Positions 1 through 45,176 of a DNA stretch of 45,176 nucleotides are shown here, one piece after another; the stretch's first letter is position 1, and the number at the start of each line of letters is the position of its first letter. The translations under genes were made by a program, and so were the position numbers. This DNA is from a virus. The stretch covers positions 1-45,176 of IMG/VR virus record IMGVR_UViG_3300037137_000754; one strand, written 5' to 3'. The notes under the pieces were generated by a model. The model worked only from the letters and a program-made list of their open reading frames with translations, ran no database searches and was not told the DNA's origin.

Positions 1-126
1 GTCGTTCCAGATAAATGGGATTACACATCTGGCGATTAATAATGCCGGTCTCATCGGCATAGGGACGACAACCCCACTGGCACTATTAGAGGTTTTCTCG
101 GATAATTCGTCTGCAAGCGGTCTGTT
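1..126. repeat. Left copy of terminal direct repeat
   Basis: These 126 bases are identical to 45014-45139. Both copies are read in the same frame as part of a fibre gene (IGIGTTTP motif region). The repeat may extend left of the window. Joining the copies closes a circle of 45013 bases and keeps the fibre frame open. After base 126 the two copies remain homologous but no longer identical. Confidence 0.9.
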
Positions 127-1303
127 GAGAGTAGCAACAGGGACAACGGAAGGGCTGTATGTGGATGTGAGCGGCAACGTGGGCATCGGGACGACAAGTC
201 CTGCTTATACTCTTGATATAGAAGGAAATTTGAATGTTGAGGCAAGTTCTACTTTCCCGACTTATACAAGTTGTAATTTGGAAACAAACGTAAACGGGCT
301 TATGATTTGCGGGACGGATGATACAGGAACAGGTGGCGATACTTCCAGTTGGGTTCTTTCAAACGGGCTTGGCTATGCCTCAACCACTGTTGCTCAATGG
401 CTAATCGGCGGAACTTCTACCACTACCGCAGACAGCATTTTAGAAGTTATCGGCACTTCAACTTTCGGGGCTTTTACAATAGATAATCTGGGCAATGCTT
501 CAACATCGGGAAACTTTATTATCACAGGAAATCTCAATCTAACTGGCAGTTTTGATTACGCAACCATCACAGACGCAACAATGACTGCTTGCAGTTTGGC
601 TGCGGATATTGTCAATTCATCTGGGACAAGCCCGATTGGCTGGGATTACGTTGTGGGTTATTTAAACTCTACTTCCACAAAACTTGAATCGGCAATTATT
701 CCCGCATCTTACTGGGTATCGCCAAGCACGACCGCTATGCATGCTTCTGACACCTTTTCTTTAATAGGAATCAATACTTTGACTCCATCCTATGCTTTAG
801 ATGTTTGGGGCAGTGTAGCATTTGGAACGACAACAGCAGGTTCAGGATTTTTATTTAATTCTGATACGGGCAATATAACGCTTACCAACGCCTCCACTAC
901 AGGTCTAACCATAAGCGGAGTATTGGACTACGCTTCGGCTACTGCTTGGGATACCATCTATAAATATGCGGCAAGCGGAGGAATGGATTTTACTATTACT
1001 GTTCCGACAACCACTGCTGGTGATAACTTTTATCCCTTCAGAACAATGGGTTATGATGCCACTATTACTACGGTCATAGGATACACTGCTTCTGCCGGTG
1101 GCGTAACTTTTAGTATTTACGAGGGTGATGCTTCAAATACGGCTACTGCTACCATAGCTACGGTTCTGGCTGACGAATATGGGCAATCAACGACTTCCGA
1201 TGACCAAGTTCACGCCAATGATGTCCTTTCTATCCAAATAACATCGGCTTCTAATACCGAACCGTATGTCAAGGTCAGGATTAACTTTGATTATGATAAA
1301 TAA
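2..1303 (+). CDS. Tail/surface fibre protein, C-terminal part (continues from 43209 across the window ends)
   Basis: The frame is open from base 2, so the 5' end is missing here. The in-frame TTG at 125 is a leucine inside the protein, not a start. The product shows IGIGTTTP and VGIGTTSP motifs near its beginning and a degenerate GINTLTP copy around base 770, separated by Ser/Thr-rich linkers typical of beta-rich fibre shafts in which each motif opens a small domain. The last 120 residues or so (from about base 950) lack the motif and look like a separate beta-sandwich tip domain. If the terminal repeat is joined, the full protein is 1035 residues with a signal peptide encoded at 43209. The LamG-like gene follows 6 bases downstream. 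It may act in receptor binding or as a secreted adhesin; which one cannot be decided from the sequence. Confidence 0.75.
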   Translation, partial: SFQINGITHLAINNAGLIGIGTTTPLALLEVFSDNSSASGLLRVATGTTEGLYVDVSGNVGIGTTSPAYTLDIEGNLNVEASSTFPTYTSCNLETNVNGLMICGTDDTGTGGDTSSWVLSNGLGYASTTVAQWLIGGTSTTTADSILEVIGTSTFGAFTIDNLGNASTSGNFIITGNLNLTGSFDYATITDATMTACSLAADIVNSSGTSPIGWDYVVGYLNSTSTKLESAIIPASYWVSPSTTAMHASDTFSLIGINTLTPSYALDVWGSVAFGTTTAGSGFLFNSDTGNITLTNASTTGLTISGVLDYASATAWDTIYKYAASGGMDFTITVPTTTAGDNFYPFRTMGYDATITTVIGYTASAGGVTFSIYEGDASNTATATIATVLADEYGQSTTSDDQVHANDVLSIQITSASNTEPYVKVRINFDYDK

Positions 1304-1309
1304 TTAAAT

Positions 1310-2746
1310 ATGTTTGAGAAAATACGCCAGAAAATAAAAAATTGCTGGAACTGGATTAAAAGCAAAACAAAAAAGATTATTCTGGCTATTTTAGGGATAG
1401 GTGTGGCGGTCGCAATAGGAGTGGATTTAATACCCGATAAGATTCCTTTTATTGAGATTGACGGACAGACGATTTCTTTCCCCTACACAGACGAAAACAG
1501 CGATGAGAACTTTATCATCAGAACAGACAAAAAAGAATACTCGGCTTCAAATAATTGGGACATCACCTTATACGCAATGGTTGAAAACAAAAGCGGGATG
1601 GGACAGATAATCAATCTCCAACTTTATTTCCCGAGAGCCAGCACAACCGCAAAAAGCATAGAAATCCTTAAAGAAAATGTCAGTCACGAAGTCATAGTTG
1701 AGGATTTCGCCACCACCACTATTCAACTTGCCACATCAACCCTTATTAAAGAAACGAAAATCGGCGAACATAAGGAAACAAGAACAGAAAACTTCTGGGA
1801 ATCTGCAACTTTAAGCGATATAGATGAACAGGTAAATAGAATCTGGATAACAAAAGGGACATTATCAGAAAAACCGAAGCCGAATCAAAGGGCGGATAAG
1901 CAAATCCAAACTCCTATCTTGAATCAAGGAATATCTTATTTCAAGATTATAATCCAACTACCAAGAGAAAGAATAGACCAGGAGTTTTATATTGAAGCAG
2001 TTGGGAATGAAGGGGGATATGGTTTGCTTGACCCAACAGCAAAAACGATTACTGCCTATAATACCGCCCAAGTAGATACTGATTATAAAGAGTTTGGCAC
2101 TGGTTCGCTTTTAACTGCTACAAGCGGTCCCGACTACATTGACACCCCCAACCATGCAGATTTTGATTATGACTCCGGAAACTTCACGATAGATTTCTGG
2201 ATAAAAAGAGCAAATTATAGTTCAGGAAGAACGAGGCCTTTCGGGCAAACTCAAAGCGATGGAACTTATGAAGTTGAAATGAATCTCAATTCGATAACGA
2301 ATTTGCTTCAGTGGAACATTAGATTTGAAACTAATGATGACCGAAGCCATTTGACAAGTCTTGCTATTTCAAATACTAACTGGCATCATGTCGCAATGGT
2401 AAGAAACGCAAATACTATTACCGTCTATCTTGACGGAGTTCCAGAAACTACGCCTTACGATGTTTCTGGATTGGCTGTCCAAACTCCCACCACTAAATTC
2501 GCAATCGGCAGAAACGGAGAATATAACAGCAATTATTTTGACGGCTGGATAGACGAGTTCAGGGTGAGCAAGGGTATAGCCAGATGGACTGCTGATTTCA
2601 GTGCTTCACTGCCTACTTCGGCTTATACTTGGGACGCAAACACAAACCTGTTAATCCACGCAGACGGGGCGGACGGCTCACAAGTTTTTACTGATGATGT
2701 GTCTGCCCCTGCCGCAACCAGAAGCAGAATTATAATAGTTGAATAA
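1310..2746 (+). CDS. Membrane-anchored LamG/concanavalin-like protein
   Basis: 478 residues. The N-terminus is a Lys/Arg-rich stretch (1-22) followed by one hydrophobic segment at about 23-42 (ILAILGIGVAVAIGV), so the protein looks like a single-pass, membrane-anchored protein. Residues 45-240 form an unrecognised beta-rich region. Residues about 255-460 resemble a LamG/concanavalin A-like jelly roll: the pattern FTIDFWIKR, then WHHVAMVRN, VYLDGV, and a final GWIDEFRVSKG is characteristic of LamG_3-type carbohydrate-binding domains. It sits 6 bases after the fibre gene, and a 45-residue membrane peptide follows 4 bases later. A membrane anchor is unusual for a virion tail protein. It could be a host-surface lectin or a virion protein with a hydrophobic N-terminus. 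Domain call confident, role uncertain. Confidence 0.7.
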   Translation: MFEKIRQKIKNCWNWIKSKTKKIILAILGIGVAVAIGVDLIPDKIPFIEIDGQTISFPYTDENSDENFIIRTDKKEYSASNNWDITLYAMVENKSGMGQIINLQLYFPRASTTAKSIEILKENVSHEVIVEDFATTTIQLATSTLIKETKIGEHKETRTENFWESATLSDIDEQVNRIWITKGTLSEKPKPNQRADKQIQTPILNQGISYFKIIIQLPRERIDQEFYIEAVGNEGGYGLLDPTAKTITAYNTAQVDTDYKEFGTGSLLTATSGPDYIDTPNHADFDYDSGNFTIDFWIKRANYSSGRTRPFGQTQSDGTYEVEMNLNSITNLLQWNIRFETNDDRSHLTSLAISNTNWHHVAMVRNANTITVYLDGVPETTPYDVSGLAVQTPTTKFAIGRNGEYNSNYFDGWIDEFRVSKGIARWTADFSASLPTSAYTWDANTNLLIHADGADGSQVFTDDVSAPAATRSRIIIVE

Positions 2747-2750
2747 TTTC

Positions 2751-2888
2751 ATGCAAAACTTTTTTAAAAAAATACCCGTAAAAATAATTCCGTGGATATT
2801 GACTGGACTGCTTTTAATCGGATATCTGATTTTCGGCGGATTCAAATTAAAAGATTCTATTTACAATCAAGGTCGCAACCACAAATAA
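2751..2888 (+). CDS. 45-residue single-pass membrane protein
   Basis: ATG to TAA. A short basic N-terminus (KKIPVKI) is followed by a hydrophobic span at residues 13-31 (IIPWILTGLLLIGYLIFGG) and a polar C-terminus. It lies tightly between the LamG-like gene and the tail adaptor gene. It could be an accessory holin-like or anchoring peptide; no family is recognised. It is the third consecutive product with a membrane or export signal. Confidence 0.5.
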   Translation: MQNFFKKIPVKIIPWILTGLLLIGYLIFGGFKLKDSIYNQGRNHK

Positions 2889-2905
2889 TCAAGATAAGGA
2901 GATAA

Positions 2906-4315
2906 TTGAGAAAAAATATGATATTACCTCGACTAAAAACAAAATATGGAGAAAATATAGGTGTTGAATTATTTATTCAATTTCCCGATATTTCAGAAAA
3001 TGAGAAAACATTTTTGAATACAGACGAAGCAAGTGCTCAAACAACTTTAAGTATTATTTCTGGTCGTAATTTCTCGGCTAATGAATATGTATTGGTGGGA
3101 AATATCGGAGAGGAAATAGCAGAAATAAGAAAGGTATCGTCTCAAACAAATACTACAATAGTGACCGATGCTTTATTGTTCGCTCACGCCAGAGGAACAA
3201 AGATTCAATTTATTCCTTATAATCAAATAGTAATTTCAAGGTCAACCGATAGTGGAGTAAATTATACTGCATTAGATGCGATAGATATTAGACCTGATTC
3301 TTCGGAAACCTATATTCAAAGGACTACTGATGCTTCAACCGATTATTATAAATACAGATTTTACAATTTAACATCTCTTAAATATAGTGCTTATTCAGAC
3401 CCAATAATTGCGACTGGCTTTGCCGATAATTCTGTATGGTCTATTAAAAAACGGGCTTTAACCCAACTTGGTGAAAAAATAGGAGATGTTATCACCGATG
3501 AGTTTCTTAATGAGGCATTATGGGAGGGAAGGAGAGAATTAGATAATGATGAAGGCATTGGCAGATGGTCTTTCAGGATTAAGAGAAATGCCAATGTAGG
3601 AAGCATCATTCCTGGCACTTATCAATTAACCTTGCCGACTGATTTAAGGAATCCAAATACGAATCAACATATTCTTTCTTTAAGAATTGGGCAAGACGGA
3701 CAACCTCTTGATTATCAAGATATAGTGAGATTTAACAAGAACTATTACGGGATACAGCATACAACATTAAATGGTGCGGTTGCCGATACCGATACTTCAA
3801 TAGTTTTAACTGATTCTGGGGATTTTGATGAATCAGGAACGATTAAAGTTGCCGCAGTTTCTGTAGCCACCACGATAGATAGCATAGTTTATACTGCTAA
3901 TGCGGAGGCAACGAATACTATTTCTGGCGTTACAGGAATTCAAACAGGAGGACATACAACAGGAAAAGATGTATGGCAAGATGCTTCTTTTGGATTACCA
4001 ACTGCTTATACAATCAATGGCGAGACAAAGGAAATTGAATTTGACATCCCCTTCTCAGATGATTATGCGGGAGAGAATGTTTATATGGATTATTATACTA
4101 TTCTACCCGCTTATGACAGCGATGGTGACGAACTTGATGAACCACAATATGATTTGTTTGTTGATTTCTTAAAATGGCGGATTAAATATAAAAAGAGCAA
4201 TGGAACATTAAGTCCAACAAGTGATGGTGACTTTCTTTTATGGGAGAAAAAGAAGAAAGCATTTATTAATAAAGAACACACGGGACAAGACATTTATTTC
4301 TGTCCTGATATTTAA
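2906..4315 (+). CDS. Head-tail adaptor / tail tubular protein A-like
   Basis: 469 residues, with TTG as start: AGGAG at 2897-2901 is 4 bases before it, while the in-frame ATG at 2918 is 16 bases away. The middle of the protein (residues about 175-265: WSIKKRALTQLGEK, then a DEFLNEALWEGRRELD helix, then YQLTLPTDLR) resembles the adaptor proteins that join portal and nozzle in short-tailed phages (T7 gp11 / P22 gp4 type, with LPxDLR before a substrate-strand segment). The N-terminal 170 residues look like extra beta-rich domains, and residues about 290-350 another beta insertion. It abuts the nozzle gene with no gap, which matches the usual adaptor-nozzle order. The call rests on context and weak motifs. 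Confidence 0.55.
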   Translation: MRKNMILPRLKTKYGENIGVELFIQFPDISENEKTFLNTDEASAQTTLSIISGRNFSANEYVLVGNIGEEIAEIRKVSSQTNTTIVTDALLFAHARGTKIQFIPYNQIVISRSTDSGVNYTALDAIDIRPDSSETYIQRTTDASTDYYKYRFYNLTSLKYSAYSDPIIATGFADNSVWSIKKRALTQLGEKIGDVITDEFLNEALWEGRRELDNDEGIGRWSFRIKRNANVGSIIPGTYQLTLPTDLRNPNTNQHILSLRIGQDGQPLDYQDIVRFNKNYYGIQHTTLNGAVADTDTSIVLTDSGDFDESGTIKVAAVSVATTIDSIVYTANAEATNTISGVTGIQTGGHTTGKDVWQDASFGLPTAYTINGETKEIEFDIPFSDDYAGENVYMDYYTILPAYDSDGDELDEPQYDLFVDFLKWRIKYKKSNGTLSPTSDGDFLLWEKKKKAFINKEHTGQDIYFCPDI

Positions 4316-5725
4316 ATGATTATAAAACTTGACCCTTCTAATCTTACGAATTTTAGTGATGGACTTATTACTTCTGGGGCAGTTTCAAATAGCCAGATGC
4401 CCCTCTCGGTAGTGACAGAATCAATGAACTGGGATTTCGACCAAATAGGTTCGGCTAAAACAAGAAAGGGAACAACATTATTGGGAAATCAACTTTCAGG
4501 AGATATTCTTGGTCTCTATGAGTTCAGAGATTCGGGCGATGGAACCAATAATCAAATATTAGCAGTTAACGGAAGCACGGTTTATTATTTAGTAGATTCA
4601 ACTTGGACTTCAAAAAGAACAGTTAGCACGGGATACAAGGCAGAATTTACCACATTTCTTGATTTAATTTTTATGGTAAATGGAGTTGATGCCACGATGA
4701 CTTGGGACGGCAACCCGAGTAACAGTTTTGGAACAACGCAGGTAAGTGGAGCCCCAGTAGGACATTATATTGACAACTTCAGGTCAAGAGTATGGATAGC
4801 CAATAATACTGATAGAGTTTATTATTCTTCCTTGCCTGATTCTTCGCTGGATATTACTTGGGATAGTAGTTGGTATATCGATGTAAGTCCTCAAGATGGC
4901 GACAATGTGACGAAATTGAAACGATATAAAAATGCCCTTTTGCTTTTTAAGAGAGAGCATCTTTATAGAATATATTCAACTACCGAAACAGAACCAGACC
5001 CAAAAATAAGTGTTGGAACTTATTCGGGAAGAAGTATAGTAGAGGCGATAGATGGCATTTATTTTCATCACTCTTCTGGTATTTATAGATATAATGAAAG
5101 TGGAATATCTTGTATTTCAGAACCAGTAATTGACTTCATAAAAAATATCACTGTGGCTAATTATTCAAAGATTGTCGGTTGGGAAGATGGAAATCATATA
5201 TATTTTCAAGTAGGCAATGTGAGTATTGGAGATATTTCTTACATCAATGTTGTTTTACGATACACAATTTCATCAAAGGTATGGACATTTAGAAGTTATC
5301 CAACACAATTCTTGGTTAGTTCAAAATATAACGATGGCATAACCATTTATAATTTATGCGGAGATGATGATGGGAATGTATTAAAGACAAATACTGGCAA
5401 TACCGATAACGGGAGTGCGATATTTTATTCTTTGACTACGAGACCTTATTCGTTAGATGGTTTATTTTCTACCAGAAAACATATATCTAAAATGGCAATA
5501 ATCAGTGATAATGCTTCGGGAGCAATGGTTAAGTATCGGGTAGATTCTGAAAATATAAGCGACTTAAAACCTCTTTATCAAATAGAAAGTGATGTGGCTA
5601 AATCTTTCACTGTGGATATCAAGGGAAATATAATTTATTTTAATATATCAGGAAGTTCAGTTGGAGAACCTTTGGAATTCGGTGGTATTGAAATATTGGA
5701 AGCAACGAGTGAGACCATTGGATAG
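4316..5725 (+). CDS. Tail nozzle protein (T7 gp12 / P22 gp10-like beta-propeller)
   Basis: 469 residues, beginning directly after the adaptor stop. Residues 35-55 (ESMNWDFDQIGSAKTRKGT) match the conserved entry of nozzle and packaged-DNA-stabilisation proteins, where an N-terminal strand carries an N...(K/R)RxG(T) motif. Repeated blades follow (LGLYEF, LAVNGSTVYYL, LIFMVNGVDATMTWDG, WIANNTDRVYYS, LLLFKREHLYRIY, YFHHSSGIYRYN), as expected of a propeller. Family members form the hexameric nozzle closing the short tail and retaining the packaged genome. Order adaptor-nozzle-fibres supports the call and marks the phage as podovirus-like. Confidence 0.7.
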   Translation: MIIKLDPSNLTNFSDGLITSGAVSNSQMPLSVVTESMNWDFDQIGSAKTRKGTTLLGNQLSGDILGLYEFRDSGDGTNNQILAVNGSTVYYLVDSTWTSKRTVSTGYKAEFTTFLDLIFMVNGVDATMTWDGNPSNSFGTTQVSGAPVGHYIDNFRSRVWIANNTDRVYYSSLPDSSLDITWDSSWYIDVSPQDGDNVTKLKRYKNALLLFKREHLYRIYSTTETEPDPKISVGTYSGRSIVEAIDGIYFHHSSGIYRYNESGISCISEPVIDFIKNITVANYSKIVGWEDGNHIYFQVGNVSIGDISYINVVLRYTISSKVWTFRSYPTQFLVSSKYNDGITIYNLCGDDDGNVLKTNTGNTDNGSAIFYSLTTRPYSLDGLFSTRKHISKMAIISDNASGAMVKYRVDSENISDLKPLYQIESDVAKSFTVDIKGNIIYFNISGSSVGEPLEFGGIEILEATSETIG

Positions 5726-5789
5726 GAGAAAGGTACATACTGCCACTAAGCCAAGAAAACGGCTCACAGGGGCATTAATAGGGCAATAA
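5718..5789 (+). CDS. Possible 23-residue basic micro-ORF
   Basis: TTG at 5718 overlaps the end of the nozzle gene and reads a Lys/Arg-rich peptide to TAA at 5787-5789. No clear ribosome site. Listed because other very small basic ORFs with the same coupling occur in this genome (16138, 33342). It may be chance. Confidence 0.2.
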   Translation: MDRRKVHTATKPRKRLTGALIGQ

Positions 5790-5813
5790 TTAGGGATAAA
5801 AAGTGTATTTAGT

Positions 5814-8800
5814 ATGGAAGACCCACAACTTTACATCAATTTTGATAAATCACTTTATCGGCTCGAAACCGAGAAGGTTGAAGTTCCTTTTGATATAAAT
5901 CCTGATAGAATAATATCTGGTTCTTCGGTTGCTTCATTGGTTCAATCGGTGGGGGGATTTCAATCGGGGAAATTAACATTTAGCAATGATGAAACGGGAT
6001 ATATTTTAGGATTAGAAGAAGGAATACCGAAATTGTATATTGGAACGACCACGAATTATCTTAATTTTGATGGGACAAATGTAATAGTTAGTGGAACACT
6101 ATCTGCAGGAGCAATAGATATTGGAGGTTCGGATACTACTTCTTTCCATGTCGACATAAATGGCAATATGTGGTTAGGAGCTTCCACATTCGCTTCGGCA
6201 CCTGGAAAAATATCTAACACTGGAGTGGCAACTCTGGCTGGAGCAATAATTGATGGAACTTCAACTCTTGCTGGAATTACTGGGACACAAATTAGTTATG
6301 TCGCTACTCTAACCGCAGACGCAGTCCCTGCGGGACTGGCATATTCCACTGGCGGTATTTCAACAGGTTCAGACGGCTCGCAGTCGGCTTATGTAGTATT
6401 GACTTGGACGGCAATTTCAACAAATACCTTTGACCATTATCTAATCAGATATAAAAAGGCGTCACTGACTTATTATACTTATATTCCAGCCACGACTAAT
6501 ACGATTACCATTGAAGGATTAACGCCTAATGTTTCATATAATTTCGGAGTTTGCTCGGTGAATAAATACGGCACTTCTTCGGCTTTTTCAACTAATATAA
6601 CCCAGACAACTGCTTCTGACACAACCGCCCCAGCAACTGTAACCGCAGGTTCGGCAACTGGCGGAATACAATATATTATTGTTGAATGGACGCATAACTC
6701 CGATTCTGATTTGGCTTCATATAATATTTACAGAAGTGAAACAAACGATAGCGGAACTGCTGTTTTAATAGGAAATTGCCGAACCAATTATTTTATAGAT
6801 GGCGGAAGAACAGGTGGAACGACTTATTATTATTGGATAAAAGCGGTTGATACTTCGGGCAATGTTTCGGCAAGTTTTTCAACGGTAAAATCAGCCGCAC
6901 CACGAAATGTCGGCAATACAGATGTTGAATCCACAGCCGCCATTGCCGCTTCAAAGATTTTAATTGACGGAGCAGTTTATCTTTCTAATTGGCGACATTC
7001 AAGCGATATTACAAAAATAGATGGGGGAGATATTTATGCCGCTTCCGTTACCACAACTCAACTTAATTTTACGCCAGTCCAGACAGGCAATGTTATTGCT
7101 TCTATCAATGCTTCAGCAGAAGGAATTACAATAGATGCTGACAATATAACAATTTCAGGTTCTACAACATTTGCTTCTGGCTATGACCCGACTGTCAAAG
7201 TAGATGAAGTTGGTGGAACTTACGATAGTGCTGCTTCTGGAGCAAGGGTAAGGATATTTCCTGACGCAAACACTGGAATACAGGTCATTGATGATGCCGC
7301 TGCCGATGTTTTCAAATGTATAGTCGGAGGAACAAATGTAGGTGATGTTATTATAGGGAATTATGCTGGCGGGCAAGGGATATTTTATGATAAATCAGGA
7401 AACTCCACTACTTTTGCAGGAACTTTATCTGCAGCAACAGGAACTTTGGGAGATATTACGGGAGGGCATATAACTTTAACAAGTGGTGGAAATGTTTATT
7501 TTGAAATAGATGAGACGGGGGTGAAGTATTTAAGAACCTATACCAGTTGTGCTTCCTGGATTCAATTAGAAACTTCAGGAGCAATAACTTTGGCTGGGAC
7601 AGGAACATATGTTTTTTCAACCTATATTCATTTGACAAGTGGGAAAGATGAAAAAACTGGCTCTTTTATAAGAAACATAGCAAGTTGTTTAAATCCAATC
7701 GTTTATATTTCTGGCGGGGCTAATGAAAATAAAGATACTTTGCTTGAATTAAACCAAGACGGGACAGGTTCGGCATTAAGAATTAGAAGCCAATCCACCC
7801 CTGCAAATCCAGTTGAAGGAGATATTTATGCAGGAACTGACCATAAACTTTATTTCCGCAATGATTCGGCTTGGATGCAATTAGATGTAGCAAATACACC
7901 TGGAGGATTAGCAGTTTTCGGCGATGGTTTAGACGGAACAGTGGACATAAACTCTGGTTCTTTTAGTTCTGGTCCGATTACTTCCAATGTTTTAACCAGA
8001 GATGCCTATTTCAACAACCTAACTTTAAGTGGAGGAAATCTGGATTGCGGAGGGTACAGGTTATTCGTTAAAGGGACACTAACTGTCGGGAGTAGTTATA
8101 AGGTTCACAGAAATGGGAATAATGGAGGAAACGCCGCAGTGAATATTGCTGGAACAGGTGGTGCTTCTTTATCTGCTGGGACTTTGGCAGGAGCAGTAAG
8201 CGGAAAAGACGGAGGTGATGGGATAAGTGGTGGTGATGGTTTTCCTGGAGGCAATGGTAACAATATCGCAAATTCAGTAGGCGTGAACGGACAAACTGGG
8301 GGAATAGGAGGGGGAGAGCCAGGCAGCCAACATACTGGTGGAGTAGGAGGCAGTAATGGTGTTAGGACTTTGTCCACGACAAAGCCGAGAACATTGCCTT
8401 GGATAATAATAATGAAAGAAGAAGCCGATTTTTCAACCACCCTGAAGTCGTCTGCTGGGACAGGGGGTTCAGGTGGAGGAGCAGGACACGACTTCGCACC
8501 CACAACCTATGGAGGTGGTGGCGGAGGTTCGGGAAGCCCAGGAGGAATAGTGTGGGTTGCCGCAAAAACTATTGTATTAAGCGGAAATATAGAGGCGAAC
8601 GGAGGCAATGGCGGGGATGCGGCTAATGGTTCTGGCCCGAGTTCGGCAGGAGGAGGTGCGGCAGGTTGTGCTGGAAGTGGGGGAGTTGTGGTCGTTATTT
8701 ATAGTTCTAAAACTGGGAGTGGTTTAATCAGGACAGTCGCAGGAACAGGGGGACAGAGAGGATATGGAGTGAACGGAGGATACACTGGAGACGGCCCAAT

Positions 8801-8840
8801 TCCAGCTCTTGATGGGACAGTCATAGAAATGCAAAATTAA
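5814..8840 (+). CDS. Large tail fibre / adhesin with two FN3 domains and a glycine-rich tip
   Basis: 1008 residues. Residues 1-30 (MEDPQLYINFDKSLYRLE) may be the virion-attachment end. Residues about 162-267 and 268-362 are two fibronectin type III-like domains (VVLTWTAISTNTFDHYLIRYK and IIVEWTHNSDSDLASYNIYRS patterns). A beta-rich shaft follows (repeated ITLTSGGNV, FAGTLSAATGT elements). Residues about 764-980 are dominated by GG-x and GGxGG runs, then end in a compact cap. Glycine-rich tips of this kind form packed polyglycine-II helices in the T4-like phage S16 adhesin and act as receptor-binding modules. This tip contains a short non-glycine insert (about 855-878). The gene sits between the nozzle and ejection genes. 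It is a strong candidate for the main host-range determinant. Confidence 0.7.
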   Translation: MEDPQLYINFDKSLYRLETEKVEVPFDINPDRIISGSSVASLVQSVGGFQSGKLTFSNDETGYILGLEEGIPKLYIGTTTNYLNFDGTNVIVSGTLSAGAIDIGGSDTTSFHVDINGNMWLGASTFASAPGKISNTGVATLAGAIIDGTSTLAGITGTQISYVATLTADAVPAGLAYSTGGISTGSDGSQSAYVVLTWTAISTNTFDHYLIRYKKASLTYYTYIPATTNTITIEGLTPNVSYNFGVCSVNKYGTSSAFSTNITQTTASDTTAPATVTAGSATGGIQYIIVEWTHNSDSDLASYNIYRSETNDSGTAVLIGNCRTNYFIDGGRTGGTTYYYWIKAVDTSGNVSASFSTVKSAAPRNVGNTDVESTAAIAASKILIDGAVYLSNWRHSSDITKIDGGDIYAASVTTTQLNFTPVQTGNVIASINASAEGITIDADNITISGSTTFASGYDPTVKVDEVGGTYDSAASGARVRIFPDANTGIQVIDDAAADVFKCIVGGTNVGDVIIGNYAGGQGIFYDKSGNSTTFAGTLSAATGTLGDITGGHITLTSGGNVYFEIDETGVKYLRTYTSCASWIQLETSGAITLAGTGTYVFSTYIHLTSGKDEKTGSFIRNIASCLNPIVYISGGANENKDTLLELNQDGTGSALRIRSQSTPANPVEGDIYAGTDHKLYFRNDSAWMQLDVANTPGGLAVFGDGLDGTVDINSGSFSSGPITSNVLTRDAYFNNLTLSGGNLDCGGYRLFVKGTLTVGSSYKVHRNGNNGGNAAVNIAGTGGASLSAGTLAGAVSGKDGGDGISGGDGFPGGNGNNIANSVGVNGQTGGIGGGEPGSQHTGGVGGSNGVRTLSTTKPRTLPWIIIMKEEADFSTTLKSSAGTGGSGGGAGHDFAPTTYGGGGGGSGSPGGIVWVAAKTIVLSGNIEANGGNGGDAANGSGPSSAGGGAAGCAGSGGVVVVIYSSKTGSGLIRTVAGTGGQRGYGVNGGYTGDGPIPALDGTVIEMQN

Positions 8841-8911
8841 ATATAAGATTTCATCTGAACCAACTAACGGAGCAGTGGGTCGTGTAATAGAAATCATAAA
8901 CATATAAAAAT

Positions 8912-8965
8912 ATGAAAAACCAAGACATAAAAAAATTTGAAGAGGAACAACAAGAACTTTCTTAA
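8912..8965 (+). CDS. Possible 17-residue micro-ORF in the 8841-8970 gap
   Basis: An ATG-initiated acidic peptide ending in TAA 5 bases before the next gene. No family or strong ribosome site. It may serve only to couple translation to 8971. Nothing else is evident in this 130-base gap. Confidence 0.2.
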   Translation: MKNQDIKKFEEEQQELS

Positions 8966-8970
8966 AAAAT

Positions 8971-10167
8971 ATGCCAAATTATCCGACTATATCGCTACAA
9001 CCTAATCAAAGCGGAAATGAAGTAAAAAAACTTCAAGAATATTTAATTTCTAAAGGATATTCAATCCCTGATGGTGCTACTGGTTATTATGGAAACCAAA
9101 CAAAATCGGCAGTGGCAAAACTACAATCTGATTTGGGAGTAGATACTGCTGGTTATCCTGGATACTGGGGTCAGAGAACATTAAGTGCTCTGCAATCAAC
9201 AGAGAAAAAATACTCTACATTGGCAGAAGCTCCAAAATACAGCACGATAGCACAGGCACCAAAAATAGCAGAATCTCCAATTCCACCCCATGGATTAACC
9301 GAACAACAATTCCCAATAATCCCTCCGGCACCTATACCATCTCCTACTATCCAGTCAACTCAACAACAAATAAGCACTACTCAATCTCAGATAACAGATT
9401 TACAGGCACAACAGCAAGCATTACAACAATATGGATTAACCGATACCGAACAATTAACAAAAGACACTTCTGGAAATTATGTTCCAAAAGAAACTAATGT
9501 TTACGATACTGGAAATAAAGATTTGAATGTCATTCTTAAAAGCATCCAAGACATTTTGAAATCAATCGTGGATTCTGGGAAAATAGTCAATCCGAACATA
9601 GAAATTGATGCCTCATTAATTAAACAATTTCAAGAACAAGCAGAGGCAGAATTTTCTCCTTATTATAAAGGTCAATTTTCCGCAATTAAAGGTGATTTAG
9701 AAACCGACCTTTCCTATCTTTCTGAGCAATATAAGCAAACAGTGGAAACTCAGCAAGCCCAATTTAAACAGAACTTGGCATATCAGCGGGAAAGTGAAGC
9801 AGAAAAAGGCACCATTTTCAGCGGTGGTAGAATGACACGGGAGCAAGAATTAGCTGGGGCTACCCAAAGAACAATGACGGGATTAGGAACTTCTCTTGCT
9901 TATGGGGCACAAAAAGCTGGAACAGAAGCAGAGCGAACCATCGGTTCTCTTAATTTAGGTGGAGTAACATATCCTTCCTATAAGCCATATAGTGTTTCAA
10001 CCAAAGGTATGGGGGGGTTTGCTCCCTTAGGAACAAGAAACTTATATAATTTAACTGGTGGGATAACGGGTTCAATGGAGCGTGAACAAATAACAGCCCA
10101 ACAATTAAGGCAAGCTGAATTAGAAGAGGCAGAACGCAGAAAAAGGGTCTTGAATTTCTATTCATAA
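8971..10167 (+). CDS. Putative ejection/internal virion protein with peptidoglycan-binding domain
   Basis: 398 residues. Residues about 10-77 form a PG_binding_1-type domain (SGNEVKKLQEYLISKGY, then GYYGNQTKSAVAKLQ and GYWGQRTLSALQ, a repeated helix-turn pattern). A Pro-rich linker and a Gln-rich, probably coiled-coil segment follow (about 118-155). Residues 215-330 are helical with small Gly/Ala-rich stretches (EAEKGTIFSGGRMTREQELAG) resembling internal core or tail-needle proteins of short-tailed phages. It is the first of three large helical genes (8971, 10840, 12098) in the position where T7-like phages encode gp14-gp15-gp16. The cell-wall-binding domain suggests a role in crossing peptidoglycan during DNA injection. 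No catalytic site is visible. Confidence 0.55.
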   Translation: MPNYPTISLQPNQSGNEVKKLQEYLISKGYSIPDGATGYYGNQTKSAVAKLQSDLGVDTAGYPGYWGQRTLSALQSTEKKYSTLAEAPKYSTIAQAPKIAESPIPPHGLTEQQFPIIPPAPIPSPTIQSTQQQISTTQSQITDLQAQQQALQQYGLTDTEQLTKDTSGNYVPKETNVYDTGNKDLNVILKSIQDILKSIVDSGKIVNPNIEIDASLIKQFQEQAEAEFSPYYKGQFSAIKGDLETDLSYLSEQYKQTVETQQAQFKQNLAYQRESEAEKGTIFSGGRMTREQELAGATQRTMTGLGTSLAYGAQKAGTEAERTIGSLNLGGVTYPSYKPYSVSTKGMGGFAPLGTRNLYNLTGGITGSMEREQITAQQLRQAELEEAERRKRVLNFYS

Positions 10168-10186
10168 AGATATACAATGAATTAAT

Positions 10187-10840
10187 ATGCCAAGTCCCCA
10201 AAATCAAATTAAAAGAAAAGAATGGATAAAAAATATAAGTATTTCTAAGAAAGGGCAACTTCCCTGGATTACTGGAAAACATCATACTGAAAAAGCAAAA
10301 GAAAAATGTAGGATAGCAAGAGCAAAACAAATTATAACCAAGGGAATTAAGAAAAAGATGAGTGAAGGAATTAAAAATGCACATCAAAGAAAAATATTTG
10401 GATTTCAAAAAGGAAAACCAGCATGGAATAAAGGGATACCTCGCACAGAGGAAACTAAAAATAAATTAAGAAAACCACATAGACCACATACCAAAGAGGA
10501 AATTGAAAAAATGAGAATTTGGAGTATAAATAACCCTAACAGAAAATTCAAGGATACCAGTATAGAATTAAAAATAGAATCAGAACTTCAACGAAGAAAT
10601 ATCAACTATCAAAAACAAGTTCCATTATGTAAAGTCGCAATAGTTGATTTCTACTTACCAGAACGTCAATTAGTAATTGAATGCGATGGTGACTATTGGC
10701 ATAATCAACTTGGAGCAAAAGAAAAAGACGAAGAAAAAACAAAAGCTCTAACCTTTAATGGATTTAATGTGTATCGTTTTTGGGGACACGAAATAAACGA
10801 ATCTGCTAAAAAATGTATAGATAAATTATTATTAAAATAA
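10187..10840 (+). CDS. Vsr-like (EDxHD-type) homing endonuclease, copy 1
   Basis: 217 residues. The basic N-terminal half has NUMOD-like DNA-binding repeats (KGKPAWNKGIPRTEETKNKL; HTKEEIEKMR). The C-terminal half (from about 122) is a very-short-patch-repair-like nuclease domain: TSIELKIE helix with a conserved Glu, then IVDFYLPE with the catalytic Asp, then VIECDGDYWH, then VYRFWGHEI. This order matches Vsr and the phage homing endonuclease family typified by I-Bth0305I, as well as DUF559 proteins. It is a free-standing mobile gene inserted between two ejection genes; its stop overlaps the ATG of 10840 (TAATG), so expression of the downstream gene has been preserved. A paralogue lies at 13762. 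Confidence 0.8.
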   Translation: MPSPQNQIKRKEWIKNISISKKGQLPWITGKHHTEKAKEKCRIARAKQIITKGIKKKMSEGIKNAHQRKIFGFQKGKPAWNKGIPRTEETKNKLRKPHRPHTKEEIEKMRIWSINNPNRKFKDTSIELKIESELQRRNINYQKQVPLCKVAIVDFYLPERQLVIECDGDYWHNQLGAKEKDEEKTKALTFNGFNVYRFWGHEINESAKKCIDKLLLK

Positions 10841-12096
10841 TGGCAAACTATCAAATACAACAAGGTGATACTTTATCACAAATAGCCAGTAGAAGTGGAA
10901 GAACTATTCAGGAATTAATGGCAATTAATCCTCAAATTACAGACCCGAACAGAATATATTCGGGACAAACTTTAAATATTCCTTCAACAGAAACACCGAT
11001 AACTCCGACTACTTCAACTACTCAAACAACAAATCAACCAATAAATCTTAATCAATTTCAAACCGAAGACCCAATTAGAAAATTCAATTTAGCCATCTGG
11101 GATATGCTTCGCCAAGCACAAGGAACGGCTGGTAATGAAAGTTTATTTTCTCAACAAACAGCTTTACAAAGAGCGGCAATAGGAAGACAAGCTGAAATTA
11201 CTCCTGAATCATTAAGAGTTTTAAGTCCCTCTCAGCAATCGGCTATTAGAGGTGGACAAATATCAGCATTAGAACCTGAAATTGATGCAGTATCAGCAAA
11301 AATTAAGGCACAAGATGCTCGATTACAGAACTTTGAATCTATTTTAGGAACAGTAAGACAAATAGGATTAGACCTTGTTAAAATAACTCCATCTCCAGAA
11401 GTTTTACAAGGATATGTAGGTATGATAGAGGCGGGGGGGTCTCCAACTGCTGTTCCAGAAGAAATTAGAGATAAAGTTCTTCCTCTCATTGATTGGAAAA
11501 AAGTTCAATCAGAAGGACAAAAACAATTAACATTATATCAACAAGAACAATTAGAGCAAAGAAAAATTACTAACTTTAATTCTCTTGCCGATAAATATTC
11601 TAAATCTCCATTAATAGCGGCAGCAGATAGAGCTTCAACAACGGCAAGTTTAATAGATACTCTTGAGAAAGACCCATCCAATAGAGCAAATCAATTAATA
11701 GCAATTTATCAATTTATTCAAATCCTTGATAATTATCAATCAGCCGTAAGAGAGGGAGAGATAGGATTATTAACTGGTGCTTCATCCTTACAAGAGAATC
11801 TTGAATTAGCATTGACCAAATTGAACAAAGGACAAGCTGTAAATCCTAAGGTAGTTCTTGATATAACTAAAGGATTGAGAACTCTTGTTAATTCTATAAA
11901 TGATGCAGCATCAAGAAAGGCAAAGATGTTTGAGTCACAGGCCAAAACAGGGGGGATTGAAGATTTGTGGTCAAATTTTACAGGCGGATTTACGACCCCA
12001 TATAATCAATCACAAACTGGAGGAAATATAATTACTAAACCAGATGGAACTCAATGGCAACAAAATGCCGATGGTTCTTATACCAGAATAAAATAA
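10840..12096 (+). CDS. Putative ejection/internal virion protein with LysM domain
   Basis: 418 residues. Residues 3-49 are a LysM domain (YQIQQGDTLSQIASRSG, then LMAINPQI, then IYSGQTLNIPS), a fold that binds N-acetylglucosamine chains of peptidoglycan. A Thr/Pro/Gln-rich linker follows, then an alpha-helical body (75-370). The C-terminus (KPDGTQWQQNADGSYTRIK) is a short beta repeat. Together with 8971 this gives two neighbouring virion-type proteins with different wall-binding modules on their N-termini. The start ATG overlaps the stop of the inserted endonuclease gene. No hydrolase motif is seen, so it likely anchors rather than cuts. Confidence 0.55.
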   Translation: MANYQIQQGDTLSQIASRSGRTIQELMAINPQITDPNRIYSGQTLNIPSTETPITPTTSTTQTTNQPINLNQFQTEDPIRKFNLAIWDMLRQAQGTAGNESLFSQQTALQRAAIGRQAEITPESLRVLSPSQQSAIRGGQISALEPEIDAVSAKIKAQDARLQNFESILGTVRQIGLDLVKITPSPEVLQGYVGMIEAGGSPTAVPEEIRDKVLPLIDWKKVQSEGQKQLTLYQQEQLEQRKITNFNSLADKYSKSPLIAAADRASTTASLIDTLEKDPSNRANQLIAIYQFIQILDNYQSAVREGEIGLLTGASSLQENLELALTKLNKGQAVNPKVVLDITKGLRTLVNSINDAASRKAKMFESQAKTGGIEDLWSNFTGGFTTPYNQSQTGGNIITKPDGTQWQQNADGSYTRIK

Positions 12097-12097
12097 T

Positions 12098-13585
12098 ATG
12101 GTAATACCTAAAATTGGAGAAACAATCTCAAAAGAACAATTTAATAAATTATATCCTGTAGGAACAACCTTATCGGCTGAGGAGTTCGCTAATTATGGGC
12201 AACAAAAACCAGAACAGCAACCAGTTGAAAACCCTGTTTTAGAGACAATTTCAGGTGCTACAAAAGGAGCAATGAGTTTACCTTTTCGTGCGATGGAATT
12301 AGGTAAATCTTTGGCTTATGGAGCAGGAAAAATAATGCAGAAAATTCCCATTGCTCCTATTAAAAAAGCAGGAGAAAAAATAACGCAATATCAAGAACAA
12401 GGAAAAGCCCCAGAATTATTAAAAAAAATTACCACAGTTCCTGAATCATTAAAACCTCAAACTACTGCAGAGAAAATTGGATATACCGCAGAACAGATAG
12501 CAGAGTTTTTAGTTCCTACTGGGTTAGCAATAAAAGGTGCTCAATTGGCAACAAAAGTCCCTAAAATAGGAGTAAAATTAGGATTAGTAGGTAAATCATT
12601 AGGAACAGCAGCTGAATTTACAGGGAAAACAGTTTTACAAAAAGGTGGAGATATAAATGAAGTAAAAAGAGCAGCAATAATTGGATTATTAACTCCTCCT
12701 GCTATTAGTATGATATCGGGAATAACTAAATTTATAACAAAAGGAGTACCAGAAAAACTTTATTCCCAAATATTCAAAAGTGCTGAAGATGACCTAAGGG
12801 CATACTACAAGACAGTGGCAAAAGGACAAGAAGTAAATCCAACATTAGCCAAAGAATTATTAGATAGAGGATTAAAAGGTAATTCTCAAAATATGGCAGT
12901 GTATTCTATCAAAAAAATTGATGAATTGGAAAATTTAGTTCAGCAAACTGTAAGAACAAAACAATTAGAAGGAATAACAATAAATTTAGGCAATAAAAAA
13001 GGATATAAAGATATTTTGAATACTGTGGTTAATCAATTTAAATCAGGATTTTTATCTAATAGAGCAAAAGAGGCAACACAATTATCAAAAGAATTATCAT
13101 CTGTAAAAGGGCAAAATGTAAGTATGGATTTAGGATTAAGATTGCGGAGATTTATAGACCAAATGAGAAATACCTCATCTTTTAGATTAGACCCAAAATT
13201 AACTCCTCGTCAAGAAGAATTCAAAGTTGCGACTGATTATTTAAGAAAACAATTATCAAATGCTGGATTAAAAGATTTAATGAACGAGGAGAGAATATTT
13301 ATTCAAGCTACTGATAATATCATTGAAGATGCTGTAAAAAGAGCTAATAAAAATATATTAAATTTAACAGATATATTAGTTGGAGGAGGCGGGATGGCTG
13401 GTGGATTTCCTGGAACTGGGATAGGGGCTGCTGTAGCCATACGAGGATTTCAATTGCCTATATCCTTGACCTCAATATCACAACTATTATACAAAGGAGG
13501 AAAAGCAATTGATGCTGTTTTTCCATTTTTATCATATTCTATTCCACGAACATTACCCAACTTAATACCTTCTACAAAACCATGA
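12098..13585 (+). CDS. Large internal virion / ejection protein with hydrophobic helices
   Basis: 495 residues. It is mostly alpha-helical, with several amphipathic or hydrophobic stretches: about 128-172 (Gly/Ala/Val/Lys-rich), 188-212 (AAIIGLLTPPAISMISGITKF) and 424-454 (glycine-rich, GGGGMAGGFPGTGIGAAVAI). Internal core proteins of podoviruses that assemble a trans-envelope conduit have this composition. It is one base downstream of the LysM gene and is translationally coupled (ATGA) to a 25-residue membrane peptide. No enzymatic motif is seen. Homology is not recognised; the call comes from context and composition. Confidence 0.45.
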   Translation: MVIPKIGETISKEQFNKLYPVGTTLSAEEFANYGQQKPEQQPVENPVLETISGATKGAMSLPFRAMELGKSLAYGAGKIMQKIPIAPIKKAGEKITQYQEQGKAPELLKKITTVPESLKPQTTAEKIGYTAEQIAEFLVPTGLAIKGAQLATKVPKIGVKLGLVGKSLGTAAEFTGKTVLQKGGDINEVKRAAIIGLLTPPAISMISGITKFITKGVPEKLYSQIFKSAEDDLRAYYKTVAKGQEVNPTLAKELLDRGLKGNSQNMAVYSIKKIDELENLVQQTVRTKQLEGITINLGNKKGYKDILNTVVNQFKSGFLSNRAKEATQLSKELSSVKGQNVSMDLGLRLRRFIDQMRNTSSFRLDPKLTPRQEEFKVATDYLRKQLSNAGLKDLMNEERIFIQATDNIIEDAVKRANKNILNLTDILVGGGGMAGGFPGTGIGAAVAIRGFQLPISLTSISQLLYKGGKAIDAVFPFLSYSIPRTLPNLIPSTKP

Positions 13586-13659
13586 TTTTAACGGTAATAA
13601 TAGGTTTTATAATATTGATTTTGGCTGGTTTATTCTGGTCGACTACTTCCGATTATTGA
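13582..13659 (+). CDS. 25-residue membrane peptide
   Basis: The ATG overlaps the TGA of the preceding gene (ATGA). The peptide is almost wholly hydrophobic (residues 1-19) and ends in a polar tail. Its stop lies at the -35 region of the promoter at 13661. It could be a mini-holin or a coupling peptide. Confidence 0.35.
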   Translation: MILTVIIGFIILILAGLFWSTTSDY

Positions 13660-13660
13660 C

Positions 13661-13688
13661 TTGACTTTACTTTTTGAAGTATTATAAT
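13661..13688 (+). promoter_or_regulatory. Sigma70 promoter TTGACT-16-TATAAT
   Basis: -35 TTGACT (13661-13666), 16-base spacer, perfect -10 TATAAT (13683-13688). Predicted transcription start is about 13694-13697, so the transcript would begin at the interlocked inverted repeat. It would drive the homing endonuclease at 13762 and possibly the lysis genes. Confidence 0.75.
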
Positions 13689-13693
13689 CAAAC

Positions 13694-13747
13694 TAAGGGT
13701 TGGCTCATTTTTTATGCCTGCCAAGAGCTAACCCTTAAGGCAGGCAT
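13694..13747 (+). promoter_or_regulatory. Interlocked inverted-repeat RNA leader, copy 1
   Basis: Stem A pairs 13694-13706 with 13725-13737 (13 bp including one G-U). Stem B pairs 13714-13722 with 13739-13747 (9 bp). The order is A-B-A'-B', with a T-rich linker between A and B. The loops of 2 bases (13723-13724 and 13737-13738) look too short for both full stems to form one classical pseudoknot, so alternative hairpins are likely. A 5-codon ATG ORF lies inside (13714-13731). The same architecture with covarying stems occurs at 18728. Confidence 0.7.
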
Positions 13748-13761
13748 TTGATTATAATATT

Positions 13762-14478
13762 ATGCCAAAGAAAGGATATAAACAAACAAAAGAACATAAA
13801 GAAAAAAGTAGAAAATTTGGATTTCAAAAAGGAATTCATCCTAAAACAGAATTTCAAAAAGGACAAAAAGCGTGGAATAAAGGAATAAAAGGATTATGTA
13901 AATCAAATTCAGGGAGTTTTCAAAAAGGAGAACATAAATCATCTAAAACAGAATTTAAGAAAGGAAATAAAATTAGATTAGGAATAACACACACAGAAGA
14001 AACAATAAAAAAAATACGACAAGCTCGTAAAGGTCAAATCAACACGGTTAAGGGAAAACATTGGAAAATAAAAAATACTTCTAAAATGGGTAAAGGACGA
14101 AAAGGTAGAAAATATCCTCATTCAGAAAAAACTAAAAATAAGTTAAGAAAATGGAATATTAACAATCCCAACAGGAAATTCAAAGATACCTCCATTGAAT
14201 TAAAAATAGAGGCAGAATTAAAAAAAAGAGAAATCAATTATCAAAAACAAATTCCATTATGTAATATCGCAATCGTAGATTTCTATTTACCAGAATACCG
14301 AATAGTTATCCAATGTGATGGCGAATATTACCATAACTTATCTTGGCAAAAAGAAAGAGATGAAAGACAAGATAAAGTATTAACATTCAACGGCTTCAAT
14401 ATCTATCGTTTCTGGGAGCACGAAATAAATGAATCTCCAGAAAAATGTATAAATTTATTAGATTTCTTAAACAAATAA
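13762..14478 (+). CDS. Vsr-like homing endonuclease, copy 2 (altered active-site motif)
   Basis: 238 residues. The N-terminal 130 residues are Lys-rich NUMOD-like repeats (FQKGQKAWNKGI; HTEETIKKIRQARKGQ; HSEKTKNKLRKWNINN). The C-terminal domain is closely related to the 10187 product (RKFKDTSIELKIEAEL, INYQKQIPLC, AIVDFYLPE, FNGFNIYRFW), so the two are recent paralogues. Copy 1 reads VIECDGDYWH, whereas this copy reads VIQCDGEYYH: the Glu of the E-x-D pair is Gln. The helix Glu (TSIE), the Asp (VDF) and the His are kept. It follows its own promoter and structured leader, sits at the ejection/lysis boundary and has no obvious Shine-Dalgarno. Activity may be reduced. Confidence 0.8.
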   Translation: MPKKGYKQTKEHKEKSRKFGFQKGIHPKTEFQKGQKAWNKGIKGLCKSNSGSFQKGEHKSSKTEFKKGNKIRLGITHTEETIKKIRQARKGQINTVKGKHWKIKNTSKMGKGRKGRKYPHSEKTKNKLRKWNINNPNRKFKDTSIELKIEAELKKREINYQKQIPLCNIAIVDFYLPEYRIVIQCDGEYYHNLSWQKERDERQDKVLTFNGFNIYRFWEHEINESPEKCINLLDFLNK

Positions 14479-14479
14479 T

Positions 14480-14608
14480 ATGACAATTTTAGGAACACTA
14501 ATCACTGTCGCCATCATTCTATTCACGATTGGAGTTATCTTTTATAAGGAAGAAAAAAGGGAAGTAAGAGATTTGCCAAATTGGGACAAATTCAACAAAC
14601 TTCAATGA
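14480..14608 (+). CDS. 42-residue membrane protein of the lysis cassette
   Basis: ATG to TGA. Residues 3-21 are a hydrophobic span (ILGTLITVAIILFTIGVIF) followed by a charged tail (YKEEKREVRDLPNWDK). Its stop overlaps the ATG of the XhlA-like gene (ATGA), indicating translational coupling. It could be a small holin or antiholin. Confidence 0.5.
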   Translation: MTILGTLITVAIILFTIGVIFYKEEKREVRDLPNWDKFNKLQ

Positions 14609-14811
14609 CTGACCCTGTCATCCAACAAATTTTAGACCACATAGCAAAACTGAACGATGAATACGGACAAATATCAATAAGTGTGGCAGTTTTGAAATCG
14701 CAGATGGAAACGATAACTTGGTGGTTTCGGGCTTTTGGGATAGCGACAATGACTATGTTGATTAGTCAAATTGGACAATTACTTATTATGCGGAAAAATA
14801 ACAAAAAATAG
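14605..14811 (+). CDS. XhlA-like holin-associated protein
   Basis: 68 residues from the ATG at 14605, chosen over an upstream TTG at 14581 because it forms an ATGA overlap with the previous stop. Residues 1-38 are a helical, coiled-coil-like stretch (IQQILDHIAKLNDEYGQI, then VAVLKSQMETI), then WWFRAFG and a C-terminal transmembrane span (GIATMTMLISQIGQLLIM) ending in basic residues. This is the layout of the phage XhlA/haemolysin family, whose members cooperate with holins to release endolysin. Neighbouring holin and endolysin genes support the call. Confidence 0.6.
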   Translation: MTDPVIQQILDHIAKLNDEYGQISISVAVLKSQMETITWWFRAFGIATMTMLISQIGQLLIMRKNNKK

Positions 14812-14844
14812 TTCTTTTCAATCAAAAAACTGGAGGTGATTTCA

Positions 14845-15078
14845 ATGAACGATAGAACCGAACGAGCATTATTGTATAAGTGCATAGTTTGCTCAAAGAT
14901 TTTTGCCTGTTGGTTTGACGGATGCTATAAGTGTAGTGGCTGTTTGCGAAACCCAAAAGATTGCCCTAAAAGTTTTCCGTCTACCCGAAAAGATTTTTCT
15001 TCTGGACTTTGTCCTGTCTGCCAAGAGAAAAGAAAAGAAACTTGTTGGCAATGGTGGGGATGTGTAGCGAAGGCGTGA
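14845..15078 (+). CDS. Cys-rich zinc-ribbon-like protein
   Basis: 77 residues from ATG 14845, which has GGAGG 8 bases upstream (14832-14836); the GTG at 14836 overlaps that ribosome site and is unlikely. Cysteines come in pairs (CIVC, CYKCSGC, then a single C, CPVC, and CW..GC), compatible with two zinc-binding ribbons. No family is recognised. It sits within the lysis cassette and has one of the strongest Shine-Dalgarno sequences in the genome. Confidence 0.55.
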   Translation: MNDRTERALLYKCIVCSKIFACWFDGCYKCSGCLRNPKDCPKSFPSTRKDFSSGLCPVCQEKRKETCWQWWGCVAKA

Positions 15079-15132
15079 AAGGTTATTTCGGAAAGTTAGG
15101 GTAAAAAGCAATTTTCTGAAAGGAGGTGCTTT

Positions 15133-15411
15133 ATGAAAAAATGGCTGATAGTGATTTTACTAGCGATAGTATTTATGGTTGTAATGTGCGTTTCAGGGAT
15201 AGTGAGGGGCGAGGAAAACGGATTTCCTTACAAAACTTGGCGGATAGTTTCGGTGAAACTGATGCCAGACGGAATGTTCTATATCGTCTTCGCAAATCCT
15301 GACCCTACTGATGAAATTCGGGCAGTTGTCATCATTCTTGTGCCTGTCGCAGAAGTTCCACTGAGGGAAAAACCGCCTCCACAAAACAAGGGCTTGGGTG
15401 TTGCCTTTTAA
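15133..15411 (+). CDS. Small secreted or membrane-anchored protein
   Basis: 92 residues with a clear N-terminal signal: KK, then a hydrophobic core (LIVILLAIVFMVVMCVSGIV, residues 5-24), then VRGEE. A Cys within the core raises the possibility of a lipoprotein, but the lipobox is not canonical. The mature part is a short beta-rich domain with a Pro-rich tail. Strong AAAGGAGG ribosome site. It lies between holin-type and endolysin genes, so a spanin-like or lysis-accessory role is possible but not shown. Confidence 0.5.
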   Translation: MKKWLIVILLAIVFMVVMCVSGIVRGEENGFPYKTWRIVSVKLMPDGMFYIVFANPDPTDEIRAVVIILVPVAEVPLREKPPPQNKGLGVAF

Positions 15412-15419
15412 AACACCCA
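15395..15419 (+). terminator. Weak terminator-like hairpin
   Basis: TGGGTGTT pairs with AACACCCA (8 bp), overlapping the stop codon of 15133-15411. It is followed by ACCTTTCTT rather than a strong T-run, so it may be an mRNA-processing hairpin instead. Confidence 0.35.
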
Positions 15420-15437
15420 CCTTTCTTAAAAATAAAA

Positions 15438-15566
15438 ATGAAGCACAAAATAACCAGTAAAAAACGAAATAAAGCAAAAAAGTTTTCATTGACGCCGAGA
15501 CAATTATTACAAATTAAAAATGCGGTTTCAGTTTTATCACAATTCGTGAGACCGCCGAAAAAATGA
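15438..15566 (+). CDS. 42-residue basic protein
   Basis: ATG to TGA, rich in Lys/Arg in the first half (KHKITSKKRNKAKKF), then a short helix (RQLLQIKNAVSVLSQF). The stop overlaps the ATG of the M23 endopeptidase gene (ATGA), so it may mainly couple translation. No family is recognised. Confidence 0.45.
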   Translation: MKHKITSKKRNKAKKFSLTPRQLLQIKNAVSVLSQFVRPPKK

Positions 15567-16141
15567 TTATTTATAGAGCAATGAACTTTTGCTGGATTGG
15601 ACAGAAGTTTGGATTAGAAAACACAGCCTCTTCTCTTTTATCATTTTATCAATCTATCGGATTAAAAGGACATAATGGCTGGGACTTTGGCACAAAAGAC
15701 GCTGAACCGATTTACTGGGATACAGACGGCAGAGGAATGGTAATAGAAACTTCCATTGACTGCTATGGCGGTTTGGGAGTTGTGGTGAACAGCGAGGACA
15801 ACGGCAAATTCTACAAGCACCGATTTTGGCACTTAAAAGAATTCAAATGCCATACGGGGCAGATTTTAGAAGGCGGGGACTTAATAGGATTGGCTGACAA
15901 CACTGGAAAATCCACTGGCCCGCACTTGCACAGAGATTTGAAAGAATGCGACAAAAACTACAATACTTTGAATAAAGATAATGGATATGGTGGCTGTCTT
16001 GATATTCAGTTATTCTGGAAGAATGTTTTTATCAAGGATTATATGGCACAATTAAAAGGGCAGGTTTCAATTTTACGGCAGATGTTAGAAATCATCAGGA
16101 AAATAATAAATCTTCAAATAGAAATCAGAATAAAAAAATGA
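15563..16141 (+). CDS. M23-family metallopeptidase (endolysin)
   Basis: 192 residues. LytM/M23 zinc-peptidase motifs are complete: H37-x3-D41 in GHNGWDF, H90 in HRFWHLKE, and H121-x-H123 in GPHLH. Family members cut peptide cross-links of peptidoglycan. The N-terminus has no signal peptide, so release probably depends on the holins encoded around it. The C-terminal 40 residues are hydrophobic and basic (ILRQMLEIIRKIINLQIEIRIKK) and could be a membrane- or wall-targeting helix. It is coupled by ATGA overlap at both ends. Confidence 0.85.
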   Translation: MIIYRAMNFCWIGQKFGLENTASSLLSFYQSIGLKGHNGWDFGTKDAEPIYWDTDGRGMVIETSIDCYGGLGVVVNSEDNGKFYKHRFWHLKEFKCHTGQILEGGDLIGLADNTGKSTGPHLHRDLKECDKNYNTLNKDNGYGGCLDIQLFWKNVFIKDYMAQLKGQVSILRQMLEIIRKIINLQIEIRIKK

Positions 16142-16209
16142 GCAAACCTATCGCCCGCCAAAGAGCAAAGCGGGATAGAAAGAAAAAAAGGTCGCAGAAA
16201 ATTAAATAG
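16138..16209 (+). CDS. 23-residue very basic micro-ORF
   Basis: The ATG overlaps the endolysin stop (ATGA). The peptide is more than half Lys/Arg. It ends 9 bases before the holin gene. Possibly only a coupling peptide. Confidence 0.3.
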   Translation: MSKPIARQRAKRDRKKKRSQKIK

Positions 16210-16218
16210 GAGAAAAAT

Positions 16219-16434
16219 ATGCAGGTAAAAAACTCATTTGACCCAGAAACTCTTAAAAAGATAGGCAAAGGTGCTTTAATCGCCGCCACTGGAACTGCTG
16301 GACTTTATATTTTAGGGGCAATAGGAAAGTTAGATTTTGGTTCAGCTATCACTCCAATTATCGCAGCACTCATTCCAATTTTCGTGAATATAATCAGGGA
16401 ATGGTTAAAAGGCAAGGAAAAGGAAGTGATATAA
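16219..16434 (+). CDS. Holin-like membrane protein
   Basis: 71 residues with AGGAG 6 bases before the ATG. Two hydrophobic segments (about 18-36, ALIAATGTAGLYILGAIG; and 43-60, ITPIIAALIPIFVNII) are separated by a short turn, and the C-terminus is charged (REWLKGKEKEVI). Size, two membrane spans and the position between two peptidoglycan-degrading enzymes fit a class II holin that permeabilises the cytoplasmic membrane. Confidence 0.65.
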   Translation: MQVKNSFDPETLKKIGKGALIAATGTAGLYILGAIGKLDFGSAITPIIAALIPIFVNIIREWLKGKEKEVI

Positions 16435-16464
16435 TAAGACAATGCTAAAAAAATTATAGGATTC

Positions 16465-16923
16465 GTGGTGATGTTTTCCTTGTTGCCTCTCGCCACTTCA
16501 ATCCATAATTTAATAACAGAAATACCGGAATTGACGATTTTGCAGGGGAATACTTTGGTAGGGAGAACCCCTCCTGAAAGCCCTATTATTCAAGTTCTAA
16601 ACGTTAAAATTCAAGAGATAGACCTTAACGGGATAAATACTCTGTTGAAAGTAAAATACCCCGAAATTGCCGATATTCTAATAAAATTGATAGAATGCGA
16701 AAGTGGATTTAATCCTGATGCTTGGAATAAAAAAGACCCGAATGGGGGGTCAATCGGAATTTTACAATATCAAATTCCTACGTTTTATTATTATGCTTCA
16801 AAGTATGGAATAGAAAATCCCGACATTTGGAATTCTGAACAACAGATAGAACTCGCTGTTTATCTAATCCAAGATAATAAGATAACTTTATGGACTTGTG
16901 GACGAATTGTTGGCAGAAATTAA
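16465..16923 (+). CDS. SLT-type lytic transglycosylase / muramidase
   Basis: 152 residues from GTG 16465 (GTG 16468 and ATG 16471 are equally possible). After a short hydrophobic N-terminus, residues about 68-145 match a soluble lytic transglycosylase fold: catalytic Glu79 in IECESGFNP, then GSIGILQ (SxGxxQ motif) and a helix with IWNSEQQIELAVYLI. The enzyme would cleave the glycan strand, complementing the M23 peptidase. The hydrophobic N-terminus (SLLPLATSIHNLI) could be a signal-arrest-release segment. It is the last gene before the terminator region. A conserved C-terminal part of the fold seems short. Confidence 0.75.
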   Translation: MVMFSLLPLATSIHNLITEIPELTILQGNTLVGRTPPESPIIQVLNVKIQEIDLNGINTLLKVKYPEIADILIKLIECESGFNPDAWNKKDPNGGSIGILQYQIPTFYYYASKYGIENPDIWNSEQQIELAVYLIQDNKITLWTCGRIVGRN

Positions 16924-16938
16924 ATCTTAAATAAAAAA

Positions 16939-17000
16939 GCCCCCCTTACCGGGAGGCGAGGCCTACTTTCAAAATAAGACGAAAAAGTCGCCGTTTTATT
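16939..17000 (+). terminator. Two consecutive terminator-like hairpins ending the late operon
   Basis: Hairpin 1 is 16939-16957 (GCC/GGC and CCC/GGG with one mismatch, 5-base loop). Hairpin 2 pairs 16973-16981 with 16992-17000 (9 bp, one G-U). The T-rich 3' arm of the second gives it some intrinsic-terminator character. They lie just after the last lysis gene and before the early promoter. Confidence 0.55.
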
Positions 17001-17030
17001 ACGCATAATATAATCAAGTTTGTCAAAATT

Positions 17031-17117
17031 ATGCCAGAAGACACAGCAACTTTACCGGAAGAAGAAACTCCGGAGAAAGAAGAAACTCCAAAGGAAGAAG
17101 AAGAGGAAACTGAATAA
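17031..17117 (+). CDS. 28-residue acidic micro-protein
   Basis: ATG to TAA. The peptide consists of near-repeats of EEETPEKEETPKEEE and is about 50% Glu. It lies in the 357-base region between the late terminator and the early promoter. Such acidic peptides can be anti-restriction or DNA-mimic proteins, but this one is very short, so coding is uncertain. Confidence 0.35.
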   Translation: MPEDTATLPEEETPEKEETPKEEEEETE

Positions 17118-17133
17118 AGTGGGGATTGAAAAC

Positions 17134-17162
17134 TTGACAGGGGGTCTTGGGTAGAGCATTAT
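17134..17162 (+). promoter_or_regulatory. Early sigma70 promoter TTGACA-17-CATTAT
   Basis: Perfect -35 TTGACA (17134-17139), 17-base spacer and -10 CATTAT (17157-17162, 4 of 6 to consensus). Predicted start about 17169. It lies after the late terminators and before the replication-type gene, so it probably launches the early operon. The spacer begins with a G-run and contains TTGGG, resembling the promoter at 19529. Confidence 0.65.
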
Positions 17163-17210
17163 AGAAATAGGTGTATCAGTCGAAAAACCAATGCCAACAA
17201 ATAAACAAAA

Positions 17211-17273
17211 TCATCTGGGAAAATCAAGGCGGCGGGTGGCACATCTTCCCAGATGACTCGCCGCTTTTGATTT
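17211..17273 (+). promoter_or_regulatory. Interlocked inverted repeats in the early leader
   Basis: Arm A 17211-17221 pairs perfectly with 17246-17256 (11 bp). Arm B 17221-17234 pairs with 17259-17273 (two blocks, AAATCAA/TTGATTT and GCGGCG/CGCCGC, with a small bulge). The order is A-B-A'-B', so the two hairpins compete. A 21-codon ORF (17191-17256) spans the first hairpin. The element ends 7 bases before the 17280 start codon, so one conformer could control that gene. It could also be an iteron-like DNA site. Confidence 0.5.
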
Positions 17274-17279
17274 AAATTT

Positions 17280-17873
17280 ATGGAACAATTAACTTTATTC
17301 AAGGTAAGAGATTTAAGAAAAAAAGACCAATTCAAAATTGATGATATTTATATCAATGGCTATGCGAGAATTTGTGGGGTGAATGCTACATTGACTTATC
17401 TTTCTCTTTGCCGGCATGCCGAATTTGAAAGTCAAAAAGCATATCCATCTCAAAAGAAAATTGCCTTTGAGCTGGGAATTTCAATTGCCTCTGTCAAAAG
17501 AGGAATAAAAAATTTGCTCCAATATAACATTATTGACATAAGAAAAGAAAAGATGAGGGGTAAATTTGATAATAATGTTTATTACCTTTTAGACAAATCT
17601 GAATGGAAGCCAGCCATAGCTCCTGCTGATACACGGCAAAACCATAGCTCAAAAACCGTAGCTCACCAGCCGTATACGGCCAGAGATACCCAGAAGGATA
17701 ACAAAGTATTAAGGATAACAAATATAGAAGGATACAAAAAGAGAGCTTCTCTTAAAAAGAAACCTTACTACGACGGGAACGAAATGCGTTTTAGTCAAAA
17801 TAAATGGTGGGTTATTAAGGATGGCGAATGGTTAGAGTTCGCCGGCGAAGAAAAAGATATTGTGTTTAAATAA
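17280..17873 (+). CDS. Winged-helix replication-initiator-like protein
   Basis: 197 residues. Residues about 20-105 resemble the HTH_36/RepA-N type domain found in phage and plasmid replication initiators: helix ATLTYLSLCRHAEFE, then AYPSQKKIAFELGISIASVKRGIKNLLQYNII (the helix-turn-helix), then a wing with DIRKEKMRGKFDNNVYYL. The C-terminal half is basic and probably disordered. It is the first gene after the early promoter and is followed 3 bases later by a methyltransferase. A role in origin binding or early transcription control is likely. No helicase-loading motif is visible. Confidence 0.6.
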   Translation: MEQLTLFKVRDLRKKDQFKIDDIYINGYARICGVNATLTYLSLCRHAEFESQKAYPSQKKIAFELGISIASVKRGIKNLLQYNIIDIRKEKMRGKFDNNVYYLLDKSEWKPAIAPADTRQNHSSKTVAHQPYTARDTQKDNKVLRITNIEGYKKRASLKKKPYYDGNEMRFSQNKWWVIKDGEWLEFAGEEKDIVFK

Positions 17874-17876
17874 TTT

Positions 17877-18452
17877 ATGAAAAAATACCAAATAATATAT
17901 GCTGACCCGCCGTGGAAATATCATATGGGAAAAGATATTGGAAAATGGCTTCAAAATACAGCAGATAACCATTATCCTTGTATGGAAAATGAAGAGATTT
18001 ATTCTTTACCAATCCCCAAAATAGCAGATAAGAATTGTATTTTATTTTTATGGGCAACTTTTCCAAAATTATCAGAAGCATTAGAAACTATTAAAAGGTG
18101 GGGGTTTGAATATAAAACAATAGGATTTGTTTGGCTCAAAACAACAAAGGAAGGCAAGATAAGAACAGATGGAGTTGGTTGGTATACTACTTCAAATGCC
18201 GAGATTTGTTTAATTGCTAAAAAGGGGAAATTAAAAAGACAGAAAACAGGAGTAAGCCAACTTATTTATTATCCAAGAGTAAAACATAGCGAAAAACCGC
18301 CACAGGTAAGAGATAAAATAGTAGAACTTATGGGAGATTTACCACGAATAGAACTATTTGCTCGCAAAGAAAATAAATTATTTGATAATTTTAAGGGTTG
18401 GGATGTCTGGGGCAACGAAGTAAAAAGCGATATAGAATTAAATAAAATATGA
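17877..18452 (+). CDS. MT-A70-family adenine methyltransferase
   Basis: 191 residues. Catalytic motif DPPW at residues 10-13 within YQIIYADPPWKY. The rest matches the MT-A70 core: ILFLWATFPKLSEALETIKRWGFEYKTIGFVWLK, GVGWYTTSNAEICLIAKKG, then HSEKPPQVRDKIVELMGDLPRIELFAR and a terminal GWDVWGNEV. In phages these enzymes methylate adenine N6 in DNA, usually against host restriction. No partner restriction enzyme is present. It is one of three methyltransferases in the window, all of different families. Confidence 0.9.
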   Translation: MKKYQIIYADPPWKYHMGKDIGKWLQNTADNHYPCMENEEIYSLPIPKIADKNCILFLWATFPKLSEALETIKRWGFEYKTIGFVWLKTTKEGKIRTDGVGWYTTSNAEICLIAKKGKLKRQKTGVSQLIYYPRVKHSEKPPQVRDKIVELMGDLPRIELFARKENKLFDNFKGWDVWGNEVKSDIELNKI

Positions 18453-18481
18453 AAATTAAACCCCCGCCCAAAGAATAAAAA

Positions 18482-18703
18482 ATGAAACTTAGAAAAATCC
18501 CCCTAAATCAAAACTGGGATTGGGAACGAGAGAATTATCAGGAAGACAAATTTTATCATTCTGACAGAGAAAGAATTAAAGAGTTGTTGCCGGCAAAATT
18601 ACCTCCTTATGTGCCTCCTGTTATTCCGCCTAAGCTTGCTGAATACTGGAAACAAAATAAGTTAAAGAAAATATTGGCGAAATTGGCATCGCTTGACAAA
18701 TAG
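18482..18703 (+). CDS. Hypothetical 73-residue protein
   Basis: The charged N-terminal part (NWDWERENYQEDKFYHSDRERI) leads to a Pro-rich segment (LPPYVPPVIPPKL) and a basic helix. No family is recognised. The -35 box of the next promoter (18693) is embedded in its last codons. Confidence 0.5.
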   Translation: MKLRKIPLNQNWDWERENYQEDKFYHSDRERIKELLPAKLPPYVPPVIPPKLAEYWKQNKLKKILAKLASLDK

Positions 18704-18720
18704 TTTTAATAATCTATAAT
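18693..18720 (+). promoter_or_regulatory. Consensus sigma70 promoter TTGACA-16-TATAAT
   Basis: Both hexamers are perfect (18693-18698 and 18715-18720), spacer 16. The -35 lies inside the end of the upstream gene. Predicted start about 18726-18730, at or within a few bases of the interlocked inverted-repeat leader. Confidence 0.85.
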
Positions 18721-18727
18721 TAAAGAA

Positions 18728-18778
18728 TAGGGATGAGCCATTTTTTATGCCCGCCAAAGGCTCATCCCTTAGGCGGGC
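18728..18778 (+). promoter_or_regulatory. Interlocked inverted-repeat RNA leader, copy 2
   Basis: Stem A pairs 18729-18739 with 18759-18769 (11 bp, all canonical). Stem B pairs 18749-18755 with 18772-18778 (7 bp). A 9-base T-rich linker (ATTTTTTAT) joins A and B, as in copy 1 at 13694. Relative to copy 1, at least four A-stem positions and one B-stem position are changed on both arms so that pairing is preserved. It precedes the HNH homing endonuclease by 13 bases. An ATG at 18747 in the linker is in frame with that gene. Confidence 0.75.
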
Positions 18779-18791
18779 TTTAATTAACAAT

Positions 18792-19532
18792 ATGAAAATT
18801 ATACATACACCAATTTTTCATACCGAATTAACTAAAAAGAAAATAAGTGATGCCTTAAAAGGTAAACCTAGTGGAAGATTAGGGAAAAAACATTCGGAAG
18901 AAACAAAGAAAAGAATAAGCAAGAAAGTTAGAGAAAGATATAATAATCCAAAATTCAGAGAAAATTTTAAGAAAATAATGAAATGGAAAATGAACGAAGA
19001 AGAAGTCAAAAAAAAGATAAGTCAATCTCGTAAAGGAAAGCATCTTTCTGAAGAAACAAAACAGAAAATAAGAATGGCAAATAAAGGAAAAAAGCTATCG
19101 AAAGAAACCAGAAAGAAAATGAGTGAAGCAAAAAGGAAAATGAGTGAAGAAACGAAAAGAAAAATAAGTGAAGCCAATAAAGGAAAACATCATTCAGAAG
19201 CAACAAAAAGAAAATTAAGTAAAATGTTAAAGGGAAAACCTCAACCTTGGAATAGTGGGAAGAAATGCAATCTTTGGATAAATGGTAAAGGAAATGAACC
19301 ATATCCGCCAGAATGGAGAGAAACATTAAAAAGAGCTATCAGAGAAAGAGATATTTATACCTGTTATATTTGTAGGCAATATGGCAATGAAGTTCATCAT
19401 AAAAATTACAACAAAAAGAATTGTAATCCAGATAATTTAATTACACTCTGTCATAATTGTCATAATAAAACAAGAAAAAATAGAAAATTTTGGATAAATT
19501 ATTTCAAAAGGGGGTTATGGGTCGGCTATTGA
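18792..19532 (+). CDS. NUMOD3-HNH homing endonuclease
   Basis: 246 residues from ATG 18792. An in-frame ATG at 18747 would add 15 residues but lies inside the structured leader, so 18792 is preferred. Residues from about 14 to 170 are five or more NUMOD3-type DNA-binding repeats (HSEETKKRISKK; LSEETKQKIRMANKGK; LSKETRKKMSEAKRK; HSEATKRKLSKMLKGK). The C-terminus is an HNH nuclease with zinc cysteines: CYICRQYGNEVHHKNY, then NPDNLITLCHNCHNK. Such free-standing genes move by cutting cognate sites in relatives. The promoter for the next gene overlaps its stop codon. Confidence 0.85.
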   Translation: MKIIHTPIFHTELTKKKISDALKGKPSGRLGKKHSEETKKRISKKVRERYNNPKFRENFKKIMKWKMNEEEVKKKISQSRKGKHLSEETKQKIRMANKGKKLSKETRKKMSEAKRKMSEETKRKISEANKGKHHSEATKRKLSKMLKGKPQPWNSGKKCNLWINGKGNEPYPPEWRETLKRAIRERDIYTCYICRQYGNEVHHKNYNKKNCNPDNLITLCHNCHNKTRKNRKFWINYFKRGLWVGY

Positions 19533-19557
19533 CAAGGGTGTTGGGTTAATTTATTAT
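19529..19557 (+). promoter_or_regulatory. Sigma70 promoter TTGACA-17-TATTAT
   Basis: The -35 TTGACA (19529-19534) overlaps the TGA stop of the HNH gene. -10 TATTAT is at 19552-19557. The predicted start (about 19563-19565) coincides with the ATG of the HTH gene at 19564, so the first message may be leaderless. Confidence 0.75.
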
Positions 19558-19563
19558 TAAGGT

Positions 19564-19731
19564 ATGAAACTCAAACAAAAATCTCAAATGAGTGAGAAAA
19601 CAAAAATGATATTGAAAGAAAGAAAAAAAGGCAAATCTATTGTAGAGATATCCCGGACTTTTAATTGTTCCCGGCAACTGGTTTATGCTAAATTGAAGAA
19701 ATATGGCGACCCTTTAGACGAGAGGGCTTGA
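19564..19731 (+). CDS. Small helix-turn-helix DNA-binding protein
   Basis: 55 residues. Residues 24-47 (KSIVEISRTFNCSRQLVYAKLKKYG) form a resolvase/Hin-type helix-turn-helix, with no other domain. The basic N-terminus may contact DNA. Lying between two strong promoters, both overlapping stop codons, it is a good candidate for a local transcription regulator. Its transcript could be leaderless. Confidence 0.6.
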   Translation: MKLKQKSQMSEKTKMILKERKKGKSIVEISRTFNCSRQLVYAKLKKYGDPLDERA

Positions 19732-19756
19732 CAAGGGTATTGCCTTGCGAGATAAT
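19728..19756 (+). promoter_or_regulatory. Sigma70 promoter TTGACA-17-GATAAT
   Basis: -35 at 19728-19733 overlaps the TGA stop of the HTH gene; -10 GATAAT at 19751-19756. Predicted start about 19761-19763, at the G-run that opens the interlocked leader. The spacer begins AGGGTATTG, like AGGGTGTTG in the 19529 promoter, suggesting a shared binding site or duplication. Confidence 0.75.
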
Positions 19757-19762
19757 GGAAGG

Positions 19763-19801
19763 GGTAGGGAAAACTCCAAAAGGTCGCCTACCGGAAGGAG
19801 T
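19763..19801 (+). promoter_or_regulatory. Short H-type pseudoknot-like leader
   Basis: Stem A GGTAGG (19763-19768) pairs with CCTACC (19787-19792). Stem B ACTCC (19773-19777) pairs with GGAGT (19797-19801). The order is A-B-A'-B' with loops of 4, 9 and 4 bases, which is geometrically plausible for an RNA pseudoknot. A competing hairpin, CCGGA/TCCGG around AGGAG (19791-19805), would break both. It begins at the predicted transcription start and lies 27 bases before the 19829 start codon. Confidence 0.45.
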
Positions 19802-19828
19802 CCGGGAGTTAAAAAGTAAAAAACTAAA

Positions 19829-20044
19829 ATGGAAAACAAACTAATTCTTATCAACCAGATTCTCGTGGACTTAAAAGAATTGAAAGACGATATTGACGCT
19901 GGCTCGATAATGACAGAGGGAATAACAGGCGTGATAAATGTTATCTTTGGCAAGGTTGAAGAAGTCAAAAAAGGAGTAGAAGAAGAAATAGCGGATGCGG
20001 AAGCAAAGCAAAAGGAAGCGGAAGAAGCCGAAAAAGCAAATTAA
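19829..20044 (+). CDS. Acidic coiled-coil protein
   Basis: 71 residues. Two helices (ENKLILINQILVDLKELKDDI and ITGVINVIFGKVEEVKKG) run into a Glu/Ala-rich tail (EEEIADAEAKQKEAEEAEKAN). No family is recognised. It is transcribed from the 19728 promoter and followed by the structured RNA at 20076. Confidence 0.55.
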   Translation: MENKLILINQILVDLKELKDDIDAGSIMTEGITGVINVIFGKVEEVKKGVEEEIADAEAKQKEAEEAEKAN

Positions 20045-20075
20045 AAAGTTGAAATAACAAATTAAAATGGGTTGC

Positions 20076-20195
20076 ATTGGTGGGGACTTGGCTTAACTAC
20101 TCATGAGGGATGTTTAGTAGCGGCAACGCATTCTAAATGTCTTAGGCACCTCGGAAGAGCGCGAAGGTAATCATCCCTTCGGAGTCCCCACCAAT
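20076..20195 (+). ncRNA. Structured RNA of about 120 nt closed by a 13-bp perfect stem
   Basis: 20076-20088 is perfectly complementary to 20183-20195. Inside, GGGATG (20107-20112, extendable) pairs with CATCCC (20172-20177). TTTAG/CTAAA (20113-20117 with 20133-20137) carries a GCG-GCAA-CGC hairpin with a GNRA tetraloop. An alternative hairpin, CGAAGG (20162-20167) with CCTTCG (20176-20181), competes with the second stem. The segment has no ORF, is GC-richer than the surrounding intergenic DNA and ends 13 bases before the start of the annealing-protein gene. No known riboswitch, ribozyme or tRNA motif is recognised. It may be a cis-acting leader or a processed RNA. The folding is by eye. Confidence 0.7.
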
Positions 20196-20208
20196 AAACT
20201 AAAACAAA

Positions 20209-21060
20209 ATGGAAAAAACAAAAAAGAAAAAAACAACGAAGGAATTAGTCAAAAAGCAGGAAAGAGAATTGCTCTGGGCCGGGTCTCAAAGATTGATGAG
20301 CAGACCAAGGGACCAGAAAGAGAAAGACGAGAGGGCATTGATCCTCTTCACTGCAAAGGCATCGCATATCTCCCCATTCGGAGTGAACGTCTTGGGGAAT
20401 ATGCCATACTTCAACGAACTGGGTTCGGAAGAGAAAGCCGAGCAATACAGTTCCGGAGTAAAATACGAATACCACTGGATCAGACACAGCGAGACGGACG
20501 AGGATAAGGCGATTTGTGAATGCCGGTTGGTCAACAAAAGTGGCAAGCCACTCTGCGACTGGATCACCGGAGAATGTTCGCTGGCATCAACGAAGATGAG
20601 CACTCTAAAGGGATACCAGAACCACATCGCGCAGACCAGGGCCAAGGTCAGGGCAATAAAGAAGGTCTTCGGAATGAGGATCCACAAAGACATGATGAAA
20701 GAAATAGGAAAGATGTTGAGTACTGGTCAAGTTTCAGAAGAGCAGGCAAGCAACATCGGGCATGCCATTAGCACTTCCGCAGAGGAAATACAGAATGGAA
20801 AGGTAAGATCGCAAGCAATTGTTCCAGTGAACGGATTCTCACCCACCAAGGAAAACAAAGTAAAGGAAATACTGTACAGCGAATCAGACAAGAAAAGGAT
20901 CGTGGATCTGACCAAAGACCTGGGAGCCAAGACCGCGCAAATGACAGCCAGAATGGTCGAAAATGCAATCAAGAGGACAGTGGACTGGGATAAGATGACC
21001 AAGAGCGAAGCGACAACGATATATGCCACACTCCTGCAAAAGAAAATAAACAAACAGTAA
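20209..21060 (+). CDS. Putative single-strand annealing recombinase (SSAP candidate)
   Basis: 283 residues. After a Lys-rich tail, residues about 45-165 form one domain: SPFGVNVLGNMPYFNELG, YEYHWIRHSE, AICECRLVNKSG, then STLKGYQNHIAQTRAKVRAIKKVFGMRIH. The last stretch, a helix with an alternating TRAxxRAI pattern, is seen in Rad52/Erf-type annealing proteins. A PD-(D/E)XK exonuclease gene starts one base later, the classic exonuclease-annealase pairing of phage recombination systems. Codon use and GC are clearly higher than in flanking genes (many AGG, AAG, ATC, GGG codons), suggesting transfer of the cassette. No exact family is claimed. Confidence 0.5.
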   Translation: MEKTKKKKTTKELVKKQERELLWAGSQRLMSRPRDQKEKDERALILFTAKASHISPFGVNVLGNMPYFNELGSEEKAEQYSSGVKYEYHWIRHSETDEDKAICECRLVNKSGKPLCDWITGECSLASTKMSTLKGYQNHIAQTRAKVRAIKKVFGMRIHKDMMKEIGKMLSTGQVSEEQASNIGHAISTSAEEIQNGKVRSQAIVPVNGFSPTKENKVKEILYSESDKKRIVDLTKDLGAKTAQMTARMVENAIKRTVDWDKMTKSEATTIYATLLQKKINKQ

Positions 21061-21061
21061 T

Positions 21062-21841
21062 ATGGAGGAAACAAAAATCATCAAACTATACAAGGGAACG
21101 GTCAAGATAAAGTTCGTGACCGACCATGCCGACAAGCACAGTTATTATGACGAGAACGGCAAATGGCTACCAGGGGTAACATACTTCACTGGCATAATCG
21201 ACAAATCAGAGGCACTGAAAGGGTGGGCCGTGAAAATGATGGGATTATATTTATTAGCCGAAAGAGAAAAGGGAAATTACGCAATCACTCCGGAGTTGGT
21301 TGATCTGGCCAAGAAAGAATACAAGAATGTCCAAAAAGAAATGATGGATATCGGCAAGGAAATTCACGCCCTGATAAGTCAATGGATCGAGACGGGGAAG
21401 GCCCCTATTCCAGAAAGGTTGGAATCAAAGAACGGCCTCATCGCATTCCAGCAGTTTCAGAACATTCACAAGGTTAACTGGCTTGAGAGCGAGAGGATGG
21501 TATTCAGCAAAAAGCACAAATATCCCGGGACCGCAGATGCGATAGGAAAGATAGGAAAGGACCTGATACTCTTCGACTTCAAAAGCACAAAGCCATCAAG
21601 TATCTCTCCTGACGGAATCTATCCGGAGCATTCTATTCAGGCCGCAGGATATCAACTGGCCTATGAGGAAGAGACGGGGAAAAAGATAGACCGGAGAATA
21701 GTGATAGCACTGCACAAGGACACCGGGGACTTCGCATTCAGGGAGTTCAAGGACAACGAGAAAGACAAGAAGGCTTTCCTCAACTGCGTCATGCTGAGGA
21801 GGAGGCTGGACCAAATAAAATGCCAGACCAAACAAACTTAG
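21062..21841 (+). CDS. PD-(D/E)XK exonuclease (RecB/Cas4-like)
   Basis: 259 residues. Motifs in order: IGKEIH (98-102 region, H102), GTADAIG with D159, and LFDFKS with D172-x-K174, then an alpha helix with QAAGYQLAYEEETG. This is the active-site layout of the RecB-like/PDDEXK_1 nucleases that degrade DNA from ends. It is adjacent to the annealing-protein candidate and shares its GC-rich codon use. It likely processes phage DNA ends for recombination-dependent replication or repair. Confidence 0.8.
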   Translation: MEETKIIKLYKGTVKIKFVTDHADKHSYYDENGKWLPGVTYFTGIIDKSEALKGWAVKMMGLYLLAEREKGNYAITPELVDLAKKEYKNVQKEMMDIGKEIHALISQWIETGKAPIPERLESKNGLIAFQQFQNIHKVNWLESERMVFSKKHKYPGTADAIGKIGKDLILFDFKSTKPSSISPDGIYPEHSIQAAGYQLAYEEETGKKIDRRIVIALHKDTGDFAFREFKDNEKDKKAFLNCVMLRRRLDQIKCQTKQT

Positions 21842-22224
21842 CCGGGCAGGCAATCCCGCCATGCGAGCACTGCAAGACGCCACTCCAGAAGCATCCGCAA
21901 AAGAATTACTGGGTTTGCCCGAAGTGGGCTCCAAATAATCAAGGATGTCCTGGGATGATTTGGTGGCCGGAAGAACATAGAAAAAAGAACTATCCGGAGG
22001 TGGCGTTCTCTTACAAGGTACCGAGCAAGTCGATGACAGGAGTGATGCGGCAGGTGAAGGTTTACGAAACGGGCGATGTCTGGTGCAGTTGCTGGGCCGG
22101 GGAGATAGGAAAGTTCTGTCGCCACAAGAGAATAATGGTTGAGGAAGTCGGAGCATTGCTGGAAAAAATAAAAAAAGAGAACAACTATGCCAACCCCTAT
22201 CTACATAATTTCGCCCGTCAATAA
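21820..22224 (+). CDS. Zinc protein with SWIM-type finger
   Basis: 134 residues, overlapping the exonuclease gene by 22 bases. The N-terminal ribbon is C15-x2-C18 with C33 and C43 (CEHC, VCPKW, GCPG), like the topoisomerase-type zinc ribbon. The C-terminal CSCWAGEIGKFCRHKRI is a CxCx(8)CxH SWIM finger (C89, C91, C100, H102). SWIM fingers occur in recombination and DNA-binding proteins, for example Shu2/SWS1-type Rad51 partners. Being third in the recombination cassette, it may be an accessory DNA-binding factor. GC-rich coding continues to its end. Confidence 0.6.
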   Translation: MPDQTNLAGQAIPPCEHCKTPLQKHPQKNYWVCPKWAPNNQGCPGMIWWPEEHRKKNYPEVAFSYKVPSKSMTGVMRQVKVYETGDVWCSCWAGEIGKFCRHKRIMVEEVGALLEKIKKENNYANPYLHNFARQ

Positions 22225-22600
22225 AATCAAAGTCCTTGTGGGATATTACGATTTATTAAACAAGGAAATAACTTTCCGCATCACTGAAAAAAGATTATTC
22301 AGACAGGCAGAATCGGGCACAGGCGCGGTAGGAATAGATGAGCGGCTTATTAAAAGAAAATTCTTTAACTGGGTGGAAAAAATAATCTTTCAAATGCCCA
22401 ATGGCAGAGATTACATAATCAACAAAACGGATTTTTTGAAGAATTGCTGGCTATACCCGCCCCGGGCGAATGAGAAGTTAAAAGCACCTCCGAGTGAGTT
22501 CGCGCCAAAACTGATGATTTCATTAGAACGATTACGAGAACTTTCCGCCAAAGAAAGAAAAGACGAGGGCGAGAAAATGCTACGGCTATCAATGATGTGA
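22187..22600 (+). CDS. Hypothetical 137-residue protein
   Basis: It overlaps the SWIM gene by 38 bases. The N-terminal half is beta-rich (PIYIISPVNKIKVLVGYYDL; FFNWVEKIIFQMPNGRDYIINKTDFLKNCW) and the C-terminal half is a basic helix. AT-rich codon use resumes here, marking the end of the GC-rich cassette. No family is recognised. Confidence 0.5.
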   Translation: MPTPIYIISPVNKIKVLVGYYDLLNKEITFRITEKRLFRQAESGTGAVGIDERLIKRKFFNWVEKIIFQMPNGRDYIINKTDFLKNCWLYPPRANEKLKAPPSEFAPKLMISLERLRELSAKERKDEGEKMLRLSMM

Positions 22601-22800
22601 ATCTAATTTTTATGGAAACTCAACCATTAAAAAACAAAATAACAGAGGATAAAACTTTTGTGATAAATATGCCGTATAATGCGGGCAAAGAGATATTTAA
22701 CACAGAACTATTCAAAATCAGAATCTTCAAAGAAAACGGCGACGATTACGCCTTTGTCATAATCCGGCGCCGGGAAAAAGAAGAAACCCTAACCCCTTAA
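22597..22800 (+). CDS. Hypothetical 67-residue protein
   Basis: GTG start forms a GTGA overlap with the preceding stop; ATG 22612 would shorten it by five residues. Alternating hydrophobic and charged residues suggest a small beta protein. No family is recognised. Confidence 0.45.
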   Translation: MNLIFMETQPLKNKITEDKTFVINMPYNAGKEIFNTELFKIRIFKENGDDYAFVIIRRREKEETLTP

Positions 22801-22811
22801 CTCTAAACCTT

Positions 22812-22961
22812 ATGAAGAAAAATGAATACAAGTGTGGTAATTGCGGTAAAATCTATCAATATGGCTGGTCAGATAAAGAAGCATCAGAAGAAGCGGAAAG
22901 AAATTTCGGCAAACCAGTAAAAGAATGGAAAGACAAATCAGTCCTCAAAATAACCCGTTAA
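22812..22961 (+). CDS. 49-residue protein with one CxxC motif
   Basis: The N-terminus reads YKCGNCGKIY, a half zinc ribbon, followed by a charged helix. Possibly dimerises to bind zinc. No family is recognised. Confidence 0.5.
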   Translation: MKKNEYKCGNCGKIYQYGWSDKEASEEAERNFGKPVKEWKDKSVLKITR

Positions 22962-22970
22962 AAAGAGATT

Positions 22971-23297
22971 ATGAAAAAGCGAAAAAGGATAAAACAACAA
23001 AAAGAAAAGAAAGAGATAGATTGGGTAATTTTATTCCTGATAGGGCTTCTTGCCTTTATTATTTGGATAAATCACCGACCTTCTCAACAGATTACTTTTG
23101 AGGTAAATAACGATTGGATTGAAAAAATCGCATACGAAAGAGAAATGTGGGGATATGCGAATGGTCTTGCTATGCCTTCACGAATTATTGGTGAGCAGAA
23201 TTATCTTCCTGACTTGCCTCAAAAATCGTGTGAAGAAATAGTCGGTGAACTTTATGATATGGCACAGGAAATGTATCCAAGATATGAACCAAGATAA
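22971..23297 (+). CDS. Single-pass membrane protein
   Basis: 108 residues. A Lys/Arg-rich N-terminus (1-15) precedes one transmembrane span (residues 18-33, WVILFLIGLLAFIIWI), then a soluble acidic domain. Positive-inside topology predicts an external C-terminus. No family is recognised. The following 98 bases to 23396 hold no clear feature. Confidence 0.5.
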   Translation: MKKRKRIKQQKEKKEIDWVILFLIGLLAFIIWINHRPSQQITFEVNNDWIEKIAYEREMWGYANGLAMPSRIIGEQNYLPDLPQKSCEEIVGELYDMAQEMYPRYEPR

Positions 23298-23395
23298 CTC
23301 AATAAAACCAACTTAAATAAAAAATAGGTGAGGTGTTCTTTGTAGGCGTGGCGGAAACCATAGAAGATTAACCCCAAATCAGAAAAATAAGTGTT

Positions 23396-23602
23396 ATGAA
23401 AAAATGTCCTTTATGTAATGGAAGCGGATATATTAAAAAACCCACAAAAACAGAATTAACCATTCTGGAACTTTATAAAAAAGGCTTATCAATGAGGCAA
23501 ATAGGAAAAGTTGTCGGGCTTAAAAGTTCTAATACTATTTGGTATCATATCCATCAGGCAAAATTGGACAAAGCGAATCACAAAAGTATCCGCACAGAAT
23601 AA
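23396..23602 (+). CDS. Small regulator: CxxCxGxG knuckle plus helix-turn-helix
   Basis: 68 residues. CPLCNGSGYI at residues 4-13 resembles a DnaJ-type zinc half-knuckle. Residues 21-58 (LTILELYKKGLSMRQIGKVVGLKSSNTIWYHIHQAKL) form a LuxR/sigma-region-4-like helix-turn-helix. Such small DNA-binding proteins are common phage transcription factors. Confidence 0.55.
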   Translation: MKKCPLCNGSGYIKKPTKTELTILELYKKGLSMRQIGKVVGLKSSNTIWYHIHQAKLDKANHKSIRTE

Positions 23603-23636
23603 TATAATTTAGTAAAAAATTGTGAACGATAACATT

Positions 23637-23843
23637 ATGAACGAAAACATAAAGATAATTTTCTCAATTATAGCAATTATAGTAGTGATGGGATTAGTCG
23701 TTTTGGGCTTGATTAAGGTAGTAAGGTTTGCGAACCAATACGGAAAAGAATATCACGAAAAAGAGAAACAAGAACTTATCCAATGTTTTCAAAAGACAAA
23801 TCAAGATTTTGATTGGTGCTACGACCAAGTAATTATTAAATAA
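23637..23843 (+). CDS. Small membrane protein
   Basis: 68 residues from ATG 23637; a GTG at 23622 would add five. Transmembrane span at residues 5-27 (KIIFSIIAIIVVMGLVVLGLI), then a charged tail with two cysteines. No family is recognised. Confidence 0.45.
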   Translation: MNENIKIIFSIIAIIVVMGLVVLGLIKVVRFANQYGKEYHEKEKQELIQCFQKTNQDFDWCYDQVIIK

Positions 23844-23849
23844 ACCATT

Positions 23850-24194
23850 ATGACAATACCAGACGCAATAAAATTAGCAATAAAGGAAGGATATAAAATG
23901 CCAGTAAGTTTCAAATGGTCGGATATTTTCCTTGACCCTCAATTCTGGCAATGCCTTGGAAAGGCGATGAGGTGGGAAAAAGGATATAAAGTTAAAGGTA
24001 TGCAAGGTTTTCACATCTCAAAGTGCTGTGGGGCTAAAATAGTTTTATATGCGAATCACAAACAATGCACGAATTGTGAGAAAATGGAATGGGAAGGAGT
24101 TGATTCTTGTGAACCTTGGCTTTATCGCCAGCACCAATTTATAGACCACCTCGCCTCTGGCAAATCCGCAGAATCTTATTTTGAAACTTTATGA
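23850..24194 (+). CDS. Hypothetical 114-residue zinc-like protein
   Basis: It contains KCCGAKIVLYANHKQCTNCEKME, two Cys pairs resembling a zinc ribbon, after a helical N-terminus with WSDIFLDPQFWQCLGKAMRWEKG. This N-terminal motif is seen in other small phage early proteins of unknown role. Its stop overlaps the next start (ATGA). Confidence 0.5.
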   Translation: MTIPDAIKLAIKEGYKMPVSFKWSDIFLDPQFWQCLGKAMRWEKGYKVKGMQGFHISKCCGAKIVLYANHKQCTNCEKMEWEGVDSCEPWLYRQHQFIDHLASGKSAESYFETL

Positions 24195-24490
24195 AACACA
24201 CATCAGAAACAATTAGAAAGGGTGTAGAGGAGTTTGAGGAAAGATTTCCGCAATTTATTGGGAGTGGAGCCCCATTCCCTATTTTTAAGGAAACACCAAA
24301 TCGTGAACACATTAAATCCCACCTCTTCGCCTCCCAAAAAGCCCTTTTAGAAGCGGTGATAAAGGATATAGAAATAATGAAGAACCATAACGAAATGATT
24401 GAAATGAGGGGGGCAGAATACACAAGAGGTTTTGAAAAAGCCCTCACCGACCTCCAAGAATCTCTCGCCCAACTAATAAAAACATTATGA
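24191..24490 (+). CDS. Helical hypothetical protein
   Basis: 99 residues, mostly alpha-helical and charged (EEFEERFPQFIGSG; ALLEAVIKDIEIMKNHNEM). Coupled by ATGA overlaps at both ends, so it belongs to one translational unit with its neighbours. No family is recognised. Confidence 0.5.
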   Translation: MKHTSETIRKGVEEFEERFPQFIGSGAPFPIFKETPNREHIKSHLFASQKALLEAVIKDIEIMKNHNEMIEMRGAEYTRGFEKALTDLQESLAQLIKTL

Positions 24491-24897
24491 AAAATACAAA
24501 ACCGCCAAAAGAAAACTGGAAAGACAAACCCCTTGATTTAATTGAAAAAGAAATCTGTAAGCATCCAGCAATCGCAAAAGGAGGCGGAGAAGAAAATTGG
24601 AGATGTATTTCTTGCGGAAAAATTACAAGTCCTCCTCAAATAAAAAAAACCAAAAAGTTTTGGAAAAAGGTAAGAGTGTTAAAAGACAAAGAGAGATTTA
24701 ATTCTTTATTCGTTGGGAAAAAATGGGTTGATGCTTATAATTGTGGTGTTGGGGCAGAATTAAATTGCATTATAACTATTTTGGAAAATAGGGCTATAGA
24801 TGAAAAATGGGATTTACTTCAACTGAGAGATTATTTGAAAGAAAGAAAGGCAAAAATGATAGAGCAGGAATATAACAGAAAAATCTCTAACAATTAG
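24487..24897 (+). CDS. Hypothetical protein with CxxC and helical C-terminus
   Basis: 136 residues. One CISC pair at about residues 41-44 with an upstream CKHP could form a zinc site. The rest is helical and basic. No family is recognised. Confidence 0.45.
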   Translation: MKNTKPPKENWKDKPLDLIEKEICKHPAIAKGGGEENWRCISCGKITSPPQIKKTKKFWKKVRVLKDKERFNSLFVGKKWVDAYNCGVGAELNCIITILENRAIDEKWDLLQLRDYLKERKAKMIEQEYNRKISNN

Positions 24898-24921
24898 TAA
24901 AACATTTAAGCCAGAAAACTT

Positions 24922-25089
24922 ATGAAAAAAGATTACAAGAAATACGAAAAATTAGTAGATGATATTTGTTCTGATGAAACTGGGGCAGATAAACCTTATT
25001 CAATGCATCTTAAAAAATGGGCAATTGAGATTGCTTTAATGGTTAATAAAGAAAAACAGGAACTTTTAGATAAAATCAAAAAATCTTAA
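24922..25089 (+). CDS. 55-residue hypothetical protein
   Basis: ATG to TAA, 10 bases before the methyltransferase gene. Charged helical protein (KKDYKKYEKLVDDICSDE; ALMVNKEKQELLDKIKK). No family is recognised. Confidence 0.4.
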   Translation: MKKDYKKYEKLVDDICSDETGADKPYSMHLKKWAIEIALMVNKEKQELLDKIKKS

Positions 25090-25099
25090 CCCCCTCAAG

Positions 25100-25888
25100 A
25101 TGAAAAATAAAAAAGAGATGAAATATCCAGAAGATTTTATAAATAAAATAATTTGTGGGGATTGTTTGGAAGTTATAAAAGATATACCTGATAAAAGTAT
25201 TGATATGATACTTTGCGATTTACCTTATGGAACGACTGCCTGTCATTGGGATACAATTATTCCTTTTGAGCCATTATGGGAGCAATATAAGAGAATTATA
25301 AAAAACAACGGAGCGATAGTTTTGACCGCTTCACAACCATTTACCAGTGCTTTGGTGATGAGTAATCCTGATATGTTCAAATACTCTTGGATTTGGCAAA
25401 AAGCTGTTGGTAGTAATTTTGCCACATTAAAGTATCAACCTATGAAAGAACACGAAGATGTTTTGATATTCGGAAAAGGCAAAACTACATACAATCCAAT
25501 TATGGAAGAACGAAAAGGGAGTGGTAGTGAACGAGTTAAACACAAATACAATGCTCTTGAAAGCAAAACTGGTGAAGCTAATGGAAGTTTACTAAATACA
25601 GAAAGAACAGGAAAATATGGAGAATTAAGAAATCCAAGTAGTGTCCAGTATTTCAATAATAGAGAGGATTCAAGAGGTCTCCATCCCACCCAAAAACCAA
25701 TTGCTTTAATGTCTTATCTTATCAAAACCTATACCAACGAAGGAGATTTAGTATTAGATAATTGTGCGGGAAGCGGAACTACTGGTGTGGCTTGTAAAAA
25801 AACGGGCAGAAATTATATCGGTATAGAAATAAATCCCGCTTATGTAAAAATCGCAAAACAAAGATTAAGACAAGAAGTATTATTTTAA
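25100..25888 (+). CDS. Beta-class N6/N4 DNA methyltransferase
   Basis: 262 residues (ATG 25118 is an alternative). The catalytic motif IV is DLPY (40-43, with Leu in place of the usual Pro). The SAM-binding motif is DNCAGSGTTG (220-229), preceded by HPTQKP. Motif IV before motif I defines the beta class (PF01555), usually adenine-N6 or cytosine-N4 enzymes. The stretch between about 120 and 180 is the target-recognition region. It is probably an orphan anti-restriction methylase, as no nuclease partner is encoded. Confidence 0.88.
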   Translation: MKNKKEMKYPEDFINKIICGDCLEVIKDIPDKSIDMILCDLPYGTTACHWDTIIPFEPLWEQYKRIIKNNGAIVLTASQPFTSALVMSNPDMFKYSWIWQKAVGSNFATLKYQPMKEHEDVLIFGKGKTTYNPIMEERKGSGSERVKHKYNALESKTGEANGSLLNTERTGKYGELRNPSSVQYFNNREDSRGLHPTQKPIALMSYLIKTYTNEGDLVLDNCAGSGTTGVACKKTGRNYIGIEINPAYVKIAKQRLRQEVLF

Positions 25889-25920
25889 CCCCCTTAAAAG
25901 ATGAAAAATAAAAAGAAATT

Positions 25921-26604
25921 ATGAAGAAAGATGATTTGGGGCAAAACAATTTATTTGGCAAAAAAGTTATTTCCAGTATAGGATATAATGAGCAAGAAAT
26001 GATTAAAGATATACTTTATTTACATTCTGAAAATAAATATATTGATTGCGACCCAACATATTCAGTTGGAAATTTTTACAAGTTCGGACTTCAAAAACCA
26101 AAATATAAGTTTGATAAGTTTCCACAATTAGCAGAAGTTTCAATGGCAACAAGCGATAATCTCCCGTTAGAAAATGAAAGTATCTATACTATAATGTTTG
26201 ACCCCCCATTCGTTATTGGGGGAAAAACTTATCCTAAGTCAAAAAAAGGAAGTTGTATAATACAAAAAAGATTTACCCAATTTGAAAGTTTTGACGAATT
26301 AAAGCAAATGTATTCAAATAGTTTGAAGGAATTTTCAAGAGTATTAAAGAAAGATGGAATAATTATTTTTAAATGTCAAGATAGTGTAGCAAGTGCTAAA
26401 AATCATTTTACACATTGTTGGGTGATGAATGAGGCAATCAGATTTGGTTTTTATCCAAAGGATTTATTTGTATTACTGGCCAGAAATAGATTAAATGATG
26501 GTCGTAAGCAACAACACGCACGAAAATATCATAGTTATTATTGGGTGTTTAAAAAAACGGCTAATAAAGTCGATTATTACCCCCCCCAAAAAGATAAAAA
26601 ATAA
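25921..26604 (+). CDS. DNA methyltransferase-like protein with DPPF motif
   Basis: 227 residues. The catalytic motif FDPPFVIGG is at 93-101, in a Rossmann-like context (SIYTIMFDPPF; LKKDGIIIFKCQDS). An early IDCDPTYSVGNFYKF could be a SAM-binding or structural motif, but a clear FxGxG is missing, so it is a divergent member. Context beside a beta-class enzyme suggests a second modification specificity. C-terminal HSYYWVFKK resembles the last strand of this fold. Confidence 0.7.
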   Translation: MKKDDLGQNNLFGKKVISSIGYNEQEMIKDILYLHSENKYIDCDPTYSVGNFYKFGLQKPKYKFDKFPQLAEVSMATSDNLPLENESIYTIMFDPPFVIGGKTYPKSKKGSCIIQKRFTQFESFDELKQMYSNSLKEFSRVLKKDGIIIFKCQDSVASAKNHFTHCWVMNEAIRFGFYPKDLFVLLARNRLNDGRKQQHARKYHSYYWVFKKTANKVDYYPPQKDKK

Positions 26605-26648
26605 AAAAGTCGGGGCTAACCCCTAAAACTATTTAAGAGATAAAAGAG

Positions 26649-27038
26649 ATGAAAACAGAAAAGAAAAAAACCTATGCACAATTAAAGAAAAAGTTAGACG
26701 AAGTATTCTCAATCTTCATAAGAAAAAGAGATAAAGGAAAATGTTTTACTTGTTACAGGATATTTGAATGGAAACAGACCGATGCTGGGCACTTTATCAA
26801 TAGAAGCCATCTTGCTACTCGCTGGGACGAAAGAAATGTTCATGCTCAATGCTGGGGCTGTAATAGATTTAGAAATGGGAAAAAGGAAGATTATGCAGTT
26901 CATTTAGAACAACTCCATGGACATGGGATACTTCAAGAACTTCAAAAATTAAGAGATACAGGGGATAAACCAAAGTATATTGACTTGATTAATCTAATAG
27001 AATACTATAAACTTAAAATAGAGAAATTAGAAAACTAA
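26649..27038 (+). CDS. NinG/Rap-like zinc HNH nuclease
   Basis: 129 residues. Zinc/HNH pattern C32-x2-C35, H48 in DAGHFINRS, then TRWDERNVHAQCWGCNRFRNG (C68-x2-C71). This run is the hallmark of the lambda NinG/Rap family, which resolves branched recombination intermediates, and of related phage HNH proteins. It lies at the end of the early module, after the exonuclease/annealase cassette, matching a role in phage recombination. Confidence 0.8.
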   Translation: MKTEKKKTYAQLKKKLDEVFSIFIRKRDKGKCFTCYRIFEWKQTDAGHFINRSHLATRWDERNVHAQCWGCNRFRNGKKEDYAVHLEQLHGHGILQELQKLRDTGDKPKYIDLINLIEYYKLKIEKLEN

Positions 27039-27039
27039 T

Positions 27040-27264
27040 ATGCTATCTATACTTTACAAATGTGATGAATGTTATAAGATATTAAGCGAGGATGGAAAAG
27101 GGAAACCCCATATAAGTATTAATTTTGAAAAATATTCTGGCTGGGTTAAAGAATCAAATGGAGTATGGACTCATTATTCCAAAGTAATTGGATTGAGGCA
27201 ATTTTGCTCGGGTATGTGTTTAGGGCGATTTTTCAATAAGTTAAAGATAACGCCTAAAAGGTAG
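27040..27264 (+). CDS. Small Cys-containing hypothetical protein
   Basis: 74 residues, one base after the NinG-like gene. YKCDECYKI at the N-terminus and FCSGMC near the C-terminus could together bind zinc, with a beta-rich middle. No family is recognised. Confidence 0.5.
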   Translation: MLSILYKCDECYKILSEDGKGKPHISINFEKYSGWVKESNGVWTHYSKVIGLRQFCSGMCLGRFFNKLKITPKR

Positions 27265-27462
27265 AAATCAATACTAAACAACCCCCCACAATAGCCCCTA
27301 ACAGGCGTCATAAAGCAAGAAAGGTATTATACTATGCCACTACCGAAAGACTCAATTAAACGCAAAGAAAGTATTTCCAAGATATAATTTGGATTATTAG
27401 AAAAAAGGTATAACATGCCTTTTGTTTTATTTTATAGATTTTTTTAGATTTCCATAGTATTT
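27265..27462. other. Early/late boundary, no clear gene
   Basis: It contains a possible 17-codon ORF (27334-27387) ending in a TATAAT-like sequence (27383-27388) with no good -35 partner, and a T-rich run just before the terminase genes. A late promoter is plausible here but none can be firmly assigned. Confidence 0.3.
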
Positions 27463-27744
27463 ATGGCAACATTGGAACAACTAAAATTAGCAAGGAAGAA
27501 GGCACTCCAATCTCCTCGTATAGGGAAACGAGGGAAAAATAAAGAAACCATTACTAAAGAAAAAGCAAGGGAAGCTTTTGAATTGGCACAATTAAAGAAA
27601 TGGGAGAAGATATCTGATGCTCAAGCGAAAGATGCTGTTAAGAACTTCAGAGCAAGGGAATATACCCTCAACCAAGTAATAGGCAAACCACAAGAAACAA
27701 TTGAGCACAAAGGCAGTTTGAAATTGCTAATTGATGATGTATAA
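27463..27744 (+). CDS. Putative terminase small subunit
   Basis: 93 residues, stop overlapping the TerL start (TAATG). Basic and helical, ending in a short hydrophobic strand (GSLKLLIDDV). The size, position and charge fit a small terminase or an accessory DNA-recognition subunit, but no diagnostic helix-turn-helix is clear. Confidence 0.5.
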   Translation: MATLEQLKLARKKALQSPRIGKRGKNKETITKEKAREAFELAQLKKWEKISDAQAKDAVKNFRAREYTLNQVIGKPQETIEHKGSLKLLIDDV

Positions 27745-29132
27745 TGGAAATAGAACGAGTAAAATTGAGCGAACTGATAAATCCCACCGATAAACAAAAG
27801 GAATTCTTAATAGCAACCGACCACTATAAATATCCATTTTACGGAGGAGCAAAAGGCGGTGGCAAAAGTTATATTTTAAGATGGGGATTAGTTAGGAAAT
27901 TAATAAAATGGGCGAAATTGGGCATACCAAGAGTTAGGGTTGCCATGTTCTGTGAAGATTATCCTTCATTGAAAGATAGACAGATAACCAAAATGGAAAC
28001 AGAATTCCCCGAATGGTTAGGACGTTTATCAAACACCCAGATAGAAGGAATGAGTTATATATTAAGACCAGAATATGGGGGTGGTGTAATAGCACTTAGA
28101 AATCTTGACGACCCAAGCAAATACGCTTCATCAGAGTTCGCAATAGCAGCAGTAGATGAACTAACTAAAAATGAAAGAAGAGTTTTTGACCAATTAAGGT
28201 CAATCGTTAGATGGACGGGCATAGAAGATACAGGACTATGGGGAGCGTCCAACCCTGGCGACATTGGACACGAATGGGTTAAGAAATTATGGATTACGAA
28301 AGAGCTAACAGAAGAAGACCCACGACCTGAAGAACTTATTTTTATTAGGTCACTACCTACTGATAATCCGCATCTGGCTAAATCATACATAGAGGAACTT
28401 CACAGGTTGCCAGAACAATTAAGGAAGGCATATTTAGAAGGAAACTGGGATGTATTTGAAGGACAATTTTTCAGAGAATTCTTCCGAGATAAGCATGTAG
28501 TTCAGCCATTCGCCATACCCGAGAGTTGGTTAAGATTCAGAAGCATTGACCCATCAGGCAGAGACGGAATAACATCCTGTCACTGGTATGCCATAGATTG
28601 GAACTCACGGGTGTTTGTTTATAAAGAACACTATGGCACGGGCAAAGATGCCGACCAACACGCCAGAGAAATAACACGATTATCCGAAGGAGAGAAATAC
28701 CGCTACACAGTGATTGACTCGGCAGCATTTTCAAAATTGGGCTTGCCTGAAACTATGGCAGAGATATATAATAGATGTGGAGTGGCAGGTTTAACTCCAG
28801 CGTCAAAGCAGAGAGTAGTTGGTTGGAATACGGTTCATACTTATCTTCGTTGGGATGATAATACCGACCCTAAAATAAAGATTTTCAGCACTTGCGAGAA
28901 TTTAATTAGAACTTTACCAGCATTAGTCCACGATGATTTGCACCCAGAAGATTTAAATACAAAGGGCGATGACCACGCCGCAGATGAATTAAGATATTTT
29001 TTACAAACATTGCGAGAGGGAGCTACCCAAAAACCTATGACAATGATTGAGCGAAGATTGAAAGAAATGAAGGAAAGTGAAGAAGATTTTAATCTTAATT
29101 ATTCAAAGTCCAATAATTATTTAATACGATAA
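27744..29132 (+). CDS. Terminase large subunit
   Basis: 462 residues. ATPase: Walker A GGAKGGGKS at 34-42, Walker B IAAVDE at 134-139, followed by a coupling motif near WGASNPG. After the PEQLRKAYLEGNWDVFEGQFF linker, the RNase H-like nuclease domain has IDPSG with D269, VIDSAA and a C-terminal GDDHAADELRYFL. It packages DNA into proheads and cuts concatemers. The complete motif set shows it is functional in appearance. The best single gene for placing this phage taxonomically. Confidence 0.93.
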   Translation: MEIERVKLSELINPTDKQKEFLIATDHYKYPFYGGAKGGGKSYILRWGLVRKLIKWAKLGIPRVRVAMFCEDYPSLKDRQITKMETEFPEWLGRLSNTQIEGMSYILRPEYGGGVIALRNLDDPSKYASSEFAIAAVDELTKNERRVFDQLRSIVRWTGIEDTGLWGASNPGDIGHEWVKKLWITKELTEEDPRPEELIFIRSLPTDNPHLAKSYIEELHRLPEQLRKAYLEGNWDVFEGQFFREFFRDKHVVQPFAIPESWLRFRSIDPSGRDGITSCHWYAIDWNSRVFVYKEHYGTGKDADQHAREITRLSEGEKYRYTVIDSAAFSKLGLPETMAEIYNRCGVAGLTPASKQRVVGWNTVHTYLRWDDNTDPKIKIFSTCENLIRTLPALVHDDLHPEDLNTKGDDHAADELRYFLQTLREGATQKPMTMIERRLKEMKESEEDFNLNYSKSNNYLIR

Positions 29133-29133
29133 A

Positions 29134-31230
29134 ATGTCAATTATCCCACAAATCAAACTCTTCGTAGATAAAGGTAAAAAGAAACTAAGTGATTGGATAA
29201 AACTTGAAATGAACGAATTCGGGCAGATTAGAGAAGACCTTGGAAAAAGAGTATTCCAACCATTAAGAGAAACCGAAGAGAAGATAGGTAAATACGAAGT
29301 GCCATTTCTACCGAAGACTTCAGCTCTTAGATATTTGCCAGGTGAAATGGCCAAAACTGCTGGTGAGTATCTATTGCCGCAGACCCCTTTGGAAGCGGGA
29401 TTGTTTGCCATTCCTTTTGGCACATTGGCTAAACCATTGAAGCCATTGGCTAAAACGCCTATTGGTAAAAAAGTGGTAAGAGTGGCCACCAAAGAATTAG
29501 GAGAAATAGCACCGAAACTATTCACAGGACTTAAAAACATCTCAACCAAACTTCTTGAAAAATTCAGAAGTATGCCCACCGAAATAACAGAACAGCAATT
29601 CAGGGAAGTTCTAAACCGAGCAGAAAAAGAAGGAATAAGAAAAGCGGATAAGGATTTGATTGTGGGATTGGCGGAGAAACAAATTGTGAAATCTGATAAA
29701 GCAGTTGATTTGATAAATAAAGAGGTGGATAAGGAAATTTTTGTTCTTTCTAAAAGAGGATACAAACCGACTGGAGAAAAAGTTGGCTGGACTCTTGATA
29801 ATGGCATTGAACACATTGAAATAAATCTTAAAAATGCCAAAGGAAATGAAATCAATTTATATGCGAGAAGTAATGGAAGTAAGGTATTGACCAAATTAGA
29901 TACAGAACCTCTTTCAAAAACAATGAAACCAGGATTTGGAGAAGACATTTTCAAAGGAACAGAGTTTTCTTATGGTGCAAAAATGCCAACTGCCAAACTC
30001 AACCTCACCAAGCTCGCCTCTGATGTTGAAGAACAACTTGTTCCCCTTACTGCTACATCAGTTAAAAGTCCTCGCTGGTCTAATATAGGCGAAGATTTCA
30101 TTGGCGATGGCAAATATGGTGAGATAGTATATCAAAGTCCTGTAAAGACGAGTGCTGGAGAGGTGCATTTCCATCAACAAAAAACAGGATACAGAAGAAG
30201 TATTGACAATAGATTTATCTATGTTAATAAAGATTCTTTCCCCAACTACTTCTCCCATATTCGTTATGAAGATATGGCAGACGGAAAGACAAGAAAGATA
30301 TTGGAAACACAGAGTGATTTGTTTCAGAAGGGAAGATTGGAAATGGAAAAAGATATTTTAGAGAAAGCACCTAAAAAATCATTAAAACCAGGAGATGAAT
30401 GGTTTGACAAACAAATTGAAATTAGAAAAGAAAAGTTAGAAGGAATTACTAAGTTACAACCTTACTCCTCCAACGACCCACTCGCTCATCTCCGCACCTT
30501 CCGAGAAGAAGTAAAACGAGCCGCAAAAGATGGCAAGGATACTTTACTTATTCCCAGTGGAGAAACAGCGATGAAGATTGAGGGGTTGGGAGAAGCAGGA
30601 AGATATCAATTTAGGGGAGTGCCAACGCCAGAAAATCCAATGACTCCGATTATAGGCGAAAGAAACCTAAAAATTGGCAGAGAAATTGAGAGATTTTATG
30701 GAATGGAGAGAGAGGGTGAGAGATGGATAATCACCGACATCCTCGGAGAAGGGAAGTTTAAGGCGATGCCTAAAGAACATTTTGATTCATTCGCTGAATC
30801 AAAAGGCGTTCAAAATCTATCTGGCGAGGACTTAATGTCGTATGCAGAGCAACACGCAACTAAAAACTTCTGGGGTTCTAAAGAAACCTTTGACATCTCT
30901 GGTAAAGTAGACGCCCAACACTTCGTCTATAAACTTAACGAAGAAGCCATTCCAAGAGAAGCAAGAAAGATGGGGTTAGAAGTTGAAGGAAAAATAGATT
31001 TAGCAGGAACTCTTGATTCAAAAAATCCATTTAAAGCTTCCCGTTATGGAACTTGGTGGAAGATAAAAATCCCACCAGAAAGAGCAGGAATGCCAGTGGA
31101 AGCATATGGAGCAGGACTTATCCCCTTCCTCTCTACTTTACAACCGAAACAGGAGGGATATGATGAAAGTAAGAAAAGCAATATTCCCTTTATTAATAAA
31201 TTAAACCAACAACTTTTCATAAATAAATAA
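29134..31230 (+). CDS. Large polyvalent-like protein between TerL and portal
   Basis: 698 residues, one base after TerL and directly before portal. The N-terminal 150 residues are amphipathic and hydrophobic (LPQTPLEAGLFAIPFGTLAKPLKPLAKTPIGKKV), like ejected or membrane-interacting virion proteins. Residues about 370-480 resemble the domain found in large polyvalent proteins of phages and conjugative elements: SHIRYED, then ILETQSDLFQKGR (compare the E-x-QSD motif), then LAHLRTFREEVKRAAKDGKDTLLIPSGET. The region about 590-680 is a further alpha/beta domain. An enzyme delivered with DNA is plausible; the activity is not established. Confidence 0.45.
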   Translation: MSIIPQIKLFVDKGKKKLSDWIKLEMNEFGQIREDLGKRVFQPLRETEEKIGKYEVPFLPKTSALRYLPGEMAKTAGEYLLPQTPLEAGLFAIPFGTLAKPLKPLAKTPIGKKVVRVATKELGEIAPKLFTGLKNISTKLLEKFRSMPTEITEQQFREVLNRAEKEGIRKADKDLIVGLAEKQIVKSDKAVDLINKEVDKEIFVLSKRGYKPTGEKVGWTLDNGIEHIEINLKNAKGNEINLYARSNGSKVLTKLDTEPLSKTMKPGFGEDIFKGTEFSYGAKMPTAKLNLTKLASDVEEQLVPLTATSVKSPRWSNIGEDFIGDGKYGEIVYQSPVKTSAGEVHFHQQKTGYRRSIDNRFIYVNKDSFPNYFSHIRYEDMADGKTRKILETQSDLFQKGRLEMEKDILEKAPKKSLKPGDEWFDKQIEIRKEKLEGITKLQPYSSNDPLAHLRTFREEVKRAAKDGKDTLLIPSGETAMKIEGLGEAGRYQFRGVPTPENPMTPIIGERNLKIGREIERFYGMEREGERWIITDILGEGKFKAMPKEHFDSFAESKGVQNLSGEDLMSYAEQHATKNFWGSKETFDISGKVDAQHFVYKLNEEAIPREARKMGLEVEGKIDLAGTLDSKNPFKASRYGTWWKIKIPPERAGMPVEAYGAGLIPFLSTLQPKQEGYDESKKSNIPFINKLNQQLFINK

Positions 31231-33345
31231 ATGCCAGACGAAATCAAAGCAAAATTAGAAGAAGAGGAAAAGAAAAAAGAAACTGAATATAAACCAACCC
31301 CCGATAAAGTTGCGATGGCGACATTTCTTGACAAGAGGATTAATGAAATGAAAGAATATCGCAAGAATCTTAAAGTTGAGAATGATTGGCAGGAAGCAGA
31401 CAGAGAATATGTCCCATCGGAAATTCCGTTGACTACTCGCAAGAGATTTGAACAAGACCAAGATGTTGGAATGCGTTCAAGATTAGTCAGAGTTTCCACC
31501 GATGAAGAAGGCTGGCGTTCTAACATTTCAGACCCGACCTTATTGGCTAAAATCCAAACGGCAATTTCAATCATTATTGACCGAGACCCTCGTGCAGTGA
31601 TGACCGCTTTGATTAAGAAGTTTGAAAAGACATCTAAACTCGCTAATGGATTATGGAAAAGGAACTGGAAGATTTCTGGGTCAAAGCATATCTTAAAACT
31701 ATTCGCTTTTGATTTAGCGAAGTATGGTTGGGCAGTAGGAAGAAGTTATCCCCGCCTTATTAAATACGATAAAAAGATATTGACCGAATATGATGCTGAA
31801 AATCCCGAGAAATCAAAATGGGATGACAAAGAATTGGTATGGTATAACGATGTCGCTAAACAAAGATTAGACCCATACCGAACATGGATTGATGAGATGA
31901 CAAAGCCTTACGACTCTTATTCAATGAATGAGTGCTATTACGAATTAGATTATTCTTACGATTCGGCAAAAGTAGAATTTGATAAGTATAAAGATTTTGA
32001 TGCCATAGGCACTTCGGCAAAGCAAACTGATTTAGAAGGATTGTCCGAAGAACAAAAGGTTCAATTAGAGAAAGAAAGAAAAGACATAATTACCTTTGGG
32101 TTTTATGAGAATCGGCTTAAAGATTTATATGCGATTTTTGTGCCATCAAAGAAAATAGTTCTTCATTCTGGTTATTTGCCGAATGACGATGGATTATTAA
32201 GTATATGGCATACGATGTGGATATTAAGAGATTCCAATAATCCTTACGGAATATCGCTCTGGAAGATAATTAAAGGAAAGAAAGAACTTTACGATAAAAT
32301 GTCTAATATGACAATGGACCAACTGGTTCTTTCAATCCTTAAAATGTTCTTTTACACAGGGACGACTGATATATTCGGTGATGGGATAATCAAGATAATT
32401 CCAGGCAAAGGAAAGCAGATTCAAAACGGAGATATAAAATGGCTTGAAGTTCCTCCTCCAGGCAAAGAGGCATGGGCAGGATTACAATATCTAAAATCGG
32501 GAATGGATGACGATTCTGGTATTACCCCAACTCTTGAAGGAGAAATAACAGGCAAGACATTGGGCGAGATACTTCACGCAAAAGAAGCATCACTTAAGAG
32601 ATTGAAAACCCCAGTTGAGAATATTTCTTATGCCATAGAACAAGACGCTTATTTAACGCTTTCTTGGATGGGGCAAATTTATTCAACGCCAGAAGTTAAA
32701 AACTTCGCCACTCCAACTGAATTGATGGCTTACGAGAAAGAATCAGGATTAACTCACGACCAATTATTGGGCAGACCCAATGAAATGGGAGAGATAGAAG
32801 AATACAAGGCAACATTCTTGCCTGAATTATCTTTACATCTTGAAGAAAAGAGTGGTCAATTATATGAATCAAAAGAGTCGAGATATTTCCGAGTAGGCAA
32901 AGATATTAAATTAGAGGAATTGGGTTGGAAAGGAATGATTGATGTTATTCCGACTTCAATTCTCGCTCCTTCTGAAGAATTAGAGAAACAAAGAAAATCA
33001 GAAGTTTTTAACTTATTAGTGCCTTTATTGGGATTACCGCCAGAGTTAGTTCTTAAACCTTCAAAACAATTGCTTAAAGCCAATGACGAAGACCCAGAAG
33101 ATTGGTTGCCAGATGCGTGGCTTCAAGAAGAAAAAGGGCAATCTCCATCATTATTTATTGATAATCCTGCATTACAACCAATGATTTCAGAAGGAATACC
33201 ACAAGGTCAATCTATGCAAGCACAACAAAGAACTACGCCTCTTCAGGGTGGACAGAAAATAATTCCCCAGAACCAAATGCCGACTAATATTTCAAGATTG
33301 GGACAAGTAGGTGGGATACTAAAAAAGGCACTTGGAATGAAATGA
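31231..33345 (+). CDS. Portal protein
   Basis: 704 residues, larger than average. An acidic/basic N-terminus leads to a helix-rich body: RDPRAVMTALIKKFEKTSKLANGLWKRNW, FAFDLAKYGWAVGRSYPRLI, then PYRTWIDEMTKPYDSYSMNECYYE, FGFYENRLKDLYAIFVPSKKIVL and ATFLPELSL. These are the clip/wing/stem elements seen in portals of podovirus-like phages, and the order terminase-portal-scaffold-capsid confirms it. The C-terminal 60 residues are Gln/Pro-rich. Forms the dodecameric DNA entry channel. Confidence 0.8.
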   Translation: MPDEIKAKLEEEEKKKETEYKPTPDKVAMATFLDKRINEMKEYRKNLKVENDWQEADREYVPSEIPLTTRKRFEQDQDVGMRSRLVRVSTDEEGWRSNISDPTLLAKIQTAISIIIDRDPRAVMTALIKKFEKTSKLANGLWKRNWKISGSKHILKLFAFDLAKYGWAVGRSYPRLIKYDKKILTEYDAENPEKSKWDDKELVWYNDVAKQRLDPYRTWIDEMTKPYDSYSMNECYYELDYSYDSAKVEFDKYKDFDAIGTSAKQTDLEGLSEEQKVQLEKERKDIITFGFYENRLKDLYAIFVPSKKIVLHSGYLPNDDGLLSIWHTMWILRDSNNPYGISLWKIIKGKKELYDKMSNMTMDQLVLSILKMFFYTGTTDIFGDGIIKIIPGKGKQIQNGDIKWLEVPPPGKEAWAGLQYLKSGMDDDSGITPTLEGEITGKTLGEILHAKEASLKRLKTPVENISYAIEQDAYLTLSWMGQIYSTPEVKNFATPTELMAYEKESGLTHDQLLGRPNEMGEIEEYKATFLPELSLHLEEKSGQLYESKESRYFRVGKDIKLEELGWKGMIDVIPTSILAPSEELEKQRKSEVFNLLVPLLGLPPELVLKPSKQLLKANDEDPEDWLPDAWLQEEKGQSPSLFIDNPALQPMISEGIPQGQSMQAQQRTTPLQGGQKIIPQNQMPTNISRLGQVGGILKKALGMK

Positions 33346-33470
33346 GGAAATCAAAAGTAAAACAATTGAGAAAGAAATGGTTGGAATTAAAACAAAATCC
33401 ACAATACAATATCAAAGGTAAAATTGTAGAAGGTCAAACATTTCGGCAATTTAAGAAAAAAGCGATTTGA
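33342..33470 (+). CDS. 42-residue basic protein
   Basis: The ATG overlaps the portal stop (ATGA). Lys/Arg-rich helix followed by a short strand. Its stop TGA lies within the -35 box of the next promoter. No family is recognised. Confidence 0.4.
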   Translation: MRKSKVKQLRKKWLELKQNPQYNIKGKIVEGQTFRQFKKKAI

Positions 33471-33494
33471 CTTGCTTTCTTAATAGTATAAAAT
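33467..33494 (+). promoter_or_regulatory. Sigma70-like promoter TTGACT-16-TAAAAT
   Basis: -35 TTGACT (33467-33472) overlaps the preceding stop codon; -10 TAAAAT at 33489-33494. Predicted start about 33501, 14 bases before the 33515 ATG. Weaker than the early promoters. Confidence 0.5.
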
Positions 33495-33514
33495 AAAGAG
33501 GGATAAAATAAATT

Positions 33515-33727
33515 ATGCAAGAAATAACCCGCAAACAATTAATAAAAATACTACATAGTGATGATTTTGATGCATTGATTAAATTGTATGCTGAAGTTAC
33601 AGAAAAATGGCAAAGTGAAAATTGTATTGGGGATACGGAATTTCAGACATTAAAGAAATTATTTTTTAGAGAAGGGAAAATACAAGGACTTCGTGAATTT
33701 TTTGATATATTAGAACAAGGAGAATAA
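33515..33727 (+). CDS. Small helical head-region protein
   Basis: 70 residues, helical: ITRKQLIKILHSDDFDALIKLYAEVTEKW, then TLKKLFFREGKIQGLREFFDIL. Similar short proteins are often found between portal and capsid genes in tailed phages; function unknown. Confidence 0.5.
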   Translation: MQEITRKQLIKILHSDDFDALIKLYAEVTEKWQSENCIGDTEFQTLKKLFFREGKIQGLREFFDILEQGE

Positions 33728-33744
33728 ATTATGCCATAATAAAT

Positions 33745-34155
33745 ATGATGACAGGAAATAATATTGCCACTTTAATAGATAAAAAAGGTAGAAATGATAT
33801 TGAAATTGAGATTAACAAAAATGATAAACAACAAGATTTTGTAGAATTTAAAGTAAAGGACGGAAATGGTGAATGGATAAAATCTTATATTGGCATAAAA
33901 GAACTTTATGGAATAATCTTTTTGCTTGTAGATGAAGAATCACAGCAAGAACTAATGCCAGTAAGACAAACAGAAGTCAGGATTTATGAACGGCAACACA
34001 GAATCAAATTGAAGAAAGATATGAAGAAAGGAGAAATAGTAATTGCGAATTGTCACATTGAGGTGCCTTTACGAGTAGAGGAAAACATCAAGGCACTAAT
34101 GGGGAAAAAGTATCAAAAATCATCAAATATATTGATTCCAGTTAAAAGGTATTAA
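33745..34155 (+). CDS. Hypothetical 136-residue protein
   Basis: Beta-rich N-terminal half (IEIEINKNDKQQDFVEFKVKDGNGEW), then a hydrophobic helix (IIFLLVDEE) and a basic C-terminus. ATG 33745 or 33748. No family is recognised. A short hairpin (CTCCCA/TGGGAG) follows at about 34171-34188. Confidence 0.45.
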   Translation: MMTGNNIATLIDKKGRNDIEIEINKNDKQQDFVEFKVKDGNGEWIKSYIGIKELYGIIFLLVDEESQQELMPVRQTEVRIYERQHRIKLKKDMKKGEIVIANCHIEVPLRVEENIKALMGKKYQKSSNILIPVKRY

Positions 34156-34219
34156 AAAGGTCGGAGGTTTCTCCCACTCTTCTGGGAGTAAAAAATAGAA
34201 GTAAAATAACCATAAATTT

Positions 34220-34684
34220 ATGGCAAAATATGCTACGAAAGATGACATTGATAAATTGGCGGACGCAATGACAAAGATTGCCAAAACTGTCAATGATTTG
34301 GCACAATCAAAGCAAGAAATCCCTGGCACGGCTGATTTATCAAAAGTAAAAGAATCAGATGTGCCTCAACTAATCACAAAACCAACGGACGAAGAAATAG
34401 CAGGTGGAATAGAAAAAATACCAGTTCCTCCCGCTTGGAGAAAAATGGTAGATGAATTGTTGGGGATGGACTTCGGGATAGATGTGGTATATCCGCAAGC
34501 AGGGTCGGGGTTTCTTTTCAAGGTTATTGTTCCTGCAGAAAAATCCAATATGAGCAAGGATTACAAGGAATTCTACAAAGTGGACATTAGAACGAAAGCT
34601 ATCAATTACAACGAAGGAGTAGATGGAATCAGGAAATTCTGCGAAGGAGTTAAAAAGAATCTTGAAAGAAAACAAACCGTGTAA
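34220..34684 (+). CDS. Hypothetical structural-region protein
   Basis: 154 residues. N-terminal helix (DDIDKLADAMTKIAKTVNDLAQ), Pro-rich linker, then a compact alpha/beta domain (WRKMVDELLGMDFGIDVVYPQAGSGFLFKVIVP). No family is recognised. The position among head genes suggests a minor capsid or assembly role. Confidence 0.45.
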   Translation: MAKYATKDDIDKLADAMTKIAKTVNDLAQSKQEIPGTADLSKVKESDVPQLITKPTDEEIAGGIEKIPVPPAWRKMVDELLGMDFGIDVVYPQAGSGFLFKVIVPAEKSNMSKDYKEFYKVDIRTKAINYNEGVDGIRKFCEGVKKNLERKQTV

Positions 34685-34718
34685 AGGTCAATAAGTAATA
34701 AAAATAAATTAACTAAAT

Positions 34719-34913
34719 ATGCCAGCGAAATCAAAAGCACAGCAACAAGTAATGGCAATTGCTTTACATTCTCCATCAAAGTTGTATGCTAAAAATAAAG
34801 GATTGGCTAAAATGTCAAAGTCTGATTTAAAAGAATTTGCCGAAACAAAAAGAAAAGGATTGCCAGAAAAAAAGAAAAAGAAAAGATTCTCTTCAACTGG
34901 CTATTTAGCATAG
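34719..34913 (+). CDS. DUF3008-like small basic protein
   Basis: 64 residues starting MPAKSKAQQQVMAIAL, the signature opening of the DUF3008 family (PF11509), followed by MSKSDLKEFAETKRKGLPEKKKKK. Members are small, basic, found in bacteria and phages, and of unknown function. The HNH endonuclease follows 5 bases later. Confidence 0.7.
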   Translation: MPAKSKAQQQVMAIALHSPSKLYAKNKGLAKMSKSDLKEFAETKRKGLPEKKKKKRFSSTGYLA

Positions 34914-34918
34914 AGTTT

Positions 34919-35503
34919 ATGCCAAGAGGAATTTTCAAAAATCCGAAAGAAAGAAATGAGAAAATTAGCAAAGCATGTAGGGGTATAAAACGCTCAAATG
35001 AAACTAAAAGAAAAATTAGTCAATCATTAAAAGGAAACAAAAGAGGAGTAGGTTCAAAACATACTAATGAATGGAAAGAAAGATTGAGGGAAAAAATGAA
35101 AGGAAATCAATTTGCTAAAGGTTATAAAAATGTATTAGGCAAACATTGGAAAGTAAAAGGAATTCCATATTGGAAAGGTAAAACAAAAGAATTAAGTCCG
35201 AGGTGGATAAAAGATAGAACTAAATTAAAAAAAGATAATGAGAGAAATGACCCCACTTATCAAGAATGGCGATTGAATGTTTGGAAAAGAGATAATTTCA
35301 AATGTAAAATAAATAACGAAGATTGTAATGGGAAAATAATAGCTCATCATATTCTTTCTTGGCGAAAATATCCAGAATTAAGATATAACATTAACAATGG
35401 CATCACTTTATGCCAAGCCCATCATCCGAGAAAAAGGGCTAAAGAGAAACGATTAATTCCTATGTTTCAGGAATTAGTGTTAGTATCAAAAGAATTAATT
35501 TGA
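34919..35503 (+). CDS. NUMOD-HNH homing endonuclease (head region)
   Basis: 194 residues. The N-terminus carries NUMOD3-like repeats (RNEKISKACRGIKRSNETKRKISQSLKGN). The C-terminal nuclease is YQEWRLNVWKRDNFKCKI, HHILSWRKYPELRY with H143-H144, NINNGITLCQAHHPRKR: an HNH of the homing type. It is inserted between DUF3008 and a small conserved-looking gene, and its TGA overlaps the TTG start of that gene, keeping expression. Not a sequence paralogue of the 18792 HNH beyond shared motifs. Confidence 0.82.
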   Translation: MPRGIFKNPKERNEKISKACRGIKRSNETKRKISQSLKGNKRGVGSKHTNEWKERLREKMKGNQFAKGYKNVLGKHWKVKGIPYWKGKTKELSPRWIKDRTKLKKDNERNDPTYQEWRLNVWKRDNFKCKINNEDCNGKIIAHHILSWRKYPELRYNINNGITLCQAHHPRKRAKEKRLIPMFQELVLVSKELI

Positions 35504-35865
35504 AACTATATTTAACCGTTTCAGAAAGAATCTATTCGCTTGCTTTATTAAATCAATTCAAGGGAACTCTTGAAACATTAGTTGATGTGATGGAAGATAT
35601 AAAAGGATTCCGAATGACCGATGAAGAATGGACGAAAGCAGATAAGCAGGTAAATACCGCTATGAGTGATGATGGGAAACCAATCACTTCCTGGACTTGG
35701 GATGACGCAAAAGGAGGCGAGAAGGAAATTGAAATAACCAAAGCAACAAAAGATTACCTGATAGAGAAAATAAAAGAAGCAAATGATAAAGGACAATTCA
35801 CACTTCAAGATAGAGCTGCAGTGACACTTTCTGAAAAATTAGAAGAAAAGAAAAAGTCAAAATAA
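35500..35865 (+). CDS. Hypothetical 121-residue phage protein
   Basis: TTG start overlapping the HNH stop (TTGA); the TTG may replace an original ATG lost when the endonuclease inserted. N-terminus LYLTVSERIYSLALLNQFKGTLETL resembles a small phage protein family often seen near capsid genes. Charged helical C-terminus. Function unknown. Confidence 0.5.
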   Translation: MKLYLTVSERIYSLALLNQFKGTLETLVDVMEDIKGFRMTDEEWTKADKQVNTAMSDDGKPITSWTWDDAKGGEKEIEITKATKDYLIEKIKEANDKGQFTLQDRAAVTLSEKLEEKKKSK

Positions 35866-35888
35866 GGTATAGATTAACAATTTAACCA

Positions 35889-35953
35889 AAAGGTATTAAT
35901 TTGGAGAGTTGATAAAATCTCTCTGATAGGTTCTAATACCTTTGTCCTGTCGG
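35889..35953 (+). promoter_or_regulatory. Structured leader before the scaffold gene
   Basis: Arm A AAAGGTATTA (35889-35898) pairs perfectly with 35934-35943 and encloses a small hairpin (35903-35908 with 35919-35924). A second arm, CTGATAGG (35923-35930), can pair with CCTGTCGG (35946-35953, two G-U pairs), overlapping A'. The two arrangements are interlocked, followed by a terminator 11 bases later, as in attenuators. Confidence 0.5.
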
Positions 35954-35963
35954 AGGGATTCAC

Positions 35964-35992
35964 CAGCTCTTCAAATTCGGAGAGCTGTTTTC
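35964..35992 (+). terminator. Intrinsic terminator upstream of the scaffold/capsid genes
   Basis: CAGCTCT (35964-35970) pairs with AGAGCTG (35981-35987), 10-base loop, followed by TTTTCTT. It is a clean rho-independent form. Its place after an alternative-stem leader and before the capsid operon suggests attenuation or mRNA-end separation. Confidence 0.7.
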
Positions 35993-36037
35993 TTGCTTTA
36001 ATCTTTCAGCAAGTAAAATATTAAAAAGTAAAAAACT

Positions 36038-36979
36038 ATGGCTGAACAACAAAAGGAAGTAAATGTCGATGTCGATAAGGTTGAGTTAGAACCTTCCGAA
36101 GCCGAAGAAGGCGAGGAAGTAATAACAAAACCTGAAGACATCGAGGAGAAGGAAACTCCATCGGATGAATCTTCCACCGAAAAAGAACCAAGCGAAACCG
36201 AAGAGGGCGAAGAAGAACCACCTATTGAGGGTAAGGGTGAAAAACTTATTACCCACAAAGAATCTTTAAAGCCCGAAGAAGACAAGGGTTTCGTTGAGCC
36301 ATCAGAGGAGGAATCTGAAGGAGAAATCAAGCATCTTCCTGGCGAGACCCCCCGTGAATATGCCCTTCGTTGGGAGGTCACTCGTTTAAAGCGAGGTAAT
36401 CGTGAAAAACGAGCCAAAGATTTATTGGGCGAGGAGAAACCAGAAAAACCTTCTGGAATTACTCAAGCCCAATACAATGAATTGAACGACGATGAGAAAT
36501 CATTGCTCGGTCAATATGACGCTAACGAATTAAGCACATTTGAGAAAATCTTAGAGGTGTTGGCTAAAAAACACGGCTGGGTCAAGAGAGAAGACCTTGC
36601 CTCCACGACACGGAGTCAAGTTTCTAACGATATTCTTGATGATTTCTTACAGAATCATTCTGAATATCTGCCAGAAAACGATAAAGACAATGTGTTGTGG
36701 GGCAGATTCAAATCAGAATTCCAACTCTATAAAGTGCCTGAGAATCCGAAAGATTTGAAAAGAATCTTCAATAAGATTCATCAGGACATTTTTGGAGTAA
36801 AATCTGATGAAGGGCTCAAAAAAATCAACGCCCAGAAAGAGAAAATTAAGGTCGTATCCCATTCTGGGGGCTCGGCTACAAGAGGTCAATCTTCTTCCGA
36901 AGGAGCTCGTTTAACTCCAGAACAAAGAAGTCATTTCAAAGGATTTAGCGAGAAGGACTTTGAAGAACTGGAGCTATAG
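36038..36979 (+). CDS. Scaffolding protein
   Basis: 313 residues. Residues 1-95 are extremely acidic (EEGEE, EEKETPSDESSTEKEPSETEEGEE). The middle is helical and charged. The C-terminus (VVSHSGGSATRG, then LTPEQRSHFKGFSEKDFEELEL) resembles the capsid-binding tail of phage scaffolds. It lies immediately before decoration and major capsid genes. Acidic, disordered N-termini are typical of scaffolds that are expelled on DNA entry. Confidence 0.65.
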   Translation: MAEQQKEVNVDVDKVELEPSEAEEGEEVITKPEDIEEKETPSDESSTEKEPSETEEGEEEPPIEGKGEKLITHKESLKPEEDKGFVEPSEEESEGEIKHLPGETPREYALRWEVTRLKRGNREKRAKDLLGEEKPEKPSGITQAQYNELNDDEKSLLGQYDANELSTFEKILEVLAKKHGWVKREDLASTTRSQVSNDILDDFLQNHSEYLPENDKDNVLWGRFKSEFQLYKVPENPKDLKRIFNKIHQDIFGVKSDEGLKKINAQKEKIKVVSHSGGSATRGQSSSEGARLTPEQRSHFKGFSEKDFEELEL

Positions 36980-37021
36980 AGAAATCCGCTGAGTAATACC
37001 AATTAAAAATTTATTAAAGCT

Positions 37022-37468
37022 ATGCAAGGATTTAAAGTTTGCACGACAATCGATGAGATTGAATTGAAGAAATTTCCTATTTCAGGTCAAACTGTGGAAG
37101 TTGGTGATTTATTGCAGAAACCAGCAGGTGGAACAACTTGGACAGTATGCACTTCTGCGTCTCTTCACTACACAAGAAAGTTTATTGCTTATCAAGCAAC
37201 AACTGGAACTGAAGTTTTAGGATATGAAATTAGGGGCAATGAAAAAGTGGAAGCTCAATCTACTACGATAGGTTTAACCGCTGATATCGGAGACCACATG
37301 GTTCTTGTCGACAAGAATACTGTCAATAATACTGGCATAAATAGCACAGCAAAAGAAGCTGTTTTTGTCATGGATGAAGTTGGTAACACTTACGGAGGAG
37401 CTACCACTACCTATTCAATTTTTGGCAGGATATTAGTTGGCACTGGACTTACCCCTGCAGCTGCTTAA
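37022..37468 (+). CDS. Head decoration-like protein
   Basis: 148 residues, beta-rich, with glycine-containing turns (VGDLLQKPAGG; FGRILVGTGLTPAAA). The location directly upstream of the major capsid gene and the overall pattern resemble DUF2190-type or other small decoration proteins. Exact family not assigned. Confidence 0.5.
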   Translation: MQGFKVCTTIDEIELKKFPISGQTVEVGDLLQKPAGGTTWTVCTSASLHYTRKFIAYQATTGTEVLGYEIRGNEKVEAQSTTIGLTADIGDHMVLVDKNTVNNTGINSTAKEAVFVMDEVGNTYGGATTTYSIFGRILVGTGLTPAAA

Positions 37469-37484
37469 TAGATAAATCAAAATT

Positions 37485-38495
37485 ATGAATCAAGCACCAT
37501 TAAACATTGCTCAGGCAGCAGATTTGGTAGATTTATCTATTCAGAAAATCTTCTCCAAAACTTCTGAACCTGAATCAATGTATCCGAAATACTACAATGT
37601 CAGGTCAACCGATGATTATTATGAGAAAGATAGTAGCTTATCAGGACTCGGTGAATCTGACTTTGTAGATGAGAATGCGGCGATAGTGAGCGATGTGCCT
37701 ATCCAGGGCAACGATAAAACCTACACGCAAAATATGGTAGGAATTATCGTATCATTTACCTGGAAAATGTGGCGATTCGGAATCAAGAAAAGAGACCTCA
37801 ACAATGTCGCCAAAGAGCTCAAAGCTGCTAACGCAAGAAAGCGTGAAAAGCTTTGTGCCGAGCGATTAACTAATGGTTTTGAAACTACTTCTTATACCCA
37901 TTATGGTATAGGAGGAACCAGAAGCATTAGCATTGCTGGAGGTGATTCTCTTGGATTGATTGACGATGACCACACACGGGAAGATAGTGGAACTAACATG
38001 AACAATTATGTTTATGATGGGACTACTTATAATCTTGCCTTTGACTATTCAGGTTTGAAAGCTGCTCACACAACAGCCTCAAAATTCGTTGACCCAAGAG
38101 GAAATCCCAGAGCTGGCAACCTTGATACATTAGTTTGTAAAAAAGGAAGTTCAGTTCACTTCAAGGCGAATGAAATCTTGGGAGCAATCAAAGCTGGAAA
38201 AATTCCAGAATCAATGGACAATGACGCTGCCGCAGTTCCCGCCTTCAAAATCATTCCTCTTGACTATCTCTCAACAGCCGCCTATTGGTGGATGTTTGAT
38301 AGTTCAAGAGCGTTGACAGATAGCGAAGGACTTCAGTTCGTAGAATCGCAACCGACAACTCTTGACCCCGTGAATGTGGTCTACAAGACCAAAGAAATCC
38401 AGAATTCGGCTACAACAATTTTTGACTTAGGTCATAACGATGTAGCACGATGCTGGGTTGGGTCAAAGGGTAATTCAGGGACTCCTTCTGACTAA
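37485..38495 (+). CDS. Major capsid protein (HK97-like fold likely)
   Basis: 336 residues. Elements of an HK97-type coat protein: an N-arm, an extended loop region (YTQNMVGIIVSFTWKMWRFGIKKRDL), the spine-like helix (LNNVAKELKAANARKREKLCAERLTNGF), and a C-terminal P-domain (FKIIPLDYLSTAAYWWMFDS). It follows the scaffold and decoration genes and is the most abundant structural protein expected. No cysteines arranged for crosslinking are evident. Confidence 0.72.
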   Translation: MNQAPLNIAQAADLVDLSIQKIFSKTSEPESMYPKYYNVRSTDDYYEKDSSLSGLGESDFVDENAAIVSDVPIQGNDKTYTQNMVGIIVSFTWKMWRFGIKKRDLNNVAKELKAANARKREKLCAERLTNGFETTSYTHYGIGGTRSISIAGGDSLGLIDDDHTREDSGTNMNNYVYDGTTYNLAFDYSGLKAAHTTASKFVDPRGNPRAGNLDTLVCKKGSSVHFKANEILGAIKAGKIPESMDNDAAAVPAFKIIPLDYLSTAAYWWMFDSSRALTDSEGLQFVESQPTTLDPVNVVYKTKEIQNSATTIFDLGHNDVARCWVGSKGNSGTPSD

Positions 38496-38561
38496 TCTTG
38501 TGGATTAGAATAGAGGGAAACAGGTCGATAATTTTAGTAAAGGTCGAGAAAAACTTAATTG

Positions 38562-38625
38562 GAGATAAGGAGAAGTGGGTGATTCAACTCTCTGTTGAAA
38601 ATATTCTATACACTCCTTTATTCTC
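38562..38625 (+). promoter_or_regulatory. Hairpin between the capsid and repeat-protein genes
   Basis: GAGATAAGGAGAAGTG (38562-38577) pairs with the 3' segment ending at 38625 (about 13 bp, imperfect) and encloses TTCAAC/GTTGAA. It ends 7 bases before the next start codon. Could modulate the stoichiometry of capsid and repeat proteins or be an RNase processing site. Confidence 0.5.
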
Positions 38626-38632
38626 TACTTAA

Positions 38633-41600
38633 ATGACAATAAATAACAAAAATTACAGTTCTCCTCAGAATATCAATTTGAAAGGAGGGTGTTTAAGATT
38701 CAATACGACACAATCGAGCAATCCATTTGGAGACGAATCTTACGGTTTGTATGTTAATGGTTCTGGAGAATTAATCTTCAGGTCAACTACGACATCCACA
38801 ACTCTTGGAGCAACGGGAGGTGGAGGTGCAGCACCATCATTAGATGCTATTTATGCTGGCGACCAAACATTAGCAATTTCTGGTTCTCAGTTGACATTAG
38901 CGGGTTCTCACGCAACTAATGATGTGTTGTTAATCACCAATGCTTCTGGCAAAACGGGAGATTGTATTCAGATTACAAATTCTGGAACAGGTAATGACAT
39001 TGAAGGAACAGGTGATACTTGGCATTTCTCAAAAGCAGGAGATATGACTGCCAATATGGCTGTATTCTCAGGCGACGCTACTTCAGATTCCATTACTTTG
39101 ACAGCAGGAGATGTTCTTATTTCCGATGGTTGTATAGCATTAACAGATGCAGATGATGCCGCTTCATTAACAATTACCAACAATTCTGCAGCGACAGCTT
39201 CAATGGTTGTCTTTGCTGGTGCAGGAACTTTTACTGGTTCGACTACGACATCGTTCCTTACGATTACTCCATCTGGATTAACCACAGGAACAGCAGTTTA
39301 TCTTCCACTTGCGGCAATTACAACGGGAATGGGATTAGAAATTGCGGGTGGAACAACACAAACTTCTGGTAATTTGGTTGTGATTTCATCTGCAGCAACA
39401 GGAATAACAGATACGGTGGGTGCTTTGTTGAATGTCGCACATTCAGGAAATGCAGGAACTTCTGCAGTGCTCGTAGGATTCAGCACTGCAGCAGCAGATG
39501 AAACAATACTTCTAAAATTAACAGCGTCAGATGTGTTGGCTCTTGGAAATATGTTGAATATTTCTGCTGGGTCAATGACAACTGGGTCTGGTATTGTGTT
39601 TGCTGATTTAGCAGCACTGACAAGTGGAGCTGGATTGAGTATTCTTTCTTCAGCAATAGCAATAACAACTGGAAGATTGCTTTATATCAGTCACACAGGA
39701 GCGACCACTGATTCTGGGGCAGGTATTCTTTCTGAGTTCATTTCATTGGCAACAGATGGCACGACCATCTTAAAAGTTAATGGTTCAACTGGATTTATAG
39801 CTGGTAAAGCATTAAATGTTGTAGCCAATGTCTTGACAAATGGTATGGCATTAGATGTTAGTTCTTCTTCGGCTGTTCTTACAGCAACAGGAAGAGTTTT
39901 ACGAGTTTATCACTCTGGGGCGACAACTACATCTGGTGTAATAGCAGAATTTAAGACAGCGGCAACTGATGAAACGATACTGGTGCAACTTAATACAGCT
40001 GCAATGGTTGATGGTATTGCTCTGAATATCGTTGGAACTACTGGAATGACCACTGGTTCTTTGATAAGAGCTACTTCGTCAACAGCAGCAGCAGTTGCGA
40101 CTAATGGTATCTATTCCTTCAAAGGAACTGGAGTTTATACCTCAACTTCAAATGCAGGTTTGGTAGATATAGGTGCTTCTGCAACAGTGACAGGCACAAT
40201 AGTTCATATTACCTCTTCGGCAGCGAGCCAAACAGCAGTTCAGGCATTGAATGTCACCCAATCAGGAGCCACCATTACTGCTTTTACTGGAGATTTTGTT
40301 TCAATCACAGGTGGATTCTCAGGAAATTCAAGTGTTGGAAATGTTGTAAGTATCACTGGAGTAAATGATACAAAAGGCTCTGTGCTAACCTTGGTTAATA
40401 ATGCTCTTACGACAGGAACTATGTTCCTTGTTGCACATGCGACCACAGTTATTGCTGACACTGGGTCAATAATGAGATTGAGTTCATCTTCGGCAGATAC
40501 TGGTGGAGCTACCAATGCGACTATATTGGATATAGCAAATACAGGTTCGGTGGCAGGAACATTAGTTCAGATTAAATCTAATCTTGCCGCTCAAACATCA
40601 ACTTGTTTGTTAAATGTAGTGGCAGCAGGATACACAGCAGGATACACGGGTTCAGTAGTTAAGATAACTGGTGTGTCAACCGATGGTGCATCTAATGTAT
40701 TATTGGTCACTGGTGCGAATACTACTGCTGGCAATACCGTTAAGATTGATGCAGCAGCGATAACTACAGGCACTGGATTATTGGTTACATCAGCAGGTGT
40801 GGCAATAACTACAGGGTCATTAGTAAGCTTAGTTGCTGACGCAGCAACAACTTGCACGGGAGTGTTAAGAATCTCAGCTGCAGCATTAACGAGTGGATTT
40901 GTGGCATCATTAACAGGTGGTGGAGCAACGATAACAAATGCTGGCGGAGTTCTGAACTTGGCGATGGGAGCAGCAGTAGATGGCTATGGAGCAAAAATTC
41001 TAACATCTGGTGTCTATACTGGCACAGTTGGAGTTCTCGCAGTCTCAGCAGCAGCAGCCACAACAGGTAATATTGCTGTAATCACTGGCACAGGACTAAC
41101 CACAGGAACGGCATTATTGATTAACACCACAACAGCCACTCTGACGACTGGTTTCTATATCCGTTGTAATGACGGTGTGGCAACCGATTTCAGTGTTGGC
41201 GATTTTGGTGCGACAGTTATTGCTGGTAGTGCGGTAGGAACAGCGGCTCTTACAATTACAGCTGGAGATATAGTGCTTAGCGAAGGAACAATAGCTTACA
41301 GGCAATTGACTGAAACAGTTGAAGCAGCAAATACTCTTACTGCGGCAGAAACTGGCAAAACTTGTTTCTTGGGTCATGCGACAGAATTCGTAACAACTCT
41401 CCCAGCGGTAGCAGCAGGATTACACTTCAAGTTCATTGTATCATTGGCTCCAGCAGGTGCTGCTTATACAATTGTTACACCAGCTGGTGCAGATTTAATC
41501 TATGGGAACATAGTTTCATCTGCCGATGCGGGTGGCAGTGCCGATAGCACAGCAGGAACAAAAGCAGATACAATAACATTTGTTGATGGTCAAGCTGCAG

Positions 41601-41695
41601 TCGGCGACTGGGTTGAAGTGGTTTGTGATGGAACATACTGGTATGCTTTTGGAGTTTGCGGAGATGAAGACGCAATTACATTTACGGCAACCTAA
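38633..41695 (+). CDS. Giant repeat protein next to the capsid gene (head fibre/decoration candidate)
   Basis: 1020 residues, nearly all Ala, Ser, Thr, Gly, Val, Ile and Leu. A degenerate repeat of about 25 residues runs from about 190 to 870: LTTGTALxI followed by xxxAxxTTGxLxxI, suggesting a beta-solenoid. The N-terminus (residues 1-60) resembles a fibre attachment region (GLYVNGSGELIFRSTTTST). The C-terminal 120 residues (AYRQLTETVEAANTLTAAETGKTCFLGHATEFVTTLPA) form a separate cap domain found in phage head-associated proteins. The position after the major capsid gene suggests a capsid-surface fibre. No signal peptide is present, unlike the 43209 fibre. Confidence 0.6.
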   Translation: MTINNKNYSSPQNINLKGGCLRFNTTQSSNPFGDESYGLYVNGSGELIFRSTTTSTTLGATGGGGAAPSLDAIYAGDQTLAISGSQLTLAGSHATNDVLLITNASGKTGDCIQITNSGTGNDIEGTGDTWHFSKAGDMTANMAVFSGDATSDSITLTAGDVLISDGCIALTDADDAASLTITNNSAATASMVVFAGAGTFTGSTTTSFLTITPSGLTTGTAVYLPLAAITTGMGLEIAGGTTQTSGNLVVISSAATGITDTVGALLNVAHSGNAGTSAVLVGFSTAAADETILLKLTASDVLALGNMLNISAGSMTTGSGIVFADLAALTSGAGLSILSSAIAITTGRLLYISHTGATTDSGAGILSEFISLATDGTTILKVNGSTGFIAGKALNVVANVLTNGMALDVSSSSAVLTATGRVLRVYHSGATTTSGVIAEFKTAATDETILVQLNTAAMVDGIALNIVGTTGMTTGSLIRATSSTAAAVATNGIYSFKGTGVYTSTSNAGLVDIGASATVTGTIVHITSSAASQTAVQALNVTQSGATITAFTGDFVSITGGFSGNSSVGNVVSITGVNDTKGSVLTLVNNALTTGTMFLVAHATTVIADTGSIMRLSSSSADTGGATNATILDIANTGSVAGTLVQIKSNLAAQTSTCLLNVVAAGYTAGYTGSVVKITGVSTDGASNVLLVTGANTTAGNTVKIDAAAITTGTGLLVTSAGVAITTGSLVSLVADAATTCTGVLRISAAALTSGFVASLTGGGATITNAGGVLNLAMGAAVDGYGAKILTSGVYTGTVGVLAVSAAAATTGNIAVITGTGLTTGTALLINTTTATLTTGFYIRCNDGVATDFSVGDFGATVIAGSAVGTAALTITAGDIVLSEGTIAYRQLTETVEAANTLTAAETGKTCFLGHATEFVTTLPAVAAGLHFKFIVSLAPAGAAYTIVTPAGADLIYGNIVSSADAGGSADSTAGTKADTITFVDGQAAVGDWVEVVCDGTYWYAFGVCGDEDAITFTAT

Positions 41696-41719
41696 TAGAA
41701 AGTAATGGCCATTCTTTCT

Positions 41720-41747
41720 GAGGGGTTTCTTGAGAAGTAAACCCCTC
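41720..41747 (+). terminator. Strong hairpin after the repeat-protein gene
   Basis: GAGGGGTTT pairs with AAACCCCTC (9 bp, 10-base loop). No T-run follows. It may stall transcription partially or protect the upstream mRNA. Confidence 0.5.
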
Positions 41748-41778
41748 GTGATGGAATTATTAATTAACTCAAACTAAA

Positions 41779-42111
41779 ATGATTACAGAAAACTTGTTAA
41801 AAGCAGATATCTCAATATCTACTTTAGGAGACAATACAATCATTGCCGCCCCTTCGGGAACTTCAGAATATCTTGTGATTGACCACATAAATATGGTTCC
41901 CAACTCAAGCGTGACCATTCAATTAAAAGATGGTTCAACGAGTTATGGAGGAGCTTATTCTTTAACCGCCAGTCAGGGTTGGGTATTGGAAAATTCAGTT
42001 CAGAATCAAGAAGGAATAATAACATTAAGTGCTAATTCAGCTTTTGTTATTAATCTATCGGCAGGAGTTCAAGTGAGCGGATTCGTTCGTTATAGGATAA
42101 TAAATCGCTAA
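41779..42111 (+). CDS. Small beta-rich virion protein
   Basis: 110 residues, strongly beta (SEYLVIDHINMVPNSSVTIQLKDGSTSYGG; GFVRYRIINR). Similar small sandwich proteins decorate heads or tails. Function inferred only from context. Confidence 0.45.
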   Translation: MITENLLKADISISTLGDNTIIAAPSGTSEYLVIDHINMVPNSSVTIQLKDGSTSYGGAYSLTASQGWVLENSVQNQEGIITLSANSAFVINLSAGVQVSGFVRYRIINR

Positions 42112-42122
42112 TAATTTCCAAA

Positions 42123-42623
42123 ATGGCTCGTGAAATAAGAAATACCAAAATGATTCTTGATAAGCGAAGAGATAAACTTCGTGAATTTGATATTATTGAA
42201 ACCAAGATAAAAGAAAGAAATGAATTGATTAAAAGAGAAAATGATGAATTGATTAAATCCCACACCAATCTTTTGGGCAATATCTCTTTATTGGAATCCT
42301 CACTCAAGGAAAAAGAGATTGAAGCCAATGTTTTGTTAAATGATATAGGAATATATTCATCCGATATTTCTGATTTGAAGTTAATTCAAGAAAATACTAT
42401 TGAAGACATCAAGGAGATGTATTCAGGGCTGGATAAGAAATTGTCCGAGGTTCAGCAAAAATTGGACAATATAAAAAGCATCTATCGTGAAACCCACCAA
42501 AAATGTGTCAAAGAGCAAGATATAATCCAATCCCAGAAAAGAGATTTAGAGATATATCGAATAAGATTACAGAAGAAATATGATGAGTTAAAATTTGGAA
42601 AGGTCGTATTAGTTGAAAAATAA
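42123..42623 (+). CDS. Coiled-coil protein
   Basis: 166 residues, almost entirely heptad-like helix (KIKERNELIKRENDELIKSHTNLLGNISLLESSLKEKEIE; GLDKKLSEVQQKLDNI). It may form a trimeric or dimeric stalk supporting the fibre encoded next. No family is recognised. Confidence 0.5.
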   Translation: MAREIRNTKMILDKRRDKLREFDIIETKIKERNELIKRENDELIKSHTNLLGNISLLESSLKEKEIEANVLLNDIGIYSSDISDLKLIQENTIEDIKEMYSGLDKKLSEVQQKLDNIKSIYRETHQKCVKEQDIIQSQKRDLEIYRIRLQKKYDELKFGKVVLVEK

Positions 42624-42635
42624 TTTTATATCAAA

Positions 42636-43202
42636 ATGAGTTTTATCGCCCCAATGGGGGAGCAATCAACCATTTCAGAAATAGAACTTTTAACTGGACT
42701 TAATAATTTAGATGTCTCCCCTTCTGGGCAGTTCTTAAGAAAAATTGGAATTGATTCTTTTGAAAATGCCAATCCTTCGGTTGGAACAACAAATATTGAT
42801 AGTTTATCTGATGTAACCATAGCGGGAAGTGCAGAAACAAGACAATATTTAAGATTTGATGGTAGCGAATGGGTTAATAGTTTTATATTGGCATCTGATT
42901 TGCCTTCAAACATTCCAGCAGAGAAAATAGGAAATGGAATCGTTAACAATGCAGAATTCGATTATCTCAATGGAGTAACTTCTGCCATTCAAGTCCAGAT
43001 TAACGCTAAAATAGGGACGATTGAAGTTCCAATCGGTGATGTTAATAGTTTAAACACAACATTCACGGTGGCAAATGAACCCAATCTTGTTGTTATAGAT
43101 GGATTAATCAGAAGAGACACAAAAGGTTACGATTATTCAGAAGGAACGATAGAGGTTGACCCCCTTATTCCACCTTCTTATGACATATTTAGTATCTATT
43201 AA
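42636..43202 (+). CDS. Tail-fibre-like protein
   Basis: 188 residues. Contains two fibre motifs: LSDVTIAGSAETRQYLRFDGSEW and AEFDYLNGVTSAIQVQINAKI, a trimer-forming segment widespread in tail fibres. The C-terminus (NSLNTTFTVANEPNLVVIDGLIRR, YDYSEGTIEV) is a small beta tip. Seven bases later the secreted-type fibre begins. Confidence 0.65.
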   Translation: MSFIAPMGEQSTISEIELLTGLNNLDVSPSGQFLRKIGIDSFENANPSVGTTNIDSLSDVTIAGSAETRQYLRFDGSEWVNSFILASDLPSNIPAEKIGNGIVNNAEFDYLNGVTSAIQVQINAKIGTIEVPIGDVNSLNTTFTVANEPNLVVIDGLIRRDTKGYDYSEGTIEVDPLIPPSYDIFSIY

Positions 43203-43208
43203 AAACTT

Positions 43209-45176
43209 ATGAAAAAATCTATTTTAAGTTCTATTTACGCCTTAATTTTAACATTACTCATTCCGACTACAATTTTGGGGATATCAGTTGGCTGGGAAAG
43301 ATTGGTGGTGGGAAGCATACATCCTTTTTATACTGACAAAGTTCTTATTGGTGGGACTTCTACTACGACAGATGCCACTTTGGAAGTAATTGGAAATACT
43401 TATATTTCTGGAACTCTCGGCATCGCCTCCACAACTCCCAATGCCTTGTTATCGGTGGGGGATAAAGCTTCCATTGATAGTTCAGGAAATATCATCGGCA
43501 CTTGGACAGGTTCAGTCATTGGAAGTTCTTACATTACAGAAGCCGACCCACTTTGGCTATCCAGCTCAACCGAGTATTTAACAACTGGGAACGCAACGAT
43601 TAACTATCTGTCCACCAGCACGGCCGTTTCAACCTATGTGGCGAGAAACGACTGGACGACCATAGATAATTATCCGACCGTCTGCACGAATCAGGCGGTA
43701 ACAGGAATTGGGGACACCTTAACTTGTGCCACGATTGATATTTCGGCAATGACTAATTTAGCGACTTCAACGGGAATACTTTTGACTAATGACACTTTAA
43801 GCGTTGAGCAGAGCGAAATCAATTTAGTGAACTTGGCGGGGACGCTTTCCATTAGTTCAACTACGGGAGGAGTTATTGTGGATAGAATAAGTTATGCGAA
43901 TGCCACTACTGACGAACAATGCCTGACCTACGAGGAAACAGGAAATGGTTTTGAATGGCAAGCGTGTGGAACAGGTAGCGCAACTTACGACCCCACTTGG
44001 ATTCTAAACGGCACATCTCTTTATGCGAGCGATACGATAAGTTATGTCGGCATCGGGACAACGAGCCCAGACGCACTGTTGACAGTTAGTCCGGGCACTT
44101 CTTACGCGGATAATCCGACAATTAAAATTACCTCATCTTATGCCGATGGCTATCGGGCAACATTATCATTAAAAAATACACATACTGGTGGCAGAGAATA
44201 TGCAATAGTTTCGGCTAATAATGCTGATGGATGGTTTGGTGGTGGTAAATTTGGCATTGTAGATATAACTGCCAACACACCACGAATGACGATAGACACC
44301 ACCGGCCTCGTCGGCATCGGGGAAACGTCCCCAGGGGCAAAACTTTCCGTGTCTGGTGGTATGGCAGTAGGCAGTAGTTATGACACGACAGCAGTCACAG
44401 ACGGGAATTTAATAATATCTGGCAACGTCGGCATCGGGACGACTTCGCCGAATGAGGTATTAGAAGTTGTTGGAGCTGATAATAGTTATATTCGTGTAAC
44501 TGGAAAGGCAACTGAAGCTGCGGCAGGAATAAAACTGTTTCCGATAGCTGCCTCTGCTGATGCAAGAAATTGGGGAATTGGCACTTGGATAGATGATGTT
44601 GATGGGTTATCAATTTCATCAAGCAATGCCAAAGGAGGCGACCCTATGTCAGCAAAAACTACGAGAATGTATATTGATGGATTAACCGGCAACGTCGGCA
44701 TCGGGACGACTTCGCCATCGGCTTTGTTAGATTTGTATCACCCGAGCAGTGGCAATATCTTTGCTATTTCCAGCACCACAGCAGGGGATTTGGTCACAAT
44801 AGATAACTCCGGCAACGTCGGCATTGGGACGACCAGTCCAAGTAGTTATAATGCCTATGGAAACAACTTAGTTATTCATAACGATGGCAATAGCGGATTG
44901 ACTATTTCAACCGCCGACCCTAATGGATATAACAGTATCCATTTTGCCGATGGAACAAGCGGTGCTGACGCATATAGGGGGCAGATCGTATTCAAACACG
45001 GTGACAATCTTATGTCGTTCCAGATAAATGGGATTACACATCTGGCGATTAATAATGCCGGTCTCATCGGCATAGGGACGACAACCCCACTGGCACTATT
45101 AGAGGTTTTCTCGGATAATTCGTCTGCAAGCGGTCTGTTCCGTGTGGCAACAGGGACAACGGAAGCGTTGTATATT
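43209..45176 (+). CDS. Secreted-type fibre protein, N-terminal part (runs off the window)
   Basis: Open at the right end; joined through the terminal repeat it continues at base 2 and stops at 1303. The N-terminus is a classical signal peptide: MKKS, hydrophobic core 8-24 (SIYALILTLLIPTTILG), then the mature chain. Motifs VGIGTTSP or VGIGETSP recur at about bases 44046, 44310, 44427, 44694 and 44817, and IGIGTTTP at about 45064. Each opens a 40-100-residue beta domain, as in GIGTTSP shaft repeats. Ser/Thr-rich linkers are abundant. A signal peptide is unexpected for a virion fibre, so surface display on the infected cell is an alternative to a virion role. Confidence 0.72.
   Translation, partial: MKKSILSSIYALILTLLIPTTILGISVGWERLVVGSIHPFYTDKVLIGGTSTTTDATLEVIGNTYISGTLGIASTTPNALLSVGDKASIDSSGNIIGTWTGSVIGSSYITEADPLWLSSSTEYLTTGNATINYLSTSTAVSTYVARNDWTTIDNYPTVCTNQAVTGIGDTLTCATIDISAMTNLATSTGILLTNDTLSVEQSEINLVNLAGTLSISSTTGGVIVDRISYANATTDEQCLTYEETGNGFEWQACGTGSATYDPTWILNGTSLYASDTISYVGIGTTSPDALLTVSPGTSYADNPTIKITSSYADGYRATLSLKNTHTGGREYAIVSANNADGWFGGGKFGIVDITANTPRMTIDTTGLVGIGETSPGAKLSVSGGMAVGSSYDTTAVTDGNLIISGNVGIGTTSPNEVLEVVGADNSYIRVTGKATEAAAGIKLFPIAASADARNWGIGTWIDDVDGLSISSSNAKGGDPMSAKTTRMYIDGLTGNVGIGTTSPSALLDLYHPSSGNIFAISSTTAGDLVTIDNSGNVGIGTTSPSSYNAYGNNLVIHNDGNSGLTISTADPNGYNSIHFADGTSGADAYRGQIVFKHGDNLMSFQINGITHLAINNAGLIGIGTTTPLALLEVFSDNSSASGLFRVATGTTEALYI
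44421..44839 (+). repeat. GC-rich nucleotide repeats coding GNVGIGTTSP
   Basis: A GC-rich block encoding GNVGIGTTSP recurs at 44421-44449, 44688-44716 (identical over 29 bases) and 44811-44839 (close match), with further partial copies near 44046, 44310, 45060, 49 and 175. The DNA is more conserved than protein coding requires, in otherwise AT-richer sequence. Confidence 0.75.
45014..45139. repeat. Right copy of terminal direct repeat
   Basis: Identical to bases 1-126. The following 37 bases still align to 127-163 but differ at synonymous and non-synonymous sites (Leu/Phe, Gly/Ala, Val/Ile), so the two ends represent two versions or two copies of this fibre segment. Confidence 0.9.

Follow-up and report, generated by a model that had tools for sequence, protein, structure and literature searches.

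Two nuclease genes in this viral DNA are each preceded by a promoter and a set of interleaved inverted repeats, raising the question of what the repeats encode and why genes of different nuclease families should share them. We analysed the whole 45,176-nt stretch (hereafter the window), together with relatives of the repeats and of the nucleases in other viral and bacterial sequences.

Two short leaders with compensatory stem changes

The two elements, E1 (13694–13747) and E2 (18729–18778), share the order A–B–A′–B′, a σ70-like promoter that places stem A at the predicted +1, and an invariant linker (CATTTTTTATGCCYGCCAA). Their parts are:

13661–13688, + strand: E1 promoter (TTGACT, 16-nt spacer, TATAAT)
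13680–13692, + strand: E1 outer repeat C, TATTATAATCAAA, which includes the −10 box and lies outside E1's own transcript
13694–13706, + strand: E1 stem A, 5′ arm, TAAGGGTTGGCTC, starting at the predicted +1
13714–13722, + strand: E1 stem B, 5′ arm, ATGCCTGCC, then AA
13725–13737, + strand: E1 stem A, 3′ arm, GAGCTAACCCTTA, then A
13739–13747, + strand: E1 stem B, 3′ arm, GGCAGGCAT
13747–13759, + strand: E1 outer repeat C′, TTTGATTATAATA, in the initiation region 5′ of ATG 13762
13762–14478, + strand: E1 endonuclease ORF, NUMOD3 plus DUF559/MTES_1575/Vsr-like (Pfam)
18693–18720, + strand: E2 promoter (TTGACA 18693–18698, 16-nt spacer, TATAAT 18715–18720)
18717–18725, + strand: E2 outer repeat C, TAATTAAAG, overlapping the −10 box
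18729–18739, + strand: E2 stem A, 5′ arm, AGGGATGAGCC
18740–18746, + strand: E2 linker, ATTTTTT, the same in E1 and in the L017 copy described below
18747–18755, + strand: E2 stem B, 5′ arm, (ATG)CCCGCC, then AAA
18759–18769, + strand: E2 stem A, 3′ arm, GGCTCATCCCT, then TA
18772–18778, + strand: E2 stem B, 3′ arm, GGCGGGC
18778–18786, + strand: E2 outer repeat C′, CTTTAATTA, shortly 5′ of start codon 18792
18747–19532, + strand: E2 endonuclease ORF, likely start ATG 18792, NUMOD3 plus a weak HNH_3 match (Pfam)
17211–17273, + strand: third A–B–A′–B′ leader, directly 5′ of the replication-initiator ORF at 17280

Both E2 promoter boxes are full consensus, with 8 nt between the −10 box and stem A. 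The end of B′ lies 13 nt from ATG 18792 in E2 and 14 nt from ATG 13762 in E1. The ATG inside E2 stem B (18747) shares the endonuclease reading frame and would add MPAKGSSLRRALINN; its E1 counterpart is out of frame. Judged by their NUMOD/HNH or Vsr-like domains and their position between phage genes, both ORFs would class as freestanding homing endonucleases.

The stems differ in a patterned way. Reading stem A from its inner end outward, pairs 1–4 change from E1 to E2 as C–G (unchanged), T–A to C–G, C–G to G–C and G–C to A–T; pairs 5–7 as G·T to G–C, T–A (unchanged) and T–A to A–T. Further out, three G–C pairs and an A–T pair are the same, and the outermost pair is lost in E2. Stem B carries one double compensatory change, T–A to C–G. 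The four two-sided changes in A and one in B reported in a preliminary description of this DNA are thus present, alongside a single one-sided change in stem A (the G·U to G–C replacement). Its account of a common layout also holds, with A–B–A′–B′ order, linker, upstream promoter and downstream endonuclease all found, as does its assignment of the nucleases to different families (DUF559/MTES_1575/Vsr-like for E1, weakly HNH_3 for E2, with NUMOD3 in both).

Scanning the window for a crossing-helix layout picked out three + strand sites (E1, E2 and 17211) and no − strand site. Dinucleotide shuffles of the window yielded the layout in 0/80 cases with a narrow setting and in one match with a broad setting, and the 19-mer linker occurs twice against 0.09 occurrences expected (three mismatches allowed). 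The window has no match to Rfam at gathering scores, and no tRNA.

The leader at 17211 (A arms TCATCTGGGAA/TTCCCAGATGA, B arms AAATCAAGGCGGCG/CGCCGCTTTTGATTT) is without the T-rich linker, and its stem A is not at +1. The adjoining replication initiator has a homologue (L191, 37% identity) whose leader shows the same layout, on the reverse strand near 14790–14950. Stem B is 14 bp in both, with one compensatory change; the stem A sequences are unrelated.

Exact-pattern scans of viral contigs returned one additional match, L017, a third short-type copy from another virus whose stem A again differs by two-sided changes. It precedes the remnant of a nuclease ORF (MPKGVYKHKRKS...) and then a tnpB gene; within L017:3429–3593 the leader, a 29-codon nuclease remnant and an intact tnpB ORF directly behind it follow one another. 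L090 has the same A–B–A′–B′ order in a different sequence, without T6. The short-type sequence pattern occurs at 57 loci in the GTDB collection, none with a matching A stem, and BLAST brought up no related element in named phages or plasmids.

The window contains two more NUMOD3 nuclease genes (10187–10840 and 34919–35503), and neither has such a leader; the first is of the DUF559 type, like the E1 nuclease. Most window ORFs have no Shine–Dalgarno (SD) sequence, just AT-rich sequence 5′ of the start codon.

A longer leader type with covarying crossing helices

Inspection of nuclease relatives revealed two larger leaders in L088, composed of a promoter, A at +1, ATTTTTTATG after A, then B, A′, B′, an SD sequence and ATG. 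Using sequence patterns and a covariance model, R1 (fitted to P1, the long-type counterpart of stem A, alone), we gathered 19 distinct copies of this long type from 12 viral records and one bacterial metagenome-assembled genome (MAG) contig. The viral copies number 17, one of which recurs in a second record (L201/L202). The other two lie together on the MAG contig, which came from a scan of 345 genomes in the phylum to which a Desulfuromonadaceae MAG belongs; no copy turned up in 301 genomes of the phylum that includes an Anaerolineales MAG. Weak model matches in L168, L169 and L211 were discarded on inspection as not real.

From 5′ to 3′, the long type consists of the P1 5′ arm (P1 being 15 bp), GATTTTTTATGTYYAA, the P2 5′ arm, (G)AGTA, the P3 5′ arm and N5 ACTTAA, followed by the P1 3′ arm, CA, the P3 3′ arm, GAAA, the P2 3′ arm, a U-rich stretch, GGAG(G) and ATG. 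P1 crosses P2 plus P3, and the loops are, judged by length, long enough for the helices to coexist. The AGTA and GAA(A) stretches that face each other between P2 and P3 appear to resemble a bulged-G motif.

Pairing is kept while sequence is not: P3 alone reads (5′/3′ arms) GGTG/CACC, ACGT/ACGT, GGGT/ACCC, AGGT/ACCT, AGCG/CGCT, AGTC/GACT and others in different copies. On hand-set arms, pairing reaches 96% in P1, 99% in P2 and 98.5% in P3, values attained by 0/5000 shuffles of the 3′ arms, with the P2 and P3 arms picked by eye (a bias towards pairing) and the shuffles uncorrected for relatedness among leaders that are 46–86% identical. Double changes occur at 15/15 positions of P1, 6/6 of P2 and 4/4 of P3 (25/25 in all), extending across homologues the two-sided pattern first described for E1 and E2. 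Within the helices, G–U pairs outnumber A–C mismatches 38 to 2 (p about 1e-9), or 15 to 2 when each position is counted once (p 0.002); selection has therefore acted on the sense (+ strand) RNA, not on a DNA cruciform.

Promoter geometry is common to both types. In 20/21 elements, TTGACA-like and TATAAT/TATACT-like boxes are spaced 16–18 nt apart and stem A begins 5–8 nt after the −10 box, at the predicted +1, the exception being L090. The distance from the leader end (B′) to the endonuclease start codon is 13–20 nt, and the leader RNA measures 50–105 nt. Eight leader-bearing loci gave no relevant Rfam match (E up to 2 or 5), including to HEARO/OMEGA RNA and self-cleaving ribozymes.

E1 and E2 agree with the long-type layout in having stem A at +1, A–B–A′–B′ order and ATTTTTTATG directly after A. 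R1 matches in the window up to E 10 do not include E1 or E2, and on the L017 record R1 gave one false weak match, elsewhere. We consider a common origin of the two types likely, given the layout, the promoter spacing, the matching position of ATTTTTTATG and the distance that separates leader and nuclease start, and do not file E1 and E2 as long-type members.

Alternative folds and an outer repeat

In the short type, just 1–2 nt separate A′ from B′ and 2–3 nt separate B from A′, with stem A at 11–13 bp. A simple H-type pseudoknot with both full stems fails on geometric grounds, a gap of 1–2 nt being too small to span a helix of 11–13 bp. Full A and full B would therefore be mutually exclusive, and we accordingly describe the short type as a two-state leader. 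The best folds with A and with B differ by about 3.3 (E1), 2.5 (E2) and 0.6 (L017) kcal/mol.

A further repeat, C:C′, was overlooked in the earlier account; one arm holds the −10 box and the other the start region. In E1 the two arms match perfectly over 13 bp, ranking first of 39 window genes and reached by 0/2000 shuffles; in E2 they match perfectly over 9 bp, ranking second of the 39 and reached by 11/2000 shuffles. The longest perfect stem between the same two positions is ≤6 in the other window genes. RNA from E1's own promoter lacks arm C, which lies upstream of its predicted +1, whereas the 3′ arm covers the start region—an arrangement of the kind found in I-TevI read-through masking. 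Folding predicts that the mean unpaired probability of E1 positions −15 to −1 falls from 0.68 in its own transcript to 0.03 in a read-through transcript. For E2, folding does not predict that C:C′ forms, and the 9-bp repeat is simply present; C:C′ is weak in L017 and imperfect in L090.

A probable portable leader and its possible function

Most of the genes behind the leaders encode HNH_3 proteins with or without NUMOD3, with HNH/HNH_5 at L198 and the Vsr/DUF559 type at E1; the ORF behind L143, which has no Pfam match, was taken from its sequence for a probable homing-type protein. Among the long-type copies, 18/19 precede a homing-endonuclease gene (one of them decayed) and the other a replisome-organizer gene. 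Distances between leaders show no correlation with those between their nucleases (Mantel rho 0.07, p 0.26). Promoter and leader thus behave as a module that serves several nuclease families, in agreement with the original proposal that what these genes have in common is the leader and not the nuclease. That proposal had regarded absence of the element from close relatives of the endonuclease as evidence against it. Such relatives of the E1 nuclease do exist, L078 (55%) and L079 (69%) both being without the leader, and they point to a separable module rather than to a lack of function.

The same description had also suggested a mobile RNA unit; the copies do not show an RNA moving on its own, with a single one preceding a non-nuclease gene (L173/G005, replisome organizer phrog_13246) and a single one a decayed nuclease. 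At the latter (L205 in G025, 1501–1700), the long-type leader stands directly before an HNH nuclease cut down to its C-terminus, a case of a leader outliving its gene. A nuclease may also have been lost at L173, because HNH genes sit directly 5′ of the replisome-organizer gene in phages Pan5 and PinkBerry MD08. Among the loci examined, there were no flanking-gene relatives usable for an empty-site comparison that would mark the limits of the inserted unit.

Most likely, the module is a portable cis-acting leader that would limit translation of the endonuclease. In its full form—a cis-acting 5′ leader with its own promoter, two crossing helices and, in E1, a second layer resembling that of I-TevI—this is the reading we favour with some confidence. 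Transcription would start at the first base of stem A. In the long type, P1 would form a true pseudoknot with P2 plus P3; A and B of the short type, whose energies are nearly equal and whose linkage is too tight for both to form at once, would make a two-state switch. Fold choice would then set how often the endonuclease is translated, a proposal based on a leader that adjoins the ribosome landing site on its upstream side and on a start-codon distance that is kept while sequence is not. In the E1 second layer, read-through transcripts would include C, so that C:C′ pairing covers the start region, and E1's own transcripts, starting downstream of C, would leave it open.

In the long type, predicted SD opening shows no consistent difference between the P1 and P2 states, so that no simple SD-masking switch is apparent, and masking of the SD by B′ when P2 is open is inconsistent over copies. 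A leader peptide from the conserved ATG was rejected: lengths differ, L143 reads ATG TAA, L210 has ATA and L214 is without ATG.

Several known systems offer parallels. HEARO/OMEGA RNA is a conserved structured RNA beside the HNH nuclease gene of mobile elements, where it guides IscB; the leaders share the adjoining position, but HEARO/OMEGA RNA is longer, and here a 5′ leader of 50–105 nt serves several NUMOD3 nuclease families and has no Rfam match. In SAM-II, preQ1-II and ribosomal-protein leader pseudoknots, the SD or start codon lies within the knot or in an exclusive pairing. Those leaders also place a small pseudoknot beside the ribosome site, but pairing of the SD or start codon is not seen in ours, nor is an Rfam match.

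In T4-like phages, structures in leader RNA are already known to regulate homing endonucleases (PMC2988022). RNA structures of T4 I-TevI, I-TevII, I-TevIII and segB, and of Aeh1 mobE, mask the ribosome-binding site (RBS) on read-through transcripts (PMC2988022). E1, and in part E2, resembles this group in having its own promoter in the 5′ arm and the start region as the 3′ arm, such that read-through RNA alone would be masked. The I-TevI group differs in its simple single hairpin and its phage late promoter; the leaders here have a host-type σ70 promoter, extra crossing helices downstream of +1 and a conserved linker. The seg43(25) gene of Aeromonas phage 25 has a stable hairpin directly upstream of an unmasked RBS (PMC2988022); the leaders similarly put stable structure at the upstream edge of a homing-endonuclease landing site, but as a shared covarying family with crossing helices rather than a single hairpin. 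We found no covarying crossing-helix leader family before homing genes in Rfam or the open-access literature, though it may be described elsewhere.

These data suggest that homing endonucleases draw on a portable RNA control unit. Expression of freestanding homing endonucleases outside T4-like phages is largely unstudied; a promoter-plus-RNA cassette before unrelated nucleases would be a common control device and a sequence handle for finding more such genes, and lets the question of control be addressed with a plasmid reporter. The long type is in addition a structured RNA family with strong covariation and no Rfam entry, whose conserved loops call for contact with a ligand, protein or ribosome.

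The likeliest alternative is a leader that times early phage genes, either as a riboswitch sensing a metabolite or ion or through binding of a phage or host protein, and that homing genes have borrowed. Long conserved single-stranded stretches (TTTTTATGTYYAA, ACTTAACCG), the AGUA/GAA-like internal loop between P2 and P3 with its likeness to a bulged-G motif, the long-type copy before a replisome-organizer gene and the A–B–A′–B′ leaders before replication initiators in the window and L191 all fit it. We nevertheless think it rather improbable, since no Rfam family matches, there is no conserved expression platform (SD masking being inconsistent) and the replisome-organizer copy could be a relic of a lost endonuclease, as the Pan5 and PinkBerry MD08 arrangement indicates. 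A stronger version, doubtful in our view, would unite the long type and its short relatives in one new sensory leader class timing early phage genes (replication initiators) and captured, promoter included, by homing endonucleases of several families; if true, such capture would let selfish genes fire in step with phage replication. Since leaders of similar layout also precede replication genes, the function need not be homing-specific even for a leader limiting translation.

A 5′-terminal structure could instead shield the endonuclease mRNA from 5′-end-dependent decay without any switching. Stem A at the predicted +1 in 20/21 elements is where a protective 5′ hairpin is expected, but a single hairpin would be enough, leaving unexplained the conserved P2, P3, loops and linker as well as a spacing between B′ and the start codon that hardly varies; we regard this as unlikely. 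Less plausible still is either a self-cleaving ribozyme or a small RNA whose intrinsic terminator would consist of stem B plus a U-rich tract. Crossing helices in a mobile-gene context recall the former, and stem B is followed by 5–7 U in some copies (L143, L173). No Rfam ribozyme matches, however, and a hammerhead-like catalytic core (CUGANGA...GAAA), looked for by eye, was not found; with transcription of the leader already beginning at its own promoter, cutting it would free nothing, and in most copies the U tracts are interrupted, with the start codon (and in most an SD) directly after.

Overlapping inverted repeats could also work as DNA, in a recombination site, an origin or an endonuclease operator like that of I-TevI. 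Nested repeats adjoin nuclease genes, C includes the −10 box and an A–B–A′–B′ element also stands before a replication-initiator gene; the long-type excess of G–T over A–C (38 against 2) in one strand orientation is not expected of a DNA hairpin or operator, and arm sequences vary freely while pairing is kept, making this reading very improbable. Chance palindromes in an AT-rich intergenic region, though every repeat is short when taken singly, are already refuted by the 0/80 shuffles, the third copy in another virus (L017) and the long-type family.

Two other repeats were seen in passing. In one Bacteroidetes MAG (L026, L028, L048, L050, L061 and L069), a dispersed repeat with TTTTTATGCCTGCCARACAGCAGCAGGCAGGCGG occurs in at least six places, with GGCGGCATAAAAAGGC near it; it is unrelated to the leaders. 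In the window, a promoter-like string, TTGACAAGGGT, occurs twice (19527–19560 and 19727–19790), flanking a small HTH-type ORF (MKLKQKSQMSEKTKMILKERKKGKSIVEISRTF).
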